Origin: Rhodospirillaceae bacterium
GTDB lineage: Bacteria; Pseudomonadota; Alphaproteobacteria; SHVP01
DNA: 64,000 nucleotides
Assembly (NCBI GenBank): GCA_002722055.1
Contig: PBKD01000005.1
Location: 1 to 64,000 of the forward strand
Reading direction: 5' to 3'
Shown here: positions 1 to 64,000 of the stretch, one piece after another
Layout of the letters: every line of letters begins with the position of its first letter
Numbering within the stretch: position 1 is the stretch's first letter
The notes under the pieces: generated by a model
Databases searched by the model: none
Seen by the model: the letters and a program-made list of their open reading frames with translations, nothing else
Told to the model about the DNA's origin: nothing
Position numbers and translations under genes: made by a program

Positions 1-2630
1 CTGGTCCTGGAGGTTTTGATCCTGGTCCATTTACTCCTGGTCCTGGAGGTTTTGATCCCGGTCCATTTACTCCTAGTCCTGGCGGATTTGAACCAATAGG
101 ATTCCAGCCAGACACGATATTTGATCCAATCTTTGAACTAATTTTTGAACCTATTTTTGTTGAACCTATTTTTCAACCAATACCTGAGGAGGTTCCTTTA
201 AATGGTGCTGGTGAAAATTTGATTAATAGCCCACCAACTTTGACACCTTTTTCTTCATTGTCTTTGTCGCCTGGTGGTGTTGATGCAATAAGTGTATTCG
301 CAACAGACCCCAACGGAGATACAATTTCTGTTGCTGTTACGGGAGGATCTCTTGGTACTGTATCAGCGAATATTAATAGTGGTTTAGATGAAATCTTTAG
401 CCACGGGGCAGAACATTTCGCGGCAACGCTTGCTCAAACAGGTTCTACTACTGGAGCTTTTACAGCAGGGAGTCAGGCAGCTCAAGCCAAGGCATTAGAG
501 TTAGGAATTACAGCAGAAGAATTTGCTCAGACTAACACTCTTGTTGAATCTACTTTCTTAGCAGCGATTGAAAATGGCGCATCTCCCTCTGAGGCTTTTG
601 CAGCGGGAGCTCAAGCAGCAAAAGCTTTTCTTCCTGATATGTTGTTCCTTGCAGTTGCAAATAACTTCACAAATCAATCAGTTACATTAAATGTGACCGC
701 AACTGATGAACATGGTGCAACTACAATACAAACATTACTTGTTTCGGTAGGAACAGCACAAGAAACTAATAATGCTCCTGTTGCAGCGAATGATATTTTA
801 ATCGCCACAGAAAATGATCCAGGTAGCTTATTTCCTATTAATGTTATATCAAATGATACTGATATTGATGCGGATACTTTTACTGTAACGTCATTTAGAA
901 CTGGTTCAATTGAAGGAGCTGGTTCCCCTATAAATGTCAATACTGATGGCGTTATGAGGTTTGTTGATGCTGCTCATGGATCAATAGGAATTTTGAATAA
1001 TGGAGTAGTTATATATGATCTTAATAATACAAATACTGTAGTTAATGATTTAAGAGCAGGTGAGATATTAACTGAAACTTTCAATTACACAATTACTGAT
1101 CAACATGGACTATCAGATACTGCTACTCTTAACGTAAATATTGTTGGTGCACATGATATTGGAGCTGATCCTGTAGTTGTAGGTTATTATGGTTTAGGTT
1201 TGCAATCAGGGAATCCTAATCAGGCAGTAAGTGCAACTGCATCTGGAACAACTACAGGTCTTGATTTAGAAAATGTCCGTGCGTCTGATTTAGCTGCTAT
1301 AGATATTTTACTTGCACAAAACCCTAGTACAAGTGCTGATCTAGGTGGTGGTGAGTTTGAAAACCAGGCCTCTATTGGGAATGCAATTAATTCTGGTTTA
1401 GTTTTAATTTTCCATGATCAAGGAATAGGAAATAACGAAGTTGAGCTTACTAATACTATACCAGGTTTGGATGGTGTAATTTTTACACGACAAGTTGCAG
1501 AGGATATTAATTTAAGTACGCAAGCTAAAGATTCAAATTTAAGTACCAGTATAGTTTCCTCAGGTTTGGCCGGTAATTTAAATGACAACAGTTTAGATGG
1601 TGTAAACAATTCCCGACATGGTTTTGTAGAGTTAGCTAGTCTTCCAAATAATGCTATACCTCTCTTAACAACTAATAACCCAGATGAAATTGTTACTTTT
1701 GTTTACCCACAGGGACAAGGCCATGTGATTTATTCATCAATTCCAATTAACAAACATATGAGTGGTAATGGCAATTCTCCAGGTGTAGATAACATAAAAG
1801 ATATTTATGCGCCAAACCTTGTCCAATATGCAGCAACCCTAGTAGATCCAATTGTTTTAGATTTAGACGGTGATGGGTTTGAGTTTATTCACATAGATAA
1901 CCAAAGTATCTCATTTTCAATGAATCCAGATGTTTCTCAACAACCGAATGATTGGGTAGCGCCTGATGATGGTTTTTTAGTCTTGGATAAAAATAATAAT
2001 GGTATTGTCGATGATATAAGAGAAATGTTTTCTGAATTTTTTGTAGATGGGGTTAATACTGGAGTTGGTGCATTGTCAACACTAGATGAAAATAATGATG
2101 GAGTCATTAATTCTTTAGATTCCCAGTTTGCAAATTTAAAAATATGGCAAGACAAAAATTCAGATGGTTTTACCGATCAGGGGGAATTGAAATTATTATC
2201 TGATTTTAATTTTGCAGAGTTTAAATTAAGCATTGATAAAAATGGTGAATTATTTGGTGATAGTGTTTTACTTTCCACAGGATCCATTAAGCATATCAAT
2301 GGTGATGAATCAATTTTTGGAGAAGTAGCACTTAGTGTTTCAAGTTTTAATGCCAAGGAAACTAATTCAATTGATAAGTTAAATATTAATAACCTTGATA
2401 ATAATGATTTTGTAAACAATGAAATTAATCAAAAATTTTTAAAGATTGAAGAATTTCTAGAACCAAAAATATTATTAGAAAAAGACAGTATCTTAGATGA
2501 AAATCAATTTTTAAATTTAAATAATAATTTTGATCTAGAAATAATCGAAAATAATCAAACTCATTCTACGCTAATTTATTTAGAAAATAAAAATATAGGT
2601 GATTTTGAATCATTTAATAATATTTTTTAA
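1..2630 (+). CDS. C-terminal part of a large repetitive surface/secreted protein with cadherin-like domain and FrpC-type self-processing module (5' end outside window)
   Basis: The frame is open from base 3 without a stop, so the gene begins before the window; the first start-like codon (TTG 219) is inside the protein. Seen in order: Pro/Gly-rich 12-residue repeats (3-74); an Ile/Phe/Pro/Glu stretch (to about 200); a beta-rich region with an Ala-rich insert (417-632); a VCBS/cadherin-like domain (about 768-1155); an unassigned region of about 230 residues (1156-1844); then, from an Asp-Pro pair at 1845-1850, a block starting IVLDLDGDG with several DxNxDG calcium-type loops and a W-V-A-P-D-D-G segment, and an Asn/Leu-rich tail. 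The block matches the self-processing module of Neisseria FrpC and related RTX proteins, where calcium triggers cleavage of the Asp-Pro bond. Location outside the cell is inferred; neither a signal nor nonapeptide RTX repeats are visible in this part. Stop TAA 2628-2630. Confidence 0.75.
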   Translation, partial: GPGGFDPGPFTPGPGGFDPGPFTPSPGGFEPIGFQPDTIFDPIFELIFEPIFVEPIFQPIPEEVPLNGAGENLINSPPTLTPFSSLSLSPGGVDAISVFATDPNGDTISVAVTGGSLGTVSANINSGLDEIFSHGAEHFAATLAQTGSTTGAFTAGSQAAQAKALELGITAEEFAQTNTLVESTFLAAIENGASPSEAFAAGAQAAKAFLPDMLFLAVANNFTNQSVTLNVTATDEHGATTIQTLLVSVGTAQETNNAPVAANDILIATENDPGSLFPINVISNDTDIDADTFTVTSFRTGSIEGAGSPINVNTDGVMRFVDAAHGSIGILNNGVVIYDLNNTNTVVNDLRAGEILTETFNYTITDQHGLSDTATLNVNIVGAHDIGADPVVVGYYGLGLQSGNPNQAVSATASGTTTGLDLENVRASDLAAIDILLAQNPSTSADLGGGEFENQASIGNAINSGLVLIFHDQGIGNNEVELTNTIPGLDGVIFTRQVAEDINLSTQAKDSNLSTSIVSSGLAGNLNDNSLDGVNNSRHGFVELASLPNNAIPLLTTNNPDEIVTFVYPQGQGHVIYSSIPINKHMSGNGNSPGVDNIKDIYAPNLVQYAATLVDPIVLDLDGDGFEFIHIDNQSISFSMNPDVSQQPNDWVAPDDGFLVLDKNNNGIVDDIREMFSEFFVDGVNTGVGALSTLDENNDGVINSLDSQFANLKIWQDKNSDGFTDQGELKLLSDFNFAEFKLSIDKNGELFGDSVLLSTGSIKHINGDESIFGEVALSVSSFNAKETNSIDKLNINNLDNNDFVNNEINQKFLKIEEFLEPKILLEKDSILDENQFLNLNNNFDLEIIENNQTHSTLIYLENKNIGDFESFNNIF
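3..74 (+). repeat. Two tandem 36-bp units encoding GPGGFDPGPFTP
   Basis: Bases 3-38 and 39-74 are two in-frame copies differing at a single base (cct/ccc), followed by a diverged partial unit (SPGGFEPIGF). Further copies probably lie to the left of the window. They form a Pro/Gly/Phe-rich, probably extended spacer within the surface protein. Confidence 0.9.
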
Positions 2631-2641
2631 TAATATATTAT

Positions 2642-3217
2642 TTAATTTTTTTCTACTTCCAAAATATTTTCTGGACTATTATTTTTTGGCGAGTTAACTC
2701 TGTTGCTAACTTTATGAAAAGTAATGTCTGATTCAAATAAATATTCAAAATTATACTCCTCATTAAGCCATTTATTTTTATTGCTTTCTTCTATAATAAC
2801 TGGTTGTCTAATATGAATATCAGCTAAAGATTTTTCTGCCTCTTTAGTAACTATGCAACATCCAGAGGTATCGTTAAACAACCCTCCAAAAAAAAATAGA
2901 CTATTGTTCATATGAAAATAATAGGGTATTTTTTTAATTTCTTTTTTCCATTCATAATATCCATCGGCAACAATTAAGCACTTTCTGGCGTTTTTGAAAG
3001 ATGGCTTTTCAAGGATAGTCTCGCTTCTTGCATTAATTAAATTGAAATTATCTTTAGCCCATATTGGTCTATACCCCCAATTGAGAAACCTTGTTTTATT
3101 TTGATTATCAATTGTGAGTATTTTTGTGCCAGGTGTTATGTTAAATGAAGGGGATATATTAACATTAAATTGATCTTTTACCTTTTTTGCCTCTTTTAAA
3201 GTAAATCTTCCACACAT
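2642..3217 (-). CDS. SRAP/HMCES-family abasic-site DNA-protein crosslink protein (YedK-like)
   Basis: 191 residues, somewhat shorter than E. coli YedK. The family forms a stable thiazolidine crosslink between Cys2 and abasic sites in single-stranded DNA, shielding them at stalled forks. The needed residues are present: Cys2 in the start MCGRF, Asn62 in INARSET, Glu89 in DGYYEW, and His135 in the IHIRQPVII segment (usually H-x-R-M-P, here R-Q-P). Cys2 must be exposed after Met removal, which fixes the start at MCGRF. The gene converges on the surface-protein gene with an 11-base gap. No LexA box (GTTC-N7-GTTC) is visible upstream, so SOS control is not supported here. Confidence 0.88.
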   Translation of the reverse strand: MCGRFTLKEAKKVKDQFNVNISPSFNITPGTKILTIDNQNKTRFLNWGYRPIWAKDNFNLINARSETILEKPSFKNARKCLIVADGYYEWKKEIKKIPYYFHMNNSLFFFGGLFNDTSGCCIVTKEAEKSLADIHIRQPVIIEESNKNKWLNEEYNFEYLFESDITFHKVSNRVNSPKNNSPENILEVEKN

Positions 3218-3379
3218 ATATATTCACCTGATCATTAAAATAATTCAAATTAATGGTGATTTTTATTATATTAAATATAAATAAATATCGTTTTACAAAT
3301 TAAATTATTGATATTTTTTAGTAAAATAATCTAAAGTTTTGTATGCAACAAGATATAAAATTGGAAAGTAATATTTGAT

Positions 3380-4345
3380 ATGGCCTATGTTCCAAAACCT
3401 CTCAAATGTGATCCAAAATTATTCGATATTGATCTTTCATCTAAGAACTATATTATCACAGGTGCTAACTCAGGGGTTGGGCTTGGTACAGCTGAACAGC
3501 TCATGAAGCAAGGTGCTAATGTATATTTTGCATGTAGAGATGAAGAAAAGTATAAATTCTCAATATCGCAAATTAAATCTGAACAATTACCGGGTAAAGC
3601 AAGTTATCTTGAATTAGATTTATCAGATCTAGAATCAGTTAGAGCGTGTGCAAATAAAATAAATAGCGAAATCGAAACAATTAGTGCTTTAGTAAATAAT
3701 GCTGGAATAATGATGCCACCAAAAAAAATTACTAAACATGGTTTTGAGTCTCAATTTGGTATCAATCATCTAGGTCATTTTCTACTAACTGAGCTTCTTC
3801 TAAATAAATTATTAGCTAGTTCTCCATCAAGGGTTATAAATGTTTCAAGTGTTGCAATAGACGGATTACCAGGAAATAAACCTCCTGATATAAATTTTGA
3901 AGATTTAAATTTTGATAAAAGAAAATATAATAGGGCAGAAGCTTATGCACAATCAAAACTTGCAAATTGCTTATATACAAAAAACTTATCAGAAAGACTT
4001 TTAAGTAAAGGTGTAACTGCGGTTAGTATTCACCCAGGGTGGGTAAGAACTAATCTTGAGAGGTATGTTTCCCGTAACCCAGTAGCAAAATTATTTACAG
4101 AAGTTGTAGCTTTAATTTTAGGGGGAAAGATAGATTATCATATTGGGTCACATACAAGTTTATTTGTATTACTTGATGAGAATGTCCCTAAAATGTCTGG
4201 AGAATTTTTTTCGCAAGTTGGTGTTTATAAAAATAAAAAAGATAGGAGCGGTGGGTGGCCTATGAAAGCTCCAAACTCTAAGATTTATGACTCTGAAATG
4301 TCTGAAAAGTTATATGAAGTAAGCAAGGAATTAGTAGGTTTATAA
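3380..4345 (+). CDS. Short-chain dehydrogenase/reductase (retinol dehydrogenase/protochlorophyllide reductase-like group)
   Basis: 321 residues, longer than classical SDRs. The N-terminal Rossmann motif TGANSGVGLG (about residues 27-36), the NNAG motif (about 107-110), a catalytic Ser in NVSSVA and the Y-x3-K pair in YAQSKLAN identify an NAD(P)(H)-dependent oxidoreductase. The set resembles the RDH11-14/WWOX-like and POR-like branch, in which members act on retinoids, lipids or other hydrophobic alcohols or ketones; the substrate here cannot be told. It is a single gene, convergent with the cyclase gene, with no linked pathway genes. Cytosolic; no clear membrane anchor seen. Confidence 0.85.
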   Translation: MAYVPKPLKCDPKLFDIDLSSKNYIITGANSGVGLGTAEQLMKQGANVYFACRDEEKYKFSISQIKSEQLPGKASYLELDLSDLESVRACANKINSEIETISALVNNAGIMMPPKKITKHGFESQFGINHLGHFLLTELLLNKLLASSPSRVINVSSVAIDGLPGNKPPDINFEDLNFDKRKYNRAEAYAQSKLANCLYTKNLSERLLSKGVTAVSIHPGWVRTNLERYVSRNPVAKLFTEVVALILGGKIDYHIGSHTSLFVLLDENVPKMSGEFFSQVGVYKNKKDRSGGWPMKAPNSKIYDSEMSEKLYEVSKELVGL

Positions 4346-4370
4346 GTGTACCAATTAATTTTAAAATAAA

Positions 4371-5561
4371 TTAATTTAAAGAGTTTAAAAAATAAGTTTT
4401 CATAGATCCTTTATTTTTTAACTCTATATCTCCTCGACTTTCACTATCACAAATTTCTTCTATAAATTTAAATGTTGCATTAGAAATATGTACCTTTCCT
4501 TCTTCACCAGAGGACTCAATTCTAGAAGCGATATTTACTGAGTCACCCCATATATCAAAATTTTCTCCAGAATTTCCTGCTATTATAGGTCCAGTATGTA
4601 TTCCAATTCTAATTTTCCAAGGTTCTTTTCCTAAAACTTTTCTTTGAATATTCATTCCATTTACAAACTCAGCTATATCTAGGGCAGCTAAACAAGTTTG
4701 TTTTGGGTGGTCTGGATAACCTTCAGGTACTCCACCAACAGCCATATAAGAATCTCCAATTGTTTTTACTTTTTTAATCTTATATTTTTTACAAATCTTA
4801 TCGAAACCAATAAAAAATTCATCTAAAGTAGCTATAAGTTCTCCTGGCTCAATTGTCTCGGTAATTTTGGTAAACCCAATAAAGTCAGTAAATAAAATAG
4901 ATGCTGATGAGAAGTAATTTGCTTCAAGATTTACATCTGAGTTTTCAATTGTATTAATATTTTCATCGTTTGTTTCATTACTATTTTGATAATCGATTTC
5001 GCAAAAGGATATTACTTGGTCAGCTAATAATCTTAGTCCTTCTGCTTGAAAATGTTCTAGTTTTCCAGGTTTTTTATCCATTACACACAGAGTTCCTATT
5101 GTAAAACCTTTGCTTGTTATAAGTGGAGAACCTGCGTAAAATCTTAGTTCAGGCGCTATAACCATATTTTTCATATTTTTTGTTCGAACATCTAGATCTA
5201 TATCATTTATGATTAACTGCTCCTTAGGAGTTTCTAAGATATACTGGCATAATGTAATATCTCTAGGAGCTTGCTCAAATAAAGTTGATTGTAAAACATT
5301 AAAACCATAATTTCCCTTTGTAATTTGAAATTTATCATCTAATATGTTTATGCTACTTTTTGGACAGTCAGTTAAATATGCCGCTATTTGAGTTATATTG
5401 TTAAATCTTCTGTCTCTCTCTAAATCTTTATTAAGAATTCCAAGCCGATTTACCTCCTCAACTCTACTTTTTTCGTTTTCAGGTGTTTTAACTGGAACAA
5501 TCCCAGCTTTAACACCTTGAGATTTTGCAAATTTAAATATTTGATTTTTAATGAATGACAT
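4371..5561 (-). CDS. GAF domain-containing class III adenylyl cyclase
   Basis: 396 residues. Residues about 40-190 form a GAF sensor domain; residues about 215-375 form a class III nucleotidyl cyclase catalytic domain. Metal-binding Asp226 (ILFTDFIGFT) and Asp270 (IGDSYMA), adenine-selecting Lys266 and Asp336 (FDIWGD), and transition-state Asn343 and Arg347 (VNIASR) are all present, so an active enzyme making cAMP from ATP is predicted, rather than a guanylyl cyclase. No transmembrane segment or signal peptide is visible, so it should be a soluble dimer switched by a small ligand bound to the GAF domain; the ligand is unknown. Transcribed toward the dehydrogenase gene, away from the long gap before nuoA. 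Confidence 0.88.
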   Translation of the reverse strand: MSFIKNQIFKFAKSQGVKAGIVPVKTPENEKSRVEEVNRLGILNKDLERDRRFNNITQIAAYLTDCPKSSINILDDKFQITKGNYGFNVLQSTLFEQAPRDITLCQYILETPKEQLIINDIDLDVRTKNMKNMVIAPELRFYAGSPLITSKGFTIGTLCVMDKKPGKLEHFQAEGLRLLADQVISFCEIDYQNSNETNDENINTIENSDVNLEANYFSSASILFTDFIGFTKITETIEPGELIATLDEFFIGFDKICKKYKIKKVKTIGDSYMAVGGVPEGYPDHPKQTCLAALDIAEFVNGMNIQRKVLGKEPWKIRIGIHTGPIIAGNSGENFDIWGDSVNIASRIESSGEEGKVHISNATFKFIEEICDSESRGDIELKNKGSMKTYFLNSLN

Positions 5562-5674
5562 TCTAACTCTTTGCTCTCAGAATTAATTTCAGATAAATAT
5601 AACATAATTATATATATACAAATTTAAAGATTTTTTTTTTAAATTTTGACAATTTTATTGTTAACCATCTAAAT

Positions 5675-5794
5675 TTAAAGATGTTTCGAGGCAAATGGGT
5701 ATTAAAATATTTATGTTTAACTTATTCCAAAAGATTTAAAAAAAGGCTTTGAATATATACTAGAATATTTTAGAGAATATCTAGCTGTTTTTTT
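5675..5794 (+). ncRNA. Possible small RNA between a TTGACA promoter and a hairpin terminator
   Basis: A perfect TTGACA (5646-5651) is followed at 16-18 bases by weak -10 candidates (TCTAAA or TAAATT). About 80 bases further on lies a hairpin with a T tract (5760-5794). No gene on this strand precedes the hairpin, so the simplest reading is a short transcript of roughly 115-120 bases. The -10 is poor and no known family is recognised, so this is tentative. It could instead be an early terminator in a long nuo leader. Confidence 0.25.
5760..5794 (+). terminator. Intrinsic terminator-like hairpin
   Basis: Arms CTAGA plus TATT (5760-5769, with one bulged A) pair with AATA plus TCTAG (5776-5784) across a six-base loop. 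A short CTG and seven T (5788-5794) follow. It is AT-rich and so of moderate strength. Confidence 0.4.
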
Positions 5795-6313
5795 AATAAA
5801 AATTATCTGTTGCCTATATGTCGTATGTCGTTTTTTTAAAAATTTTTTAAAAAAGTAATTCATCCAGTAATTCGTTCTCATCTAAAAAAATTTTTGTATG
5901 TAGATACTAATTTTAATTTAGTAAAAAAAGATCTGTCTGAAGTAGAAAGTTTTACTTTACTAAATTATTAATATAAATAAAGCTCATAACCTTAGAATTA
6001 ATTTATATATTTATTGCAACCATACACATCAGCAATTTTGGATAATATATATACACTGCACTCCGCAGTTAATGACTATTTGGCTTTGAAAGAATAATAA
6101 ATAGAATAGTTATAATGGAGGAATCAAGACCATTTTGACACATTTGTTAATATAAAAATTTTGAGACAAACTCTTTAATTATGTCTAAAAAATCCAATTT
6201 TTAAAAAAAAATATAAAAATTGATATTTTTATATATTTTTATCAAGAAATTGTCCTCTTAAAGTTGTTTGAAACAGAATTTCATAGTAATAGGTTTAGAT
6301 ATAGAATTTTTTT

Positions 6314-6330
6314 TTGAGAATTATTCTCAA
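6314..6330. promoter_or_regulatory. Fur-box-like palindrome upstream of the nuo operon
   Basis: The perfect inverted repeat TTGAGAAT-T-ATTCTCAA lies 48 bases before the nuoA ATG. Its core TGAGAAT-n-ATTCTCA has the 7-1-7 layout of Fur-family operators (consensus TGATAAT-n-ATTATCA), with two symmetric differences. Fur, Mur or another dimeric regulator could bind. Binding is inferred from sequence only. Confidence 0.45.
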
Positions 6331-6378
6331 GTAAATACACACTATCGGGTTATTTAATTTTTAAATAGAGAATTATTT

Positions 6379-6744
6379 ATGGATGATCTTTTAAAAGAAT
6401 ATTTACCAATTTTAGTTTTTCTTGCTTTATTAATAATGTTGGGTATTGCCTTTATAGCAGCTTCTTTTTTCGCTGCTGAACAAAAACCTGATGAGGAAAA
6501 GCTCTCAACTTATGAATGTGGATTTGCTCCATTCGAAGATTCAAGAGGTCAGTTTGACGTTAGGTTTTATCTAGTTGCATTACTTTTTATAATTTTTGAT
6601 TTGGAAGTAGCTTTTTTATTCCCTTGGGCTGTAACTTTAGGTGAAACTGGTGCCTTTGGTTTTTGGTCAATGCTTATATTTTTAGGTATATTAACTGTTG
6701 GCTTTATTTATGAATGGCGAAAAGGAGCTTTAGAATGGGAATAG
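6379..6744 (+). CDS. nuoA: NADH-quinone oxidoreductase subunit A
   Basis: 121 residues with three membrane helices (about 9-30, 65-87, 93-112). This is a small membrane-arm subunit of complex I, next to the quinone channel. The conserved loop between helices 1 and 2 ([32 protein letters not shown] region) carries the invariant Cys47 of the quinone-site loop. First gene of the 14-gene nuo operon; its 3' end overlaps nuoB by 10 bases. Confidence 0.95.
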
Positions 6745-7286
6745 AAAAAAACTCAATTATCAATAGCCCATCTGATCCGAAATCAGCAGATGATTTATAT
6801 TTTAAATATGCTAAACAAGAATTTGATGATAAGGGGTTTGTAGTAACTCAATTAGACCATGCAGTAAATTGGGCCAGAACAGGTTCATTGTGGTTCATGA
6901 CATTTGGCTTAGCCTGTTGCTCGATTGAAATGATGCAAGCTGCAATGCCAAGATATGATTTAGATCGTTTTGGAGTTATTCCTAGAGCTTCCCCAAGGCA
7001 AAGTGACTTAATGATAGTTGCTGGGACTTTAACCAATAAAATGGCTCCAGCTTTGCGTAAAGTATATGACCAAATGGCTGAACCCAGATATGTTATATCA
7101 ATGGGAAGCTGTGCAAATGGGGGAGGGTATTATCATTATTCTTATTCAGTTGTTAGAGGGTGCGATAGGATTGTTCCTGTTGATATATATGTTCCTGGGT
7201 GCCCGCCTACAGCGGAAGCATTAGTATATGGTATTCTTCAGCTTCAGAAAAAAATAAGAAGAACAAGCACTATAGCTAGAACATAG
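6735..7286 (+). CDS. nuoB: NADH-quinone oxidoreductase subunit B
   Basis: 183 residues. This subunit carries the terminal [4Fe-4S] cluster N2, which passes electrons to quinone. The tandem Cys61-Cys62 (LACCSIEMM) and later cysteines in GSCANGGG and VPGCPP are the four N2 ligands. An in-frame ATG at 6714 exists, but the ATG at 6735 is preferred: AAGGAG lies 6-7 bases before it, and the N-terminus then matches the usual length. It overlaps the nuoA end, suggesting coupled translation. Confidence 0.95.
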
Positions 7287-7297
7287 GCTATTAAATT

Positions 7298-7912
7298 ATG
7301 GATAAACTTCTCAAAGAACTCGTTGAAACTATTTCCTCTTCTGTAATGGATGGTATTACGTCACATGAGGTAATAAATAATGAACTTATATTGAATGTTA
7401 CTTCTGATAAAATAATTGAAGTTTTAACATTTTTGAGAGATGAATCTTCTTGTCAATTTAAAGTATTAGTAGACATATGTGGTGTTGACTTTCCTGAGAG
7501 AGAGACTAGGTATGAAGTCATATATAACTTACTAAGTTTATCACATAATCAAAGAATTAGATTAAAAGTAATGACAAACTCTGATAATTCCATTCCATCG
7601 GTTGTTAGTGTTTACTCTTCAGCATCTTGGTATGAGAGAGAAGTTTGGGATATGTATGGAATAGTTTTTTCAAAACATCCAGACTTAAGAAGAATACTAA
7701 CAGATTATGGCTTTGAAGGCCATCCATTAAGAAAAGATTTTCCATTAAGTGGTTTTGTAGAAGTTCGCTACAGTGAAAATGAAAATAAAGTCGTATACGA
7801 GCCAGTAAAATTGAATCAAGAGTTTAGAAATTTTGATTTTATGAGTCCTTGGGAAGGGGCAGAATATATTTTATCAAAGGAAAGTAAAGATGATTTGGAA
7901 AGTGATCAATGA
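7298..7912 (+). CDS. nuoC: NADH-quinone oxidoreductase subunit C
   Basis: 204 residues; the 30-kDa subunit of the peripheral arm, which packs against NuoD. The family signature [14 protein letters not shown] and the segment [14 protein letters not shown] followed by [17 protein letters not shown] are clear. No cofactor is bound. Its stop overlaps the nuoD start by four bases (ATGA). NuoC and NuoD are separate here, as usual in Alphaproteobacteria and unlike the fused enterobacterial protein. Confidence 0.95.
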
Positions 7913-9087
7913 GTGATTCAAAGATAAGCAGCTATACAATGAATTTTGGTCCTCAACACCCTGCAGCTCATGGTGTTTTGAGACTTGTTTTAGAGTTAGA
8001 TGGAGAAATTGTTGAAAGAGCTGATCCTCACATAGGGTTACTTCATCGTGGAACAGAAAAGTTGATTGAAAATAAAACTTATCTTCAAGCTTTACCTTAT
8101 TTTGATAGGTTGGATTATGTTGCTCCAATGAATCAGGAACATGCATTTGTTCTTGCTGCTGAGAAATTATTAAAATTAGAAGTACCTAGTCGTGCAAAAT
8201 ATATAAGGGTTATTTTTGATGAAATTGGTAGACTGTTAAATCATTTGCTTAATATTACGACACAGGCAATGGATGTAGGTGCAATAACGCCAAGTCTTTG
8301 GGGCTTTGAAGAACGAGAAAAGTTAATGGAATTTTATGAAAGGGCATGTGGAGCACGTTTGCATGCAGCTTATTATCGTGTTGGTGGAGTTCACCAGGAT
8401 CTTCCTGATGGTCTTTTTGAAGACATACTTGAGTTTTGTAAACATTTTCCAAAATTGATTGATGATTTAGAAGGCCTGCTTACGGATAACAGAATATTTA
8501 AACAAAGAAATGTGGATGTAGGAATTATTTCTCCTGAAGATGCTTTAGACTGGGGTTTTTCAGGAGTAATGTTAAGGGGATCAGGGGTGCCATGGGACTT
8601 AAGAAAATCTCAGCCATATGAAATATATGAGGAATTAGATTTTGATATTCCAGTAGGAAAAAATGGCGATTGTTATGATAGGTATTTGGTAAGAATTGAA
8701 GAGATGAAGCAAAGTTTGAGTATTATAAATCAATGTATAAAAACTATACCCAAGGGACCAATAATAGTTCAAAACAATAAATTTTCTCCTCCGAAAAGAG
8801 GACAGATGAAGAGATCTATGGAGGCTTTAATTCATCATTTCAAATTATATACTGAAGGTTTTAAGGTCCCTCCTGGTGAGACATATACCGCTGTGGAAGC
8901 TCCTAAGGGCGAATTTGGAGTTTACATTATTTCTGATGGAACTAATCAACCATATAGATGTAAAATTAGGGCACCGGGTTATGCTCATCTTCAGGCAGCT
9001 GACTATATGTCAAAAGGTTATATGCTTGCAGATACAGTAGCGATTATTGGAAGTATGGATGTTGTTTTTGGTGAGATAGATAGATGA
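7909..9087 (+). CDS. nuoD: NADH-quinone oxidoreductase subunit D
   Basis: 392 residues; the 49-kDa subunit, related to the large subunit of NiFe hydrogenases, forming the quinone-binding cavity with NuoB. The early [13 protein letters not shown] segment holds the quinone-site His, and GLLHRGTEK and the C-terminal end [11 protein letters not shown] are typical. Start ATG 7909 overlaps the nuoC stop, and the stop overlaps nuoE. Confidence 0.95.
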
Positions 9088-9701
9088 CAGTTAACAGAAA
9101 ACCAGCATCTAGTGAACATCAACCTAAAGAGTTTTCTTTTACAAAAGATAATTACGAATTAGCAATAAAAGAATTGAGTAAATATCCTGAAAATAGAAAA
9201 GCTTCTGCAGTCATCCCACTATTAGATATAGCACAAAGACAAAATTCTAATTGGTTACCAATAGCCGCCATTAATTATGTTGCAGATTTATTAGAGATGC
9301 CAAGAATTAGGGCATACGAAGTTGCCACTTTTTATACGATGTATAATTTAGCTCCGGTAGGTGAAAATCTTATTCAGATTTGTACAACTACACCCTGTGC
9401 ATTAAGAGGTTCTAAAGACATAGTTGATGTTTGTAAGAAAAGGTTAAACATTAATTTTGGAGAAACAACATCGGATAATAAGTTTACTTTACTAGAAGTC
9501 GAATGTCTTGGAGCTTGTGTTAACGCACCAGTCGCATGGATTGGAGATGAGTATTACGAGGATCTCTCAAAAGAATCGATGGACTCAATAATTGATCAGC
9601 TTAAAAAAGGCGATCTTAAATTATCCCCCGGATCTCAAATTGGTAGGAATGGAAGTATGCCTATGGGGCAGAGAAATTCACTTTTAGACGAAGGAAAATA
9701 A
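9084..9701 (+). CDS. nuoE: NADH-quinone oxidoreductase subunit E
   Basis: 205 residues; the 24-kDa thioredoxin-fold subunit with the [2Fe-2S] cluster N1a. The four ligands appear as C-x4-C in [11 protein letters not shown] and C-x3-C in CLGACVNAP. It forms the NADH-oxidising module with NuoF and NuoG. It overlaps nuoD by four bases. The C-terminal 30 residues or so are Gly/Ser/Lys-rich and probably unstructured. Confidence 0.95.
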
Positions 9702-9705
9702 AAAA

Positions 9706-11013
9706 TTGTTAAAAGACAAAGATAGAATATTTACAAACTTATACGGCCTTCAAGAATGGGATATTCATGGGGCAGAAGCCAGAGGAGACTGGGATAATAC
9801 CAAAGCTTTGATTGAAATGGGTTCAGATAAAATAATTGAAATAATAAAAGATTCTGGACTTCGAGGTAGGGGTGGAGCAGGTTTTCCTACTGGTCTAAAA
9901 TGGTCATTTATGCCTAAAGAATCGGATGGAAGACCTCATTATTTGGTGGTTAATGCTGATGAGGGTGAGCCAGGTACATGTAAAGATAGGGATATAATGA
10001 GAAATGATCCTCATAAATTACTTGAAGGTTGTTTGTTGGCTGGTTTTGCTATGGGTGCTCATGTAGCATATATTTACATTAGGGGTGAGTTTATAAATGA
10101 AGCCAGAAGGCTTGAGTCAGCAATTATTTCTGCTCAAAAGAATGGTTATTTGGGTAAAAATGCTTGTGGGAGCGGTTGGGATTTTAATATTTATGTGCAT
10201 AGAGGTGCTGGGGCATATATATGTGGTGAAGAAACGGCTTTAATTGAAAGCCTAGAAGGTAAAAAAGGCCAGCCAAGATTAAAACCACCATTTCCAGCAA
10301 ATATGGGTCTATGGGGCTGTCCAACAACTGTTAATAATGTTGAGAGTATTGCCGTAGTACCAACAATACTTAGAAGAGGCAGTAGCTGGTTTTCTGGCCT
10401 AGGGAGACCTAAAAATTCAGGAACAAAGGTTTTTTGTATTTCTGGTCATGTTAACTCACCTTGTAATGTAGAAGAAGAAATGGGAATTCCGCTTAAAGAA
10501 TTAATTGAAAGGCATGCTGGGGGAGTTCGAGGAGGCTGGGATAATTTAAAGGCCATTATTCCAGGTGGTTCCTCCGTTCCAATGATACCCAAGAGTATTT
10601 GTGATACCGTTCTAATGGATTTCGATTCGCTTTCTTCTGTTAAATCTGGTCTAGGAACTGCAGCTGTTATAGTTATGGACAAATCCACAGATCTGATATC
10701 ATCAATTGCAAGGTTATCAAAGTTTTATATGCATGAAAGTTGTGGCCAATGTACTCCCTGTAGAGAGGGAACTGGTTGGATGTGGCGTGTCATGAAAAGA
10801 CTTGAAAAAGGAGATGCTGATTTAGAAGAGATAGACACATTATTAGACGTAGCTAGTCAAGTTGAGGGCCATACAATTTGTGCCCATGGTGATGCAAGTG
10901 CTTGGCCAATCCAAGGTTTAATTCGTCACTTTAGGAGCGAAGTTGAAGAGAGAATAATTAATTTTAAGAAACAGGATATTGAGTCAATCAATAATCCAAA
11001 AAGAGCAGCTTAA
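9706..11013 (+). CDS. nuoF: NADH-quinone oxidoreductase subunit F
   Basis: 435 residues; the 51-kDa subunit that binds NADH and FMN and carries [4Fe-4S] cluster N3. Visible are the glycine-rich [16 protein letters not shown] (NADH), [13 protein letters not shown] and [17 protein letters not shown] (FMN), and the cluster motif [10 protein letters not shown] with a distal Cys in GHTICAHGD. The start is TTG 9706, five bases after nuoE, with AAGGAAAA just upstream; no in-frame ATG comes before the conserved region. Confidence 0.95.
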
Positions 11014-11023
11014 GAGATAATAT

Positions 11024-13090
11024 ATGCCTAAAATAAAAATAAATGATCAAGAGGTTAATGTTGAAAATGGAATAACTATTCTACAAGCATGCGAGTCAAT
11101 TGGCATTGAGATACCCAGGTTTTGTTATCACGAAAAACTTGCTATTGCCGGCAATTGTCGAATGTGTTTGGTAGAGATGGAAAAATCTCCTAAACCTATC
11201 GCTTCTTGTGCAATGCCTGTAACAGATGGAATGGTAATAACTACAAATAGTCCATTAGTTAAGAAGGCAAGAAATGGTGTAATGGAGTTTTTATTGATTA
11301 ATCATCCTCTTGATTGTCCAATTTGTGATCAAGGAGGTGAGTGTGATCTTCAAGATCAGGCGATGTCTTATGGCCGAGATAAAAATAGATTTAGTGAAAA
11401 TAAAAGAGCAGTTAAAGATAAAAATTTAGGGCCTCTAATTAAAACAGTTATGACTAGATGTATTCATTGCACAAGGTGCGTGAGATTTGCTCAAGATGTT
11501 GCAGGTGTTTCAGAATTAGGTGCAACTGGAAGGGGAGAAGAAATGGAAATTGATACATTTATTGAAAAAACCATTTCTTCCGAATTATCTGGCAATATAA
11601 TTGATCTTTGTCCCGTAGGAGCATTAACTTCGAAACCTTATGCATTTGAAGCTAGATCATGGGAGTTGTCAAAGACAGAGACTATTGATATTCACGATGC
11701 TCTAGGAAGTAATATCAGGGTTGATACAAGAGGAAGAGAAGTTAAAAGAGTTCTTCCTAGAATAAATGAAGAAATTAACGAGGAATGGATATCTGACAAA
11801 ACAAGATTTGCATATGATGGTCTTGGTTGTAAAAGGTTGGATAGACCTTGGGTGAAAAAAAATAATAAACTCGTTGAATCTGAATGGTCAGATGCATTTG
11901 ATGTTATAGCAAAAAAAATTCAGAACACTGAGTCTAACAAAATTGCTGCAATTGTAGGTGATCTAGCAGACTGTGAGTCTATTTTTTCTCTAAAAAAACT
12001 TTTTAATATTATTGGATCACCACATACTGACTGCAGGCAGGATGGAAGTGTTATTGATTCATCTTTTAGAGGTAGTTATATATTCAATTCAGAAGTTTGT
12101 GGAATTGATAAAGCAGATTTTATTTTATTAGTAGGTTGTGACCCTAGATGGGAAGCTCCTATATTGAATAGTAGAATAAGAAAGAGATATTTAACTGGAG
12201 ATCTTGATGTAGCTTTAATTGGTTCATTGCCTAATAGGGAAAATGGACTTACTTATCCCTATTCAGATTTAGGTTCTGATCCAAGCGTTTTAAATGAAAT
12301 TGCATCTGGAAAGCATGAAATAACTAATAAAATTAATTCAGCAAATTTTCCAATGATTATTATTGGAAATTCAGCGGTATGTCGACCAGACTCATCAGCA
12401 ATTATTTTTAGAATTAGAGAAATATCAGAAAAATATAATATAGTAAGAGGTGATTGGAATGGTTTTAATTTTATGAGCTCTGTAGCATCGAGGGTAGGTG
12501 CTTTAGACCTTGGTTTTGTTCCAGGTCAGGGAGGTTATGATTTTAACTCAATTATTGAAAACAGCGAAAATGGAAATCTTGATATAGTTTATCTATTAGG
12601 AGCAGATGAATTTTCTGTAGATAAACTCACAAATAGTTTTGTTATTTATCAAGGTCATCATGGAGATATAGGAGCAAGGAATGCTGATGTAATTCTCCCC
12701 GGTGCTGCTTATACTGAAAAAAATGCAACTTATGTTAACTTAGAAGGTAAAGTTCAAAGAGCATTAAAAGCAACATTTCCACCTAATGAAGCTAGAGAAG
12801 ATTGGACAATAATTCGAGCTCTCTCAAGTGTAATAAATTCCCCTCTACCTTTTAATAATTTAGTAGAGTTAAGGAGTTTAATGGAAAATGAACATCCTAT
12901 TTTTTCCAAAATAGATTTATTTCAACCCCAAGAATGGAAAGAATTTGGTATAGATGGAGCAATCAATAAAAAGTCACTCGGTTTTTCAATTAGAGATTTC
13001 TATATGACTAACCCAATAACTAGAGCTTCTCATACCATGGGTTTATGTAAAAATGAATATGAAAAGAGAATTAAAAGTATAAATAGTTGA
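11024..13090 (+). CDS. nuoG: NADH-quinone oxidoreductase subunit G
   Basis: 688 residues; the 75-kDa subunit, carrying an electron chain of Fe-S clusters. Cys34, Cys45, Cys48 and Cys62 bind [2Fe-2S] N1b; the H-x3-C-x2-C-x5-C set in [14 protein letters not shown] binds N5; CIHCTRC with a later LCPVGAL binds N4. The rest is a molybdopterin-oxidoreductase-like domain lacking the molybdenum site function, as in all complex I. Start ATG 11024, ten bases after nuoF. Confidence 0.95.
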
Positions 13091-13091
13091 A

Positions 13092-14105
13092 ATGGAAAAT
13101 TTTTTTATTAATTTTATATATCCTTTAATAATTATATTAGCTCAAGTTTTAGCAGTGGCTTTACCTGTTGCCATTTCTGTTGCATTTCTTGTTTGGTTTG
13201 AAAGAAAAGTAATTGCAGCAATGACATTAAGGCGAGGTCCAAATGTTGTTGGTCCGTGGGGTTTGCTTCAATCATTTGCTGATTTCTTAAAATTATTTCT
13301 TAAAGAAACAATCATACCCACAGGTGCAAGTAGAGTAGTATTTTTAGCCGCACCAGTTTTAACATTTATATTAGCTTTTCTTGCTTGGGCTGTCATACCT
13401 TTTGCTCCAGGTTGGGTTATATCCGACTTAAATGTAGGGGTACTATTTTTATTTGCAGTTTCATCTCTTGGTGTTTATGGAATAGTAATGGCTGGATGGG
13501 CCAGTAATTCTCGTTATCCATTTTTGGGTGCATTGAGATCTGCTGCACAGATGGTTTCATATGAAGTTTCTATGGGTTTTGTAATTGTTACCGTGTTATT
13601 GGTTGTAGGTTCTTTAAACTTATCAAGTATTGTTGAAGCACAAAAAACTGTATGGTTTGCTATTCCTTTGTTTCCTATGTTTGTAATATTTTTTATTTCT
13701 GCTTTAGCGGAAACAAATAGGCATCCTTTTGATCTTCCAGAAGCTGAAGCCGAATTGGTTGCGGGATATCAGGTCGAATACTCTGCTGTGCCTTTTGTAT
13801 TATTTTTCTTAGGAGAATATGCAAATATGATTCTTATGAGTGCAATGACTGCAGTTTTGTTTCTTGGAGGGTGGCTTCCGCCATTTGATATAGCTCCATT
13901 TAATTGGTTACCTGGTCCTATCTGGTTTGTATTGAAAATTACATTTCTTCTTTTTTTATTTATATGGGTACGTGCAACCTTTCCTCGATATAGATATGAC
14001 CAGCTAATGAGATTAGGCTGGAAAATTTTTCTTCCCTTTTCTCTTGTTTGGGTTGTTTTAACTGCAGGTTTTTTATTGTTTTTTGATTTATTACCAAACT
14101 CGTAA
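13092..14105 (+). CDS. nuoH: NADH-quinone oxidoreductase subunit H
   Basis: 337 residues with about eight membrane helices; the membrane subunit that closes the quinone chamber and joins the two arms. The conserved [25 protein letters not shown] near the start (about residues 33-57), [23 protein letters not shown] with its acidic channel residues, and [13 protein letters not shown] are diagnostic. It starts one base after the nuoG stop. Confidence 0.95.
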
Positions 14106-14118
14106 TTTGGAGAATGTG

Positions 14119-14607
14119 ATGTCTTATATAGAACAAAGAATCAAATCTTTTTTACTCATTGAGCTTGTTAGAGGTCTGATTTTAACTTTTAAATATATGT
14201 TTAAGAAAAAAACTACTATTAATTATCCTTTTCAAAAGGGGCACTTAAGTCCCCGATTTAGAGGTGAACATGCTTTAAGAAGGTACCCAAATGGTGAAGA
14301 GAGGTGTATAGCTTGTAAGTTGTGTGAGGCAGTTTGTCCAGCCCAGGCAATTACTATTGAAGCAGAACCAAGAGAAGATGGTTCAAGAAGAACCACAAGA
14401 TATGATATAGATATGACTAAGTGTATTTATTGTGGTTTTTGCCAAGAAGCATGTCCAGTTGATGCTATTGTTGAGGGGCCTAACTATGAGTTTGCATCTG
14501 AAAGCAGGGAAGAGCTATTTTATAATAAGGAAAAACTTCTTGCAAATGGTGATAGGTGGGAAAGTCAAATTGCTAGAAATTTAGAAAAAGACTCTCTCTA
14601 TAGGTAA
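14119..14607 (+). CDS. nuoI: NADH-quinone oxidoreductase subunit I
   Basis: 162 residues; the ferredoxin-like subunit with clusters N6a and N6b, leading electrons to N2. Two C-x2-C-x2-C-x3-CP motifs are seen: [12 protein letters not shown] and [12 protein letters not shown]. The frame is open upstream to an ATG at 14083 inside nuoH, but ATG 14119 (MSYIEQRIK) has TTGGAGAA before it and gives the standard alphaproteobacterial N-terminus. Confidence 0.95.
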
Positions 14608-14629
14608 ATATTTTTAGAAAGTTAATTTA

Positions 14630-15244
14630 ATGATCATTCAGTCGATAGCTTTTTATATTTTTGCAGGCATAATTATTGCCTCTGCTATTATGGTCATTTC
14701 TGCAAAAAATCCAGTTCATTCAGTTCTCTTTTTGATATTAGCCTTTTTTAACGGTGCTGGGTTGTTTGTTCTCGTTGGTGCAGAATTTCTGGCTATGATT
14801 ATGGTAATTGTGTATGTTGGTGCAGTAGCAGTTCTGTTCATGTTTGTAGTGATGATGTTAGATATAAACTTTGTAGAATTAAGGCAAGGTTTTCTTCAAT
14901 ATTTACCTATTGGTTTATTAATTGGTTTGATTTTATTAGTAGAGCTTATTCTGATTTTATCAAGTCAATTTGAGGATCCACAAATACTGGCTGTTAGTTC
15001 ATTGCCTATTCCACCAATAGAAGAAGTTGAAAATACTAAAGCCCTAGGGAATGTACTTTATACAAAATATATATACCTTTTTCAATCTGGAGGTTTGATT
15101 TTATTAACAGCTATGATAGGTGCTATTGTTCTAACTTTAAGATCAAGACCAGGAATAAAAAAACAAGTAATTGCTAAACAAGTATCTAGAAAAAGAGAAG
15201 ACTCAGTTGAAATAAAAAAAGTTACTCCTGGGGCAGGTGTTTAA
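14630..15244 (+). CDS. nuoJ: NADH-quinone oxidoreductase subunit J
   Basis: 204 residues with about five membrane helices. This membrane-arm subunit lies between NuoH and the antiporter-like subunits; its third helix undergoes a shift in catalysis. The segment [25 protein letters not shown] (about residues 55-80) is characteristic, ending in the conserved Gly/Val-rich helix. The Lys/Arg-rich last 30 residues are cytosolic. Its stop shares one base with the nuoK start. Confidence 0.94.
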
Positions 15245-15552
15245 TGGAAATAGGAATTACTCATTATCTCTCAGTTGGAGCTATACTTTTTACTATTGGC
15301 GTATTTGGAATATTTCTAAACAAGAAAAATGTTATTATTATTTTAATGTCTATAGAGTTAATTTTATTAGCTGTAAATATTAATTTAATTGGATTTTCTG
15401 CTCATTTGGGAGACTTAACTGGTCAAGTGTTCGCCATGTTTGTTCTTACAGTAGCAGCAGCTGAAGCTGCAATAGGTCTTGCTATTTTAGTAATTTATTT
15501 CAGGAATAGAGGAAATATTGATGTGGAAAATCTCAATATTATGAAAGGGTAG
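15244..15552 (+). CDS. nuoK: NADH-quinone oxidoreductase subunit K
   Basis: 102 residues, three membrane helices; the MrpC-like subunit. The two buried glutamates of the proton path are visible in [13 protein letters not shown] (second helix) and [13 protein letters not shown] (third helix). The ATG shares its first base with the nuoJ stop (TAATG), indicating translational coupling. Confidence 0.95.
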
Positions 15553-15555
15553 ATT

Positions 15556-17487
15556 TTGTTATATATCTCTATTGTTTTTCTTCCTGGATTAGCAGCTCTT
15601 ACAGCTGGGGTTTTTTCTCGTATATTAGGCCATGGATTTGTAATGTTTATTACAAGTTTGTCAGTTTCTATAAGTTCAATTTTGTCTTTTTATGTTTTTC
15701 TAAAATTGATTTTTAGCCATAAGATAATTAACGAAAACATAACAATATTGGAATGGATAAATTCGGGAGATTTGAGTTTTTCTTGGTCAATAATGGTTGA
15801 TACTTTAACAATCGTGATGTTTGTTGTTGTAACTTCTGTATCTGCTTTAGTTCATTGGTATTCATTTGGTTACATGAAGAAAGATCCTCATAAAGCTAGG
15901 TTTTTTACCTATTTATCATTATTCACTTTTGCAATGTTAATGTTAGTTTCATCTGATAATTTTGTTCAATTATTTTTTGGATGGGAAGGGGTTGGACTAT
16001 GTTCATACTTACTTATAGGATTTTGGTTCAAAAAACCCTCTGCTAATGCAGCTGCCATTAAGGCTTTTATTGTAAACAGAGTTGGGGATTTTGGTTTTGC
16101 TCTAGGTATTATGGCTATTTTTCTATTTTTTAACTCAGTTACCTACGAAAATGTTTTTAATCAAGCTGTAAACTTTGAAGGAAAAAAGTTTCTATTTCTT
16201 AGCATGAATTTAGATATCCTAACAGTAATCACTATGCTTCTTTTTATTGGAGCTATGGGTAAATCAGCACAATTTTTATTACATACTTGGTTACCAGATG
16301 CAATGGAGGGTCCTACTCCTGTTTCTGCTTTAATTCATGCAGCTACAATGGTTACTGCAGGTGTTTTTATGGTTGTAAGGTGCTCTCCGTTATTTGAGTA
16401 TGCTCCTTTTACCTTGAATTTTATAACCTTAACTGGTGCAATTACTGCTTTTTTTGCTGCTAGTGTTGCTATAGTTCAAAATGACATTAAAAGAGTAATT
16501 GCCTATTCTACTTGTAGTCAGTTGGGTTACATGTTCATTGCTGTGGGTTTGTCAGCTTATTCAGCTGCAATCTTTCATTTATTTACTCATGCCTTTTTTA
16601 AAGCATTATTATTTCTTGCATCTGGTTCTGTCATACATGCTGTGTCCGATGAGCAAGATATGAGAAAGATGGGTGGTTTATATACTCTGTTACCTATTAC
16701 TTACTTGATGGTTTGGATTGGTTCTTTAGCTTTGGCAGGTATTCCAATTTTTTCAGGCTTTTTCTCCAAGGACCTAATTATAGAAATTGCATATGCAGGT
16801 TCTTCTTCGATATCTAACTTTGCCTTTTGGATGGCCTTATTTGCTGCTTTCTTAACAGCTTTCTATTCATGGCGTCTAATATTCATGACATTTCATGGAA
16901 AAACCCGTATAGAAAAATCTGTTATGTCTCATGTGCATGAGGCTCCTTTCTCAATGAGTATTCCAATGATACTTTTAGCTATGGGAGCAATTTTCTCAGG
17001 TATTCTATGTGTTGGAGTAATGACAGGTCATCATAACTCTGAATTTTGGGGAAACTCGCTTTTTGTATTGGCCGGAAGAGATCTGATCGAAGCGGCACAT
17101 GATTTACACTTTAGTTTAAAAATTTTACCCGTAATAATTTCTATTTTAGGTATTTTGTTAGCATGGTATTTTTATATTTATAAGATTAATATACCTAAAA
17201 TTATAGCAAATGCTAATCAACCACTTTATTTATTTTTACTAAATAAATGGTATTTTGATGAAATGTATAATTACCTTATTGTCAATCCTAGTAGGTGGCT
17301 AGGATATTTTCTATGGAAAAAAGGTGATGAAACAGTAATAGATGGTATCGGGCCTGATGGTTTTTCTGCAATGATAAATGGTATATCTAAAAAAATAGCA
17401 CTTCTTCAGAGTGGACTATTATATCATTATGCATTTGTTATGCTAGCTGGTGTTGTATTGTTTGTATCATGGTTTTTATTGGTGTAG
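15556..17487 (+). CDS. nuoL: NADH-quinone oxidoreductase subunit L
   Basis: 643 residues; the distal antiporter-like proton pump with the long lateral helix. The motifs [19 protein letters not shown] (key Glu), the [27 protein letters not shown] segment (key Lys/His residues) and the C-terminal amphipathic stretch near residue 540 are visible. Start TTG 15556, three bases after nuoK; no ATG occurs before the first helix, so a TTG start is required. Confidence 0.95.
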
Positions 17488-17489
17488 AT

Positions 17490-19004
17490 ATGACATCTTG
17501 GCCAATTTTATCAATAATTACTTTTTTGCCTCTGGTTGGTGCAGCATTTATTTTATTTATTAGAGGTGATGAAAAAACTGTAGCCAGAAATGCAAAATAC
17601 CTAGCTTTATGGACAACAATAATTACATTTATTTTGTCCTTAATTCTTTGGCTAAGATTTGATAAATCAACTGCTGAATTCCAGTTTGTAGAAAAGACTA
17701 GTTGGTTATCAGAAAATATTTCATATCACATGGGTATTGATGGTATATCACTATTATTTATAATTTTATCTACATTTCTGATGCCAATTTGTATTTTGGC
17801 AAGCTGGGTTTCAATTAAATCAAGAGTAAAAGAATACATGATTGCATTTTTAGTAATTGAAACTGCAATGATAGGAGTTTTTTCAGCTTTAGATTTTTTA
17901 GTTTTTTATATTTTTTTCGAGGGTGGCTTAATTCCAATGTTTTTAATAATTGGAATATGGGGCGGATCAAACAGAATATATGCTACTTTTAAGTTTTTTC
18001 TTTATACTCTAATTGGTTCATTATTGATGTTAGTTGCTGTTATTGTAATGTATTTTCAAGCAGGTACTACTGACATTCCGTCATTAATGGCTTTTAATTT
18101 TGATTTTACTCTCCAAAAGTGGTTATGGATTGCATTTTTTGCTTCTTTTGCTGTAAAAATTCCCATGTGGCCGGTTCATACATGGCTTCCAGATGCACAT
18201 GTAGAAGCACCTACTGCAGGTTCTGTTATTCTTGCTGCTGTTTTACTTAAAATGGGTGCTTATGGCTTTCTTCGTTTTTCTATTCCTATGCTTCCAAATG
18301 CAACAGAATATTTTACTCCTCTAGTTTTCGTTTTAAGTGTAATAGCAATAATATATGCTTCTTTTGTAGCACTAAGACAAGTAGATATGAAAAAATTAGT
18401 GGCTTATTCCTCTATTGCACATATGGGGTTTGTTACTTTAGGAATATTTACTTTTACTCAGCAAGGTATTGAGGGTGGTTTATTTCAAATGATTAGTCAT
18501 GGGCTAATTTCTGGTGCATTATTTCTTTGTGTAGGTGTAATTTATGATAGAATGCACACAAGGCTTATTGATAACTATGGTGGTTTAGTTAATAGGATGC
18601 CAAAGTACGCATTTCTATTTCTATTATTCACTTTAGCAAATGTAGGTTTACCGGGCACAAGTGGTTTTATAGGTGAGTTTTTAGTTCTTGTTGGTATTTT
18701 TAAAATAAATATATGGGTTGCGGTTTTTGCAACTACTGGCGTGGTTCTAAGTGCCGCATATGCATTAAGTTTATATAGAAGGGTTATCTTTGGTGACCTT
18801 ATCAAACTAGAATTAAAAGAAATTCTTGATTTAAATAAAAGGGAGGTATTAATACTTCTTCCGCTTGCCATAGCTATAATTACATTTGGTATTTATCCTG
18901 AACCGCTTTTGTCTGTGATGCATTCTTCTGTAGAAAATTTAATTTATCAAAATTCTCTTGCATTAGATCTTACAATCAACCAAAACTTTGCTGGAAATAG
19001 GTAG
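17490..19004 (+). CDS. nuoM: NADH-quinone oxidoreductase subunit M
   Basis: 504 residues, about 14 membrane helices; the second antiporter-like proton pump. [17 protein letters not shown] (catalytic Glu), [22 protein letters not shown] and [15 protein letters not shown] are family signatures. An in-frame ATG at 17469 lies inside nuoL; ATG 17490 (MTSWPILSI), two bases after the nuoL stop, gives the N-terminus usual in Alphaproteobacteria. Confidence 0.94.
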
Positions 19005-19010
19005 GTAAAT

Positions 19011-20456
19011 ATGCAATATAATGATGTTCCAAACTTTCTTCCAGCTTTACCAGAAATATTTATGTCAGTAATCTGTATGGTATTACTTATTTTTGGTGTT
19101 TTTAAAGGTAATAAAAGTACATATCTAATTTCATGGCTTGTTATTTTAAGTTTATTTCTTACCTCTTTATTTTGTATATTAGGTCCAAAAGATGAAATAA
19201 TTTTCTCAAATATTTTTATAGTAGATGACTTTTCTATTTTTTCAAAAGTTTTAATTATTATTGGTGCTATTGCCGCATTAGCAATGTCGTTAAGTTACAT
19301 TAGAAACGAGGGTATGGAAAAATTTGAATACCCTATCCTGATAATGCTTTCAACCTTGGGTATGATGATGATGGTATCAGCTAATGATTTAATATCATTA
19401 TATGTTGGTCTAGAGTTGCAGAGTTTAGCATTATATGTTTTGGCTGCATTTAAAAGGGATACGCTTAAATCATCAGAAGCTGGTTTAAAATATTTTGTTT
19501 TGGGTGCGCTTTCATCTGGTATGCTCCTATATGGTGCTTCTTTAATTTATGGTTTTAGTGGAACTACAAATTTTGAGACAATTCAAGCAATGTTTGACTC
19601 AAATAATGAACCTTCTTTAGGTATAATTGTTGGTATAGTTTTTATAATATCAGCAATGGCATTCAAGGTTTCAGCAGTTCCGTTTCATATGTGGACACCT
19701 GATGTATATGAAGGATCAACAACATCAGTAACAGCATTTTTATCAATGGCTCCAAAGGTGGCTGCAATGGCCTTATTTATTAGATTAGTATATGTTCCAT
19801 TCTATGGCCTTGTACCAGAATGGCAACAAGTAGTTATATTAATTTCTGCTGCATCGATGGTTATTGGGTCCTTGGCAGCTATTAGGCAAACAAATATTAA
19901 ACGATTGATGGCCTATAGTTCAATTGGTCACATGGGTTTTGCGCTTTTGGGACTCTCAGCTGGAACACAACAAGGTGTTGAGAGTGTCCTTATTTATATG
20001 TTTATTTATTTATTTATGAATATTGGTGTATTTGTAGTTATTTTATCAATGAGAGTTAATGGAGTTATGGTGGAAAATATAAATGATCTCTCTGGTCTAG
20101 GAAAAAATAATCCATTTTTAGCTATTATTTTTGGAATTTTAATGTTCTCATTAGCAGGTATACCTCCATTAGCTGGTTTTTTTGGTAAATTTTATGTCTT
20201 TCTTGCTGCTGTCGATAGTGGTTTATATATTCTTTGCGTAATTGGTGTGATTTCTAGTGTGATAGGTGCTTTTTATTACCTAAGAATTGTAAAAATAATG
20301 TATTTTGATGATCCTGTGGATATATTTGAGAAACCTAATAGTGCTTCTATGATTTCTTTATTAAGTATCAGCGGTATTTTTACAATATTTTTTATAGTTG
20401 CTCCAACACCTTTAATTTCATGGGCACATCATGCCGCGTCATCAATTATTCAGTGA
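19011..20456 (+). CDS. nuoN: NADH-quinone oxidoreductase subunit N
   Basis: 481 residues; the third antiporter-like proton pump and last gene of the nuo set. YVGLELQSLALYVLAAFKR (catalytic Glu), FHMWTPDVYEGSTTSVTAFLS and KRLMAYSSIGHMGFALLG are recognisable. Its stop overlaps the probable GTG start of birA, so the operon continues. Confidence 0.95.
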   Translation: MQYNDVPNFLPALPEIFMSVICMVLLIFGVFKGNKSTYLISWLVILSLFLTSLFCILGPKDEIIFSNIFIVDDFSIFSKVLIIIGAIAALAMSLSYIRNEGMEKFEYPILIMLSTLGMMMMVSANDLISLYVGLELQSLALYVLAAFKRDTLKSSEAGLKYFVLGALSSGMLLYGASLIYGFSGTTNFETIQAMFDSNNEPSLGIIVGIVFIISAMAFKVSAVPFHMWTPDVYEGSTTSVTAFLSMAPKVAAMALFIRLVYVPFYGLVPEWQQVVILISAASMVIGSLAAIRQTNIKRLMAYSSIGHMGFALLGLSAGTQQGVESVLIYMFIYLFMNIGVFVVILSMRVNGVMVENINDLSGLGKNNPFLAIIFGILMFSLAGIPPLAGFFGKFYVFLAAVDSGLYILCVIGVISSVIGAFYYLRIVKIMYFDDPVDIFEKPNSASMISLLSISGIFTIFFIVAPTPLISWAHHAASSIIQ

Positions 20457-21205
20457 ATAAAATTCAAGGTTTAAGTTCCTTCTTTTCGTACTATAGGTAT
20501 GATTTTGTAGGGAGTACTAATGAAATTATTAAAGATTTAGCTTTTAAATCCTTTCCTGAAGGAACTCTAGTTCATGCAATTAGTCAAGATAATGGTAAAG
20601 GAAGATCTGGTAAATTATGGGAGTCACAAAAAGGGAATTTATTTTGTTCAATTCTATTAAGGCCTAGTGTTTTGAAACAGGAAGTTTCTCAATTATCATT
20701 TGTATCTTCCTTAGCTGTAAAGCAGGCATTATCAAATATTACACAAGATAAAAAAAATTTTTTGATTAAATGGCCAAATGATATTCTTTTTCATGAAAAA
20801 AAAATTTCTGGTATTTTATTAGAAACCTCACCTTCATTAAATAGTAATTTAGTTGATTGGGTCGTTATAGGAATAGGAATCAATATAAAAAATTTTCCTA
20901 AAAATTTAAATCATGTTACATCTCTTTATGAATATGGTTATTTTTGTGAAATAGTTGATGTAATTAAAGAAGTTGGAAATGCATTGGAACAGTTTTATAA
21001 TGTTTGGCTAATAGAAGGGTTTGAGAAAATAAAAAAAATTTGGTTAAGGAATTGTTACCCTATAGGAAAAAGAATTTCTGTGACAGTAAATAATAAAAAA
21101 TTATATGGAAAATTTGAAGGTATAACTAAAGATGGATCCTTAATAATGAAATTACTTGATAACTCTACTAAAGTAATTTCTGGTGGTGAGGTCGAAATAA
21201 TTTGA
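20453..21205 (+). CDS. birA: Biotin--[acetyl-CoA-carboxylase] ligase (no DNA-binding domain)
   Basis: 250 residues from GTG 20453, which overlaps the nuoN stop as GTGA; an ATG at 20420 would lie deeper inside nuoN. The enzyme forms biotinyl-AMP and attaches biotin to the carrier lysine of carboxylases. GKGRSGKLWESQKGNLFCS (phosphate-binding loop), IKWPNDILF and KISGILLE are the catalytic core motifs; a small C-terminal SH3-like domain follows. There is no N-terminal helix-turn-helix, so it cannot act as the E. coli-style repressor. nuoN-birA-RNase J order is common in Alphaproteobacteria. Confidence 0.9.
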   Translation: MNKIQGLSSFFSYYRYDFVGSTNEIIKDLAFKSFPEGTLVHAISQDNGKGRSGKLWESQKGNLFCSILLRPSVLKQEVSQLSFVSSLAVKQALSNITQDKKNFLIKWPNDILFHEKKISGILLETSPSLNSNLVDWVVIGIGINIKNFPKNLNHVTSLYEYGYFCEIVDVIKEVGNALEQFYNVWLIEGFEKIKKIWLRNCYPIGKRISVTVNNKKLYGKFEGITKDGSLIMKLLDNSTKVISGGEVEII

Positions 21206-21221
21206 TTGAAGTGGTAAATTA

Positions 21222-22844
21222 ATGAAATTTAATGAAGATATTTTATATTTTGTTCCATTAGGCGGTTCAAATGAAATAGGAATGAATTTGAATTTATATG
21301 GTTATAATAATCAATGGATTATTGTAGATATGGGAATAATGTTTGCTGGTGATGATTACCCTGGTGTTGATATTGTAATACCTAATACTGAATTTATTGA
21401 CTCAATTATTGAAAATATTAAAGCTATATTTATTACTCATGCACATGAAGATCATATCGGAGGAGTCCCTTATTTATTTGAAAAATTTAATTGCCCCATA
21501 TATTTAACTAATTTTGCAAAAAAATTATTAGAAACTAAAATAAGAAATACAGAATGTGAAGAAGGTATATTCTTAAAAAAGGTTGAGTATTTAAAGCCAG
21601 TAAATATAGGCCATTTTGAAGTTATATATGGAAATATTACTCATTCTATTCCTGAATCTAGTATCCTATCAATATCTGTTGGTAATAAAACAGTTGTCCA
21701 CTCTGGAGACTGGAAAATAGATAAAAATCCATTGATTGGAAATAAAACTGATATAAAATTTTTAAAAAACCTATCAAAAAAGGGAGTTGATGTCCTTATC
21801 TGTGACTCAACAAATGTTTTTAATAAAAATTTATCAGGTTCTGAAAACGATGTTAGAAAAAATCTTTTAAAAATAATCAAATCATCTTCATCTAAAAGGA
21901 TTTTTATAACAACTTTTGCTTCAAATATTGCTAGACTTTCTTCATTTATTTTTATTGCTGAAAAACTTAATATAAATATATGTTTTATTGGGGGATCTTT
22001 AAATAGATCTCTTGAAATAGCTAAATCTTGTGGATATTTACAAAGTTCTAGTAATTATGTGAATGGAAGTGAAATATCTAATGATAAAAAAACAATTATT
22101 GTTTGTACTGGCTGTCAAGGTGAGCCAAGAGCAGTTTTAAGCAGAATTGCTAATGATGATCACCAAATTAAAATTAATAAAGATGATTTATTAATTTTTT
22201 CTTCAAAAATAATTCCTGGTAATGAAAAAAAAATTGGAGGGGTTATAAATAAAATTACAAGATTAGGTGTGGAAATAATTACAGAAAAAGATGAATTAGT
22301 TCATGTTTCTGGCCACCCAGGAAGAGAGGAGTTGGAGTATTTATATGAAATCTTAAAACCAAAATCTCTAATTCCAGTTCATGGTGAAGCGAGACATATT
22401 CTTGAACATGTAAATTATGCTAAACAAAAAGGAATAAATAATCAAATTTTAATTAATAACGGTAATCTTGTTAACTTATCAAAAGTTCCTATTTCTATAG
22501 AATGTAATGTCCCTTCTGGAAAATTACTGATTGATAGTAATATAAAAATTTCACCGGAAAGTGACGTAATTAAAGAAAGAATAAGAATAAAAGAGAATGG
22601 TGTTGTTTTTATAGTTTTAATTATATTTAATAATGAATTGTATAATATAAATATTTCTTCAATTGGTGTATTGGATAATTATATGGAATTTGAAGATCAA
22701 TTAATTAATGAAATTAAAAAAAACTATAAAATGAAACTAATTGATAAAACAAAATATGAGTTAATTGTAAGACAGTGTGTAAATAGAATTTTAAAAAAAT
22801 TATCAGATAAAAGGCCAAAAGTAATTATTAAATATGTTGATTAA
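21222..22844 (+). CDS. rnj: Ribonuclease J (metallo-beta-lactamase/beta-CASP)
   Basis: 540 residues. RNase J has both 5'-to-3' exonuclease and endonuclease activity on RNA, with roles in rRNA maturation and mRNA decay. The zinc motif HAHEDH is at residues 73-78; a further metal-ligand His is in GNITHSIPES, and Asp in VVHSGDWKID. The beta-CASP part (TFASNIARL to VHVSGHPGREE) and the C-terminal domain are present. Start ATG 21222, 16 bases after birA. Many alphaproteobacteria have coaX between these two genes; it is not here. Confidence 0.92.
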   Translation: MKFNEDILYFVPLGGSNEIGMNLNLYGYNNQWIIVDMGIMFAGDDYPGVDIVIPNTEFIDSIIENIKAIFITHAHEDHIGGVPYLFEKFNCPIYLTNFAKKLLETKIRNTECEEGIFLKKVEYLKPVNIGHFEVIYGNITHSIPESSILSISVGNKTVVHSGDWKIDKNPLIGNKTDIKFLKNLSKKGVDVLICDSTNVFNKNLSGSENDVRKNLLKIIKSSSSKRIFITTFASNIARLSSFIFIAEKLNINICFIGGSLNRSLEIAKSCGYLQSSSNYVNGSEISNDKKTIIVCTGCQGEPRAVLSRIANDDHQIKINKDDLLIFSSKIIPGNEKKIGGVINKITRLGVEIITEKDELVHVSGHPGREELEYLYEILKPKSLIPVHGEARHILEHVNYAKQKGINNQILINNGNLVNLSKVPISIECNVPSGKLLIDSNIKISPESDVIKERIRIKENGVVFIVLIIFNNELYNINISSIGVLDNYMEFEDQLINEIKKNYKMKLIDKTKYELIVRQCVNRILKKLSDKRPKVIIKYVD

Positions 22845-22883
22845 AGTAATAATTAAATAATTAAATTTTTTTAAGGAATTACA

Positions 22884-23288
22884 ATGATAGGAAAGTTAAA
22901 TCATGTTGCCATAGTTGTACCGAATCTAAATGAAGCAAAATTTAAATACAAAGATATTCTTGGTGCAACAGTTTCTGATATAGAGCACCTTGAGGTTCAT
23001 GGTGTTTCTATAATATTTGTTAATTTAGGAAATACTAAAATTGAGTTAATGCATCCATTAGGGGAAAATTCTCCAATAAAAAAGTTTTTAGAAAAAAACC
23101 CAAATGGTGCAATACATCATGTATGCTATGAAGTAAAAAGTATTAAAAACTCTATAAGTTTACTTAAAGAAAAAGGTATTGAAATAATTGGAGACGGATC
23201 ACCATCTATTGGTGCACATGGTAAACCTGTTATTTTTTTAAAACCTAAACAGTTTGATGGAACTCTTATTGAACTAGAAGAGGTTTGA
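22884..23288 (+). CDS. mce: Methylmalonyl-CoA epimerase
   Basis: 134 residues, one vicinal-oxygen-chelate fold unit pair. It converts (S)- to (R)-methylmalonyl-CoA in the propionyl-CoA route. Metal ligands are expected at His7 (LNHVAIVV), the His in GAIHHVCYEV, and the C-terminal Glu in GTLIELEEV; all are visible. AAGGAA precedes ATG 22884 by six bases. Neighbours RNase J and DUF1467 are the usual alphaproteobacterial context rather than a metabolic link. Confidence 0.92.
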   Translation: MIGKLNHVAIVVPNLNEAKFKYKDILGATVSDIEHLEVHGVSIIFVNLGNTKIELMHPLGENSPIKKFLEKNPNGAIHHVCYEVKSIKNSISLLKEKGIEIIGDGSPSIGAHGKPVIFLKPKQFDGTLIELEEV

Positions 23289-23293
23289 AGTTA

Positions 23294-23527
23294 ATGAATT
23301 TTTTGACAAGCTTAGCAGTTTACTTTGTTATTTGGTGGATAAGTCTATTTATTGTATTGCCATGGGGAAACAGACCAGATGAAACTGTTATTTTGGGAAA
23401 TGAAAAAAGTGCACCAGCCAAGCCAAGAATTATAATTAAATTTTTAATTACAACAGTTTTAGCAGGGTTTATTTGGTTTTGCCTTTGGCTAATTATTTAT
23501 TTTAAAATTTTTTCAATTACAGAATAA
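23294..23527 (+). CDS. DUF1467 family membrane protein
   Basis: 77 residues with two membrane helices (about 5-25 and 53-73) and a short loop containing WGNRPDE and a Lys/Pro-rich patch. Function unknown; the family sits between mce and proS in many Alphaproteobacteria. A TTG at 23285 overlaps the mce stop, but ATG 23294 (MNFLTSLAVYFVIWW) matches the family start. Its stop codon lies within the A/T tract of the 23531-23556 hairpin. Confidence 0.85.
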   Translation: MNFLTSLAVYFVIWWISLFIVLPWGNRPDETVILGNEKSAPAKPRIIIKFLITTVLAGFIWFCLWLIIYFKIFSITE

Positions 23528-23650
23528 AAAAAAAGCAGGGTTTTGACCCTGCTTTTAAGTCGCGCTCAAATTCAATGAACAAGCGCGTAGAGACTAGGTT
23601 ATTTCCTCCCTAAACTTGGGCTAATGCCTAGCCATAATCAGCCTAAGAGT
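23523..23650 (-). ncRNA. Probable small RNA, minus strand, with own promoter and terminator
   Basis: On the minus strand a -35 GTGACT (23682-23677), a spacer of exactly 17 and a -10 TATTAT (23659-23654) predict a start near 23648-23651. The transcript then shows a GGCTA/TAGCC hairpin (23633-23619), a purine-rich GGGAGGAAA stretch that would be free, a CGCGCT/AGCGCG hairpin (23587-23561), and a ten-pair terminator stem followed by nine T. The length would be about 120-128 bases. No coding frame of note is present. I do not recognise the family; it lacks the conserved SRP RNA loop and is short for 6S RNA. Confidence 0.55.
23531..23556. terminator. Strong bidirectional intrinsic terminator
   Basis: Ten-base arms AAAAGCAGGG (23531-23540) and CCCTGCTTTT (23547-23556) pair perfectly around a six-base loop. 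On the minus strand nine T follow (A run 23526-23534 on plus), making it a strong terminator for the small RNA. On the plus strand it closes the mce-DUF1467 end with only four T. Confidence 0.85.
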
Positions 23651-23934
23651 TAAATAATATAATATTATTGGTTTTCAGTCACTATTTAAGTCGTATTTTT
23701 TAAACTTTATCCACAATTTTTTATATTTTATTGGTAAAAGTGCCACCTTTATAGTGCTTGTTTATATAGGGTTAATATATTAATTATTCTAGTATATTTA
23801 ATTAGGTTAGGATTTATTGTAAATTTTATACATGCTATAAAATTTTTAATTCAATAATGTATTTTTCACTTTTTTTTACTAATTTGACCAGACTAAATTA
23901 TTGTTATGATATGAAATATTAAGGTAACTGATTC
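23651..23934. other. Intergenic region before proS
   Basis: 284 bases of AT-rich DNA. The left end holds the promoter of the minus-strand small RNA (23654-23682). The rest must carry the proS promoter; I see no clear -35/-10 pair, no T-box-like element and no gene. AAGGT (about 23921) is the proS ribosome-binding site. Confidence 0.5.
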
Positions 23935-25266
23935 ATGAAAATCTCACAATTTTTTTTACCAACCTTAAAGGAAGCCCCGTCAGAAGCTCAAGTAATATCT
24001 CATCAACTTATGTTACGTTCAGGAATGATAAAACAGTCCTCAGCAGGAATATATTCATGGCTACCTTTAGGATTTAAAGTTTTAAAAAAAATTGAAGAAA
24101 TTATTAGATGTGAGCAAGATTATATTGGAGGACAAGAAATATTAATGCCTACTATACAGCCAGCTGACCTTTGGATTGAAAGTGGAAGGTATGAAGATTA
24201 CGGACAAGAAATGCTTCGTATAAAAGATAGATCAAATAGAGATTTATTGTACGGACCTACAAATGAAGAACTCATAACTGATATATTTAGAACCCATTTA
24301 AAAAGTTATAAAGATCTGCCATTGTTACTCTATCATATACAATGGAAGTTTAGAGATGAGCTTAGACCAAGGTATGGGGTAATGAGAGGCAGAGAGTTTC
24401 TGATGAAGGATTCCTACTCCTTTGATTTAGATATGAACCAATCACGTTTAACATATCAAAAAAATTTTTTATCCTATTTAAGAATTTTTTCTAAATTAGG
24501 ACTTAAAGCTGTTCCTGTAAAAGCAAACCCTGGACCCATAGGTGGTGATTTGAGTCATGAATTTGTTATTTTAGCTCCTAATGGTGAAAGTGATATTTTT
24601 TTTGATAAAAAATTATTAGAGTTTGAATCTATTTCTAAAGATATTTTTTTAGACAAGAATTTAGTCGAAAAAGAATATAATAAATGGGCAAAATGTTACG
24701 CGGTAACTGATGATATTCATAACGAGAAAGAGTATAATAAACTTACAACTCCAGAAAATAGAGTAAATAGTAGAGCGATAGAAGTGGGTCATGTGTTTTA
24801 TTTTGGCACAAAGTATTCTAAATCTATGGGAGCAAATTTAATAAATAATAAAGGTGAACAGTTGCCCGTTCATATGGGATCCTATGGAATAGGTGTTTCA
24901 AGATTAGTAGGTGCAATTATTGAATATTCTCATGACGATAAAGGTATTATATGGCCAGAAAATGTTGCACCATTTTCTGTGGGAATTTTAAATCTTAAAA
25001 AAGGTGACGAATATTGTGATAAAATGAGTGAATTAGTATACCAAAACTTACTAATAGCTGGTTTAGAGGTCCTTTACGATGATACATCAGAAAGAGCAGG
25101 ATCTAAATTTGCAAATATGGACTTAATTGGATTACCATATCAAGTTTTTATAGGATCAAAAAGTAAGGATAATGGTTTATTTGAAATTAAAGAAAGAGCA
25201 ACAAATAAAAGATATTTTTTAAAATTAGAGAGTTTAATCAATCACCTGACAGAAAAATTTAATTAA
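23935..25266 (+). CDS. proS: Prolyl-tRNA synthetase (short, alphaproteobacterial type)
   Basis: 443 residues. Class II synthetase charging tRNA-Pro. Motif 1 region (SSAGIYSWLPLGFKVL), motif 2 (FRDELRPRYGVMRGREFLMKDSYSFD) and motif 3 (GSYGIGVSRLVGAIIE) are clear, followed by the anticodon-binding domain. The roughly 180-residue editing insertion of E. coli ProRS is absent, as usual in Alphaproteobacteria, so mischarged Ala-tRNA-Pro must be cleared by a separate ProXp-type protein elsewhere. lolC starts four bases after its stop. Confidence 0.94.
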   Translation: MKISQFFLPTLKEAPSEAQVISHQLMLRSGMIKQSSAGIYSWLPLGFKVLKKIEEIIRCEQDYIGGQEILMPTIQPADLWIESGRYEDYGQEMLRIKDRSNRDLLYGPTNEELITDIFRTHLKSYKDLPLLLYHIQWKFRDELRPRYGVMRGREFLMKDSYSFDLDMNQSRLTYQKNFLSYLRIFSKLGLKAVPVKANPGPIGGDLSHEFVILAPNGESDIFFDKKLLEFESISKDIFLDKNLVEKEYNKWAKCYAVTDDIHNEKEYNKLTTPENRVNSRAIEVGHVFYFGTKYSKSMGANLINNKGEQLPVHMGSYGIGVSRLVGAIIEYSHDDKGIIWPENVAPFSVGILNLKKGDEYCDKMSELVYQNLLIAGLEVLYDDTSERAGSKFANMDLIGLPYQVFIGSKSKDNGLFEIKERATNKRYFLKLESLINHLTEKFN

Positions 25267-25269
25267 TTT

Positions 25270-26511
25270 ATGATAAGACAATTAGAATTTTTTATCTCTT
25301 TTCGTTATCTCAAGTCGAGGCGAAGGGAGAATTTTATATCTATAGTATCCGCTTTTTCATTTTTTGGAATTACTATTGGAGTAGCGGCATTAATAGTAGT
25401 TCTAGCTGTGCAAAATGGTTTTAGGCAAGAATTATTTAGTAGAGTATTAGGAATAAATCCACATGTGATTATTACAAGCAATGAAGGTTCTATAAAAAAT
25501 TATAAAAATTTATCTGAAAATATTTCTTTGATTAAGGGCATTAAATCTGTATTTCCTATAATTGACTCCCAGGTAATGGTTAAATCAAATAAGAAAGTAG
25601 CTGGAGCACTTGTAAGAGGTATAACTTATGATGATATAATAAAAGTTGAAATTCTAAATAAGAATTTAATATTAGGCAATTTCAATTCTATTAAATTAAA
25701 TGAAATAATTATTGGATATAGATTAGCAAGATTACTTGATATTAAATTAGGAGATAATGTAACAATTTTAACAAGCTCAGTTACTTCTACAGCAATAGGA
25801 AGTATTCCAAGGTCAAAATCGTACGTAGTTGGTGGGATATTTAATATAGGAATGTATGAGTATGATTCAACTTATATATTTTTAAATCTAAAAAATACTA
25901 TGAAGCTTTTTAATTATGATGAATCAGTTGGTTTTATTGATATTAGATTAAATAATCCAGATGACGCTAATGTTATTAGTCAGCAGATTAATTTAATTTT
26001 GCCTAATAACTATGAGATGATAGATTGGAAACAATTGAATTCTAGTTATGTTAATGCTCTTAAGACTGAAAAAAATGTTATGTTTTTAATCCTTACTTTA
26101 ATTATACTGGTTGCAGCATTTAATATAGTATCTGGCTTAGTAATGCTAGTTAAAGAAAAAAGCAGAGATATTGCTATACTAAGAACGTTAGGTGCAAGTA
26201 AATTTACAGTAATGAAAATTTTTTTTCTATCTGGTACTACTATAGGTATAGCAGGTACCTCTTTTGGATCAATTATTGGTGTTCTATTCGCAAAAAATAT
26301 ATCTTCCATTCAATCATTCTTAGAAAAATTTACTGGAAACAATCTATTTGCTGCTGAAGTTTATTTTTTATCACAGTTACCAGCAAAAATAATTTTAGCT
26401 GATGTAATTTCTGTTATTTGTTTGAGTTTGTTTTTATCCATTTTAGCTACTATTTACCCTTCATGGAAGGCTTCAAGACTAGAACCTGTAGAAGTATTAA
26501 GATATGAATAA
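25270..26511 (+). CDS. lolC: Lipoprotein-releasing ABC transporter permease (LolC/LolE family)
   Basis: 413 residues with four membrane helices (about 20-45, 270-295, 315-340, 375-400) and a large periplasmic MacB-like domain between the first two. With LolD it extracts outer-membrane lipoproteins from the inner membrane and passes them to LolA. The FtsX-type end LLAIYPSWKASRLEPVEVLRYE-like segment is present. A single LolC/E-type gene is seen here, so a homodimeric permease is likely, though a second copy elsewhere cannot be excluded. Overlaps lolD by eight bases. Confidence 0.92.
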   Translation: MIRQLEFFISFRYLKSRRRENFISIVSAFSFFGITIGVAALIVVLAVQNGFRQELFSRVLGINPHVIITSNEGSIKNYKNLSENISLIKGIKSVFPIIDSQVMVKSNKKVAGALVRGITYDDIIKVEILNKNLILGNFNSIKLNEIIIGYRLARLLDIKLGDNVTILTSSVTSTAIGSIPRSKSYVVGGIFNIGMYEYDSTYIFLNLKNTMKLFNYDESVGFIDIRLNNPDDANVISQQINLILPNNYEMIDWKQLNSSYVNALKTEKNVMFLILTLIILVAAFNIVSGLVMLVKEKSRDIAILRTLGASKFTVMKIFFLSGTTIGIAGTSFGSIIGVLFAKNISSIQSFLEKFTGNNLFAAEVYFLSQLPAKIILADVISVICLSLFLSILATIYPSWKASRLEPVEVLRYE

Positions 26512-26533
26512 CCAAAATATGAATAACCAAACT
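26504..26533 (+). repeat. Tandem 15-bp duplication at the lolD start
   Basis: Bases 26504-26518 and 26519-26533 differ at one position only (AAAAT versus AAACT end). Both begin with ATG and encode MNNQN and MNNQT, so the lolD start codon itself is duplicated in frame. Confidence 0.85.
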
Positions 26534-27196
26534 ATTTCAATTAATGCTTTATCAAAAAGTTATAAAATTGGGAGTAAAAAAATAGATGTATTAAAAAATC
26601 TAGATATTAAAATTAATAAGGGAGAAATTGTTGCAGTAATGGGGCCTTCAGGTTCAGGCAAGTCTACCCTTTTGCATTTAATTGGAATATTAGATAGACC
26701 AGATAGTGGTAATATCAATCTATTTGGAAAAACAATTAATGATATGAGTGAGGTACAAAAATCTAGGTTTAGATTAAAAAATATTGGTTTTGTATATCAA
26801 TTTCATAACTTAATGTTTGATTTTACTGCTCTTGAAAATACGATGATCCCTCAGATGATAGCGGGATTTTCTAAAAAAAAATCAAAAAAAGAATCATTAC
26901 GTATATTAGATAACTTAGGTCTTAAGAATAGGACAAATCATAAACCATCAGAAATGTCTGGTGGAGAGCAGCAGCGTTGTGCATTTGCGAGAGCAATAAT
27001 TAATCAACCAAATCTACTTATTGCAGACGAACCTACTGGTAATTTAGACCAGAAGACAGCAGAAAATGTTTTTAAAATAATTAAAGAAATAATTTATGAA
27101 AAAAAATTAACGGCTATAATTGCTACGCATAGTGAATACATAAGTAATCAAGTTGATAGAGTAATTAAATTAGTAAATGGATCAATATATGAATAA
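26504..27196 (+). CDS. lolD: Lipoprotein-releasing ABC transporter ATP-binding protein
   Basis: 230 residues. Walker A GPSGSGKST, the LolD-type Q-loop region (VYQFHNLMFDFTALENTMIP), signature MSGGEQQR and Walker B LLIADEPTGNLD mark the ATPase that drives LolC/E. ATG 26504 overlaps the lolC stop; a tandem 15-base duplication provides a second ATG at 26519 with the same following residues, so the exact start is uncertain by five residues. Confidence 0.93.
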   Translation: MNNQNMNNQTISINALSKSYKIGSKKIDVLKNLDIKINKGEIVAVMGPSGSGKSTLLHLIGILDRPDSGNINLFGKTINDMSEVQKSRFRLKNIGFVYQFHNLMFDFTALENTMIPQMIAGFSKKKSKKESLRILDNLGLKNRTNHKPSEMSGGEQQRCAFARAIINQPNLLIADEPTGNLDQKTAENVFKIIKEIIYEKKLTAIIATHSEYISNQVDRVIKLVNGSIYE

Positions 27197-27211
27197 CAAA
27201 GATATTATATA

Positions 27212-30200
27212 ATGACGTATTCTAACTTTGTTCACTTAAATGTACATTCTGCATATTCTTTAGCAGAGAGTGCTCTAAGAATTGAAGATATAATTGATTT
27301 GTGTAAAAAATACCAGATGCCAGCTATAGCCATAACTGATAATTCAAATATGTTTGGGGCTCTAGAATTTTCAAATCAATGTGTAAAGAATGGTATAAAA
27401 CCAATTATTGGTTTGTCAGTTTTTGTTGAAGAATTTATTAAAGATGATAAATACTTAAGTAAGTTTGTTTTACTTGCTCAAAATCAGGAGGGATATAAGA
27501 ATTTATTAAAATTATCTAGTAAATCATTTTTGAAATCTGATTTGCCTAGTAAACCAAAAGTCAAAATTAAAGATTTATATAAATACAATACTGGTTTAAT
27601 AGCTTTGACTGGAGGCCCGGGCAGTTTATTGAATAAATTAATATTAAAAAAAGATTTTATAAACTCCAAAAAGTACTTAGAAAATATTAATCAACTTTTC
27701 AAGAATAGGTTGTATATTGAAATACAAAGACATTCATTGGAGAATGAAAAATTATCAGAAAGTGAATTAATTAACTTAGCTTATTCGTTAAATATTCCAA
27801 TTGTAGCAACCAATGAACCTTATTTTTCTGACGAAAGTATGTATTTAGCACATGATGCTCTTATTTGTATTTCTAGTGGAAAATATTTAGATGATAATGA
27901 AAGGGTTAGATTTTCCTCAGAGCATCGGTTTAAATCAGCTGAGGAAATGTCACTTTTGTTTGCAGATCTACCAGAAGCTATAGAAAATACTATTTTAATT
28001 GCTAAACGATGCTCATTTATAGTCCCAAATAATGAACCAATGTTACCAAAATTTAAAACAAAAACTGGAGAAACTGAAGAATTAGAGCTAACTAATCAAT
28101 CAGAAAAAGGTCTTATTGAAAGAATTCAAAGTGATATGAATTTTAAAGGATTAAATAATGAATTATTAGAAAAGAAAATTAATGATTATAAATTAAGGTT
28201 AAAATATGAATTAGAAGTTATTAATAAAATGGGGTTTGCTGGATATTTTCTTATAGTTGCTGATTTTATAAAATGGGCAAAAATAAAAAATATACCAGTT
28301 GGCCCTGGACGTGGTTCTGGTGCTGGTTCTTTGGTCGCGTGGGCATTAACAATTACAGATCTTGATCCTATTAGATTTGGTCTTATTTTTGAGAGGTTCC
28401 TTAACCCTGATAGGATATCTATGCCTGATTTTGATATTGATTTTTGTCAAGAAAGAAGAGACGAAGTTATTGATTATGTTAAAGATAGATATGGTGAAGA
28501 TAATGTTGCTCAAATAATAACTTTTGGTTCATTACAAGCTAGGGCCGCTTTAAGAGATGTTGGAAGAGTTTTGCAACTTCCTTATAACTTAGTTGATAAA
28601 ATTTGTAAAATGGTACCTTTTAACCCTGCTAATCCAATTAAATTAGAGGAGGCAATAAAATCAGATGAGAGGTTTGGTGAATTAATTGAGCAAGATGAGA
28701 CGATAAAGAACTTAATTGATATTTCGATTAAATTAGAAGGTTTATATAGACATGCATCTACTCATGCCGCAGGTTTAGTAATATCAGATAAACCCTTAAT
28801 TGAAAATGTACCTCTTTATAGGGACCCTCGATCGGAAATGCCTATAACTCAATTTTCTATGAAATATGCAGAGTTATCGGGGTTAGTGAAATTTGATTTT
28901 TTAGGTTTAAAAACCTTAACTGTAATTGAGAAAACAATAAATTTTTTAAAAAATAAAAATATAAATATTGATATAAATAATCTTCCGCTCGATGATGAAA
29001 AAACCTTCACAATGTTACAAAAGGGTGAGTCGATTGGTGTCTTTCAATTAGAGTCAAGCGGTATGCGCGAATTACTAAAAGATTCAAAGCCTTCTAAATT
29101 TGAAGACTTAATTGCCTTAATTGCATTATATCGACCAGGACCTATGGAGAATATCCCGAAATATATATCTTGTAAGAATGGTACAGAAGATCCTGAGTTT
29201 CTTCATAAAACTATAGAACCAATTGTATCTGATACATATGGTGTAATTATCTACCAGGAGCAGGTTATGCAAATTGCTCAAGTATTTGCAGGTTATAGTC
29301 TGGGTCAAGCAGATATACTTAGAAGAGCGATGGGAAAAAAAATTAAATCTGAAATGGCATCCCAAAGAGATATTTTTGTTAAGGGTGCGATTAAACTTGG
29401 AGTAGAAAATGATAGAGCTGAATACGTATTTGATTTGGTAGATAAATTTGCTGGTTATGGTTTTAATAAGGCACATTCTGCTGGTTATGCATTAATTTCT
29501 TATCAAACTGCATGGTTGAAAGCAAATTATCCAGTAGAATTTTTGGCAGCTACAATGTGTTTAGATATAAATAATACTGATAAACTAAGTATATTTATTA
29601 AAGAGTCAAAAAATTTAGGAATTAAAATTTTACAACCTGATATCAATCTCTCTGAATCTGAGTTTATTGTTGAAGAGATTCAAGAAAAAAAATTCGGTAT
29701 TAGATATGGTTTGTCAGCAATAAAAAACGTAGGAAAACAAGCCATGGATAGCTTAATTAAAGAGAGAAATTCTAATGGTAAATTTTTATCTATAGCTGAC
29801 TTTGCATCTAGAATAAATCCAAGTGAAATAAATAAAAGGCAAATTGAAAGTCTTGCGAAGTCAGGTTCTTTTGATTCATTAGACATTAACAGGGCTTCAA
29901 TATTTTATTCAACTGAAAGAATATTAAAATTTTCTTCTAAAATATATGATGATAAGATAACAAAACAAAGCAACTTATTTGGAAATAAGATAGATGATGA
30001 AGAGATAAGTATAAAAGACATTAAAAATTGGTCCGAATTAGATATTTTAAAGGAGGAATTTGATTCTATAGGTTTTTATTTATCTTCTCATCCTCTTGAT
30101 TCTTATAAAAATGGATTAAAAAGATTAGGAGTATCATCATATGATAAAATTTTAAATAGAAATAAATCTGATAATGGTAAAGTAATATTAGCTGGTTCAG

Positions 30201-30682
30201 TTGAATCAGTTCAAGAAAGAATATCTGCGAGGGGAAATAAATATGCTTTTGTTCAACTATCTGATTTATCAGGATCCTTCGAAGTTGTTTTCTTTTCTGA
30301 ACAATTTAATAAGTATAGGGAGCAAATCATTACAGGTAGGAGGGTATTACTTTTCTCAGATTATAGGTTTAATGATGGTCAAATAAGAATAACCGTAAAT
30401 ATTTTAAAAGATTTAGACGAATCTCTTGCGGACTCAAAAGAGAGTATAGAAATTCATTTTTCAAGGCATTCAGAAAGAGAAAAAATATTAAATATACTTA
30501 ATAAAATTACTGAGATATTAAAAAAATCAAAAAATGGAGAGAGCAAAATTATGCTTAGAGTTCCAATTCCTGAAGAAAATAAAGAGGTAGAAATAGAGAC
30601 ACCTGGAGAGTATTTAATATCTCAAGATTTGATTAATAAATTGAAAATATTTCAATCTGATATAAATATAAGGAAGATTTAG
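27212..30682 (+). CDS. dnaE: DNA polymerase III subunit alpha
   Basis: 1156 residues, the normal size of the replicative polymerase DnaE1. An N-terminal PHP domain starts with HLNVHSAYSL; the palm has GPGRGSGAGSLVAW and catalytic Asp406 and Asp408 in PDFDIDF, with the third Asp562 in VKFDFLGLKTL. The helix-hairpin-helix and OB-fold (ILAGSVESVQERIS area, about residue 990) follow. Begins 15 bases after lolD and ends before the rpsB leader. Confidence 0.95.
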   Translation: MTYSNFVHLNVHSAYSLAESALRIEDIIDLCKKYQMPAIAITDNSNMFGALEFSNQCVKNGIKPIIGLSVFVEEFIKDDKYLSKFVLLAQNQEGYKNLLKLSSKSFLKSDLPSKPKVKIKDLYKYNTGLIALTGGPGSLLNKLILKKDFINSKKYLENINQLFKNRLYIEIQRHSLENEKLSESELINLAYSLNIPIVATNEPYFSDESMYLAHDALICISSGKYLDDNERVRFSSEHRFKSAEEMSLLFADLPEAIENTILIAKRCSFIVPNNEPMLPKFKTKTGETEELELTNQSEKGLIERIQSDMNFKGLNNELLEKKINDYKLRLKYELEVINKMGFAGYFLIVADFIKWAKIKNIPVGPGRGSGAGSLVAWALTITDLDPIRFGLIFERFLNPDRISMPDFDIDFCQERRDEVIDYVKDRYGEDNVAQIITFGSLQARAALRDVGRVLQLPYNLVDKICKMVPFNPANPIKLEEAIKSDERFGELIEQDETIKNLIDISIKLEGLYRHASTHAAGLVISDKPLIENVPLYRDPRSEMPITQFSMKYAELSGLVKFDFLGLKTLTVIEKTINFLKNKNINIDINNLPLDDEKTFTMLQKGESIGVFQLESSGMRELLKDSKPSKFEDLIALIALYRPGPMENIPKYISCKNGTEDPEFLHKTIEPIVSDTYGVIIYQEQVMQIAQVFAGYSLGQADILRRAMGKKIKSEMASQRDIFVKGAIKLGVENDRAEYVFDLVDKFAGYGFNKAHSAGYALISYQTAWLKANYPVEFLAATMCLDINNTDKLSIFIKESKNLGIKILQPDINLSESEFIVEEIQEKKFGIRYGLSAIKNVGKQAMDSLIKERNSNGKFLSIADFASRINPSEINKRQIESLAKSGSFDSLDINRASIFYSTERILKFSSKIYDDKITKQSNLFGNKIDDEEISIKDIKNWSELDILKEEFDSIGFYLSSHPLDSYKNGLKRLGVSSYDKILNRNKSDNGKVILAGSVESVQERISARGNKYAFVQLSDLSGSFEVVFFSEQFNKYREQIITGRRVLLFSDYRFNDGQIRITVNILKDLDESLADSKESIEIHFSRHSEREKILNILNKITEILKKSKNGESKIMLRVPIPEENKEVEIETPGEYLISQDLINKLKIFQSDINIRKI

Positions 30683-30715
30683 GGTTACTTTTCTCAATTT
30701 CCTAGATTCTAATAC

Positions 30716-30846
30716 TTGATTTAAGTCATTCATCAGTTTAAAACTATAAAATAAATTCACACGCGATAATAAGTTTTGTTTATTTGCAAATCTTTCCGGT
30801 CACTTAAAAGTGATATATCGCGGAGGTCTAACCGGAGAAAGAAAAA
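30716..30846 (+). promoter_or_regulatory. rpsB leader: probable S2 autoregulatory RNA with pseudoknot, plus weak promoter
   Basis: CGCGATA (30762-30768) pairs with TATCGCG (30816-30822). Between them TTTCCGGT (30793-30800) can pair with ACCGGAGA (30831-30838), outside the first helix, so the two helices cross as a pseudoknot; a CACT/AGTG hairpin (30801-30812) sits inside. ACCGGAGA contains the rpsB ribosome-binding site, eight bases before ATG 30847, so the fold would block translation. A second GGAGG lies at 30822-30826. TTGATT (30716) and TAAAAC or TATAAA (30739-30750) may be the promoter. Structured leaders upstream of rpsB are known in bacteria; membership of a known family is not verified. 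Confidence 0.6.
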
Positions 30847-31665
30847 ATGACGTTACCAAATTTTACAATGCGCCAGCTATTAGAAGCTGGAGTTCATTTC
30901 GGCCATCAGAAACAGCGATGGAACCCTAAAATGACATCCTATCTTTTTGGTGAGAGAAATGGAATACATATAATAGATCTTAGACAAACTGTTCCTATGA
31001 TCCATGCAGCAATAAATGCACTTAGAGATGTTGTATCTAAAGGAGGAAGAGTTCTCTTTGTAGGTACTAAAAGACAAGCATCTGAAGCTGTTAAAGATGC
31101 AGCAAGTAAATGTGGGCAATATTATGTTGATCATAGATGGTTAGGTGGAATGCTTACTAATTGGAATACAATTTCTGTATCTATCAATAGGCTTAAAGAT
31201 TTTGATGATCAATTAGCTAAAGAAGATCTAGGTTTAACTAAAAGAGAGAGGCTTAATCTTCAAAGACAACGAGATAAGTTAGAACGCGCTTTAGGTGGTA
31301 TAAAAGAAATGGGAGGGCTTCCTGATATTATTTTCATTATTGATACAAATAAAGAAGAAATAGCTGTTCAGGAAGCAGTAAAATTAAATATACCTATTGT
31401 TGCTATTATTGACTCAAATAGTAATCCTGATGGAATAACATATCCTATACCTGGAAATGATGATGCACTTAGGGCTATAAATTTATATTTAGAATTGATG
31501 TCTGACGCAGTTTTAGACGGCTTACAACAGGAAATATCTAATACTAACGTTGATATAGGATCTTCGGAAGAACCAAATCCTGAAAAATTGCCTGAAGAAA
31601 CTATTGTTGAGGAAACTTCAAAAACTGATGAAAATAAAACATCAAACCAGGAAAATAATTCTTAA
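30847..31665 (+). CDS. rpsB: 30S ribosomal protein S2
   Basis: 272 residues. The N-terminus [22 protein letters not shown] and segments [13 protein letters not shown] and [33 protein letters not shown] are typical of S2. The last 45 residues or so form an acidic, Glu/Asn/Thr-rich tail with low complexity. First gene of the rpsB-tsf-pyrH-frr series; probably feedback-controlled through its leader. Confidence 0.96.
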
Positions 31666-31706
31666 ATAAAAGTTTTAAAAGGGTTGGGTAAAATATAGGG
31701 AATATT

Positions 31707-32591
31707 ATGACTGATATATCAGCAAAATTAGTTAAAGAATTAAGAATCTTAACTGGCGCAGGAATGATGGACTGTAAAAAAGCACTTTCTGAATCAGGAG
31801 GTGAATTTGAAGAGGCGATTGACTGGTTAAGAACAAAAGGTCTTGCTACTGCAGCAAAGAAATCTGATAGAGATGCAAATGAGGGCTTAGTTTGTGTTAA
31901 AGTAAATAATAATTTAGGAACTATCATTGAGGTAAACTCTGAAACTGATTTTGTTGCTAGAAATGATCAATTTCAAGCTTTTGTCAGTACAATAGCTGAT
32001 GAAGCATTGTATGAAGAAGTCTCTTTAGATAATTTATTAAGCAAACCTTACCCCGACTCAGAAATAACTATTAGTGAAAAATTAAATGAGTTAGTATCTA
32101 CCATTGGTGAAAATTTATCTATCAAAAGGGTTAAAAGTATATCTGTAAAAAATGGAAAAATCTGTAGCTACATCCATAATGTTGTGGCTCCTAATTTGGG
32201 AAGAATAGGGGTTCTTGTCGGTATTGAAGCAGAAAAAGTTGATGAAGAAATTGATAACATTTCAAAGCAGATTGCAATGCACATAGCAGCCACTTCCCCC
32301 CTTTCAATATCAAAAGACGATCTTAGTGAGGATATAATTAACAAAGAAAAAGATGTCTATAAAAACCAGGCCATTGAGTCAGGTAAACCTGAAAATATTA
32401 TAAATAAAATGGTTGAAGGTAGATTAAGAAAATTTTTTGAGGAAGTTTGTTTGTATGATCAAGTCTTTGTTATTGATAATGAAACAAAAATTTCAGATTT
32501 GTTGCTTAATTTCAGTAAAGAATTTAATAACAAGGTTAGTATTAGCAGTTTTGTACGTTTTCAATTAGGAGAGAAAATACTTAAACAATAA
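31707..32591 (+). CDS. tsf: Translation elongation factor Ts
   Basis: 294 residues. Guanine nucleotide exchange factor for EF-Tu. The N-terminal UBA-like part with ELRILTGAGMMDCKKAL and the TDFVARNDQF motif, which inserts next to the EF-Tu nucleotide site, are clear; the core domains and dimer-type C-terminus follow. 41 bases after rpsB with GGGAATATT before the ATG; co-transcription with rpsB is expected. Confidence 0.95.
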   Translation: MTDISAKLVKELRILTGAGMMDCKKALSESGGEFEEAIDWLRTKGLATAAKKSDRDANEGLVCVKVNNNLGTIIEVNSETDFVARNDQFQAFVSTIADEALYEEVSLDNLLSKPYPDSEITISEKLNELVSTIGENLSIKRVKSISVKNGKICSYIHNVVAPNLGRIGVLVGIEAEKVDEEIDNISKQIAMHIAATSPLSISKDDLSEDIINKEKDVYKNQAIESGKPENIINKMVEGRLRKFFEEVCLYDQVFVIDNETKISDLLLNFSKEFNNKVSISSFVRFQLGEKILKQ

Positions 32592-32648
32592 CGATTTAAA
32601 ATTTTATTTAATATGTTAATCTAATAATTCTTTGAATGGAATATATAA

Positions 32649-33380
32649 ATGCTTTCTTCACCAAAGTTTAAAAGAGTATTGCTTAAAGTTTCCGGTGAAG
32701 CTCTAATGGGAAAACAACAGTTTGGAATTGATTGGGAAACTGTAACTTCAACTGCCAATGAAATATCAAAAGTTGTTAATATGGGTGTGCAAGTTTGCTT
32801 AGTTATTGGAGCAGGTAACATTTTTAGAGGTGCTTCAGCAGCTAAAGAGGGTATGGAAAGATCTAGTGCGGATTATATGGGTATGTTAGCAACTGTAATT
32901 AATGCCCTATCTATGCAACATGCTTTAGAAAAATTTGATATTTCAACAAGAGTTATGTCTGCTATTCCAATGCAATCAGTCTGTGAACCATATATACGAA
33001 GGAGAGGGTTGCATCATTTGCAAGAATCAAGAGTTGTAATTTTTGCAGGAGGTACAGGTAATCCATATTTTACAACAGATACAGCTGCAGCATTAAGAGC
33101 GGCAGAAATGAATTGTGATGTGCTTTTAAAAGGTACTCAAGTAGATGGAGTTTACGATTCTGATCCTAAAATCCATACCTCTGCAAAAAAATATCAATCA
33201 TTAAGCTATCTAGATGTTCTCTCGAAAGATTTGAAAGTTATGGATGCAGCAGCAATAACTTTAGCTAGGGATTCAAATATACCTATTATTGTTTTCTCAA
33301 TTCATGAGGAAAATGCGCTAGCTGATGTTATATCAGGTGAAGGATCTCATACAAAAATTTATAATTCTGAAAGAGATTAA
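32649..33380 (+). CDS. pyrH: UMP kinase
   Basis: 243 residues; amino-acid kinase fold enzyme making UDP from UMP with [16 protein letters not shown] at the start, GAGNIFRG (phosphate-binding glycine loop), [13 protein letters not shown] and [19 protein letters not shown] are diagnostic of bacterial PyrH, usually a hexamer regulated by GTP and UTP. The gap from tsf is 57 bases. Confidence 0.95.
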
Positions 33381-33395
33381 TTAAAGGTTAGGAAT

Positions 33396-33950
33396 ATGTC
33401 TTTAGATAAAAATGAAATTGAAAAAAAGATGAAATTTACTGTTGAAAATTTTTTAAATGAATTATCAGGTATAAGAACAGGTAGAGCTTCAACAAAAATA
33501 TTAGACTCCTTAAAAGTAAATTCATATGGTTCTGATATGCCAATTGATCAACTTGGCACTGTAAGTGTGCAAGACTCTAGATTGTTAACAGTTCAAGTAT
33601 GGGATAAATCTCAAATTCAAAATGTAGAAAAATCAATTAGAGAATCAGGGTTAGGTTTGAATCCTAATGTTGATGGTCAACTGATAAGAATTCCTATACC
33701 AGAATTAAATGAAGAAAGACGAACAGAGTTAACAAAAATTATAGGGAAATATGCTGAACAAGCACGAATTGCAATTAGAAATATTAGAAGAGAAGGAATG
33801 GAACAATTAAAAAAATTAGAGAAATCAGGGGAAATTTCTCAAGATGAGCATAAAAGATCTTCATCTGAAATTCAAATGTTAACTGATAATAAGATAAATG
33901 ATATCGATACTGCTCAAGAAAAAAAATCAGAAGAGGTTATGCAGGTTTGA
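33396..33950 (+). CDS. frr: Ribosome recycling factor
   Basis: 184 residues, the usual length. With EF-G it splits post-termination ribosomes. The three-helix-bundle segments LSGIRTGRAS (about 24-33), VWDKSQIQNVEKSIRESGLGLNPNVDG and IPELNEERRTEL are conserved. AGGTTAGG precedes the ATG. Its stop overlaps the TTG start of uppS. Confidence 0.95.
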   Translation: MSLDKNEIEKKMKFTVENFLNELSGIRTGRASTKILDSLKVNSYGSDMPIDQLGTVSVQDSRLLTVQVWDKSQIQNVEKSIRESGLGLNPNVDGQLIRIPIPELNEERRTELTKIIGKYAEQARIAIRNIRREGMEQLKKLEKSGEISQDEHKRSSSEIQMLTDNKINDIDTAQEKKSEEVMQV

Positions 33951-34687
33951 GTACATTAATAAATATATCAGAAGACGTATTGGCATCACCACCTAATCAC
34001 GTAGCAATAATAATGGATGGAAATAGAAGATGGGCGCATTCAAGAGGTCTATCAATCCTTGCTGGACATAGAAAAGGGGCCCAAGTTGTTAGGGAGGTTG
34101 TTGAGGTATGTCCAAATTTGGGTGTTAACTATTTGACTCTTTTTGCCTTTTCTTCTGAAAACTGGAAAAGACCTGTTCTAGAGGTAAATGATTTAATGTC
34201 ATTGTTAAAGTTATATATTTCCAAAGAATTAACTAATCTCCATAAAAATAATGTTAAATTTCAAATTATTGGAGATAAATCTGCCCTATCTGATGATATC
34301 CAAAAGCTGCTTAATGAGGCAGAAAGAATTACAGAAGGTAATTCTGGTTTAAAACTTTGTTTAGCGTTAAATTATGGATCTCGTAATGAATTAACTTATG
34401 CAGTAAAAAAAATATGTGAAAAAGTTAAAATTGGTGAAATTAAAGTTGATGAAATTGATGAGTTTAAATTAAATAATTATTTATATACCTCAGGTATACC
34501 AGATCCTGATTTATTAATTAGAACATCAGGCGAAATGCGATTAAGTAATTTTTTATTATGGCAATTAGCTTATACTGAACTATTATTCACTGAAACTTTA
34601 TGGCCAGATTTCAATAAAGAAAAGTTTATAGCAGCAGTTAAAGATTTTCAGAAAAGAGAAAGACGTTATGGTTCGGCCTCTTCGTGA
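33947..34687 (+). CDS. uppS: Isoprenyl (undecaprenyl diphosphate) synthase
   Basis: 246 residues from TTG 33947, overlapping the frr stop as TTGA. Cis-prenyltransferase making the C55 lipid carrier for peptidoglycan and O-antigen. HVAIIMDGNRRWAHSRGL holds the catalytic Asp and diphosphate-binding Arg; FAFSSENWKRP, LALNYGSRNEL and PDLLIRTSGEMRLSNFLLWQ-like segments complete the family set. The first 17 residues are a short extension before the conserved core. Confidence 0.94.
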   Translation: MSTLINISEDVLASPPNHVAIIMDGNRRWAHSRGLSILAGHRKGAQVVREVVEVCPNLGVNYLTLFAFSSENWKRPVLEVNDLMSLLKLYISKELTNLHKNNVKFQIIGDKSALSDDIQKLLNEAERITEGNSGLKLCLALNYGSRNELTYAVKKICEKVKIGEIKVDEIDEFKLNNYLYTSGIPDPDLLIRTSGEMRLSNFLLWQLAYTELLFTETLWPDFNKEKFIAAVKDFQKRERRYGSASS

Positions 34688-34699
34688 TTTAGGTTTTAT

Positions 34700-35500
34700 G
34701 TGCAAAACGAATTTTTAAAAAGATTAATTTCTACACTAATACTTGTGCCTATTGTCCTTGGGTCATTCTATCTTGGTGGTAGCTATTTTATTTTACTGAT
34801 AATATTTATTGTTATACTTGCTTTATATGAGTGGGATAAAATTATACAATTGCAAATATTGGAACCTCTTTATTTTATTAGATCAATGATTGTAATTCCC
34901 ATAATTTTTTTGACAATGTATTATAAAGAAAATTTATTTTTATTATTATTTTTAATAATTGGATTTATATTCACTTTAATCATTTCTAAGAAAGAAAGAA
35001 ACTTAATTTTTCCTTCTTTAGGTTATATTTTGATATTATGTCCTGCTTTATCTATAGTTATGTTAAGGTTATCTGCATATTTTGAATATACATTCATTGT
35101 AGGATTTTTTAGTGTAGTTTGGTTATCTGACATTGGTGGATATATTTTTGGTAATATTTTTCGCGGTCCAAGGCTAATTCCCTCAATAAGTCCTAATAAA
35201 ACTTTTTCTGGTGCTATTGGATCAATTTTGTTACCCCTTGCTGTATTATTAACTTTACACTTTTTTTTTCAATTTAATTATTTAATTTTATTATTATTAT
35301 TAGTCATTTTTGTTTCTTTATTAGCGCAGTTAGGAGATCTTAGTGAATCATTGTTTAAGAGAAGATTTGGTGTAAAAAATAGTGGAAATTTGATACCAGG
35401 TCATGGTGGTATTTTAGATAGAATTGATAGCTTTATATATACCATACCTTTCTTTTCTATAATATATTTTACATTTGATCTGGGGAGATTATGGAATTGA
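34700..35500 (+). CDS. cdsA: Phosphatidate cytidylyltransferase (CDP-diglyceride synthase)
   Basis: 266 residues with about seven to eight membrane helices; makes CDP-diacylglycerol for phospholipid synthesis. The signature ISPNKTFSGAIGS and GDLSESLFKRRFGVKNSGNLIPGHGGILDRIDS region with the catalytic Asp pair are present. The start is GTG 34700; the ATG two bases upstream is in another frame and stops after six codons. Overlaps dxr by ten bases. Confidence 0.94.
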   Translation: MQNEFLKRLISTLILVPIVLGSFYLGGSYFILLIIFIVILALYEWDKIIQLQILEPLYFIRSMIVIPIIFLTMYYKENLFLLLFLIIGFIFTLIISKKERNLIFPSLGYILILCPALSIVMLRLSAYFEYTFIVGFFSVVWLSDIGGYIFGNIFRGPRLIPSISPNKTFSGAIGSILLPLAVLLTLHFFFQFNYLILLLLLVIFVSLLAQLGDLSESLFKRRFGVKNSGNLIPGHGGILDRIDSFIYTIPFFSIIYFTFDLGRLWN

Positions 35501-36681
35501 TCCAAGAAATAGAAAATAAAAAGTCAATAAGTATTCTTGGGTCTACTGGATCAATTGGAAAAAGTACTCTTGATTTAATCTCACTTAATAGAAGTCAATA
35601 TCAAATCGAAGTTCTTTCATGCTTTGATAATTATAAGCTTTTAGCTGAACAGGCTATAAAATTTAAACCAAAGAGAGTGGTACTAAGTGATCCAAAAAAT
35701 TATAATGAACTTAAAAAACTACTATTTGGAACAAATATAGAAATATTATCCGGGAGAAAATCATTAATTGAATCAGCTTCAATTCCTGTTGATTGGGTTA
35801 TGTCTTCTATAGTTGGTATGGCTGGATTAGAGCCAACAATCTCTGCAGTAAAACAAGGTACAACTGTAGCATTAGCTAATAAAGAGTGTTTAGTAAGCGC
35901 AGGGAATATTTTTATGTCTGAGGTTGAAAAAAATTCAGCTATATTATTACCAGTTGACTCAGAACATAATGGAATATTTCAAATTTTAAATTTAAATTCT
36001 GGTAGAGAGGTAGAAAAAATTATTCTCACAGCATCAGGTGGTCCATTTTTAAATTTAAATAAGGATAAATTTCATGATATTACGCCTAAAGAAGCATTAG
36101 CTCACCCAAATTGGTCTATGGGTCCAAAAATTTCTATAGATTCTGCAACAATGATGAATAAAGGATTAGAGCTTATTGAAGCTCATTATTTTTTTATTGA
36201 AAAAAATAGTAATGTTAAGTTAGATTTAATTGTACATCCCCAATCAATTATTCATGCTTTAGTAGAGTTTATTGACGGTTCTATAATTCTTCAAATGTCA
36301 ACACCAGATATGAAAATACCTATTTCATATACATTAAATTGGCCATGTAGAGCATCTAATTCAGCAAAGAAAATAGATTTAGCTATGATGGATAAATTAA
36401 CTTTCCAGGATCCAGATATAGAGAAATTCCCTGCTATAAAAATATGTAAGGAAGTATTATATTCTGATCAAGGCTATGGTGTGGCTCTTAATGCTGCTAA
36501 TGAGGAATCAGTAATGGCTTTTTTAAATGGAATGATAAAATTTACAGATATTATATCAATCATACAGAATGTTTTAGAAAAATATAAGCCAGAAAAATCA
36601 ACATGTATTTCAGAAATAATTGAACTTGATAATATTTCTAGAGAAATAACAAAAAAAGAAATAAGCAAATGTTTGATGTAA
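35491..36681 (+). CDS. dxr: 1-deoxy-D-xylulose 5-phosphate reductoisomerase
   Basis: 396 residues. Converts DXP to MEP with NADPH, the committed step of the MEP isoprenoid route, which feeds UppS encoded upstream. The NADPH loop ILGSTGSIGKSTLDLI, the metal/substrate residues in LLPVDSEHNGIFQ, and ALAHPNWSMGPKISIDSATMMNKGLE are conserved. GGGGA lies five bases before ATG 35491. Confidence 0.95.
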   Translation: MELIQEIENKKSISILGSTGSIGKSTLDLISLNRSQYQIEVLSCFDNYKLLAEQAIKFKPKRVVLSDPKNYNELKKLLFGTNIEILSGRKSLIESASIPVDWVMSSIVGMAGLEPTISAVKQGTTVALANKECLVSAGNIFMSEVEKNSAILLPVDSEHNGIFQILNLNSGREVEKIILTASGGPFLNLNKDKFHDITPKEALAHPNWSMGPKISIDSATMMNKGLELIEAHYFFIEKNSNVKLDLIVHPQSIIHALVEFIDGSIILQMSTPDMKIPISYTLNWPCRASNSAKKIDLAMMDKLTFQDPDIEKFPAIKICKEVLYSDQGYGVALNAANEESVMAFLNGMIKFTDIISIIQNVLEKYKPEKSTCISEIIELDNISREITKKEISKCLM

Positions 36682-37805
36682 TTATAAATTTAATTAATTA
36701 TATAGTCCCTTTTATGATTGTACTCACTTTATTAGTATTTGTACATGAGATGGGTCACTATTTAATTGCAAGAATAAATTCTGTAAAAGTTGAGGTTTTT
36801 TCCATAGGTTTTGGCCCAGAATTATTTGGTTTTTTTGATGGTAATGGTACAAGGTGGAGGTTTAGTTTAATTCCACTCGGAGGATATGTTAAATTTCTAG
36901 GTGATATGGGTCCTGCTTCAATGCCTAATCAATCAAAAATTGATAAGAAATCACCAAACCATGATTTAATGTTTCATAATAAAACAATTTTTCAAAGGGC
37001 CTCAATAGTGGTGGCAGGGCCATTAGCAAATTTCATTTTATCAATAATTATTTTTTCTTTTATTTTTTTAGTGTATGGTAAATCTTTTTCCTTACCAATT
37101 ATTAATGAAATTTTACCTAATAGTGCTGCTGAAAGATATGGTCTTAAAGAAAGAGATACTATTTTATCAGTAGGTAGAAATAAAATTAAAAATTTTGAAG
37201 ATTTAAGAAGTATCATTCAATTGAATCCTAATATAAAACTAAAAATGAATATATTGAGAGATGGTAAAGTTATTGATTTAATTGTTATTCCTTCATTGGT
37301 TGAGATCGAGGATAATTTTGGAAATAAGTATAAAATTGGCCAACTGGGTGTTCGTAGCAATGAAACAGAATATATTAAACTTGGTTTTATACCATCCTTA
37401 TTATCCTCCATAGATCAAACTTATAGTGTAATTAAAATATCTTTAGTTGCCATTAAACAGATATTGTTTGGTAAAAGAAGTACTGATGAACTTGCTGGAG
37501 TAATTGGAATTGCTAAGATGACAGGTGATGTTGCTCAGGTAAGTATTATTGCCGTGCTTCAGCTTATGGCTTTTTTATCCATAAGTTTGGGCCTTGTTAA
37601 TTTATTTCCTATCCCTTTGTTAGATGGTGGTCACTTACTTTTTTACATTTTTGAAGCAATTTTAGGTAGACCCTTAAGTATTAAAGTGCAAGAATTTGGT
37701 ATGAAATTAGGTTTAATTGTAGTAATTTTTTTATTTTTATTAACCACAGTTAATGATCTAAGTAGAGTTAATTTTTTTAATACAATTTATAGAATATTTA
37801 GTTAG
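36669..37805 (+). CDS. rseP: RIP metalloprotease RseP (site-2 protease)
   Basis: 378 residues, four membrane helices. Zinc motif HEMGH at residues 26-30 in the first helix; second metal motif NLFPIPLLDGGHLL near residue 315; one PDZ domain between them (about 120-210; E. coli RseP has two). It cuts membrane-embedded anti-sigma factors and leftover signal peptides. It overlaps the dxr end by 13 bases and precedes bamA, the standard envelope-biogenesis order. Confidence 0.94.
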   Translation: MFDVIINLINYIVPFMIVLTLLVFVHEMGHYLIARINSVKVEVFSIGFGPELFGFFDGNGTRWRFSLIPLGGYVKFLGDMGPASMPNQSKIDKKSPNHDLMFHNKTIFQRASIVVAGPLANFILSIIIFSFIFLVYGKSFSLPIINEILPNSAAERYGLKERDTILSVGRNKIKNFEDLRSIIQLNPNIKLKMNILRDGKVIDLIVIPSLVEIEDNFGNKYKIGQLGVRSNETEYIKLGFIPSLLSSIDQTYSVIKISLVAIKQILFGKRSTDELAGVIGIAKMTGDVAQVSIIAVLQLMAFLSISLGLVNLFPIPLLDGGHLLFYIFEAILGRPLSIKVQEFGMKLGLIVVIFLFLLTTVNDLSRVNFFNTIYRIFS

Positions 37806-37823
37806 AATTAAGAGAGCAATCAA

Positions 37824-40103
37824 TTGAAAATTATTAATAAGATACAATTTTTGCTATTTATAAATATGTTACTTATTTTTTTGTCCTGTGTTTTTTTATC
37901 AAACGTAAATGCACAAAGTAATTCCAATATTATTATAAAAGGTAATCAAAGGGTTGAGAAAGAAACAATAATCTCATATATGACTTTTAATTTACGCGAT
38001 AGAGTGTCAAGAAGTGAAATAAATAACTCACTTAAGTCATTATACGCAACTGGTTTATTTAGAGATGTTCAAATCCAAAGAGACGGAAATACTATCATTA
38101 TTTCAGTGATTGAAAATCCAATTATTAATGGAGTATTTTTTGAAGGTAACAAAAGATTAAAATCAGAAGATTTAAAAACTGAGGTTCAGTTATCACCCGG
38201 AAGCACATATACTAAATCTAAAGTAAGTGTTGATGTTCAAAGAATAATTCAGTTGTATAGGTTTAGTGGAAGATTTGGAGCTATAGTTGAACCAAAAATA
38301 ATTAAATTAAAAGACAATAGAGTCAACTTAATTTTTGAAATACAAGAAGGCCCAATAACTAAAATTGAAAAAATTGATATTATAGGAAACTCTATTTTTT
38401 CTGATCAAAGACTTAGAAGAGAAATAGCAAGTAAAAGTAAATCTATTTTAAGACCATTAACATCTGCGGATAGGTATGATCCCGATAGATTATCATTAGA
38501 TAAAGAGTTATTAAGAAAACTATATAATGAGAATGGATATATTGATTTTAGAGTTAACTCAGCTACAGGAGAACTTTCACTTGATAACTCTAGTTTTTAT
38601 GTATTATTTTCAATTTTTGAAGGAAAAAAATACTCAATTAGAGATATCAATTTTAAATCTAGTATTAAATCTTTAAACTTAGAGAATTTAAAAAGTGTAG
38701 TAACTATTAAAAAGGGATCTATATATAACTCTTCTTTATTAGAGAAATCAGTTAATAAAATTTCAGATGAACTTGGTAATCAGGGTTATGCATTTGTAAA
38801 TGTTCAATCAGTACTGGATTTAGATAGAAGTTCTAATTTAGTGGATATTACTCTAAATATATCAGAGTCATCAAAGGTCTACGTAGAAAGAATTAATATT
38901 AGAGGTAATGAGAGAACACTTGATAAAGTTATCAGAAGAGAATTTACATTTTCTGAAGGTGATCCATATAATTCTCAAAAAATTTCTGAGTCTGTAAATA
39001 AAATTAGAAATTTAGGAATTTTTGAAAAAGTTGATTTAGAAACAAATAGAGGTACTTCAAACGATAAAACAATTTTAGATTTAAAGATTCAGGAAAAATC
39101 TACAGGAGAATTAAGTCTAGGTATGGGAATATCTTCTTCAGATGGACCACTAGGTGATTTTTCAGTTAAAGAAAGAAATTTTCTAGGTAAAGGACAGAAA
39201 CTTTCAACATCTCTAAGGTTATCATCTAAGACTCAAGAAATAGATTTATCATTTACAGATCCATATTTTTTAGATAATAATTATTCTGCAGGTTTTGATT
39301 TATTCAGAAAATCTGCTGATCTTCAAGATACTAGTTCTTTTAATTCAAAAACGGTCGGTTTTAGTTTGCGGGTGGGTTACCCATTAAGTGAAAAACTTAA
39401 AAGTAAATTATCATATACTCTTCGTAAAGATACAATAGCAGATTTTTCAAGTGATATCTCGTCTTTCATCAGATCGGAAAAGGGATCAAATTTAGAATCG
39501 TCAATTGGGTATGAATTATCTTATAATGAATTAAATAGTTTTATGTTCCCAACTGAAGGTTATTTGTTCAGATTTTCCCAAACTTTTGCTGGCTTAGGTG
39601 GCGATAAAACTTTCATTAAAAATACTATCGATTATAGTTATTATAATGAAATATGGGAAAATATAGTCACAAATATTGTATTTAACCAAGGGTATATTCA
39701 TGGCTTAGGTGATGATGTAAGTATAGTTGATAGATTTTTTGTGGGTGGTTCTAACCTTAGAGGTTTTAAAAGTGGTGGGATTGGTCCCCGGGATGTTGTC
39801 ACTGATGACTCTTTGGGAGGTAATATGTATTATTCTGGAACAGCACAAGTAAAATTTCCTTTGAGCAGAGATTCAGATTTGCCTGTAAAAGGTCTATTTT
39901 TTACTCAGATAGGTAGCTTGACAATGATTGATGTAAGCGGTAACAACCTATCTGATATTGGTAGTCCAAGAGTTTCTGTAGGTATTGGTACATCCTGGCA
40001 GACTCCTGTAGGCCCTCTAAGAATAGATTATTCAGAAGCTGTCAAAAAACAAAGTTTTGATAAAACACAAAAAATATATTTTAGTTTTGGAACGAGGTTT
40101 TAA
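37824..40103 (+). CDS. bamA: Outer membrane protein assembly factor BamA
   Basis: 759 residues from TTG 37824; no ATG fits before the signal peptide. Residues 1-31 are a signal peptide ending NVNA-Q. Five POTRA domains follow (about 32-430), then the Omp85 beta-barrel with the GSNLRGFKSGGIGPRD segment (VRGF/Y-type motif of strand 16 loop L6) and a C-terminal phenylalanine (YFSFGTRF). It folds and inserts outer-membrane proteins as the core of the BAM complex. skp begins directly after its stop. Confidence 0.95.
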   Translation: MKIINKIQFLLFINMLLIFLSCVFLSNVNAQSNSNIIIKGNQRVEKETIISYMTFNLRDRVSRSEINNSLKSLYATGLFRDVQIQRDGNTIIISVIENPIINGVFFEGNKRLKSEDLKTEVQLSPGSTYTKSKVSVDVQRIIQLYRFSGRFGAIVEPKIIKLKDNRVNLIFEIQEGPITKIEKIDIIGNSIFSDQRLRREIASKSKSILRPLTSADRYDPDRLSLDKELLRKLYNENGYIDFRVNSATGELSLDNSSFYVLFSIFEGKKYSIRDINFKSSIKSLNLENLKSVVTIKKGSIYNSSLLEKSVNKISDELGNQGYAFVNVQSVLDLDRSSNLVDITLNISESSKVYVERINIRGNERTLDKVIRREFTFSEGDPYNSQKISESVNKIRNLGIFEKVDLETNRGTSNDKTILDLKIQEKSTGELSLGMGISSSDGPLGDFSVKERNFLGKGQKLSTSLRLSSKTQEIDLSFTDPYFLDNNYSAGFDLFRKSADLQDTSSFNSKTVGFSLRVGYPLSEKLKSKLSYTLRKDTIADFSSDISSFIRSEKGSNLESSIGYELSYNELNSFMFPTEGYLFRFSQTFAGLGGDKTFIKNTIDYSYYNEIWENIVTNIVFNQGYIHGLGDDVSIVDRFFVGGSNLRGFKSGGIGPRDVVTDDSLGGNMYYSGTAQVKFPLSRDSDLPVKGLFFTQIGSLTMIDVSGNNLSDIGSPRVSVGIGTSWQTPVGPLRIDYSEAVKKQSFDKTQKIYFSFGTRF

Positions 40104-40664
40104 ATGAATAAAAGTTTAATTAGTAAAATTTTAATATTTTTTATTATTATTATTATACCTTACAACGTTTTTGCTGAAAATTTTAAACCTGCAATTATTG
40201 GTATACTTGATATTCAAAGAATAAAAAAAGAGTCTAAAGCAATAATAAGTATTAGAGATCAGATTACTGGTGAAAGACTGAAATATGAAAAAAAATTTCG
40301 CTCAAAAGAAGAAATCTTAAGAAAAGAAGAACAGGAAATTGCAAAACAAAGAACTGTTTTATCTGAAGAAGCATTTAAGAAGAAAAATAATGAATTTAGA
40401 AAAAAAGTACAGAGTTTACAAGAAAGAATGCAAAAAGCATCTCAGCTTCTTCAAAAAGCTGAGGCAGAAGCTATAAGAGAATTTAATAATAATTTACGGC
40501 CTATTTTAATTGAGTCGTCTAATGCGTTTTCTGTTAATGTAGTTCTTTTTGCTTCTCAAGTTGCTTTTGCACCCAGGAGCTTAGACCTTACATCGGATGT
40601 AATGAAAAGGTTAGATGCTGAACTTCCAGCTATTGAAGTTAAATTTCAAGAATTGGTTAAGTAG
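40104..40664 (+). CDS. skp: OmpH/Skp-family periplasmic chaperone
   Basis: 186 residues. A signal peptide (about 1-24, ending VFA-E) precedes the IGILDIQRI strand typical of Skp/OmpH, and then a long charged coiled coil (about 50-135, rich in Lys/Glu/Gln) that forms the tentacles of the trimer. Skp holds unfolded outer-membrane proteins on the way to BamA, encoded just upstream without a gap. Sequence similarity in this family is low, but order and architecture agree. Confidence 0.88.
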
Positions 40665-40665
40665 T

Positions 40666-41691
40666 TTGGCAGATCCAAGATTTTTTAAAAATGTTGGCCC
40701 ATTTTCTCTTAATGAAATTTTAAGCCATTGTAATATATATAATAATGAATTAGACGGTGATTTAATTATAGATGATGTTTCCTACTTGGGTGCATCTTCA
40801 AAAGGAAAAATTTCATTTATGGATGACAGCTCTTTAATTAATGATTTAAAAAAAACAAAAACAGAATTCTGTTTTATTTCAAATGAATATATTACTTATG
40901 CTCCAAAATCAATTAGTTTAGTAATTTGTGACCAACCAAGATCTGCATATGCTTTGGCAGCACAGAAATTTTACCCTGATGTTTCAGATGTAAGTATGAT
41001 ATATAAAAATTCTTCATCCAAAAAAAATCTAGATATTCATAATACCTGTAAAATTTCTGATAGTACATATATTTCAGAAGGTGTTAAAATAGGAAAAAAC
41101 TCTATAATCGGACCTAACACTGTTATAGGAAAGGGAGTAATAATAGGTAATAATTGTTCTATTCATTCAAATACAACAATTACACATTGTTTAATTGGTA
41201 ATAATGTTGAAATATTACCTGGAACCAGAATAGGCCAAGATGGCTTTGGTTTTATCCCAAATAAAGAAAAACATATAAAAATTCCTCAGCTTGGGAGAGT
41301 TTTAATTGGTGATAATGTAAATATTGGATCAAATTGTACTATTGATAGAGGTGCTGGTCCAGATACAGTTATTGGTAATGGTTGTTTTTTAGATAACCTT
41401 GTTCATATTGCTCATAATGTAATTTTAGGTTCTGGCTGTATAATTGCTGGTCAAGTTGGAATTGCTGGAAGTACAATTCTTGGTGATTATGTTATGATAG
41501 CTGGACAAGGAGGGATATCCGGTCATTTAAAAATTGGAAGTGGAACTAAATTTGCTGTTAAATCAGGTGTAATTAATGATATACCTCCAGGAGGAACATA
41601 TGGCGGTTTTCCTGCAGTTCCTATTAGAGATTGGCATAGACAAACATTAACTATAAAAAATATTTCAAAAATAAATAGAGGTAAAAAATGA
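40666..41691 (+). CDS. lpxD: UDP-3-O-(3-hydroxyacyl)glucosamine N-acyltransferase
   Basis: 341 residues from TTG 40666, right after the skp stop. The open frame reaches back to an ATG at 40615 inside skp, but [15 protein letters not shown] is the family N-terminus. Adds the N-linked hydroxyacyl chain in lipid A synthesis. N-terminal uridine-binding domain (to about 105), then a left-handed beta-helix of hexapeptide repeats, with the catalytic His in [13 protein letters not shown]. Overlaps fabZ by four bases. Confidence 0.95.
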
Positions 41692-42185
41692 CAGATACGA
41701 ATATTAAACAAAATTCTAGTTTAATTTTACCTTCCGTTGATATTAATAGAATTATGGAAATGATACCTCACAGATATCCTATGTTAATGATCGATCAAGT
41801 TACAAAAATGATTCCAGATAAAAGTGCAACTGGAATTAAAAATGTGAGTATAAATGAACCACAATTTCAAGGCCATTTCCCTAATCATCCAATAATGCCA
41901 GGAGTTATGTTGGTTGAATCAATGGCGCAGACAGCCGCTGTTTTGGTTGTACATACTCTAGGCCCTGAAGCTGAGGGTAAGTTAGTGTATTTTATGTCAA
42001 TTGATGGTGCCAGGTTTAGAAAACCAGTAGTACCTGGGGATACATTGTATGTTAATGTTGAAAAATTAAGAAGTAGGGAGTTAGTATGGAAATTTAATGG
42101 TAAAGTCTTAGTTGAAAAAAAACTTGTTGCTGAAGCAGATTTTACTGCAATGGTGGTAGATAGAGAAAATGAACAAAATCCATAA
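41688..42185 (+). CDS. fabZ: 3-hydroxyacyl-[acyl-carrier-protein] dehydratase FabZ
   Basis: 165 residues; hot-dog fold dehydratase of fatty-acid elongation that competes with LpxA for hydroxyacyl-ACP. Motif [13 protein letters not shown] and the catalytic pair His ([12 protein letters not shown]) and Glu (MLVESMAQ) are visible. Translation starts at an ATGA overlap with lpxD and it overlaps lpxA by 17 bases. Confidence 0.95.
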
Positions 42186-42969
42186 TACAGCAATAATTGA
42201 TTCAAATTCTCTGATTGACAACTCTGTTTCTATAGGACCTTTTTGTGTAATTGGACCAAATGTAAAAATTGAAAAAAATGTTAAAATAAGGTCAAATGTA
42301 GTTATTGATGGCTATACAGTTATTGGTGAAGGAACTGAAATTTTTCCATTTGCTTCTATAGGTTTACCACCACAAGATTTAAAATATAGAGGTGAGAAGT
42401 CAAAACTTAATATTGGGAAAGAATCAATAATTAGAGAATATGTTACTATTAATCCAGGAACAGAGGGAGGTGGTATGTTAACTATAACAGGCAATAAATG
42501 TCTGTTTATGGCTAGTTCTCATGTTGCTCATGACTGTAAAGTTGGAGATAATGTAATTTTAGCTAATAATGCTACTCTTGGGGGGCATGTAGAGGTGGGC
42601 GATTATGCATTTGTTGCAGGTCTAGCTGCTGTTCATCAATTTGTAAGAATTGGAGCCCACTCAATGGTTGGTGGAATGTCAGGCGTTGAAAATGATGTAA
42701 TTCCGTATGGAACTGTTACTGGAAATAGAGCAAGCTTATCAGGTTTAAATCTTATTGGTTTAAAGAGAAGAGGTTTTAATAGAGAAGATATTAACGGTTT
42801 GAGGCAAGCTTATAGAATGCTTTTTGCTCCAGAGGGTACTCTTCAGGAAAGAATAGAAGATGTTGCTCGTTTATATTCAAATAATTCTCTTGTACTTGAC
42901 ATTGTAAATTTTGTACAAAAAGACTCATCACGAAGAATTTGTCAACCTAGGATAGAAAGTATTGAGTAG
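42169..42969 (+). CDS. lpxA: Acyl-ACP--UDP-N-acetylglucosamine O-acyltransferase
   Basis: 266 residues. First step of lipid A synthesis. The left-handed beta-helix of hexapeptide repeats carries the catalytic His in [13 protein letters not shown], with [26 protein letters not shown] leading to the C-terminal helical domain. ATG 42169 gives the family N-terminus ([11 protein letters not shown]). Overlaps lpxI by eight bases. Confidence 0.95.
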
Positions 42970-43765
42970 AATAGCAATAATTGCGGGCAATGGTATTTTA
43001 CCAAAACTAGTTTATTTTGAATGTAAAAAACAAAAAAAAGAACCTTTACTAATTGGTCTTAAGGGTATTGATGAAAATATTTACCTAAATGGTATTGTCT
43101 CAAAAAAATTTCATTATGGTAAAGTTGGTAAAATACTTGAATATATAAAAATTAATGATTGTAGAGATATTATTTTAGTAGGTGCCTTCAAAAGGCCAAC
43201 CCTAAAATCTATTTCTGGTATAGATTTAAAGGGTGCAGCTTTAATTTCTAAAATAATAAAATCAAAAGGGGACAATAATTCTCTTGAAATACTCATAGAT
43301 TTTTTAAAAAAAGAAAACCTTAATGTTCTTGGTGTTAAAGATATATTACCATCCTTATTTGTAAAAAAAGGTTTGCTAACCGTCAGTAAAGTATCTAAAC
43401 AGCAAAATGAAGGGATACTAATTGCTCGAGATCTAATTGATAGTATCTCTAAGTATGATATTGGACAGTCAGTTATAATTTCTGCAAATAGAGTTCTAGG
43501 AGTCGAAGGTCCTGAAGGCACTGATTCTTTAATTAAAAGATGTAGTCAAATGTCATACGAAGAAAAACCAATATTAGTAAAAATACCTAAATTACACCAG
43601 GATATTAGAGTTGATTTACCCACAATAGGTTTGAATACAATAGAATTGCTAATTTCCTCAGGTTTTTCTGGCTTAGCAATTAAATCAGAACTAACAATAA
43701 TTTTGGAAAAAAATAAAGTAATAAGTTTAGCAAATAAGAATAATTTATTTATTGTATCTATATAA
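42962..43765 (+). CDS. lpxI: UDP-2,3-diacylglucosamine diphosphatase LpxI
   Basis: 267 residues from TTG 42962, inside the lpxA end. LpxI replaces LpxH in Alphaproteobacteria and splits UDP-diacylglucosamine to lipid X. The start [23 protein letters not shown] is typical, as are [12 protein letters not shown] and [22 protein letters not shown], which holds the catalytic-region Asp. It lies between lpxA and lpxB, the usual place. Confidence 0.93.
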
Positions 43766-43781
43766 TTTTTGGTTAATTTAG

Positions 43782-44960
43782 ATGTTAAAGATAATAATTA
43801 TAGCTGGTGAGCATTCAGGTGATATTCTTGGATCTAAAGTTATGGCTTCAATTAAAAAATTTTATCAGGGTAAAATTTTTTTTGAGGGCGTTGGCGGACC
43901 ACTCATGCATAAAGAGGGTTTGTGTAAAAATTTAATACCATTTCAAGATTTATCTGTGATGGGTATAGTTGAAATAATTCCAAAATTAACAAGGTTAATA
44001 TCTCATCTTAGCTATTTAAGAAAATATATTATTTCAAGCAAACCTGATATTTTAATTACAATTGACTCACCAGATTTTAATTTTAGAATTGTTTCTAAAC
44101 TTAAAAAATATAAATTTTCAAAAATACATTTTGTTGCTCCTTCTGTTTGGGCATGGCGACCAGGAAGAGCTAAAAAAATATCAAAATACTATGATCATTT
44201 ATTCACACTACTACCGTTCGAGCCTAAATTTTTTATAAAACATGGTCTGTCATCATCTTATATTGGAAATCCAGTTATTGAATCCTTTAAAGAAGGAAAT
44301 CAAAATTTTTTATCAAAACAAATGAACTTGAAATTAGACGATAAGATTCTTTTAGTTCTACCAGGTAGTAGATTAAATGAATTAAAAAGAATGTTGCCTG
44401 TTTATATTCATACTTCAATTATAATGATGAAGAAAATTGATAATCTTAAGGTTATATATATGGTCCCTGAAGAGTATATGAATATGACTAAAAAATATTT
44501 AAAAAATTTAAATTCTATATCCAATGATTTACCAAAAGTTTTTTCAGCAAAAGATAAGTATGATATTTTTCCTAGTGTAGATATTGCCTTAGCTACATCA
44601 GGAACAGTTTCATTAGAATTAGCAATATCTAAAATCCCTTCTGTTATAGGTTATAAAATGTCTTTTTTTACATATTTTATTTTAAAATTATTAGTAAGAA
44701 CAGAATGGATAAGTTTACCAAATATCATTCTTAATAAATTAATTTACCCTGAGTTTATTCAAAATAAATGCACTAGTAACAATTTATATGAAGCAGTTTC
44801 TAGTTTATTACTAGACGAACAAAAATATCAACGTCAAATTAATGAAATATCAAAAGTTAAAAAAGAACTTTTAGTTGAAGACAATCTTCTTGATGAATAT
44901 GTTCCTTCAATTATAGTAAATGAAAAATCTAAATATATAGTAAATGAAAAATCTAAATAA
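43782..44960 (+). CDS. lpxB: Lipid-A-disaccharide synthase
   Basis: 392 residues; GT-B glycosyltransferase family 19 joining lipid X to UDP-diacylglucosamine, on the inner membrane. AGEHSGDILGSKVM, the SPDFNFRI segment, VAPSVWAWRPGRAKKI and LPGSRLNELKRMLP are conserved. The last 16 residues are a duplicated octapeptide IVNEKSKY/IVNEKSK made by a tandem DNA repeat (see 44913-44960), beyond the family's normal end. Converges with gltA. Confidence 0.94.
   Translation: MLKIIIIAGEHSGDILGSKVMASIKKFYQGKIFFEGVGGPLMHKEGLCKNLIPFQDLSVMGIVEIIPKLTRLISHLSYLRKYIISSKPDILITIDSPDFNFRIVSKLKKYKFSKIHFVAPSVWAWRPGRAKKISKYYDHLFTLLPFEPKFFIKHGLSSSYIGNPVIESFKEGNQNFLSKQMNLKLDDKILLVLPGSRLNELKRMLPVYIHTSIIMMKKIDNLKVIYMVPEEYMNMTKKYLKNLNSISNDLPKVFSAKDKYDIFPSVDIALATSGTVSLELAISKIPSVIGYKMSFFTYFILKLLVRTEWISLPNIILNKLIYPEFIQNKCTSNNLYEAVSSLLLDEQKYQRQINEISKVKKELLVEDNLLDEYVPSIIVNEKSKYIVNEKSK
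44913..44960 (+). repeat. Tandem 24-bp duplication at the 3' end of lpxB
   Basis: Bases 44913-44936 and 44937-44960 are the same apart from the last base, where tat in the first copy is taa (stop) in the second. The duplication therefore lengthened LpxB by eight residues without breaking the frame. Confidence 0.9.
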
Positions 44961-44977
44961 ATTTCTTAAATATTAAT

Positions 44978-46291
44978 CTAACGCTCTGAAATATTTAGAT
45001 ATTTCCTTTGCTTTGATCCAGTATATAGTTGTCTTGGTCTACCAATTTTTTGATTTGGGTCTTCAATCATTTCAGTCCAGTGTGCTATCCAACCAACTGT
45101 TCTTGCTAAAGCAAAAAGAACTGTAAACATACTGCTTGGAAAACCCATTGCTTTAAGTATAATTCCTGAATAGAAGTCGACGTTAGGGAATAATTTTCTA
45201 TCTTGGAAATAACTATCATTTAAAGCTATTTCCTCTAACTTAAGTGCTAATTCTAAAAATGGTTCATTCTCAACTCCTAGAGAGTTTAATACTTCATGAG
45301 CACTTGCTTTAAGGGCTGCAGCTCTAGGGTCATAATTTTTATAAACTCTATGTCCAAAACCCATTAACCTAAATGGATCATTTTTATCTTTAGCTTTATT
45401 TATATATTCTTTTATATTTTCAACAGAACCTATTTCATTTAGCATTTTTAAAACTGCTTCATTGGCTCCACCATGAGCCGGCCCCCACAAGCTAGCTATA
45501 CCTGCTGCAATACATGCAAATGGGTTTGCGCCAGATGATCCCGCTAATCTTACTGTTGATGTTGATGCATTTTGCTCATGATCAGCATGCAAAATAAATA
45601 TTCTTGACATAGCTTTAGTTAGTATATCATTTTGTTCAAAGTCTTCACCAGGTACTGAAAACATCATATGAAGAAAATTTGAGACATAATCAAGTTTATT
45701 GCTTGGGTAAATAAATGGTTGTCCCACAGAAAATTTATATGCCATCGCAGAGATGGTAGGCATTTTAGCAACTAATCTGTTAGCCGATATTACACGGTGC
45801 TGAGGATCATCTATATCAAGACTATCATGGTAAAAAGCAGATAATGCTCCAACAACACCACACATAACAGCCATAGGGTGTGCGGCTCTCCTAAAACCCT
45901 TGAAGAAATCAGTCATTTGGTCATGAATCATTGTATGGTATGTAATAGTTTTTTTGAAACTATCTAATTCATTTTTTTGTGGTAGTTCTCCATTTAACAA
46001 TAAATAACATACCTCTAGATAGTCTCCATTTTCAGCTAATTCTTCAATACTATATCCTCTATGGAGGAGAACCCCCTCGTCACCATCTATAAAAGTTATT
46101 TGTGACTCGCAACTTGCTGTTGATGTAAAACCTGAGTCAAATGTGAATTTTCCTGTATCTTTATATAAAGACCTAATATCAATTACATCTGGCCCTAATG
46201 AACCCTTTACTAATGGAAGTTTTATACTAAAACCGTCACCAGAAAGTTCAGCACTAACATTATTTTCTTTAGAACTTTTTTTCTCAGACAT
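44978..46291 (-). CDS. gltA: Citrate synthase
   Basis: 437 residues from ATG 46291 (MSEKKSS), which has GGGGAAA ten bases before it; an ATG at 46306 would add five residues but has no such site. Type II hexameric enzyme: condenses acetyl-CoA with oxaloacetate. Catalytic His residues lie in [13 protein letters not shown] and [13 protein letters not shown], and the [18 protein letters not shown] segment is typical. A Ser/Lys-rich N-terminal tail precedes the core. Convergent with lpxB; neighbour order gltX-gltA is normal for Alphaproteobacteria. Confidence 0.95.
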
Positions 46292-46414
46292 AATTAATTT
46301 CCCCATAAATTTTTTTTATTATATTTTATTTCCATCTAAATATATATTTTGATATCTTTCTTTTAAATAATATATCTACAAAATTATGTAAGTATCTGTA
46401 AATATTGAATTATT

Positions 46415-47815
46415 TTACAAATAATATTTTTCTATACGTTTTATAGTATCTTTTTGACCAAGAATAAACATAATTTTAAAGATATTAGGTGAATTTTTAC
46501 TTCCTGTAATGCATGCCCTTAAGGGCATGGCTATATCCTTTAAACTCAAAGAATTATTTTTAGCAAATGATTTAGCAGAATTTTCTATATTGTTAACATT
46601 CCAATCATTAATCTCTTTAAGTTGTATTATGTAATTAATTATATTTTTTTTATTTGAATTTTTAATTATTTTTATTGTATCATTATTTAAATTTATAATT
46701 TTATTAAAAATAAATTTTGAATTATAAAATATATCATTTATATTATCATGTCTTTCAATTATATCACTCAATAAATACTCTAATTTAAATAAGTTATCTT
46801 TAATTATTTTTTCTCCATATTTCTTTTCAAGCAAATTATAAATACAGCTTAATATTTTATCTTGTGGAGTATTTTTTAAATAATAACTATTTATATTTTT
46901 TAATTTTTTTAAATCAAACCTTGAGGGTGCTTTTCTGATATTTTCAATTGAAAAAATATTTATTGCATCATTTTCTGATATAATTTCATCATCGCCATTT
47001 GACCACCCCAGGCGTAAAAGATAATTTTTCATAGCTTGAGGTAATATTCCCATATTCTTATATTCATCTACTCCTACAGCATTATTTCTTTTAGAGAGTT
47101 TTTTTCCATCTGAATCATGTATAAGTGGAATATGTGCAAAATTAGGTACTTTCCATCCTAGAGATCTAAATATGTTTATTTGTCTAATAGCATTATTAAG
47201 GTGATCATCACCTCTAATTATATGAGAAATATTCATATCGTAATCATCAACAACAACTGATAAAGTATAAGTGGGAGTTCCGTCAGACCTTAAAAGTATC
47301 ATGTCATCAAGTTGGTTATTATTAACTACTACTTTTCCTTGCACAAGATCGTTTAAAATTGTTTGGCCAACTTGAGGAGATTTAAATCTAACAACTGGTT
47401 TGATTTTCTTATCTTCTGCTTTTGGTATCCTATCTCTCCATAAACCATTATATGATTTAATTAAACCCTTTTCTCTAGATTCTTTTTTCATTCTTTGTAA
47501 TTCAATTTCACTAGCATAGCAGTAATATGCACAATTAATTTCAAGAAGGTAATCAATAATTTGTTTATATCTATTTATATTTTGTGATTGAAAAATAACT
47601 TGTTTTTCCCAATTTAATTCCAACCATTTAAGTCCATCAAATATTGCGTTTATAGCCTCTGTTGTTGAACGTAATTTATCTGTATCTTCAATTCTAAGGT
47701 AAAACTTACCATTTTTATTCATGGCGTAAAGCCAATTAAAAAGAGCAGTCCTAGCCCCACCTATGTGCAAGGTTCCAGTTGGTGACGGGGCAAATCGAGT
47801 TCTTACTTCAGACAT
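46415..47815 (-). CDS. gltX: Glutamyl-tRNA synthetase
   Basis: 466 residues. Class I synthetase with the HIGH motif in SPTGTLHIGGARTALFNW (about residues 11-28), the KMSKS equivalent KLSKR in DGKKLSKRNNAVGVDEY, and a helical anticodon-binding half that is very rich in Lys, Asn and Ile. Whether it is discriminating or also charges tRNA-Gln cannot be read directly; many alphaproteobacteria rely on GatCAB. In related genomes comEC commonly sits between lexA and gltX; it is absent here. Confidence 0.94.
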   Translation of the reverse strand: MSEVRTRFAPSPTGTLHIGGARTALFNWLYAMNKNGKFYLRIEDTDKLRSTTEAINAIFDGLKWLELNWEKQVIFQSQNINRYKQIIDYLLEINCAYYCYASEIELQRMKKESREKGLIKSYNGLWRDRIPKAEDKKIKPVVRFKSPQVGQTILNDLVQGKVVVNNNQLDDMILLRSDGTPTYTLSVVVDDYDMNISHIIRGDDHLNNAIRQINIFRSLGWKVPNFAHIPLIHDSDGKKLSKRNNAVGVDEYKNMGILPQAMKNYLLRLGWSNGDDEIISENDAINIFSIENIRKAPSRFDLKKLKNINSYYLKNTPQDKILSCIYNLLEKKYGEKIIKDNLFKLEYLLSDIIERHDNINDIFYNSKFIFNKIINLNNDTIKIIKNSNKKNIINYIIQLKEINDWNVNNIENSAKSFAKNNSLSLKDIAMPLRACITGSKNSPNIFKIMFILGQKDTIKRIEKYYL

Positions 47816-47859
47816 ATCAAATACATATAAAAATTAAGCTATATATTTTCTATACGTAT

Positions 47860-48498
47860 TTATATATATAGTCTATATATTGCTGCTAATATTCCCTGTA
47901 TTTTTACTCTATTGGGGGCAAATACTTTTATTTCATAGTTTTCATTTGCAGGTTCGAGTGTTACAGATTTTTCGTCAGATTTAAATTTTTTTAATGTTGT
48001 CTCATGATCATCTATTAGTGCTACAACAACTGAACCATTATTTGCAAAATTAACTGATTTAATTATTGCTATATCGTTATCTAGTATCCCTAAGTCAACC
48101 ATAGAATCACCTTCAACTCTTAATGCAAAATACTGAAATCTTGGGTTAATCATAGTTTTTGGTATATCAATTACTTCAGTATCATTATTTATAGCTTCAA
48201 TTGCTGTTCCAGCTGCTATTTTTCCTACAAAAGGTATTGATATCAAATCTGTAGAGAAATATTTAGTTTTATGATTATCTAAATTATTAGGCAATTTAAC
48301 TACTTCTAATGCTCTTGCTTTGTGAGGCAATCTTCTAATAAAACCTCTTTCCTCTAAGCCTGATATTAGTCTATGAATACCAGATTTGGATTTTAAATTA
48401 AGAGCTAGCTTCATCTCTTCAAAAGATGGTGAAACACCTTTCTCTTCTAATACTTTTGATATATATAATAGTATCTCTGATTGTTTTTTAGTAAGCAT
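47860..48498 (-). CDS. lexA: LexA repressor (SOS regulator, self-cleaving)
   Basis: 212 residues. Winged helix-turn-helix at 1-65 (SKSGIHRLISGLEERGFIRR is the recognition part), then the S24 peptidase domain. The self-cleavage bond Ala96-Gly97 (GKIAAGT) and the catalytic dyad Ser132 (EGDSMVD) and Lys170 (ETTLKKF) are intact, so RecA-stimulated autocleavage is predicted. Two LexA-type sites lie in the 83-base gap upstream, so it should repress itself. No clear ribosome-binding site precedes the ATG. Confidence 0.94.
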   Translation of the reverse strand: MLTKKQSEILLYISKVLEEKGVSPSFEEMKLALNLKSKSGIHRLISGLEERGFIRRLPHKARALEVVKLPNNLDNHKTKYFSTDLISIPFVGKIAAGTAIEAINNDTEVIDIPKTMINPRFQYFALRVEGDSMVDLGILDNDIAIIKSVNFANNGSVVVALIDDHETTLKKFKSDEKSVTLEPANENYEIKVFAPNRVKIQGILAAIYRLYI

Positions 48499-48506
48499 AA
48501 TTATCC

Positions 48507-48544
48507 GAACAAAAATAGAACATTTGAATGTTCTATCATTGTTC
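48507..48544. promoter_or_regulatory. Paired alphaproteobacterial LexA boxes in the lexA promoter
   Basis: Two direct-repeat boxes of the alphaproteobacterial form GTTC-N7-GTTC are present in opposite orientation: GAAC-N7-GAAC at 48507-48521 and GTTC-N7-GTTC at 48530-48544. The inner halves also form the inverted repeat AGAACATT-TG-AATGTTCT (48517-48534). The nearer box ends eight bases from the lexA start codon, well placed to block transcription. Confidence 0.85.
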
Positions 48545-48581
48545 TCTTTGAATGTAAATAATAAATTATAAAAATTTATAT

Positions 48582-49778
48582 TTATTTTAATTCAATATAA
48601 CTCACCTTAGAGCCAGCATTAACTTTTTTAGAATTTGGTGGTCTTCTAATTATACAATCTGCTTTAGCTAATATAGATAACATAGAAGAATCCTGAATTT
48701 TATGAGGGTAAATAATTCTTTCGTTATCTTTACTTATTTTTATCTTAGCTCTTATATAATCTTCTCTTTCGTCATTTTCTTTAAGATCTGAACCTAGTAT
48801 GCCTATACTTTCATTGATTATTTTATCTTTTCTATCTAGCATCTTATGTATAGCAGCTTTTACAAAAATTAATGAACATATATAGCTTGAAACTGGATTT
48901 CCCGGAAGTCCGATAATGGGTACTTTATTTAATAATCCAAAAAAAACCGGTTTACCAGGTCTCATTGCAATTCTCCAGAAAATTAGATTGAAACCTTTCT
49001 CAAGTAAAGAAGACTTAACTAGATCTTTATCCCCAACTGAAGCACCTCCAATTGTTACCAATAGGTCAAAATTTTTAATATTTTTAATTTTATTCTTTAT
49101 CAGTAGTTTATTATCCTTACATATTCCTAAATCTGTTACATTAGCTCCAAAGCTTTCAATTAAAGTTTTCAAAGCTATTGAGCTTGAAGAAATAATTTGA
49201 AAATCCTTGGTTTTTTTTCCAATATTAACAAGTTCATCACCAGTAGATAAAATAGCTACCTTAGGTTTCTTTTTTACTTTAATTTTTTCTATGTTCATAG
49301 CACATCCAAGAGCTATATCTTTTATTTTTATTGGAAAACCAGGCTTAGCCCAATTATCATTATTTTTGAAGTCCATTCCTTTTTTTCTTATAAAAGAATT
49401 TTTATTTATTTTATTCACTGTTATAGATTTTTTTGTTTTATTAGAGGTATTTTCTTGAATTATAACTATATCACTCCCCTCAGGAATTTTTGCACCCGTC
49501 AAAACTCTTACTGTTTCGTTTTTTTTTATTTTTCCATTAAAATTTTTCCCAGCTGAAGATATTCCTATTAAATTTAATTTTATAGGTAATGTTTTTAAAT
49601 CCTTCAGTTTACATGCATAACCATCCATTGAAGAAACATTGAAGGGAGGATTTGAAAAAGAGGAATTGTAATTATGAGAAAGGGTTCTATCTGAACTTTC
49701 TTTTATATGAATTACTTCATCCAAAATAACTTTAGTATTGGATTGTATTTTTTTTATTGCACTTTTAACTGTAATCAT
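48582..49778 (-). CDS. moeA: Molybdopterin molybdenumtransferase
   Basis: 398 residues. Inserts molybdate into adenylated molybdopterin to complete the cofactor. MSSMDGYA-like segment near residue 50 (VSSMDGYACK), EGSDIVIIQE, the ILSTGDELV motif and the GGASVGDKDLVK and GLPGNPVSS loops are typical of MoeA domains I-IV. It implies molybdoenzymes elsewhere in the genome. It lies eight bases after moaC in the trpD-trpC-moaC-moeA order. Confidence 0.94.
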   Translation of the reverse strand: MITVKSAIKKIQSNTKVILDEVIHIKESSDRTLSHNYNSSFSNPPFNVSSMDGYACKLKDLKTLPIKLNLIGISSAGKNFNGKIKKNETVRVLTGAKIPEGSDIVIIQENTSNKTKKSITVNKINKNSFIRKKGMDFKNNDNWAKPGFPIKIKDIALGCAMNIEKIKVKKKPKVAILSTGDELVNIGKKTKDFQIISSSSIALKTLIESFGANVTDLGICKDNKLLIKNKIKNIKNFDLLVTIGGASVGDKDLVKSSLLEKGFNLIFWRIAMRPGKPVFFGLLNKVPIIGLPGNPVSSYICSLIFVKAAIHKMLDRKDKIINESIGILGSDLKENDEREDYIRAKIKISKDNERIIYPHKIQDSSMLSILAKADCIIRRPPNSKKVNAGSKVSYIELK

Positions 49779-49786
49779 TTTTTCTA

Positions 49787-50254
49787 TTAGAGTGAAGATT
49801 TGCCACCTGTTTTTTTTAATAGTCTTATATTATTTATAATCATTTTTTTATCAACTGCTTTGCACATATCATATATTGTAAGTGCAGCTGTGCTAACAGC
49901 TGTTAGAGCTTCCATTTCTACGCCTGTACTGTTTTCAGCTTCACAGATAGATGTAATATTTATATGATTTGCTTTTTTATTTATAGATATATTAATTTCT
50001 ATATTTGTTAAGTTAATTTGATGACAAAGAGGAATAGATTCCCATGTTTTTTTGGCAGCCATTATGCCAGCAATTTTTGCAACAGAAAAAACATTACCTT
50101 TAGGTATAGTTTTATCGTTAATTAAATCTATAGTTTTTTTTGATACAATTATTTCACCATAGGCTTTAGCCAATCTCCGAGATTTAGTTTTTTTTGAAAT
50201 ATCAACGATATTGATTTCACCATTTTTATCAATATGTGAAAGATTTTTTGTCAT
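49787..50254 (-). CDS. moaC: Cyclic pyranopterin monophosphate synthase
   Basis: 155 residues. Acts after MoaA in the first step of molybdenum cofactor synthesis. The SIPLCHQINLTNI segment and the GVEMEALTAVSTAALTIYDMCKAVDK region hold the active-site His, Glu, Asp and Lys residues. The start codon abuts the trpC stop without a gap, so the two are translated from one mRNA. moaA is not in this window. Confidence 0.95.
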   Translation of the reverse strand: MTKNLSHIDKNGEINIVDISKKTKSRRLAKAYGEIIVSKKTIDLINDKTIPKGNVFSVAKIAGIMAAKKTWESIPLCHQINLTNIEINISINKKANHINITSICEAENSTGVEMEALTAVSTAALTIYDMCKAVDKKMIINNIRLLKKTGGKSSL

Positions 50255-51043
50255 CTAGCTATATAAAATGTTTTTTGTTGCATCGGCAATACTATCACTT
50301 TTTAATAACGATTCACCTATTAAAAAACATTTAACTCCAATTTCATATAATTCATCTAAATCGCTATTTCTTTTGAGACCACTTTCACTTACAATTGTAT
50401 AATCTTTTGGTATTAGAGGCACTAGTTTCTTTGTTGTTGACGTATCTGTTTGAAGTGTTTTTAAATTTCTATTATTTATACCTATAAGTTTACTTTTCAA
50501 TTTTAGAGCTCGTTGTAATTCATTTTCATCATGTACTTCTATGAGTATATCTAGATCTAATTTAATTGCTATTTCCTCTATTTCTCTTGCTAGGTTATCT
50601 TCTAATGCTGCCATAATAAGTAATATTGCATCAGCTCCTATTAATTTTGACTCAAAAACTTGATAAGGATCGATTATAAAATCTTTTCTAAGACAAGGTA
50701 GTTTTATACATTTCCTAACTTCTTTAAGATCATCGTCATGTCCTTTAAAATACATCTCATCTGTTAATATTGATATACAACTAGCACCCATTTTTTGATA
50801 TATTTTTGCAATATTCCCTGGTTTATAAGTATCAAATAATAAACCAGCAGATGGTGAAGCCTTTTTAACTTCAGCAATTAATTTAAATTTCATTCCTAAA
50901 GAGTTTTTTAAAGCATTATGAAAACCTCTTGGCTTATCAATAATTTTACAATTTTTTTCTATTTCTGAAAGTGATAATAATTTTTTTCTTTGTTTAACAA
51001 ATAATTTTTTATAATTACATATATCTTCAAGTATATTTTTCAT
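50255..51043 (-). CDS. trpC: Indole-3-glycerol phosphate synthase
   Basis: 262 residues; a TIM barrel closing the indole ring in tryptophan synthesis. LIAEVKKASPSAG (catalytic Lys), LRKDFIIDPYQVFESKLIGADAILLI, GINNRNLKTLQTDTS and VSESGLK are characteristic. It stands alone, not fused to TrpF. Only trpD and trpC of the pathway are present here. Confidence 0.95.
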   Translation of the reverse strand: MKNILEDICNYKKLFVKQRKKLLSLSEIEKNCKIIDKPRGFHNALKNSLGMKFKLIAEVKKASPSAGLLFDTYKPGNIAKIYQKMGASCISILTDEMYFKGHDDDLKEVRKCIKLPCLRKDFIIDPYQVFESKLIGADAILLIMAALEDNLAREIEEIAIKLDLDILIEVHDENELQRALKLKSKLIGINNRNLKTLQTDTSTTKKLVPLIPKDYTIVSESGLKRNSDLDELYEIGVKCFLIGESLLKSDSIADATKNILYS

Positions 51044-51046
51044 AAT

Positions 51047-52060
51047 TTAATTATTAGTAAAATCAATCAACTTTTCGAGGCAAGATAAAGCCTTGCCGCT
51101 GTCAATAACATCTTCTGCAATTTTAATTCCTTCTGAAATACTTTTAACCTTACCACATATCTTAAGTGAGGCTGCGGTATTCAATAGAACAATATCTCTA
51201 TATGGTGAACGTACTCCTTTAAGAAGTTCAAGTAAAGATTTAGCATTATCCGACGGGTCTCCCCCTATTAAATGAGATGGTTTGCATCTTGGTATTCCAA
51301 AATCTTCAGGTTTAATATAAAATTCTTTTATTTCTCCATTTTTTAATTCATTTATATATGTAGAGTCTGTAGTAGTGATTTCATCCATCCCATCCATTCC
51401 ATAGACAACCCAAGCGTTCTTAAAGTTTAATTTATAGAGAACATTTGCGATTGGATTAACCCAGTCCTTTGAATATACACCAGTTAATTGATATTTAACC
51501 ATTGCTGGGTTTGCCAAGGGGCCAAGAATATTAAATATCGTTCTAATTCCTAATTCTGACCTAACTGGAGCTACATTTTTCATAGTTGGATGGTGATTAG
51601 GTGCATTCAGGAAAGCTATATTTATTTTATCTAAACATTGTTTAACTTTTTTAACACTTATATTTATATTAACTCCTAATTGATTTAAAATATCTGCTGA
51701 ACCTGAAGTTGAAGATACCGCTTTATTTCCATGTTTTGCAACTGGTATACCGCAAGCAGCAGTAATTATTGCGCAAGTTGTTGATATATTATATGTTCCC
51801 TTTGAGTCCCCCCCAGTACCAACAATATCTAAAGTTTCAGGTTTAGCTTCAATTTTTTCCATATTATTTCTTAGGACAATTGCACCACCAAGTATCTCGT
51901 CTATATTTTCACCTTTAGATTTTAAAGAGGCTAAAAAAGCTCCAATTTGTGAATTAGTTGCATTGCCTGTCATTATTATACTAAAGGCATCAATAGAATC
52001 TATTTGAGACAAATCTTTATTATTGGTTAAATCCGATATATATTTTTTAATATTATTCAT
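51047..52060 (-). CDS. trpD: Anthranilate phosphoribosyltransferase
   Basis: 337 residues. Joins anthranilate to PRPP. The PRPP-binding GTGGDSKGTYNIST, KHGNKAVSSTSGSADILNQLG and NHHPTMKNVAPVRSELGIRTIFNILGPL-type segments are conserved. First gene of the trpD-trpC-moaC-moeA run. trpG, a frequent upstream partner, is missing; a deacetylase gene lies divergently instead, with a 72-base gap. Confidence 0.95.
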   Translation of the reverse strand: MNNIKKYISDLTNNKDLSQIDSIDAFSIIMTGNATNSQIGAFLASLKSKGENIDEILGGAIVLRNNMEKIEAKPETLDIVGTGGDSKGTYNISTTCAIITAACGIPVAKHGNKAVSSTSGSADILNQLGVNINISVKKVKQCLDKINIAFLNAPNHHPTMKNVAPVRSELGIRTIFNILGPLANPAMVKYQLTGVYSKDWVNPIANVLYKLNFKNAWVVYGMDGMDEITTTDSTYINELKNGEIKEFYIKPEDFGIPRCKPSHLIGGDPSDNAKSLLELLKGVRSPYRDIVLLNTAASLKICGKVKSISEGIKIAEDVIDSGKALSCLEKLIDFTNN

Positions 52061-52132
52061 TTATTTTATGGTAATTTAATTATTTAATAAATATTTTTCT
52101 ACCACAAAAAACTAAAAAGTTAAAACACAATT

Positions 52133-53122
52133 ATGGTAAAAATTATTAAGAAATCCAAAATTAAAAAAAATATTTACTTATTTTTAATTTTAGGAATTAT
52201 TCTAATATTTGCAACTTATCTATCAAGTATATTTCTTGATAATGTTGATGAAAGTAAGAATAAATCAACAAATAATCAAAAAATGGCAGAATATAAAAAT
52301 AATAAAAAACTTGATAAGTCTGAAAAAAAATTAATTATTGAAAGATATATTAAACAAAAAAATAAATTAGAATTAAAAGATAATTCGCAATTAAAAAATA
52401 AATCGAAAAATAAGTTAGATGAATCTAATATAAATAAACAATATGGTATTTCGAATTCTATAGTAATAATAATTGATGATGCTGGAATGAATATAAATAA
52501 ATTAAATGATTTACTTAGTCTAAAATTAAAAAATCTTACAATTGCTTTTTTACCTTATTCAAATAACTTAGATTATCAAGTTAATCTTGTAAATGATTCA
52601 GGTTATGATATTTTAGTTCATATGCCAATGGAGCCAGAAAATATATCTATTGACCCTGGTCCTAATGCTCTTCTAACAAGTCATAGTGTAGAACAATTAA
52701 AATTAAATATAGATAAAAATTTGTCAAAATTTGACAAATATGTAGGGATCAATAACCATATGGGAAGTAAGTTTACGTCAGACTCTAAATCAATTAAAAA
52801 TTTTTTTGAAATAATTAAATCAAGAGATATTATATTTGTTGACTCAAAAACTACGAGTAATTCACTTGCTGCAAAAATATCTAATGAATATAACATTCCA
52901 ACTCTAAGTAGGGATGTATTTATTGATAATATTCACGATAAAGATTATGTTTTAAGTCAATTAAAAAAGGCAGAAAAAATTTCAAAAACTAAAGGTTACG
53001 TAGTGGTAATAGGACACCTTCAAAAATGGACCATTGATGCATTAGCAGAATGGTATCCAATAGCTAAAAAAAAAGGCATTATTTTAGATAGTGTTTCTTC
53101 AATAATTGAAAAAAAAAATTAA
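52133..53122 (+). CDS. Divergent polysaccharide deacetylase family protein (DUF610, YibQ-like)
   Basis: 329 residues. One membrane helix near the N-terminus (about 13-33), then a Lys/Asn-rich linker to about residue 105, then a NodB-like barrel: VIIIDDAGMN, ILVHMPMEP, GINNHMGSKF and the VFIDN and VVIGHLQKWTIDAL segments supply the metal and acid-base residues known in the family. Probably periplasmic and anchored in the inner membrane, acting on a cell-wall or other glycan, but the substrate is not known. Its stop overlaps that of ppiD on the other strand. Confidence 0.85.
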   Translation: MVKIIKKSKIKKNIYLFLILGIILIFATYLSSIFLDNVDESKNKSTNNQKMAEYKNNKKLDKSEKKLIIERYIKQKNKLELKDNSQLKNKSKNKLDESNINKQYGISNSIVIIIDDAGMNINKLNDLLSLKLKNLTIAFLPYSNNLDYQVNLVNDSGYDILVHMPMEPENISIDPGPNALLTSHSVEQLKLNIDKNLSKFDKYVGINNHMGSKFTSDSKSIKNFFEIIKSRDIIFVDSKTTSNSLAAKISNEYNIPTLSRDVFIDNIHDKDYVLSQLKKAEKISKTKGYVVVIGHLQKWTIDALAEWYPIAKKKGIILDSVSSIIEKKN

Positions 53123-55023
53123 TTAATTAATCCACTAAAATTAATTTTTTCAATATTATTATTATAAATTTGGATGTTTATTTTCTCTCTTAGTGATTTA
53201 TTGAGCAAAACAATTAAATCATTTGAATATGAAGCATCAAGTGATTGTCTTATTCTCATATATTCGTCATTAATTTGATTATTAATAGGTGATTTGATAT
53301 CAGTAACTTTTAAAATTAAAAATTTACCATCTATTTTATTAAAAGATGAGATATACTGATTTTTTTCACTAAGAAATATTTTTTCAATAATATCATTAGT
53401 TAAGGCGTCCTCCTTATTTGTATCAGTTCTTTTTAAATCATCAAAATAATTTATCTTAATATTTAAATCTTCAGACAATTTTTCTAACGTAAACCCGTTA
53501 TTAATCTTGTTAAAGTATTTATCCCCATCTATCTTTAAAAATTTATTTTGCTCTTTAAATTTCCATTCTTTTAGAACTTCATTTTTTGCATCTTTGAATG
53601 ATTTAGTTTCAACTGGTTTAATTTTATTTACAGTATAGTAAATCAATCCACCTTCTTCTGTGTCAAAAGAATCTGAATTTTTTATTTCAATTGAATTAAA
53701 AACACTCGAAATTAATTTATTTTTTTCTGTAATTGATAGGTTATTTAAAAATTTTGAGTCAGTTTTATTTTCAACTAGAGGAATATCAGTAATTTTTAAA
53801 CCAACTATGTTACTTGCTTCCTTTAGATTTTTACCAGAAGCTAATTGATCCTCTAATTGATTCGAAATTTGATAAATAGCATCATAGGCCTTGTCTAATT
53901 GTATTTCATTTTTTATTTTATTACTAACTTTGTCTAATGGGATTATACCTTCAGGGTTTAATTTAGATGTATATATAAGGTGCCAACCAAGGCTACTTTT
54001 GTATGGTTGACTCCATTGATTAGTATTTAAGTTAAAAATAAAATCTGCTAATTCTTTTGGTAACTCATTCCAGCTTATATTTTCTAATTGATTGTAACTT
54101 ATGTTAGGTAGATTTAGATTTTTTATTTGTGTGTAATTATTTATTTCTTTACTATTAATTATTTCATATACATCCAAGATATCTTCCTTAGAGTTAGCAA
54201 TAATTTGAATAATTGACCTTTCCTCTGGTTTAAAGTAAAGACTTTTATCTTGATTATATTTTTCTAAAATTAAATCTTTAGAAACTTTTATATCTTTAGA
54301 TAAAATTTTAGGGGAAATATTTATGTAGGAGAAGCTTCTAAATTCGGGTGATAAGAAGGATTTTTTATTTTTTTCGTAAAAAGAAATTAAATCCGAATCA
54401 TCAATATTTTTTATATTATATATTTTATTACTTAATTCTATGTAACTAATTTGTCTTTTCTCTTCTCGAAATTTATAAATTCTTTTTACAATATCATTAG
54501 GGGTTGAAAAACCAGAGGAAACTGATCGGAAAATTTGTCTTTTTGCAATATCATTTTTTATCTTAGTTATTACTTCTTCTTCAGTTTGTCCGGTTATATT
54601 TAAATACCTTTCAAATGCAAATTTATTAAAAGAACCACTTGAATCTTGAAAGCTAGGAATAGAAATAATTTCTTTTTTTACTGTCGAATTATTTATATCC
54701 ATACCATAATTATCAGTTATTTGTTTGTACATTAGATCTGTTATCATCGTTCCAAGAGTTTGATTTACTAGGCCATAACTATTTGCCTCATCTGGTTGTA
54801 TTTTTCTACCGAGTTGTTGAGATAAATTATCGAGATTTATTGAATATTCTTTTAGAAAATCTCTTTGATTAATATCGTATTTACCAACTTTAGCTAATAA
54901 AGATTTATTTCCTCCTGAAATAAAAATATCACCTATACCCCACAAACCAAAACTAACTATCAGAAGTGCTAATAAAATTTTAATAAACCAGGAGCTAATA
55001 CCTTTTCGCATAGAATTTAACAT
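53119..55023 (-). CDS. ppiD: PpiD/SurA-type periplasmic peptidyl-prolyl isomerase, membrane-anchored
   Basis: 634 residues. A short cytosolic start (MLNSMRKG) and one membrane helix (about 13-32), then a SurA-like chaperone domain and a parvulin domain around residues 260-365 (WSQPYKSSLGWHLIYTSKLNPEG is its end) and a long C-terminal chaperone part. PpiD works at the Sec translocon exit on newly exported proteins. The family N-terminus supports the start at 55023; Met5 is a possible alternative. Divergent from tpiA. Confidence 0.9.
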   Translation of the reverse strand: MLNSMRKGISSWFIKILLALLIVSFGLWGIGDIFISGGNKSLLAKVGKYDINQRDFLKEYSINLDNLSQQLGRKIQPDEANSYGLVNQTLGTMITDLMYKQITDNYGMDINNSTVKKEIISIPSFQDSSGSFNKFAFERYLNITGQTEEEVITKIKNDIAKRQIFRSVSSGFSTPNDIVKRIYKFREEKRQISYIELSNKIYNIKNIDDSDLISFYEKNKKSFLSPEFRSFSYINISPKILSKDIKVSKDLILEKYNQDKSLYFKPEERSIIQIIANSKEDILDVYEIINSKEINNYTQIKNLNLPNISYNQLENISWNELPKELADFIFNLNTNQWSQPYKSSLGWHLIYTSKLNPEGIIPLDKVSNKIKNEIQLDKAYDAIYQISNQLEDQLASGKNLKEASNIVGLKITDIPLVENKTDSKFLNNLSITEKNKLISSVFNSIEIKNSDSFDTEEGGLIYYTVNKIKPVETKSFKDAKNEVLKEWKFKEQNKFLKIDGDKYFNKINNGFTLEKLSEDLNIKINYFDDLKRTDTNKEDALTNDIIEKIFLSEKNQYISSFNKIDGKFLILKVTDIKSPINNQINDEYMRIRQSLDASYSNDLIVLLNKSLREKINIQIYNNNIEKINFSGLIN

Positions 55024-55092
55024 TGTATTCTTTCAGTTCATAATTTCCTAAAAATTATTTATATACTGTCTTATAACAAGCATGACTATTAT

Positions 55093-55121
55093 TCGACAAG
55101 GTTTATTAGAAATACTTTAAA
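55093..55121 (+). promoter_or_regulatory. Possible tpiA promoter
   Basis: TCGACA (55093-55098), a spacer of 17, and TTTAAA (55116-55121) lie 30 bases before the tpiA ATG, in the 127-base divergent gap to ppiD. Both elements are imperfect; this is the best sigma-70-like pair I can see there. Confidence 0.3.
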
Positions 55122-55150
55122 TAAATTATTTTTAGGTATAAAGTTAAAAT

Positions 55151-55900
55151 ATGAAAAATCACAAAATTATAGTAGCTAATTGGAAGATGAATCCCTCAAT
55201 ATTTCAAGGCATTGAGCTACTGAAAAGCATAAATCAAAGTATAAATGAAATGAAGGTATCCTCTAAAATTGTTATTTGTCCCCCGTCTTTGATAATAAGA
55301 GATGCTTTAATTATTTTTTCCAATTCTATTGTTTCTATTGGATCACAAGATTGTCATCATGCTGAAATTGGGCCATATACTGGTGATTTGAGTTATAAAA
55401 TGTTTGAGGATATTGGGTGTGAATACGCAATAATTGGTCATTCAGAGCGAAGGGCAAATCATTTTGAAGATAATAAACTAATTTTTGAAAAGCTAAATTC
55501 CATTAATAGGTCAAAAATAATACCAATTCTATGTGTAGGAGAGAGTTTTGTTGAGAGAAAATCAGGTTTAGCATCAGAAGCTGTAATTCGTCAAATTGAT
55601 GAGTCGGGAATTAATAAACTTGAATTTGACCAAAAAATTATAGCATATGAGCCAATATGGGCTATAGGTTCAGGAAAAATTCCAACAAGAGATGAAATTA
55701 TGTCAATCCATAGCAAAATTAGAGAAAAATTGGATACTGAAGGCAATAATAAGGATATAAAAGTATTATACGGTGGTTCTGTAAATACCGAAAATGTATC
55801 AGATATTTTTTCAATAAATGGAGTAGATGGGGCACTTGTAGGGGGTGCAAGTCTAAAAAAAGCAGATTTTATTAAAATAATTGAGTCTGCAGAAATTTAA
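55151..55900 (+). CDS. tpiA: Triosephosphate isomerase
   Basis: 249 residues; interconverts DHAP and glyceraldehyde 3-phosphate. The substrate residues Asn10 and Lys12 (VANWKMN), catalytic His97 (IIGHSERR) and Glu167 (AYEPIWAIGSGKIPT), and the phosphate loop LYGGSVN and GALVGGASL are all present. First gene of the plus-strand tpiA-secG-pyrG-kdsA-eno series. Confidence 0.96.
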   Translation: MKNHKIIVANWKMNPSIFQGIELLKSINQSINEMKVSSKIVICPPSLIIRDALIIFSNSIVSIGSQDCHHAEIGPYTGDLSYKMFEDIGCEYAIIGHSERRANHFEDNKLIFEKLNSINRSKIIPILCVGESFVERKSGLASEAVIRQIDESGINKLEFDQKIIAYEPIWAIGSGKIPTRDEIMSIHSKIREKLDTEGNNKDIKVLYGGSVNTENVSDIFSINGVDGALVGGASLKKADFIKIIESAEI

Positions 55901-55958
55901 ATTAATTTTTTAATTTATTTTCTAGAATTTTTGCCCAAGAACTGGTAACAAATTATTC

Positions 55959-56285
55959 ATGATTACTTTAGTGCTAATTTTACATATAGTAATAGCCGTT
56001 GCCCTTGTGGGTGTTGTATTGCTTCAGAGAAGCGAGGGAGGGGCACTTGGTATAGGTGGGAATCCTGGTGGAGGGATTATGTCTGGACGTGGAGCAGCCA
56101 GTGCGCTTACCAGAACAACCGCCGTGCTTGCAACAGCTTTTATTGCTACCAGTATAGTATTAGCTCTTTTGGCTTCTGGAGATAATAAAAATCGTTCCAT
56201 ATTTGATGATGAGGAACCAATTATTCAGGAAAATTCTGATAAAATTGATAAAAAATCCTCGCCGTCAGTTCCAATAAATGATTGA
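55959..56285 (+). CDS. secG: Preprotein translocase subunit SecG
   Basis: 108 residues, two membrane helices (about 3-22 and 56-74) joined by the Gly-rich LLQRSEGGALGIGGNPGGGIMSGRG loop typical of SecG. The hydrophilic acidic C-terminal tail is variable. It assists SecYE during export. tpiA-secG-pyrG order is usual for Alphaproteobacteria. Confidence 0.92.
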   Translation: MITLVLILHIVIAVALVGVVLLQRSEGGALGIGGNPGGGIMSGRGAASALTRTTAVLATAFIATSIVLALLASGDNKNRSIFDDEEPIIQENSDKIDKKSSPSVPIND

Positions 56286-56318
56286 AATAACAAACAGTTA
56301 TTTAATTTTTTATTTTTT
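56286..56318 (+). terminator. Weak hairpin with T-rich tract after secG
   Basis: AATAAC (56286-56291) pairs with GTTATT (56297-56302) over the loop AAACA, followed directly by T-rich sequence (56303-56318). The stem has just six pairs and little G/C, so termination is probably partial. Confidence 0.35.
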
Positions 56319-56348
56319 GCTTTCCGCATCGCAATTTTTATTGTATGA

Positions 56349-57985
<1,637 letters not shown>

Positions 57986-57986
<1 letters not shown>

Positions 57987-58828
57987 TGAATATCCAAAAT
58001 AAAACAATTACTCTCAATGAAACAATTAGTATATCTAATGATCTTCCACTAACTTTAATTGCTGGACCTTGTGCCTTAGAGTCAGAGGAACATGCAATTA
58101 AAATTGCTACTAAATTAAAAAACATCACTACTAAGCTTAAAATTAATTTTATATTTAAAACATCTTTTGACAAAGCAAATAGAACAAGTATTACTAAAGC
58201 GAGAGGAATTGGAATTGACGCAGCAATTGAAACATTTAAAGAAATTAAAATTAAATTACAATGTCCAATAATAACTGATGTTCACCTTCCTGAACAATGC
58301 AATAGAATTTCTGAAGTTGTTGATATAATTCAAATCCCTGCATTCCTTTGTAGGCAAACAGATTTACTTATAGCTGCAGCAAGAACAAATAAAATTGTTA
58401 ATGTAAAAAAAGGTCAATTTTTAGCTCCATGGGATATGAAGAATGTAATCGAAAAAATTTCTGATACTGGGAATAAAAATATTTTAGTAACAGAAAGGGG
58501 CACTTCATTTGGATATAATAACCTTATTAGTGACTTCAAATCTCTTCCAATTTTAAAATCATTTGGTTTTCCTGTTGTTTTTGATGCAACTCATTCGGTT
58601 CAACAGCCTGGTGGAAAAGGTGATTCATCAGGCGGTCAAAGAGAGTTTATCTCAACATTATCAAAAGCAGCAGTATCAATCGGAATAGCTGCCCTTTTTA
58701 TTGAGACTCATGATGATCCTGATAATGCACCTTCAGATGGACCTAATATGGTTCCATTGGATGAAATGTATAATCTAATAGAAAATTTAATAGAATTTGA
58801 TATATTAGCAAAAAAAAATAAATTTTAA
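57986..58828 (+). CDS. kdsA: 2-dehydro-3-deoxyphosphooctonate aldolase (KDO-8-P synthase)
   Basis: 280 residues; condenses PEP with arabinose 5-phosphate to KDO-8-P, for the inner core that joins the lipid A made by the lpx genes. LIAGPCALESEEHA, FKTSFDKANRTS, TDVHLPEQ, IPAFLCRQTDLL and VFDATHSVQQPGG are conserved. Translation is coupled to pyrG (TAATG). Confidence 0.95.
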
Positions 58829-58856
58829 TTATATTTTTAATTTTTTAAGGTAAAAA

Positions 58857-60122
58857 TTGTCAGCGATTAATAACATAATAGGTAGAGAAATTTTGGATAG
58901 TAGGGGTAAGCCTACTATTGAAGTTGATGTTATCCTAGAATCTGGCGCATCAGGTAGAGCCTCTGTACCATCAGGAGCATCAACCGGAGCATATGAGGCT
59001 AGTGAAAAAAGAGATAACGAAAAGCGTTTTGGTGGATTGGGTGTCAGGCAAGCTGTTGATTCAGTAAATAATGAAATTTTTGATGTTTTATCTGGACTAG
59101 AATCCCAAGAGCAAAAATTAATAGATAATACTATGATAGAGATTGATGGGAGTTCTAATAAGAGTAATCTTGGGGCAAATTCTATTCTAGCAGTATCTCT
59201 TGCTATAGCTAAAGCCAGCGCAACAGAGCTTGATTTATCTCTTTATAGATATATTGGTGGTCCTTCGGTAAACTCCCTTCCAGTTCCTATGATGAATATT
59301 TTAAATGGTGGTGCTCATGCAGATAATCCAATAGATATACAAGAGTTCATGATTATTCCAAAAAATAAAAATTCTTTTATTGATACATTAGAAATGGGAT
59401 ACAACGTTATTCAATCATTGAAAAAGAATTTAATTAAATTAGGACTAAATACTAATATTGGGGATGAAGGAGGTTTTGCTCCATATCTATCAAATACAAA
59501 TGAGGCTTTAGACTTATTACTAAAAGCCATTAATGACTCTAACTATGCACCTGGAAAGGATATATCAATTGCTCTAGATATAGCATCAACTGAATTTTTT
59601 AAAGATGGAAAGTATATTTTTAAAGGTGAGGGCGTAACGAGGGATAGAGAAGAGATGATTAATTTTTATGAAAAAATAATTAATAACTATCCTGTTATAT
59701 CTATAGAAGATGGAATGAGCGAAGATGATTGGGAGGGTTGGAGAGAATTAAATGAAGCATTTGGAGATAAAGTTCAATTAGTAGGTGATGATTTGTTTGT
59801 GACTAATGTTGAACGTTTAAAAAAAGGTATCGAGCAAAATGTAGGTAATGCTATTCTTATAAAGCCTAATCAAATTGGCACTCTATCTGAAACATTAGAA
59901 ACTATTTCTTTTGCTCAAAAAAATGGATTTAAAACTATTATTTCTCATAGATCTGGAGAGACTGAGGATGAGGTAATAGCGGATATTGCTGTAGGCAGTA
60001 AATCAGAGCAAATTAAAACTGGTTCGATGGCAAGATCAGACAGGACATCGAAATATAACCAATTAATAAGGATTGAAGAAGAGCTAGGTTTTACAGGGGT
60101 GATGAGTAAATTTCCATTCTAA
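58857..60122 (+). CDS. eno: Enolase
   Basis: 421 residues from TTG 58857 with TAAGG eight bases before; no suitable ATG precedes the conserved [24 protein letters not shown] start. Converts 2-phosphoglycerate to PEP, which kdsA upstream uses. [46 protein letters not shown] and the SHRSGETED loop supply the metal and catalytic residues. Confidence 0.96.
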
Positions 60123-60220
60123 ATTTTTTTTGAGTCTTATATGCAACAGTCTCTAACAATGCATATATATATAAATTGATTATTTGACGTAAACATACAA
60201 TTTATGATTCAATTCTGGAA

Positions 60221-60535
60221 ATGACTATTTTTTTTGAAATTAGAAGAAGAACTAGAGCCGCATTTGCACCATTTCTTTTGATTTTGGTAATAATTTATTT
60301 TGGTGTCAGTTTTGTTGAAGGTAAGAGAGGGCTTATTGCCTGGTTTTCCCTTACTCAGATGAATAAAATAGCTGAAAATGAACTAATATTGCTTAGAAAT
60401 CAGAGATTAGAAAGTGAAAAAATTTCACAGGGTTTAAGGTATTCAAGTTTAGACTTAGACCTTTTGGAAGAGCAAGCAAGAAAAAAACTAGGTTTTACTC
60501 ATCCTAGCGACTTTTTGATACGTTCAGAAAATTGA
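60221..60535 (+). CDS. ftsB: Septum formation initiator family protein (FtsB/DivIC-like)
   Basis: 104 residues. A basic N-terminus (EIRRRTRAAF), one membrane helix (about 16-33), a short coiled coil with heptad-like Leu/Ile positions (about 45-70), and the end DLLEEQARKKLGFTHPSDFLI, which is typical of the alphaproteobacterial family. In E. coli FtsB links FtsQ and FtsL in the divisome. The position between eno and pdhA is standard in Alphaproteobacteria. Confidence 0.85.
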   Translation: MTIFFEIRRRTRAAFAPFLLILVIIYFGVSFVEGKRGLIAWFSLTQMNKIAENELILLRNQRLESEKISQGLRYSSLDLDLLEEQARKKLGFTHPSDFLIRSEN

Positions 60536-60655
60536 TAATCCCTAATTTTAACTAAAAACTAGCTATAAAACTCTCAAAAATAAGTAATTATTAATTATAA
60601 ACCCTTTTTTTTTTATTCTATTCTTTATTGAAGAATTAACATATGTAATTATATC

Positions 60656-60686
60656 AATGTTTATATGATCAAAAAAAGTAAACATT
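60656..60686 (+). promoter_or_regulatory. Inverted repeat just before pdhA
   Basis: AATGTTTA (60656-60663) and TAAACATT (60679-60686) are perfect inverted arms with a 15-base spacer, ending three bases before the pdhA ATG. It could be an operator for a dimeric regulator or an RNA stem that affects ribosome access; no standard ribosome-binding site is seen there. Confidence 0.35.
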
Positions 60687-60689
60687 CAT

Positions 60690-61679
60690 ATGGTTGATAT
60701 TTCTAAGGGTCTATCTGTTAAAAATAATAATAAATTAGATTACTATTATTTTATGCAACTTATTCGCCGTTTTGAGGAAAAAGCGGGCCAAATGTATGGA
60801 ATGGGGCTTATAGGTGGTTTCTGTCACCTTTATATTGGACAAGAGGCTGTTGTTGTTGGTGCTCAGTCAGCTATATCTCAAGATGATGCAGTAATCACAC
60901 TTTATAGAGACCATGGTCATATGCTTGTTGCTGGTGTTCACCCAAAATATGTTATGGCAGAATTAGCAGGTAAAGCGTCTGGTTGTTCTAAAGGTAAAGG
61001 TGGTTCAATGCACATGTTTGCTAAAGATAAAAATTTTTATGGTGGACACGGAATTGTTGGCGCTTCTACAACCTTAGGAACTGGTATTGCATTTGCCAAT
61101 AAATATTTATCTAATGATCAAGTAACATTGGCATATTTTGGTGATGGTTCTGCAAACCAAGGTCAAGTTCACGAGTCTTATAATATGGCAGCTTTATGGT
61201 CCTTGCCAGTTATCTATATTATTGAAAATAATCAATATGCAATGGGTACCTCAGTATCACGTTCAACTAAACAAAAACAGCTTTTTAAGAGAGGTGAAGC
61301 ATTTGGTATTCCTGGTTCTAAGGTAGATGGTATGAGTGTATTAGATGTAAAAAAAGCTATTCAAAAAGCTGTGAAACATGTTAAGTCAGGAAAAGGCCCT
61401 TATATTATAGAAGCAATGACATATAGGTATAGAGGTCATTCAATGTCAGATCCAGCTAAATACAGATCAAGAGAAGAGGTTAAAAAAATAAGATCAGATA
61501 GTGATCCTATTCAATCTTTTAGTGATTATTTAATCGATAATAAGCTTACATCAGAGGGTGAATTAAAAGATATAGATAAAGAAATTAAAAAGATAATTGC
61601 TGATGCTGCTCTTTTTGCTGAAGAGAGTTCAGAACCAGAATCTGAAGAATTATATAAAGATATTTTAATAGAAGTTTAA
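60690..61679 (+). CDS. pdhA: Pyruvate dehydrogenase E1 component subunit alpha
   Basis: 329 residues. The thiamine diphosphate motif runs from GDGSANQG to IENNQYAMGT (about residues 150-185). RRFEEKAGQMYGMGLIGGFCHLYIGQEA, YRDHGH and the YRYRGHSMSDPAKYRSREE phosphorylation-loop-like segment are typical. With PdhB it decarboxylates pyruvate and transfers the acetyl group to E2 lipoate. It opens the pdhABC operon after a 154-base gap. Confidence 0.95.
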   Translation: MVDISKGLSVKNNNKLDYYYFMQLIRRFEEKAGQMYGMGLIGGFCHLYIGQEAVVVGAQSAISQDDAVITLYRDHGHMLVAGVHPKYVMAELAGKASGCSKGKGGSMHMFAKDKNFYGGHGIVGASTTLGTGIAFANKYLSNDQVTLAYFGDGSANQGQVHESYNMAALWSLPVIYIIENNQYAMGTSVSRSTKQKQLFKRGEAFGIPGSKVDGMSVLDVKKAIQKAVKHVKSGKGPYIIEAMTYRYRGHSMSDPAKYRSREEVKKIRSDSDPIQSFSDYLIDNKLTSEGELKDIDKEIKKIIADAALFAEESSEPESEELYKDILIEV

Positions 61680-61703
61680 TGTTATTTTAAGAAAGATATT
61701 TTT

Positions 61704-63053
61704 TTGACTATAGAAATTTTGATGCCGGCTCTATCCCCTACAATGGAAGAGGGAACATTATCTAAATGGTTAGTTTCTGAGGGCGATAATATTAAAGCTG
61801 GTGATATAATTGCAGAAATTGAAACTGATAAAGCAACTATGGAAATTGAAGCTGTAGATGAAGGTATCTTATCAAAAATATTAGTTCCTGGAGGATCTCA
61901 AAATGTCTCAGTTAATTCTGTAATAGCTCATTTAACTAATAATATCGAAGATAGTAACAATCAAACACAAGAGAAAAAAAATAATATCTCACCTGAAGAT
62001 AATAATGTTACTTATAAACCGTCCCAAAATGAAAATGATTTTGCAAACTATAGTGAACCTCAAAAAACTGAAAATTTTATTTCAGTTAGAGAAGCATTAA
62101 GGGATGCTATTGCTGAAGAAATGAGAAAAGATGATAGAGTATTCCTAATGGGAGAGGAGGTAGCAGAATATCAAGGTGCTTATAAAGTAAGTCAAGGTTT
62201 ATTAGATGAATTTGGATCTAAAAGAGTGATTGATACACCAATTACTGAACATGGATTTGCAGGTATAGGTGTTGGTGCAGCTTTTAGAGGATTGAAACCC
62301 ATAGTAGAATTTATGACTTTTAACTTTGCTATGCAAGCAATTGATCACATTGTAAATTCTGCTGCAAAAACTCTCTATATGTCAGGTGGAAGTGTATCTG
62401 TTCCCATAGTTTTTAGAGGCCCAAATGGTGCCGCATCAAGAGTTGCTGCTCAGCATTCACAAAATTATGCATCATGGTACTCTCAAATCCCAGGGTTAAA
62501 AGTTGTTGCTCCATATTCTGCCTCAGATGCAAAAGGTTTACTTAAATCATCAATATTAGATCCAAACCCAATTGTATTTTTAGAGAATGAGTTGCTCTAT
62601 GGGGAAAAATTTAGTATCCAAGAAGATAAAGAAACTTATATCCCAATCGGTAAAGCCAAAAAAATAGTAGAGGGTAATGATGTTACTATTATTGCTTACT
62701 CAATATCAGTGAAATTTGCAATTGAGGCAGCTGATTATCTTTTGCAAAATCATGGTGTTAATTGTGAAGTAATTGATCTTCGTACATTAAGCCCACTTGA
62801 TGAAGAAACAGTACTAGATTCATTGAAAAAAACTAATAGAGTGGTAGTAGTTGAAGAAGGTTGGTCAATTTGTGGTATTGCGTCTGAAATATCAGCTTTA
62901 ATTATGGAGAGAGGTTTTGATGATTTAGACGCACCTGTTATAAGAGTAACTGGTAAAAATGTTCCAATGCCATATGCAGCAAACCTTGAAAAGTTAGCAT
63001 TACCATGTGTTGATGAAATTGTTAAAGCTGTAAAAGCAGTAAGCTATATTTAA
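61704..63053 (+). CDS. pdhB: Pyruvate dehydrogenase E1 component subunit beta with N-terminal lipoyl domain
   Basis: 449 residues from TTG 61704. Residues 1-77 form a lipoyl domain with the modified Lys in [10 protein letters not shown]; an Asn/Glu-rich linker follows (about 78-125); the E1 beta core starts at [27 protein letters not shown]. The extra lipoyl domain on E1 beta is an alphaproteobacterial feature. No ATG lies before the TTG in frame. The lipoyl part is close to that of pdhC downstream, suggesting a shared origin. Confidence 0.94.
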
Positions 63054-63068
63054 TTACAGGAGTTTCAT

Positions 63069-64000
63069 ATGCCTATATCAATTAAAATGCCCGCTTTATC
63101 GCCTACAATGGAAGAGGGTTCTTTATCTAAATGGTTAGTAAAAGAAGGTGATAAAATACTTGCTGGTGATGTAATAGCTGAGGTTGAAACTGATAAAGCT
63201 ACTATGGAAGTAGAAGCGGTAGAAGACGGTATATTTAGTAAAATTTTGGTTTCTGAAGGTTCTCAATCGGTACCTGTTAACAAAGTTATTGCATTAATGC
63301 TGGAAGAGGGAGAAGATGAAAAATCAATTGATAAATTTGATATTAGTAATTCTGAAGAGCAAAATATTTCTAAAAAAACAATAGAGGAACAGAAAAGCAA
63401 ATCAGAAGAAAGTATAGAGAATAAGAATTCTAAATTAGAAAAAACCTCATCTATAAATAATAATATTGATAAGGTATTACCTGCAAAAGTAGTTAAAATA
63501 GATCAAGGTTTAAAGAAAGTAATTGCTAGCCCTTTGGCTAGAAGAATGGCATCTCAAGCAAATTTAGATTTAAACATTATTACTGGTTCTGGCCCAAAAG
63601 GTAGAATAGTAAAAAATGATATCCTTGCTTATATTGATAAATCAGATAACAGTAATCAAGTTAAAAATATTAGTGAAGATTTTATAAATAATTCTGATGA
63701 TTATACTGAAATTCCAAATTCTAATATGCGTAAAATAATAGCGCAAAGGTTAACACAATCAAAGCAGGAGGTTCCACATTTTTATCTAACTGTGGATTGT
63801 ATAATTGATGATTTATTATCATTGCGTAAAGAATTAAATAATAGATCTAAAGATGGAAAATTTAAATTATCAATTAATGATTTTGTCATTAGCGCAGTAG
63901 CTCAATCTTTATCAAAGGTTCCTGAAACAAATTCTAGTTGGTCAGAAAAATCAATAATCCAGTACAAAAATATTGATATATCAATTGCAGTAGCGTTAAA
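63069..64000 (+). CDS. pdhC: Pyruvate dehydrogenase E2, dihydrolipoamide acetyltransferase (3' end outside window)
   Basis: 310 codons are visible from ATG 63069, with ACAGGAG five bases or so before. A lipoyl domain (1-78, Lys in [10 protein letters not shown]), a Ser/Glu/Lys-rich linker (80-140), the peripheral subunit-binding domain ([16 protein letters not shown] to [12 protein letters not shown]), then the start of the acetyltransferase core ([24 protein letters not shown]). The catalytic His and Asp lie beyond the window. An lpd gene usually follows. Confidence 0.93.

Follow-up and report, generated by a model that had tools for sequence, protein, structure and literature searches.

What occupies the spacer between dnaE, which ends at position 30682, and rpsB, which starts at 30847, in a 64,000-nt stretch of a Rhodospirillaceae bacterium genome (contig PBKD01000005.1; this whole stretch is hereafter the window), and how might it act on the synthesis of ribosomal protein S2? 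An original prediction, made from the sequence of the window, had placed in this 164-nt spacer an rpsB leader able to fold into a pseudoknot over the ribosome-binding site, a layout expected of feedback control by S2. The gene order around the leader is dnaE-leader-rpsB-tsf-pyrH-frr. The features of the locus are collected in Table 1, and positions in the leader are shortened to their last three digits where base pairs are named (762 for 30762).

Table 1. Coordinates in the window of the rpsB leader, its structural elements and the genes downstream
Feature	Position	Strand	Evidence or remark
rpsB leader RNA motif (RF01815), to the base before the start codon	30758..30846	+	Rfam match; 71.3 bits with model R1
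Base of P1	30758..30761	+	C758-G825 and C760-G823 around the variable 759/824 mismatch; A761 invariant
P1, 5' strand, CGCGATA	30762..30768	+	Pairs with 30816-30822; 92-100% paired per pair, two-sided changes at all seven pairs (100 leaders)
P2, weak hairpin, tentative	30775..30790 (775-779/786-790)	+	Minimum-energy fold only
Pseudoknot, 5' strand, TCCGGT, in J2-3	30795..30800	+	Locally extended to 30793; comparative alignment
P3, hairpin	30801..30812 (801-804/809-812)	+	Minimum-energy fold and Rfam alignment
P1, 3' strand, TATCGCG	30816..30822	+	Same comparative evidence as P1 5' strand
GGAGG, 'decoy' of the original prediction, mostly P1 3' strand	30822..30826	+	GGAGG in 59/100 leaders, GGCGG in 30/100
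Pseudoknot, 3' strand, ACCGGA	30831..30836	+	Locally extended to 30838; two-sided changes at 795/836, 796/835 and 797/834; 798/833 flipped in L151
GGAGA, Shine-Dalgarno (SD) sequence of rpsB	30834..30838	+	Overlaps pseudoknot 3' strand; no SD word nearer the ATG
rpsB (ribosomal protein S2)	30847..31665	+	272-aa frame; identity to S2 of relatives about 70%
tsf (elongation factor Ts), following rpsB in the operon	31707..32591	+	294-aa frame; named from position and sequence

Both predicted helices were found in the leader. Helix 1 (30762-30768/30816-30822) consists of seven Watson-Crick pairs out of seven, and helix 2 (30793-30800/30831-30838), formed by TTTCCGGT with ACCGGAGA, of seven Watson-Crick pairs and one G-U pair (30794/30837); the two cross without having any bases in common. 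The GGAGA sequence sits in the 3' strand of helix 2, 8 bases upstream of the rpsB ATG. The claim that such GC pairing would be unlikely by chance in an AT-rich genome also held: the layout, defined as two crossing helices, the first of 7 bp and containing GC, the second GC-rich, at least 6 bp long and ending in the last 20 nt, occurred once in the real leader and in none of 3000 dinucleotide-preserving shuffles of the 92-nt leader or, likewise, of the 164-nt spacer. The second type of helix by itself turned up in 83 of 3000 leader shuffles and 40 of 3000 spacer shuffles. The crossing helices are real and not a product of chance. The nested minimum-energy fold comprised P1, P3 and a P2-like hairpin, with an unremarkable energy (z = -1.15); given that the fold energy of the single sequence is uninformative, the case for the structure is carried by the comparative evidence.

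An Rfam scan of the whole window returned a single match above threshold, RF01815 'rpsB', at 30758-30850, with a score of 40.4 bits, barely above the gathering score of 40; this comparison had been proposed along with the original prediction. As RF01815 membership requires, the motif directly precedes rpsB. We equate RF01815 with the rpsB motif of Meyer et al. 2009 (PMC2704228) from the shared name, place and structure. That motif was described in the dnaE-rpsB spacer of 'Ca. Pelagibacter ubique' and modelled as a pseudoknot (PMC2704228). The window leader resembles it in the dnaE-rpsB position, in P1 and in the J2-3 pseudoknot with ACCGG after P1. For the P2 and P3 stems of the motif, which vary in length within a three-stem junction, the minimum-energy fold offers putative counterparts, a P2-like hairpin and P3. 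It differs in having its SD fused to the pseudoknot strand, whereas most members carry a separate SD, in an ATG only 10 nt past that strand, in the shortness of P2 and P3, and in a C following UCCGGU in J2-3, where 89 of 100 leaders have a G. The predicted rpsB leader with a pseudoknot thus coincides with a published, curated motif. The window leader is a true but unexceptional member of it, its structure being real, conserved and described before. Part of its interest is that an AT-rich alphaproteobacterium retains this published leader of a ribosomal-protein gene, close to the limit of what the Rfam model detects. A weak second match of the leader model, at 16890-16929 (40 nt, 16 bits, E 0.022), was rejected as a second copy of the motif and is probably due to chance.

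For comparative analysis, rpsB leaders were collected by an S2-protein search from relatives of the genome and from named genomes. The nearest relatives yielded no usable leader, with rpsB cut off at a contig end in G001 and the gene missing from the G002 assembly; the sole DNA match in G002 sits in an unrelated region and was dismissed as chance. In a sequence-only alignment of 30 leaders (A1), pair 763/821 is G-C in 25 and A-U in 5, and pair 764/820 is C-G in 24 and U-A in 5. Next, 100 alphaproteobacterial leaders were aligned (A2) with R1, a covariance model built from alphaproteobacteria that includes no helix but P1, so that the pseudoknot columns in A2 were not fitted to pairing. P1 is paired in 99.0% of cells of A2, with two-sided changes in 7 of its 9 pairs; the remaining two, C758-G825 and C760-G823, never vary and hence fall outside the covariation test. 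Two-sided changes that keep pairing were also found at 3 of the 6 core pseudoknot pairs of this P1-fitted alignment, namely UA to AU at 795/836 (4 leaders), CG to UA at 796/835 (1 leader) and CG to UA at 797/834 (5 leaders). Moreover, two leaders outside A2 carry such changes: L146 has U-A in place of C-G at 796/835, and L151, with a five-pair pseudoknot of UUCGU with ACGAG, has 798/833, which hardly varies elsewhere, flipped together with 797/834, the former from G-C to C-G, pairing being kept. The covariation score of both helices taken jointly was 0.310, compared with a mean of 0.124 for shuffles, which ignore the relatedness of the leaders, and at most 0.080 for slid partners, which account for it. 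Compensatory changes, the test suggested with the original prediction, are therefore present in both helices, and natural compensatory mutations are added for the pseudoknot of the rpsB motif. The predicted 8-bp length of helix 2 stood in part: the 6-bp core (30795-30800/30831-30836) is conserved, and the outer two pairs (793/838 in 13 of 99 leaders, 794/837 in 37 of 99) are a local extension.

Covariation of both helices would be equally compatible with a two-state switch, in which the RNA forms either P1 with a free SD or the long-range helix covering the SD, never both at once. Indeed, the centroid of the nested ensemble contains the SD-covering helix without P1, and the minimum-energy fold contains P1 without the SD-covering helix. 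We nevertheless regard such a switch as unlikely, since exclusion is not forced on helices that share no bases, the motif was published as a pseudoknot (PMC2704228), and only short, conserved strands join P1 to the pseudoknot (A830 is present in all 100 leaders). We retain the pseudoknot, with both helices formed together, as the preferred structure.

One detail of the predicted layout was not borne out. GGAGG at 30822-30826 had been assigned to the connecting loop as a decoy SD; however, G30822 is the P1 partner of C30762, and the comparative model adds the pairs C30760-G30823 and C30758-G30825, which makes GGAGG a structural strand rather than a conserved decoy. The letters are mostly P1 partners, and the middle A is a C in 30 of 100 leaders. 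A conserved SD decoy was accordingly rejected, the GGAGG/GGCGG strand pairing with the nearly invariant C760 and C758; the base-of-P1 pairs are C-G in 99 of 100 and 98 of 98 leaders. Across 30758-30761 and 30823-30830, positions C758, C760, A761, G826 and A830 show little or no variation among the 100 leaders, and the 759/824 mismatch varies among A-A, G-A, U-C and A-C. From this pattern, the base of P1 looks like a conserved internal-loop element, possibly a protein contact. In two leaders, L110 and L129, the GGAGG/GGCGG strand is degenerate (CGCGCTACGACT and CGCGCTAGGCC, respectively) and the pseudoknot strand AACCGGA is kept.

The 16S rRNA of the genome ends with CACCTCC followed by TTTCGG, a normal anti-SD. 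A separate SD of the AAGGA type, a few bases 3' of the pseudoknot strand, was found in 81 of the 100 leaders, and an SD word overlapping that strand by at least 3 bases in about 11, these counts being approximate as SD words were chosen by a simple complementarity rule. The gap between pseudoknot and start codon is 7-12 nt in the fused-SD leaders, against a median of 15. The fused-SD group includes the window and four members of its family (L021, L023, L025 and L040, from G009, G005, G006 and G008); L012 and L030 (G003 and G007), of the same family, fall outside it. The prediction that the pseudoknot covers the SD is thus correct for the window and part of its family but does not describe the usual layout of the motif. 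We tentatively suggest, as a possibility somewhat short of even, that about one in nine alphaproteobacterial leaders form a sub-layout in which the start codon lies so near the pseudoknot that the conserved strand doubles as the only SD, putting the pseudoknot and the anti-SD in direct competition. If so, repression would work through this competition, unlike in the usual arrangement with the SD outside the structure, and the fused-SD leaders would offer a natural comparison for S2 repression with the SD inside or outside. The fused-SD layout is the sole part that we did not find described in the papers covered; the family itself is already known.

The evidence above shows the structure, the compensatory changes that conserve it and its overlap with the SD; how would the leader act? 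In alphaproteobacteria the motif probably allows S2 in excess to repress its own synthesis, as judged by homology with E. coli. In this reading, P1 closes a junction with two small putative hairpins, P2 and P3, and J2-3 (UUUCCGGU) pairs with ACCGGA(GA) just upstream of the start codon; surplus S2, perhaps together with S1 as in E. coli, would then bind the folded leader and stabilise the pseudoknot, so that the 30S subunit could not load. As this leader has no SD apart from the pseudoknot strand, repression would be by direct occlusion. The computed duplex energy of the pseudoknot (-8.5 to -10.4 kcal/mol) exceeds in strength that of the SD/anti-SD duplex (-6.6 kcal/mol), implying that the pseudoknot, once stabilised, could directly obstruct the 30S subunit. 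We consider it likely, with good though not full confidence, that the rpsB-tsf mRNA carries the rpsB motif in its 5' leader, at 30758-30846, and that surplus S2 most likely stabilises its pseudoknot and blocks the 30S subunit.

The nearest functional parallel is the E. coli rpsB-tsf leader (Aseev et al. 2008, as cited in PMC10931766), likewise a conserved structured leader with S2 as presumed regulator. Excess S2 supplied in trans represses rpsB-lacZ through this leader (Aseev 2008, cited in PMC2704228 and PMC10931766), and S1 is needed for efficient S2 repression of rpsB-tsf (PMC10931766). In contrast to the window leader, where the SD lies within the pseudoknot, the E. coli ribosome-binding site is reported to lie outside the operator (PMC10931766), and SD occlusion is therefore not transferable from E. 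coli. S2 control of rpsB has been demonstrated only in gammaproteobacteria, and it is by homology that we infer it for the window leader, with S2 binding and translational repression in the Rhodospirillaceae bacterium. The energies above would also suit a structure that limits initiation on its own, setting a constant translation rate, or one that senses temperature or S1, with no feedback from S2; the S1 requirement in E. coli (PMC10931766) points the same way. We consider this improbable, as the position of the leader ahead of rpsB is kept across the class and the E. coli leader responds to S2 in trans (PMC10931766 and PMC2704228). S2 feedback through the pseudoknot remains the preferred mechanism.

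It is very improbable that the element is a free small RNA, even though Rfam gives RF01815 the type label 'Gene; sRNA' and a separate short rpsB-leader transcript, albeit one connected with that of rpsB, was seen in Bordetella pertussis (PMC3110155). The motif runs into the rpsB ribosome-binding site at its end, stands directly before rpsB in all 100 leaders, and is separated from rpsB by no terminator that we could find. A scan for sigma-70 promoters near the leader gave no more matches than chance, and a search of viral contigs gave no match. A site resembling an intrinsic terminator was seen at 30873-30890, within the rpsB coding sequence.

Finally, of 289 alphaproteobacterial genomes that are at least 90% complete, 241 gave an R1 match to the motif, and those listed without one include several small genomes; the motif is present in most alphaproteobacteria. 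The Rfam RF01815 model seems under-sensitive for this class: five leaders that are clear members of the motif (L149, L151, L153, L156 and L157) are missed by RF01815 at E 0.1 and detected by R1.
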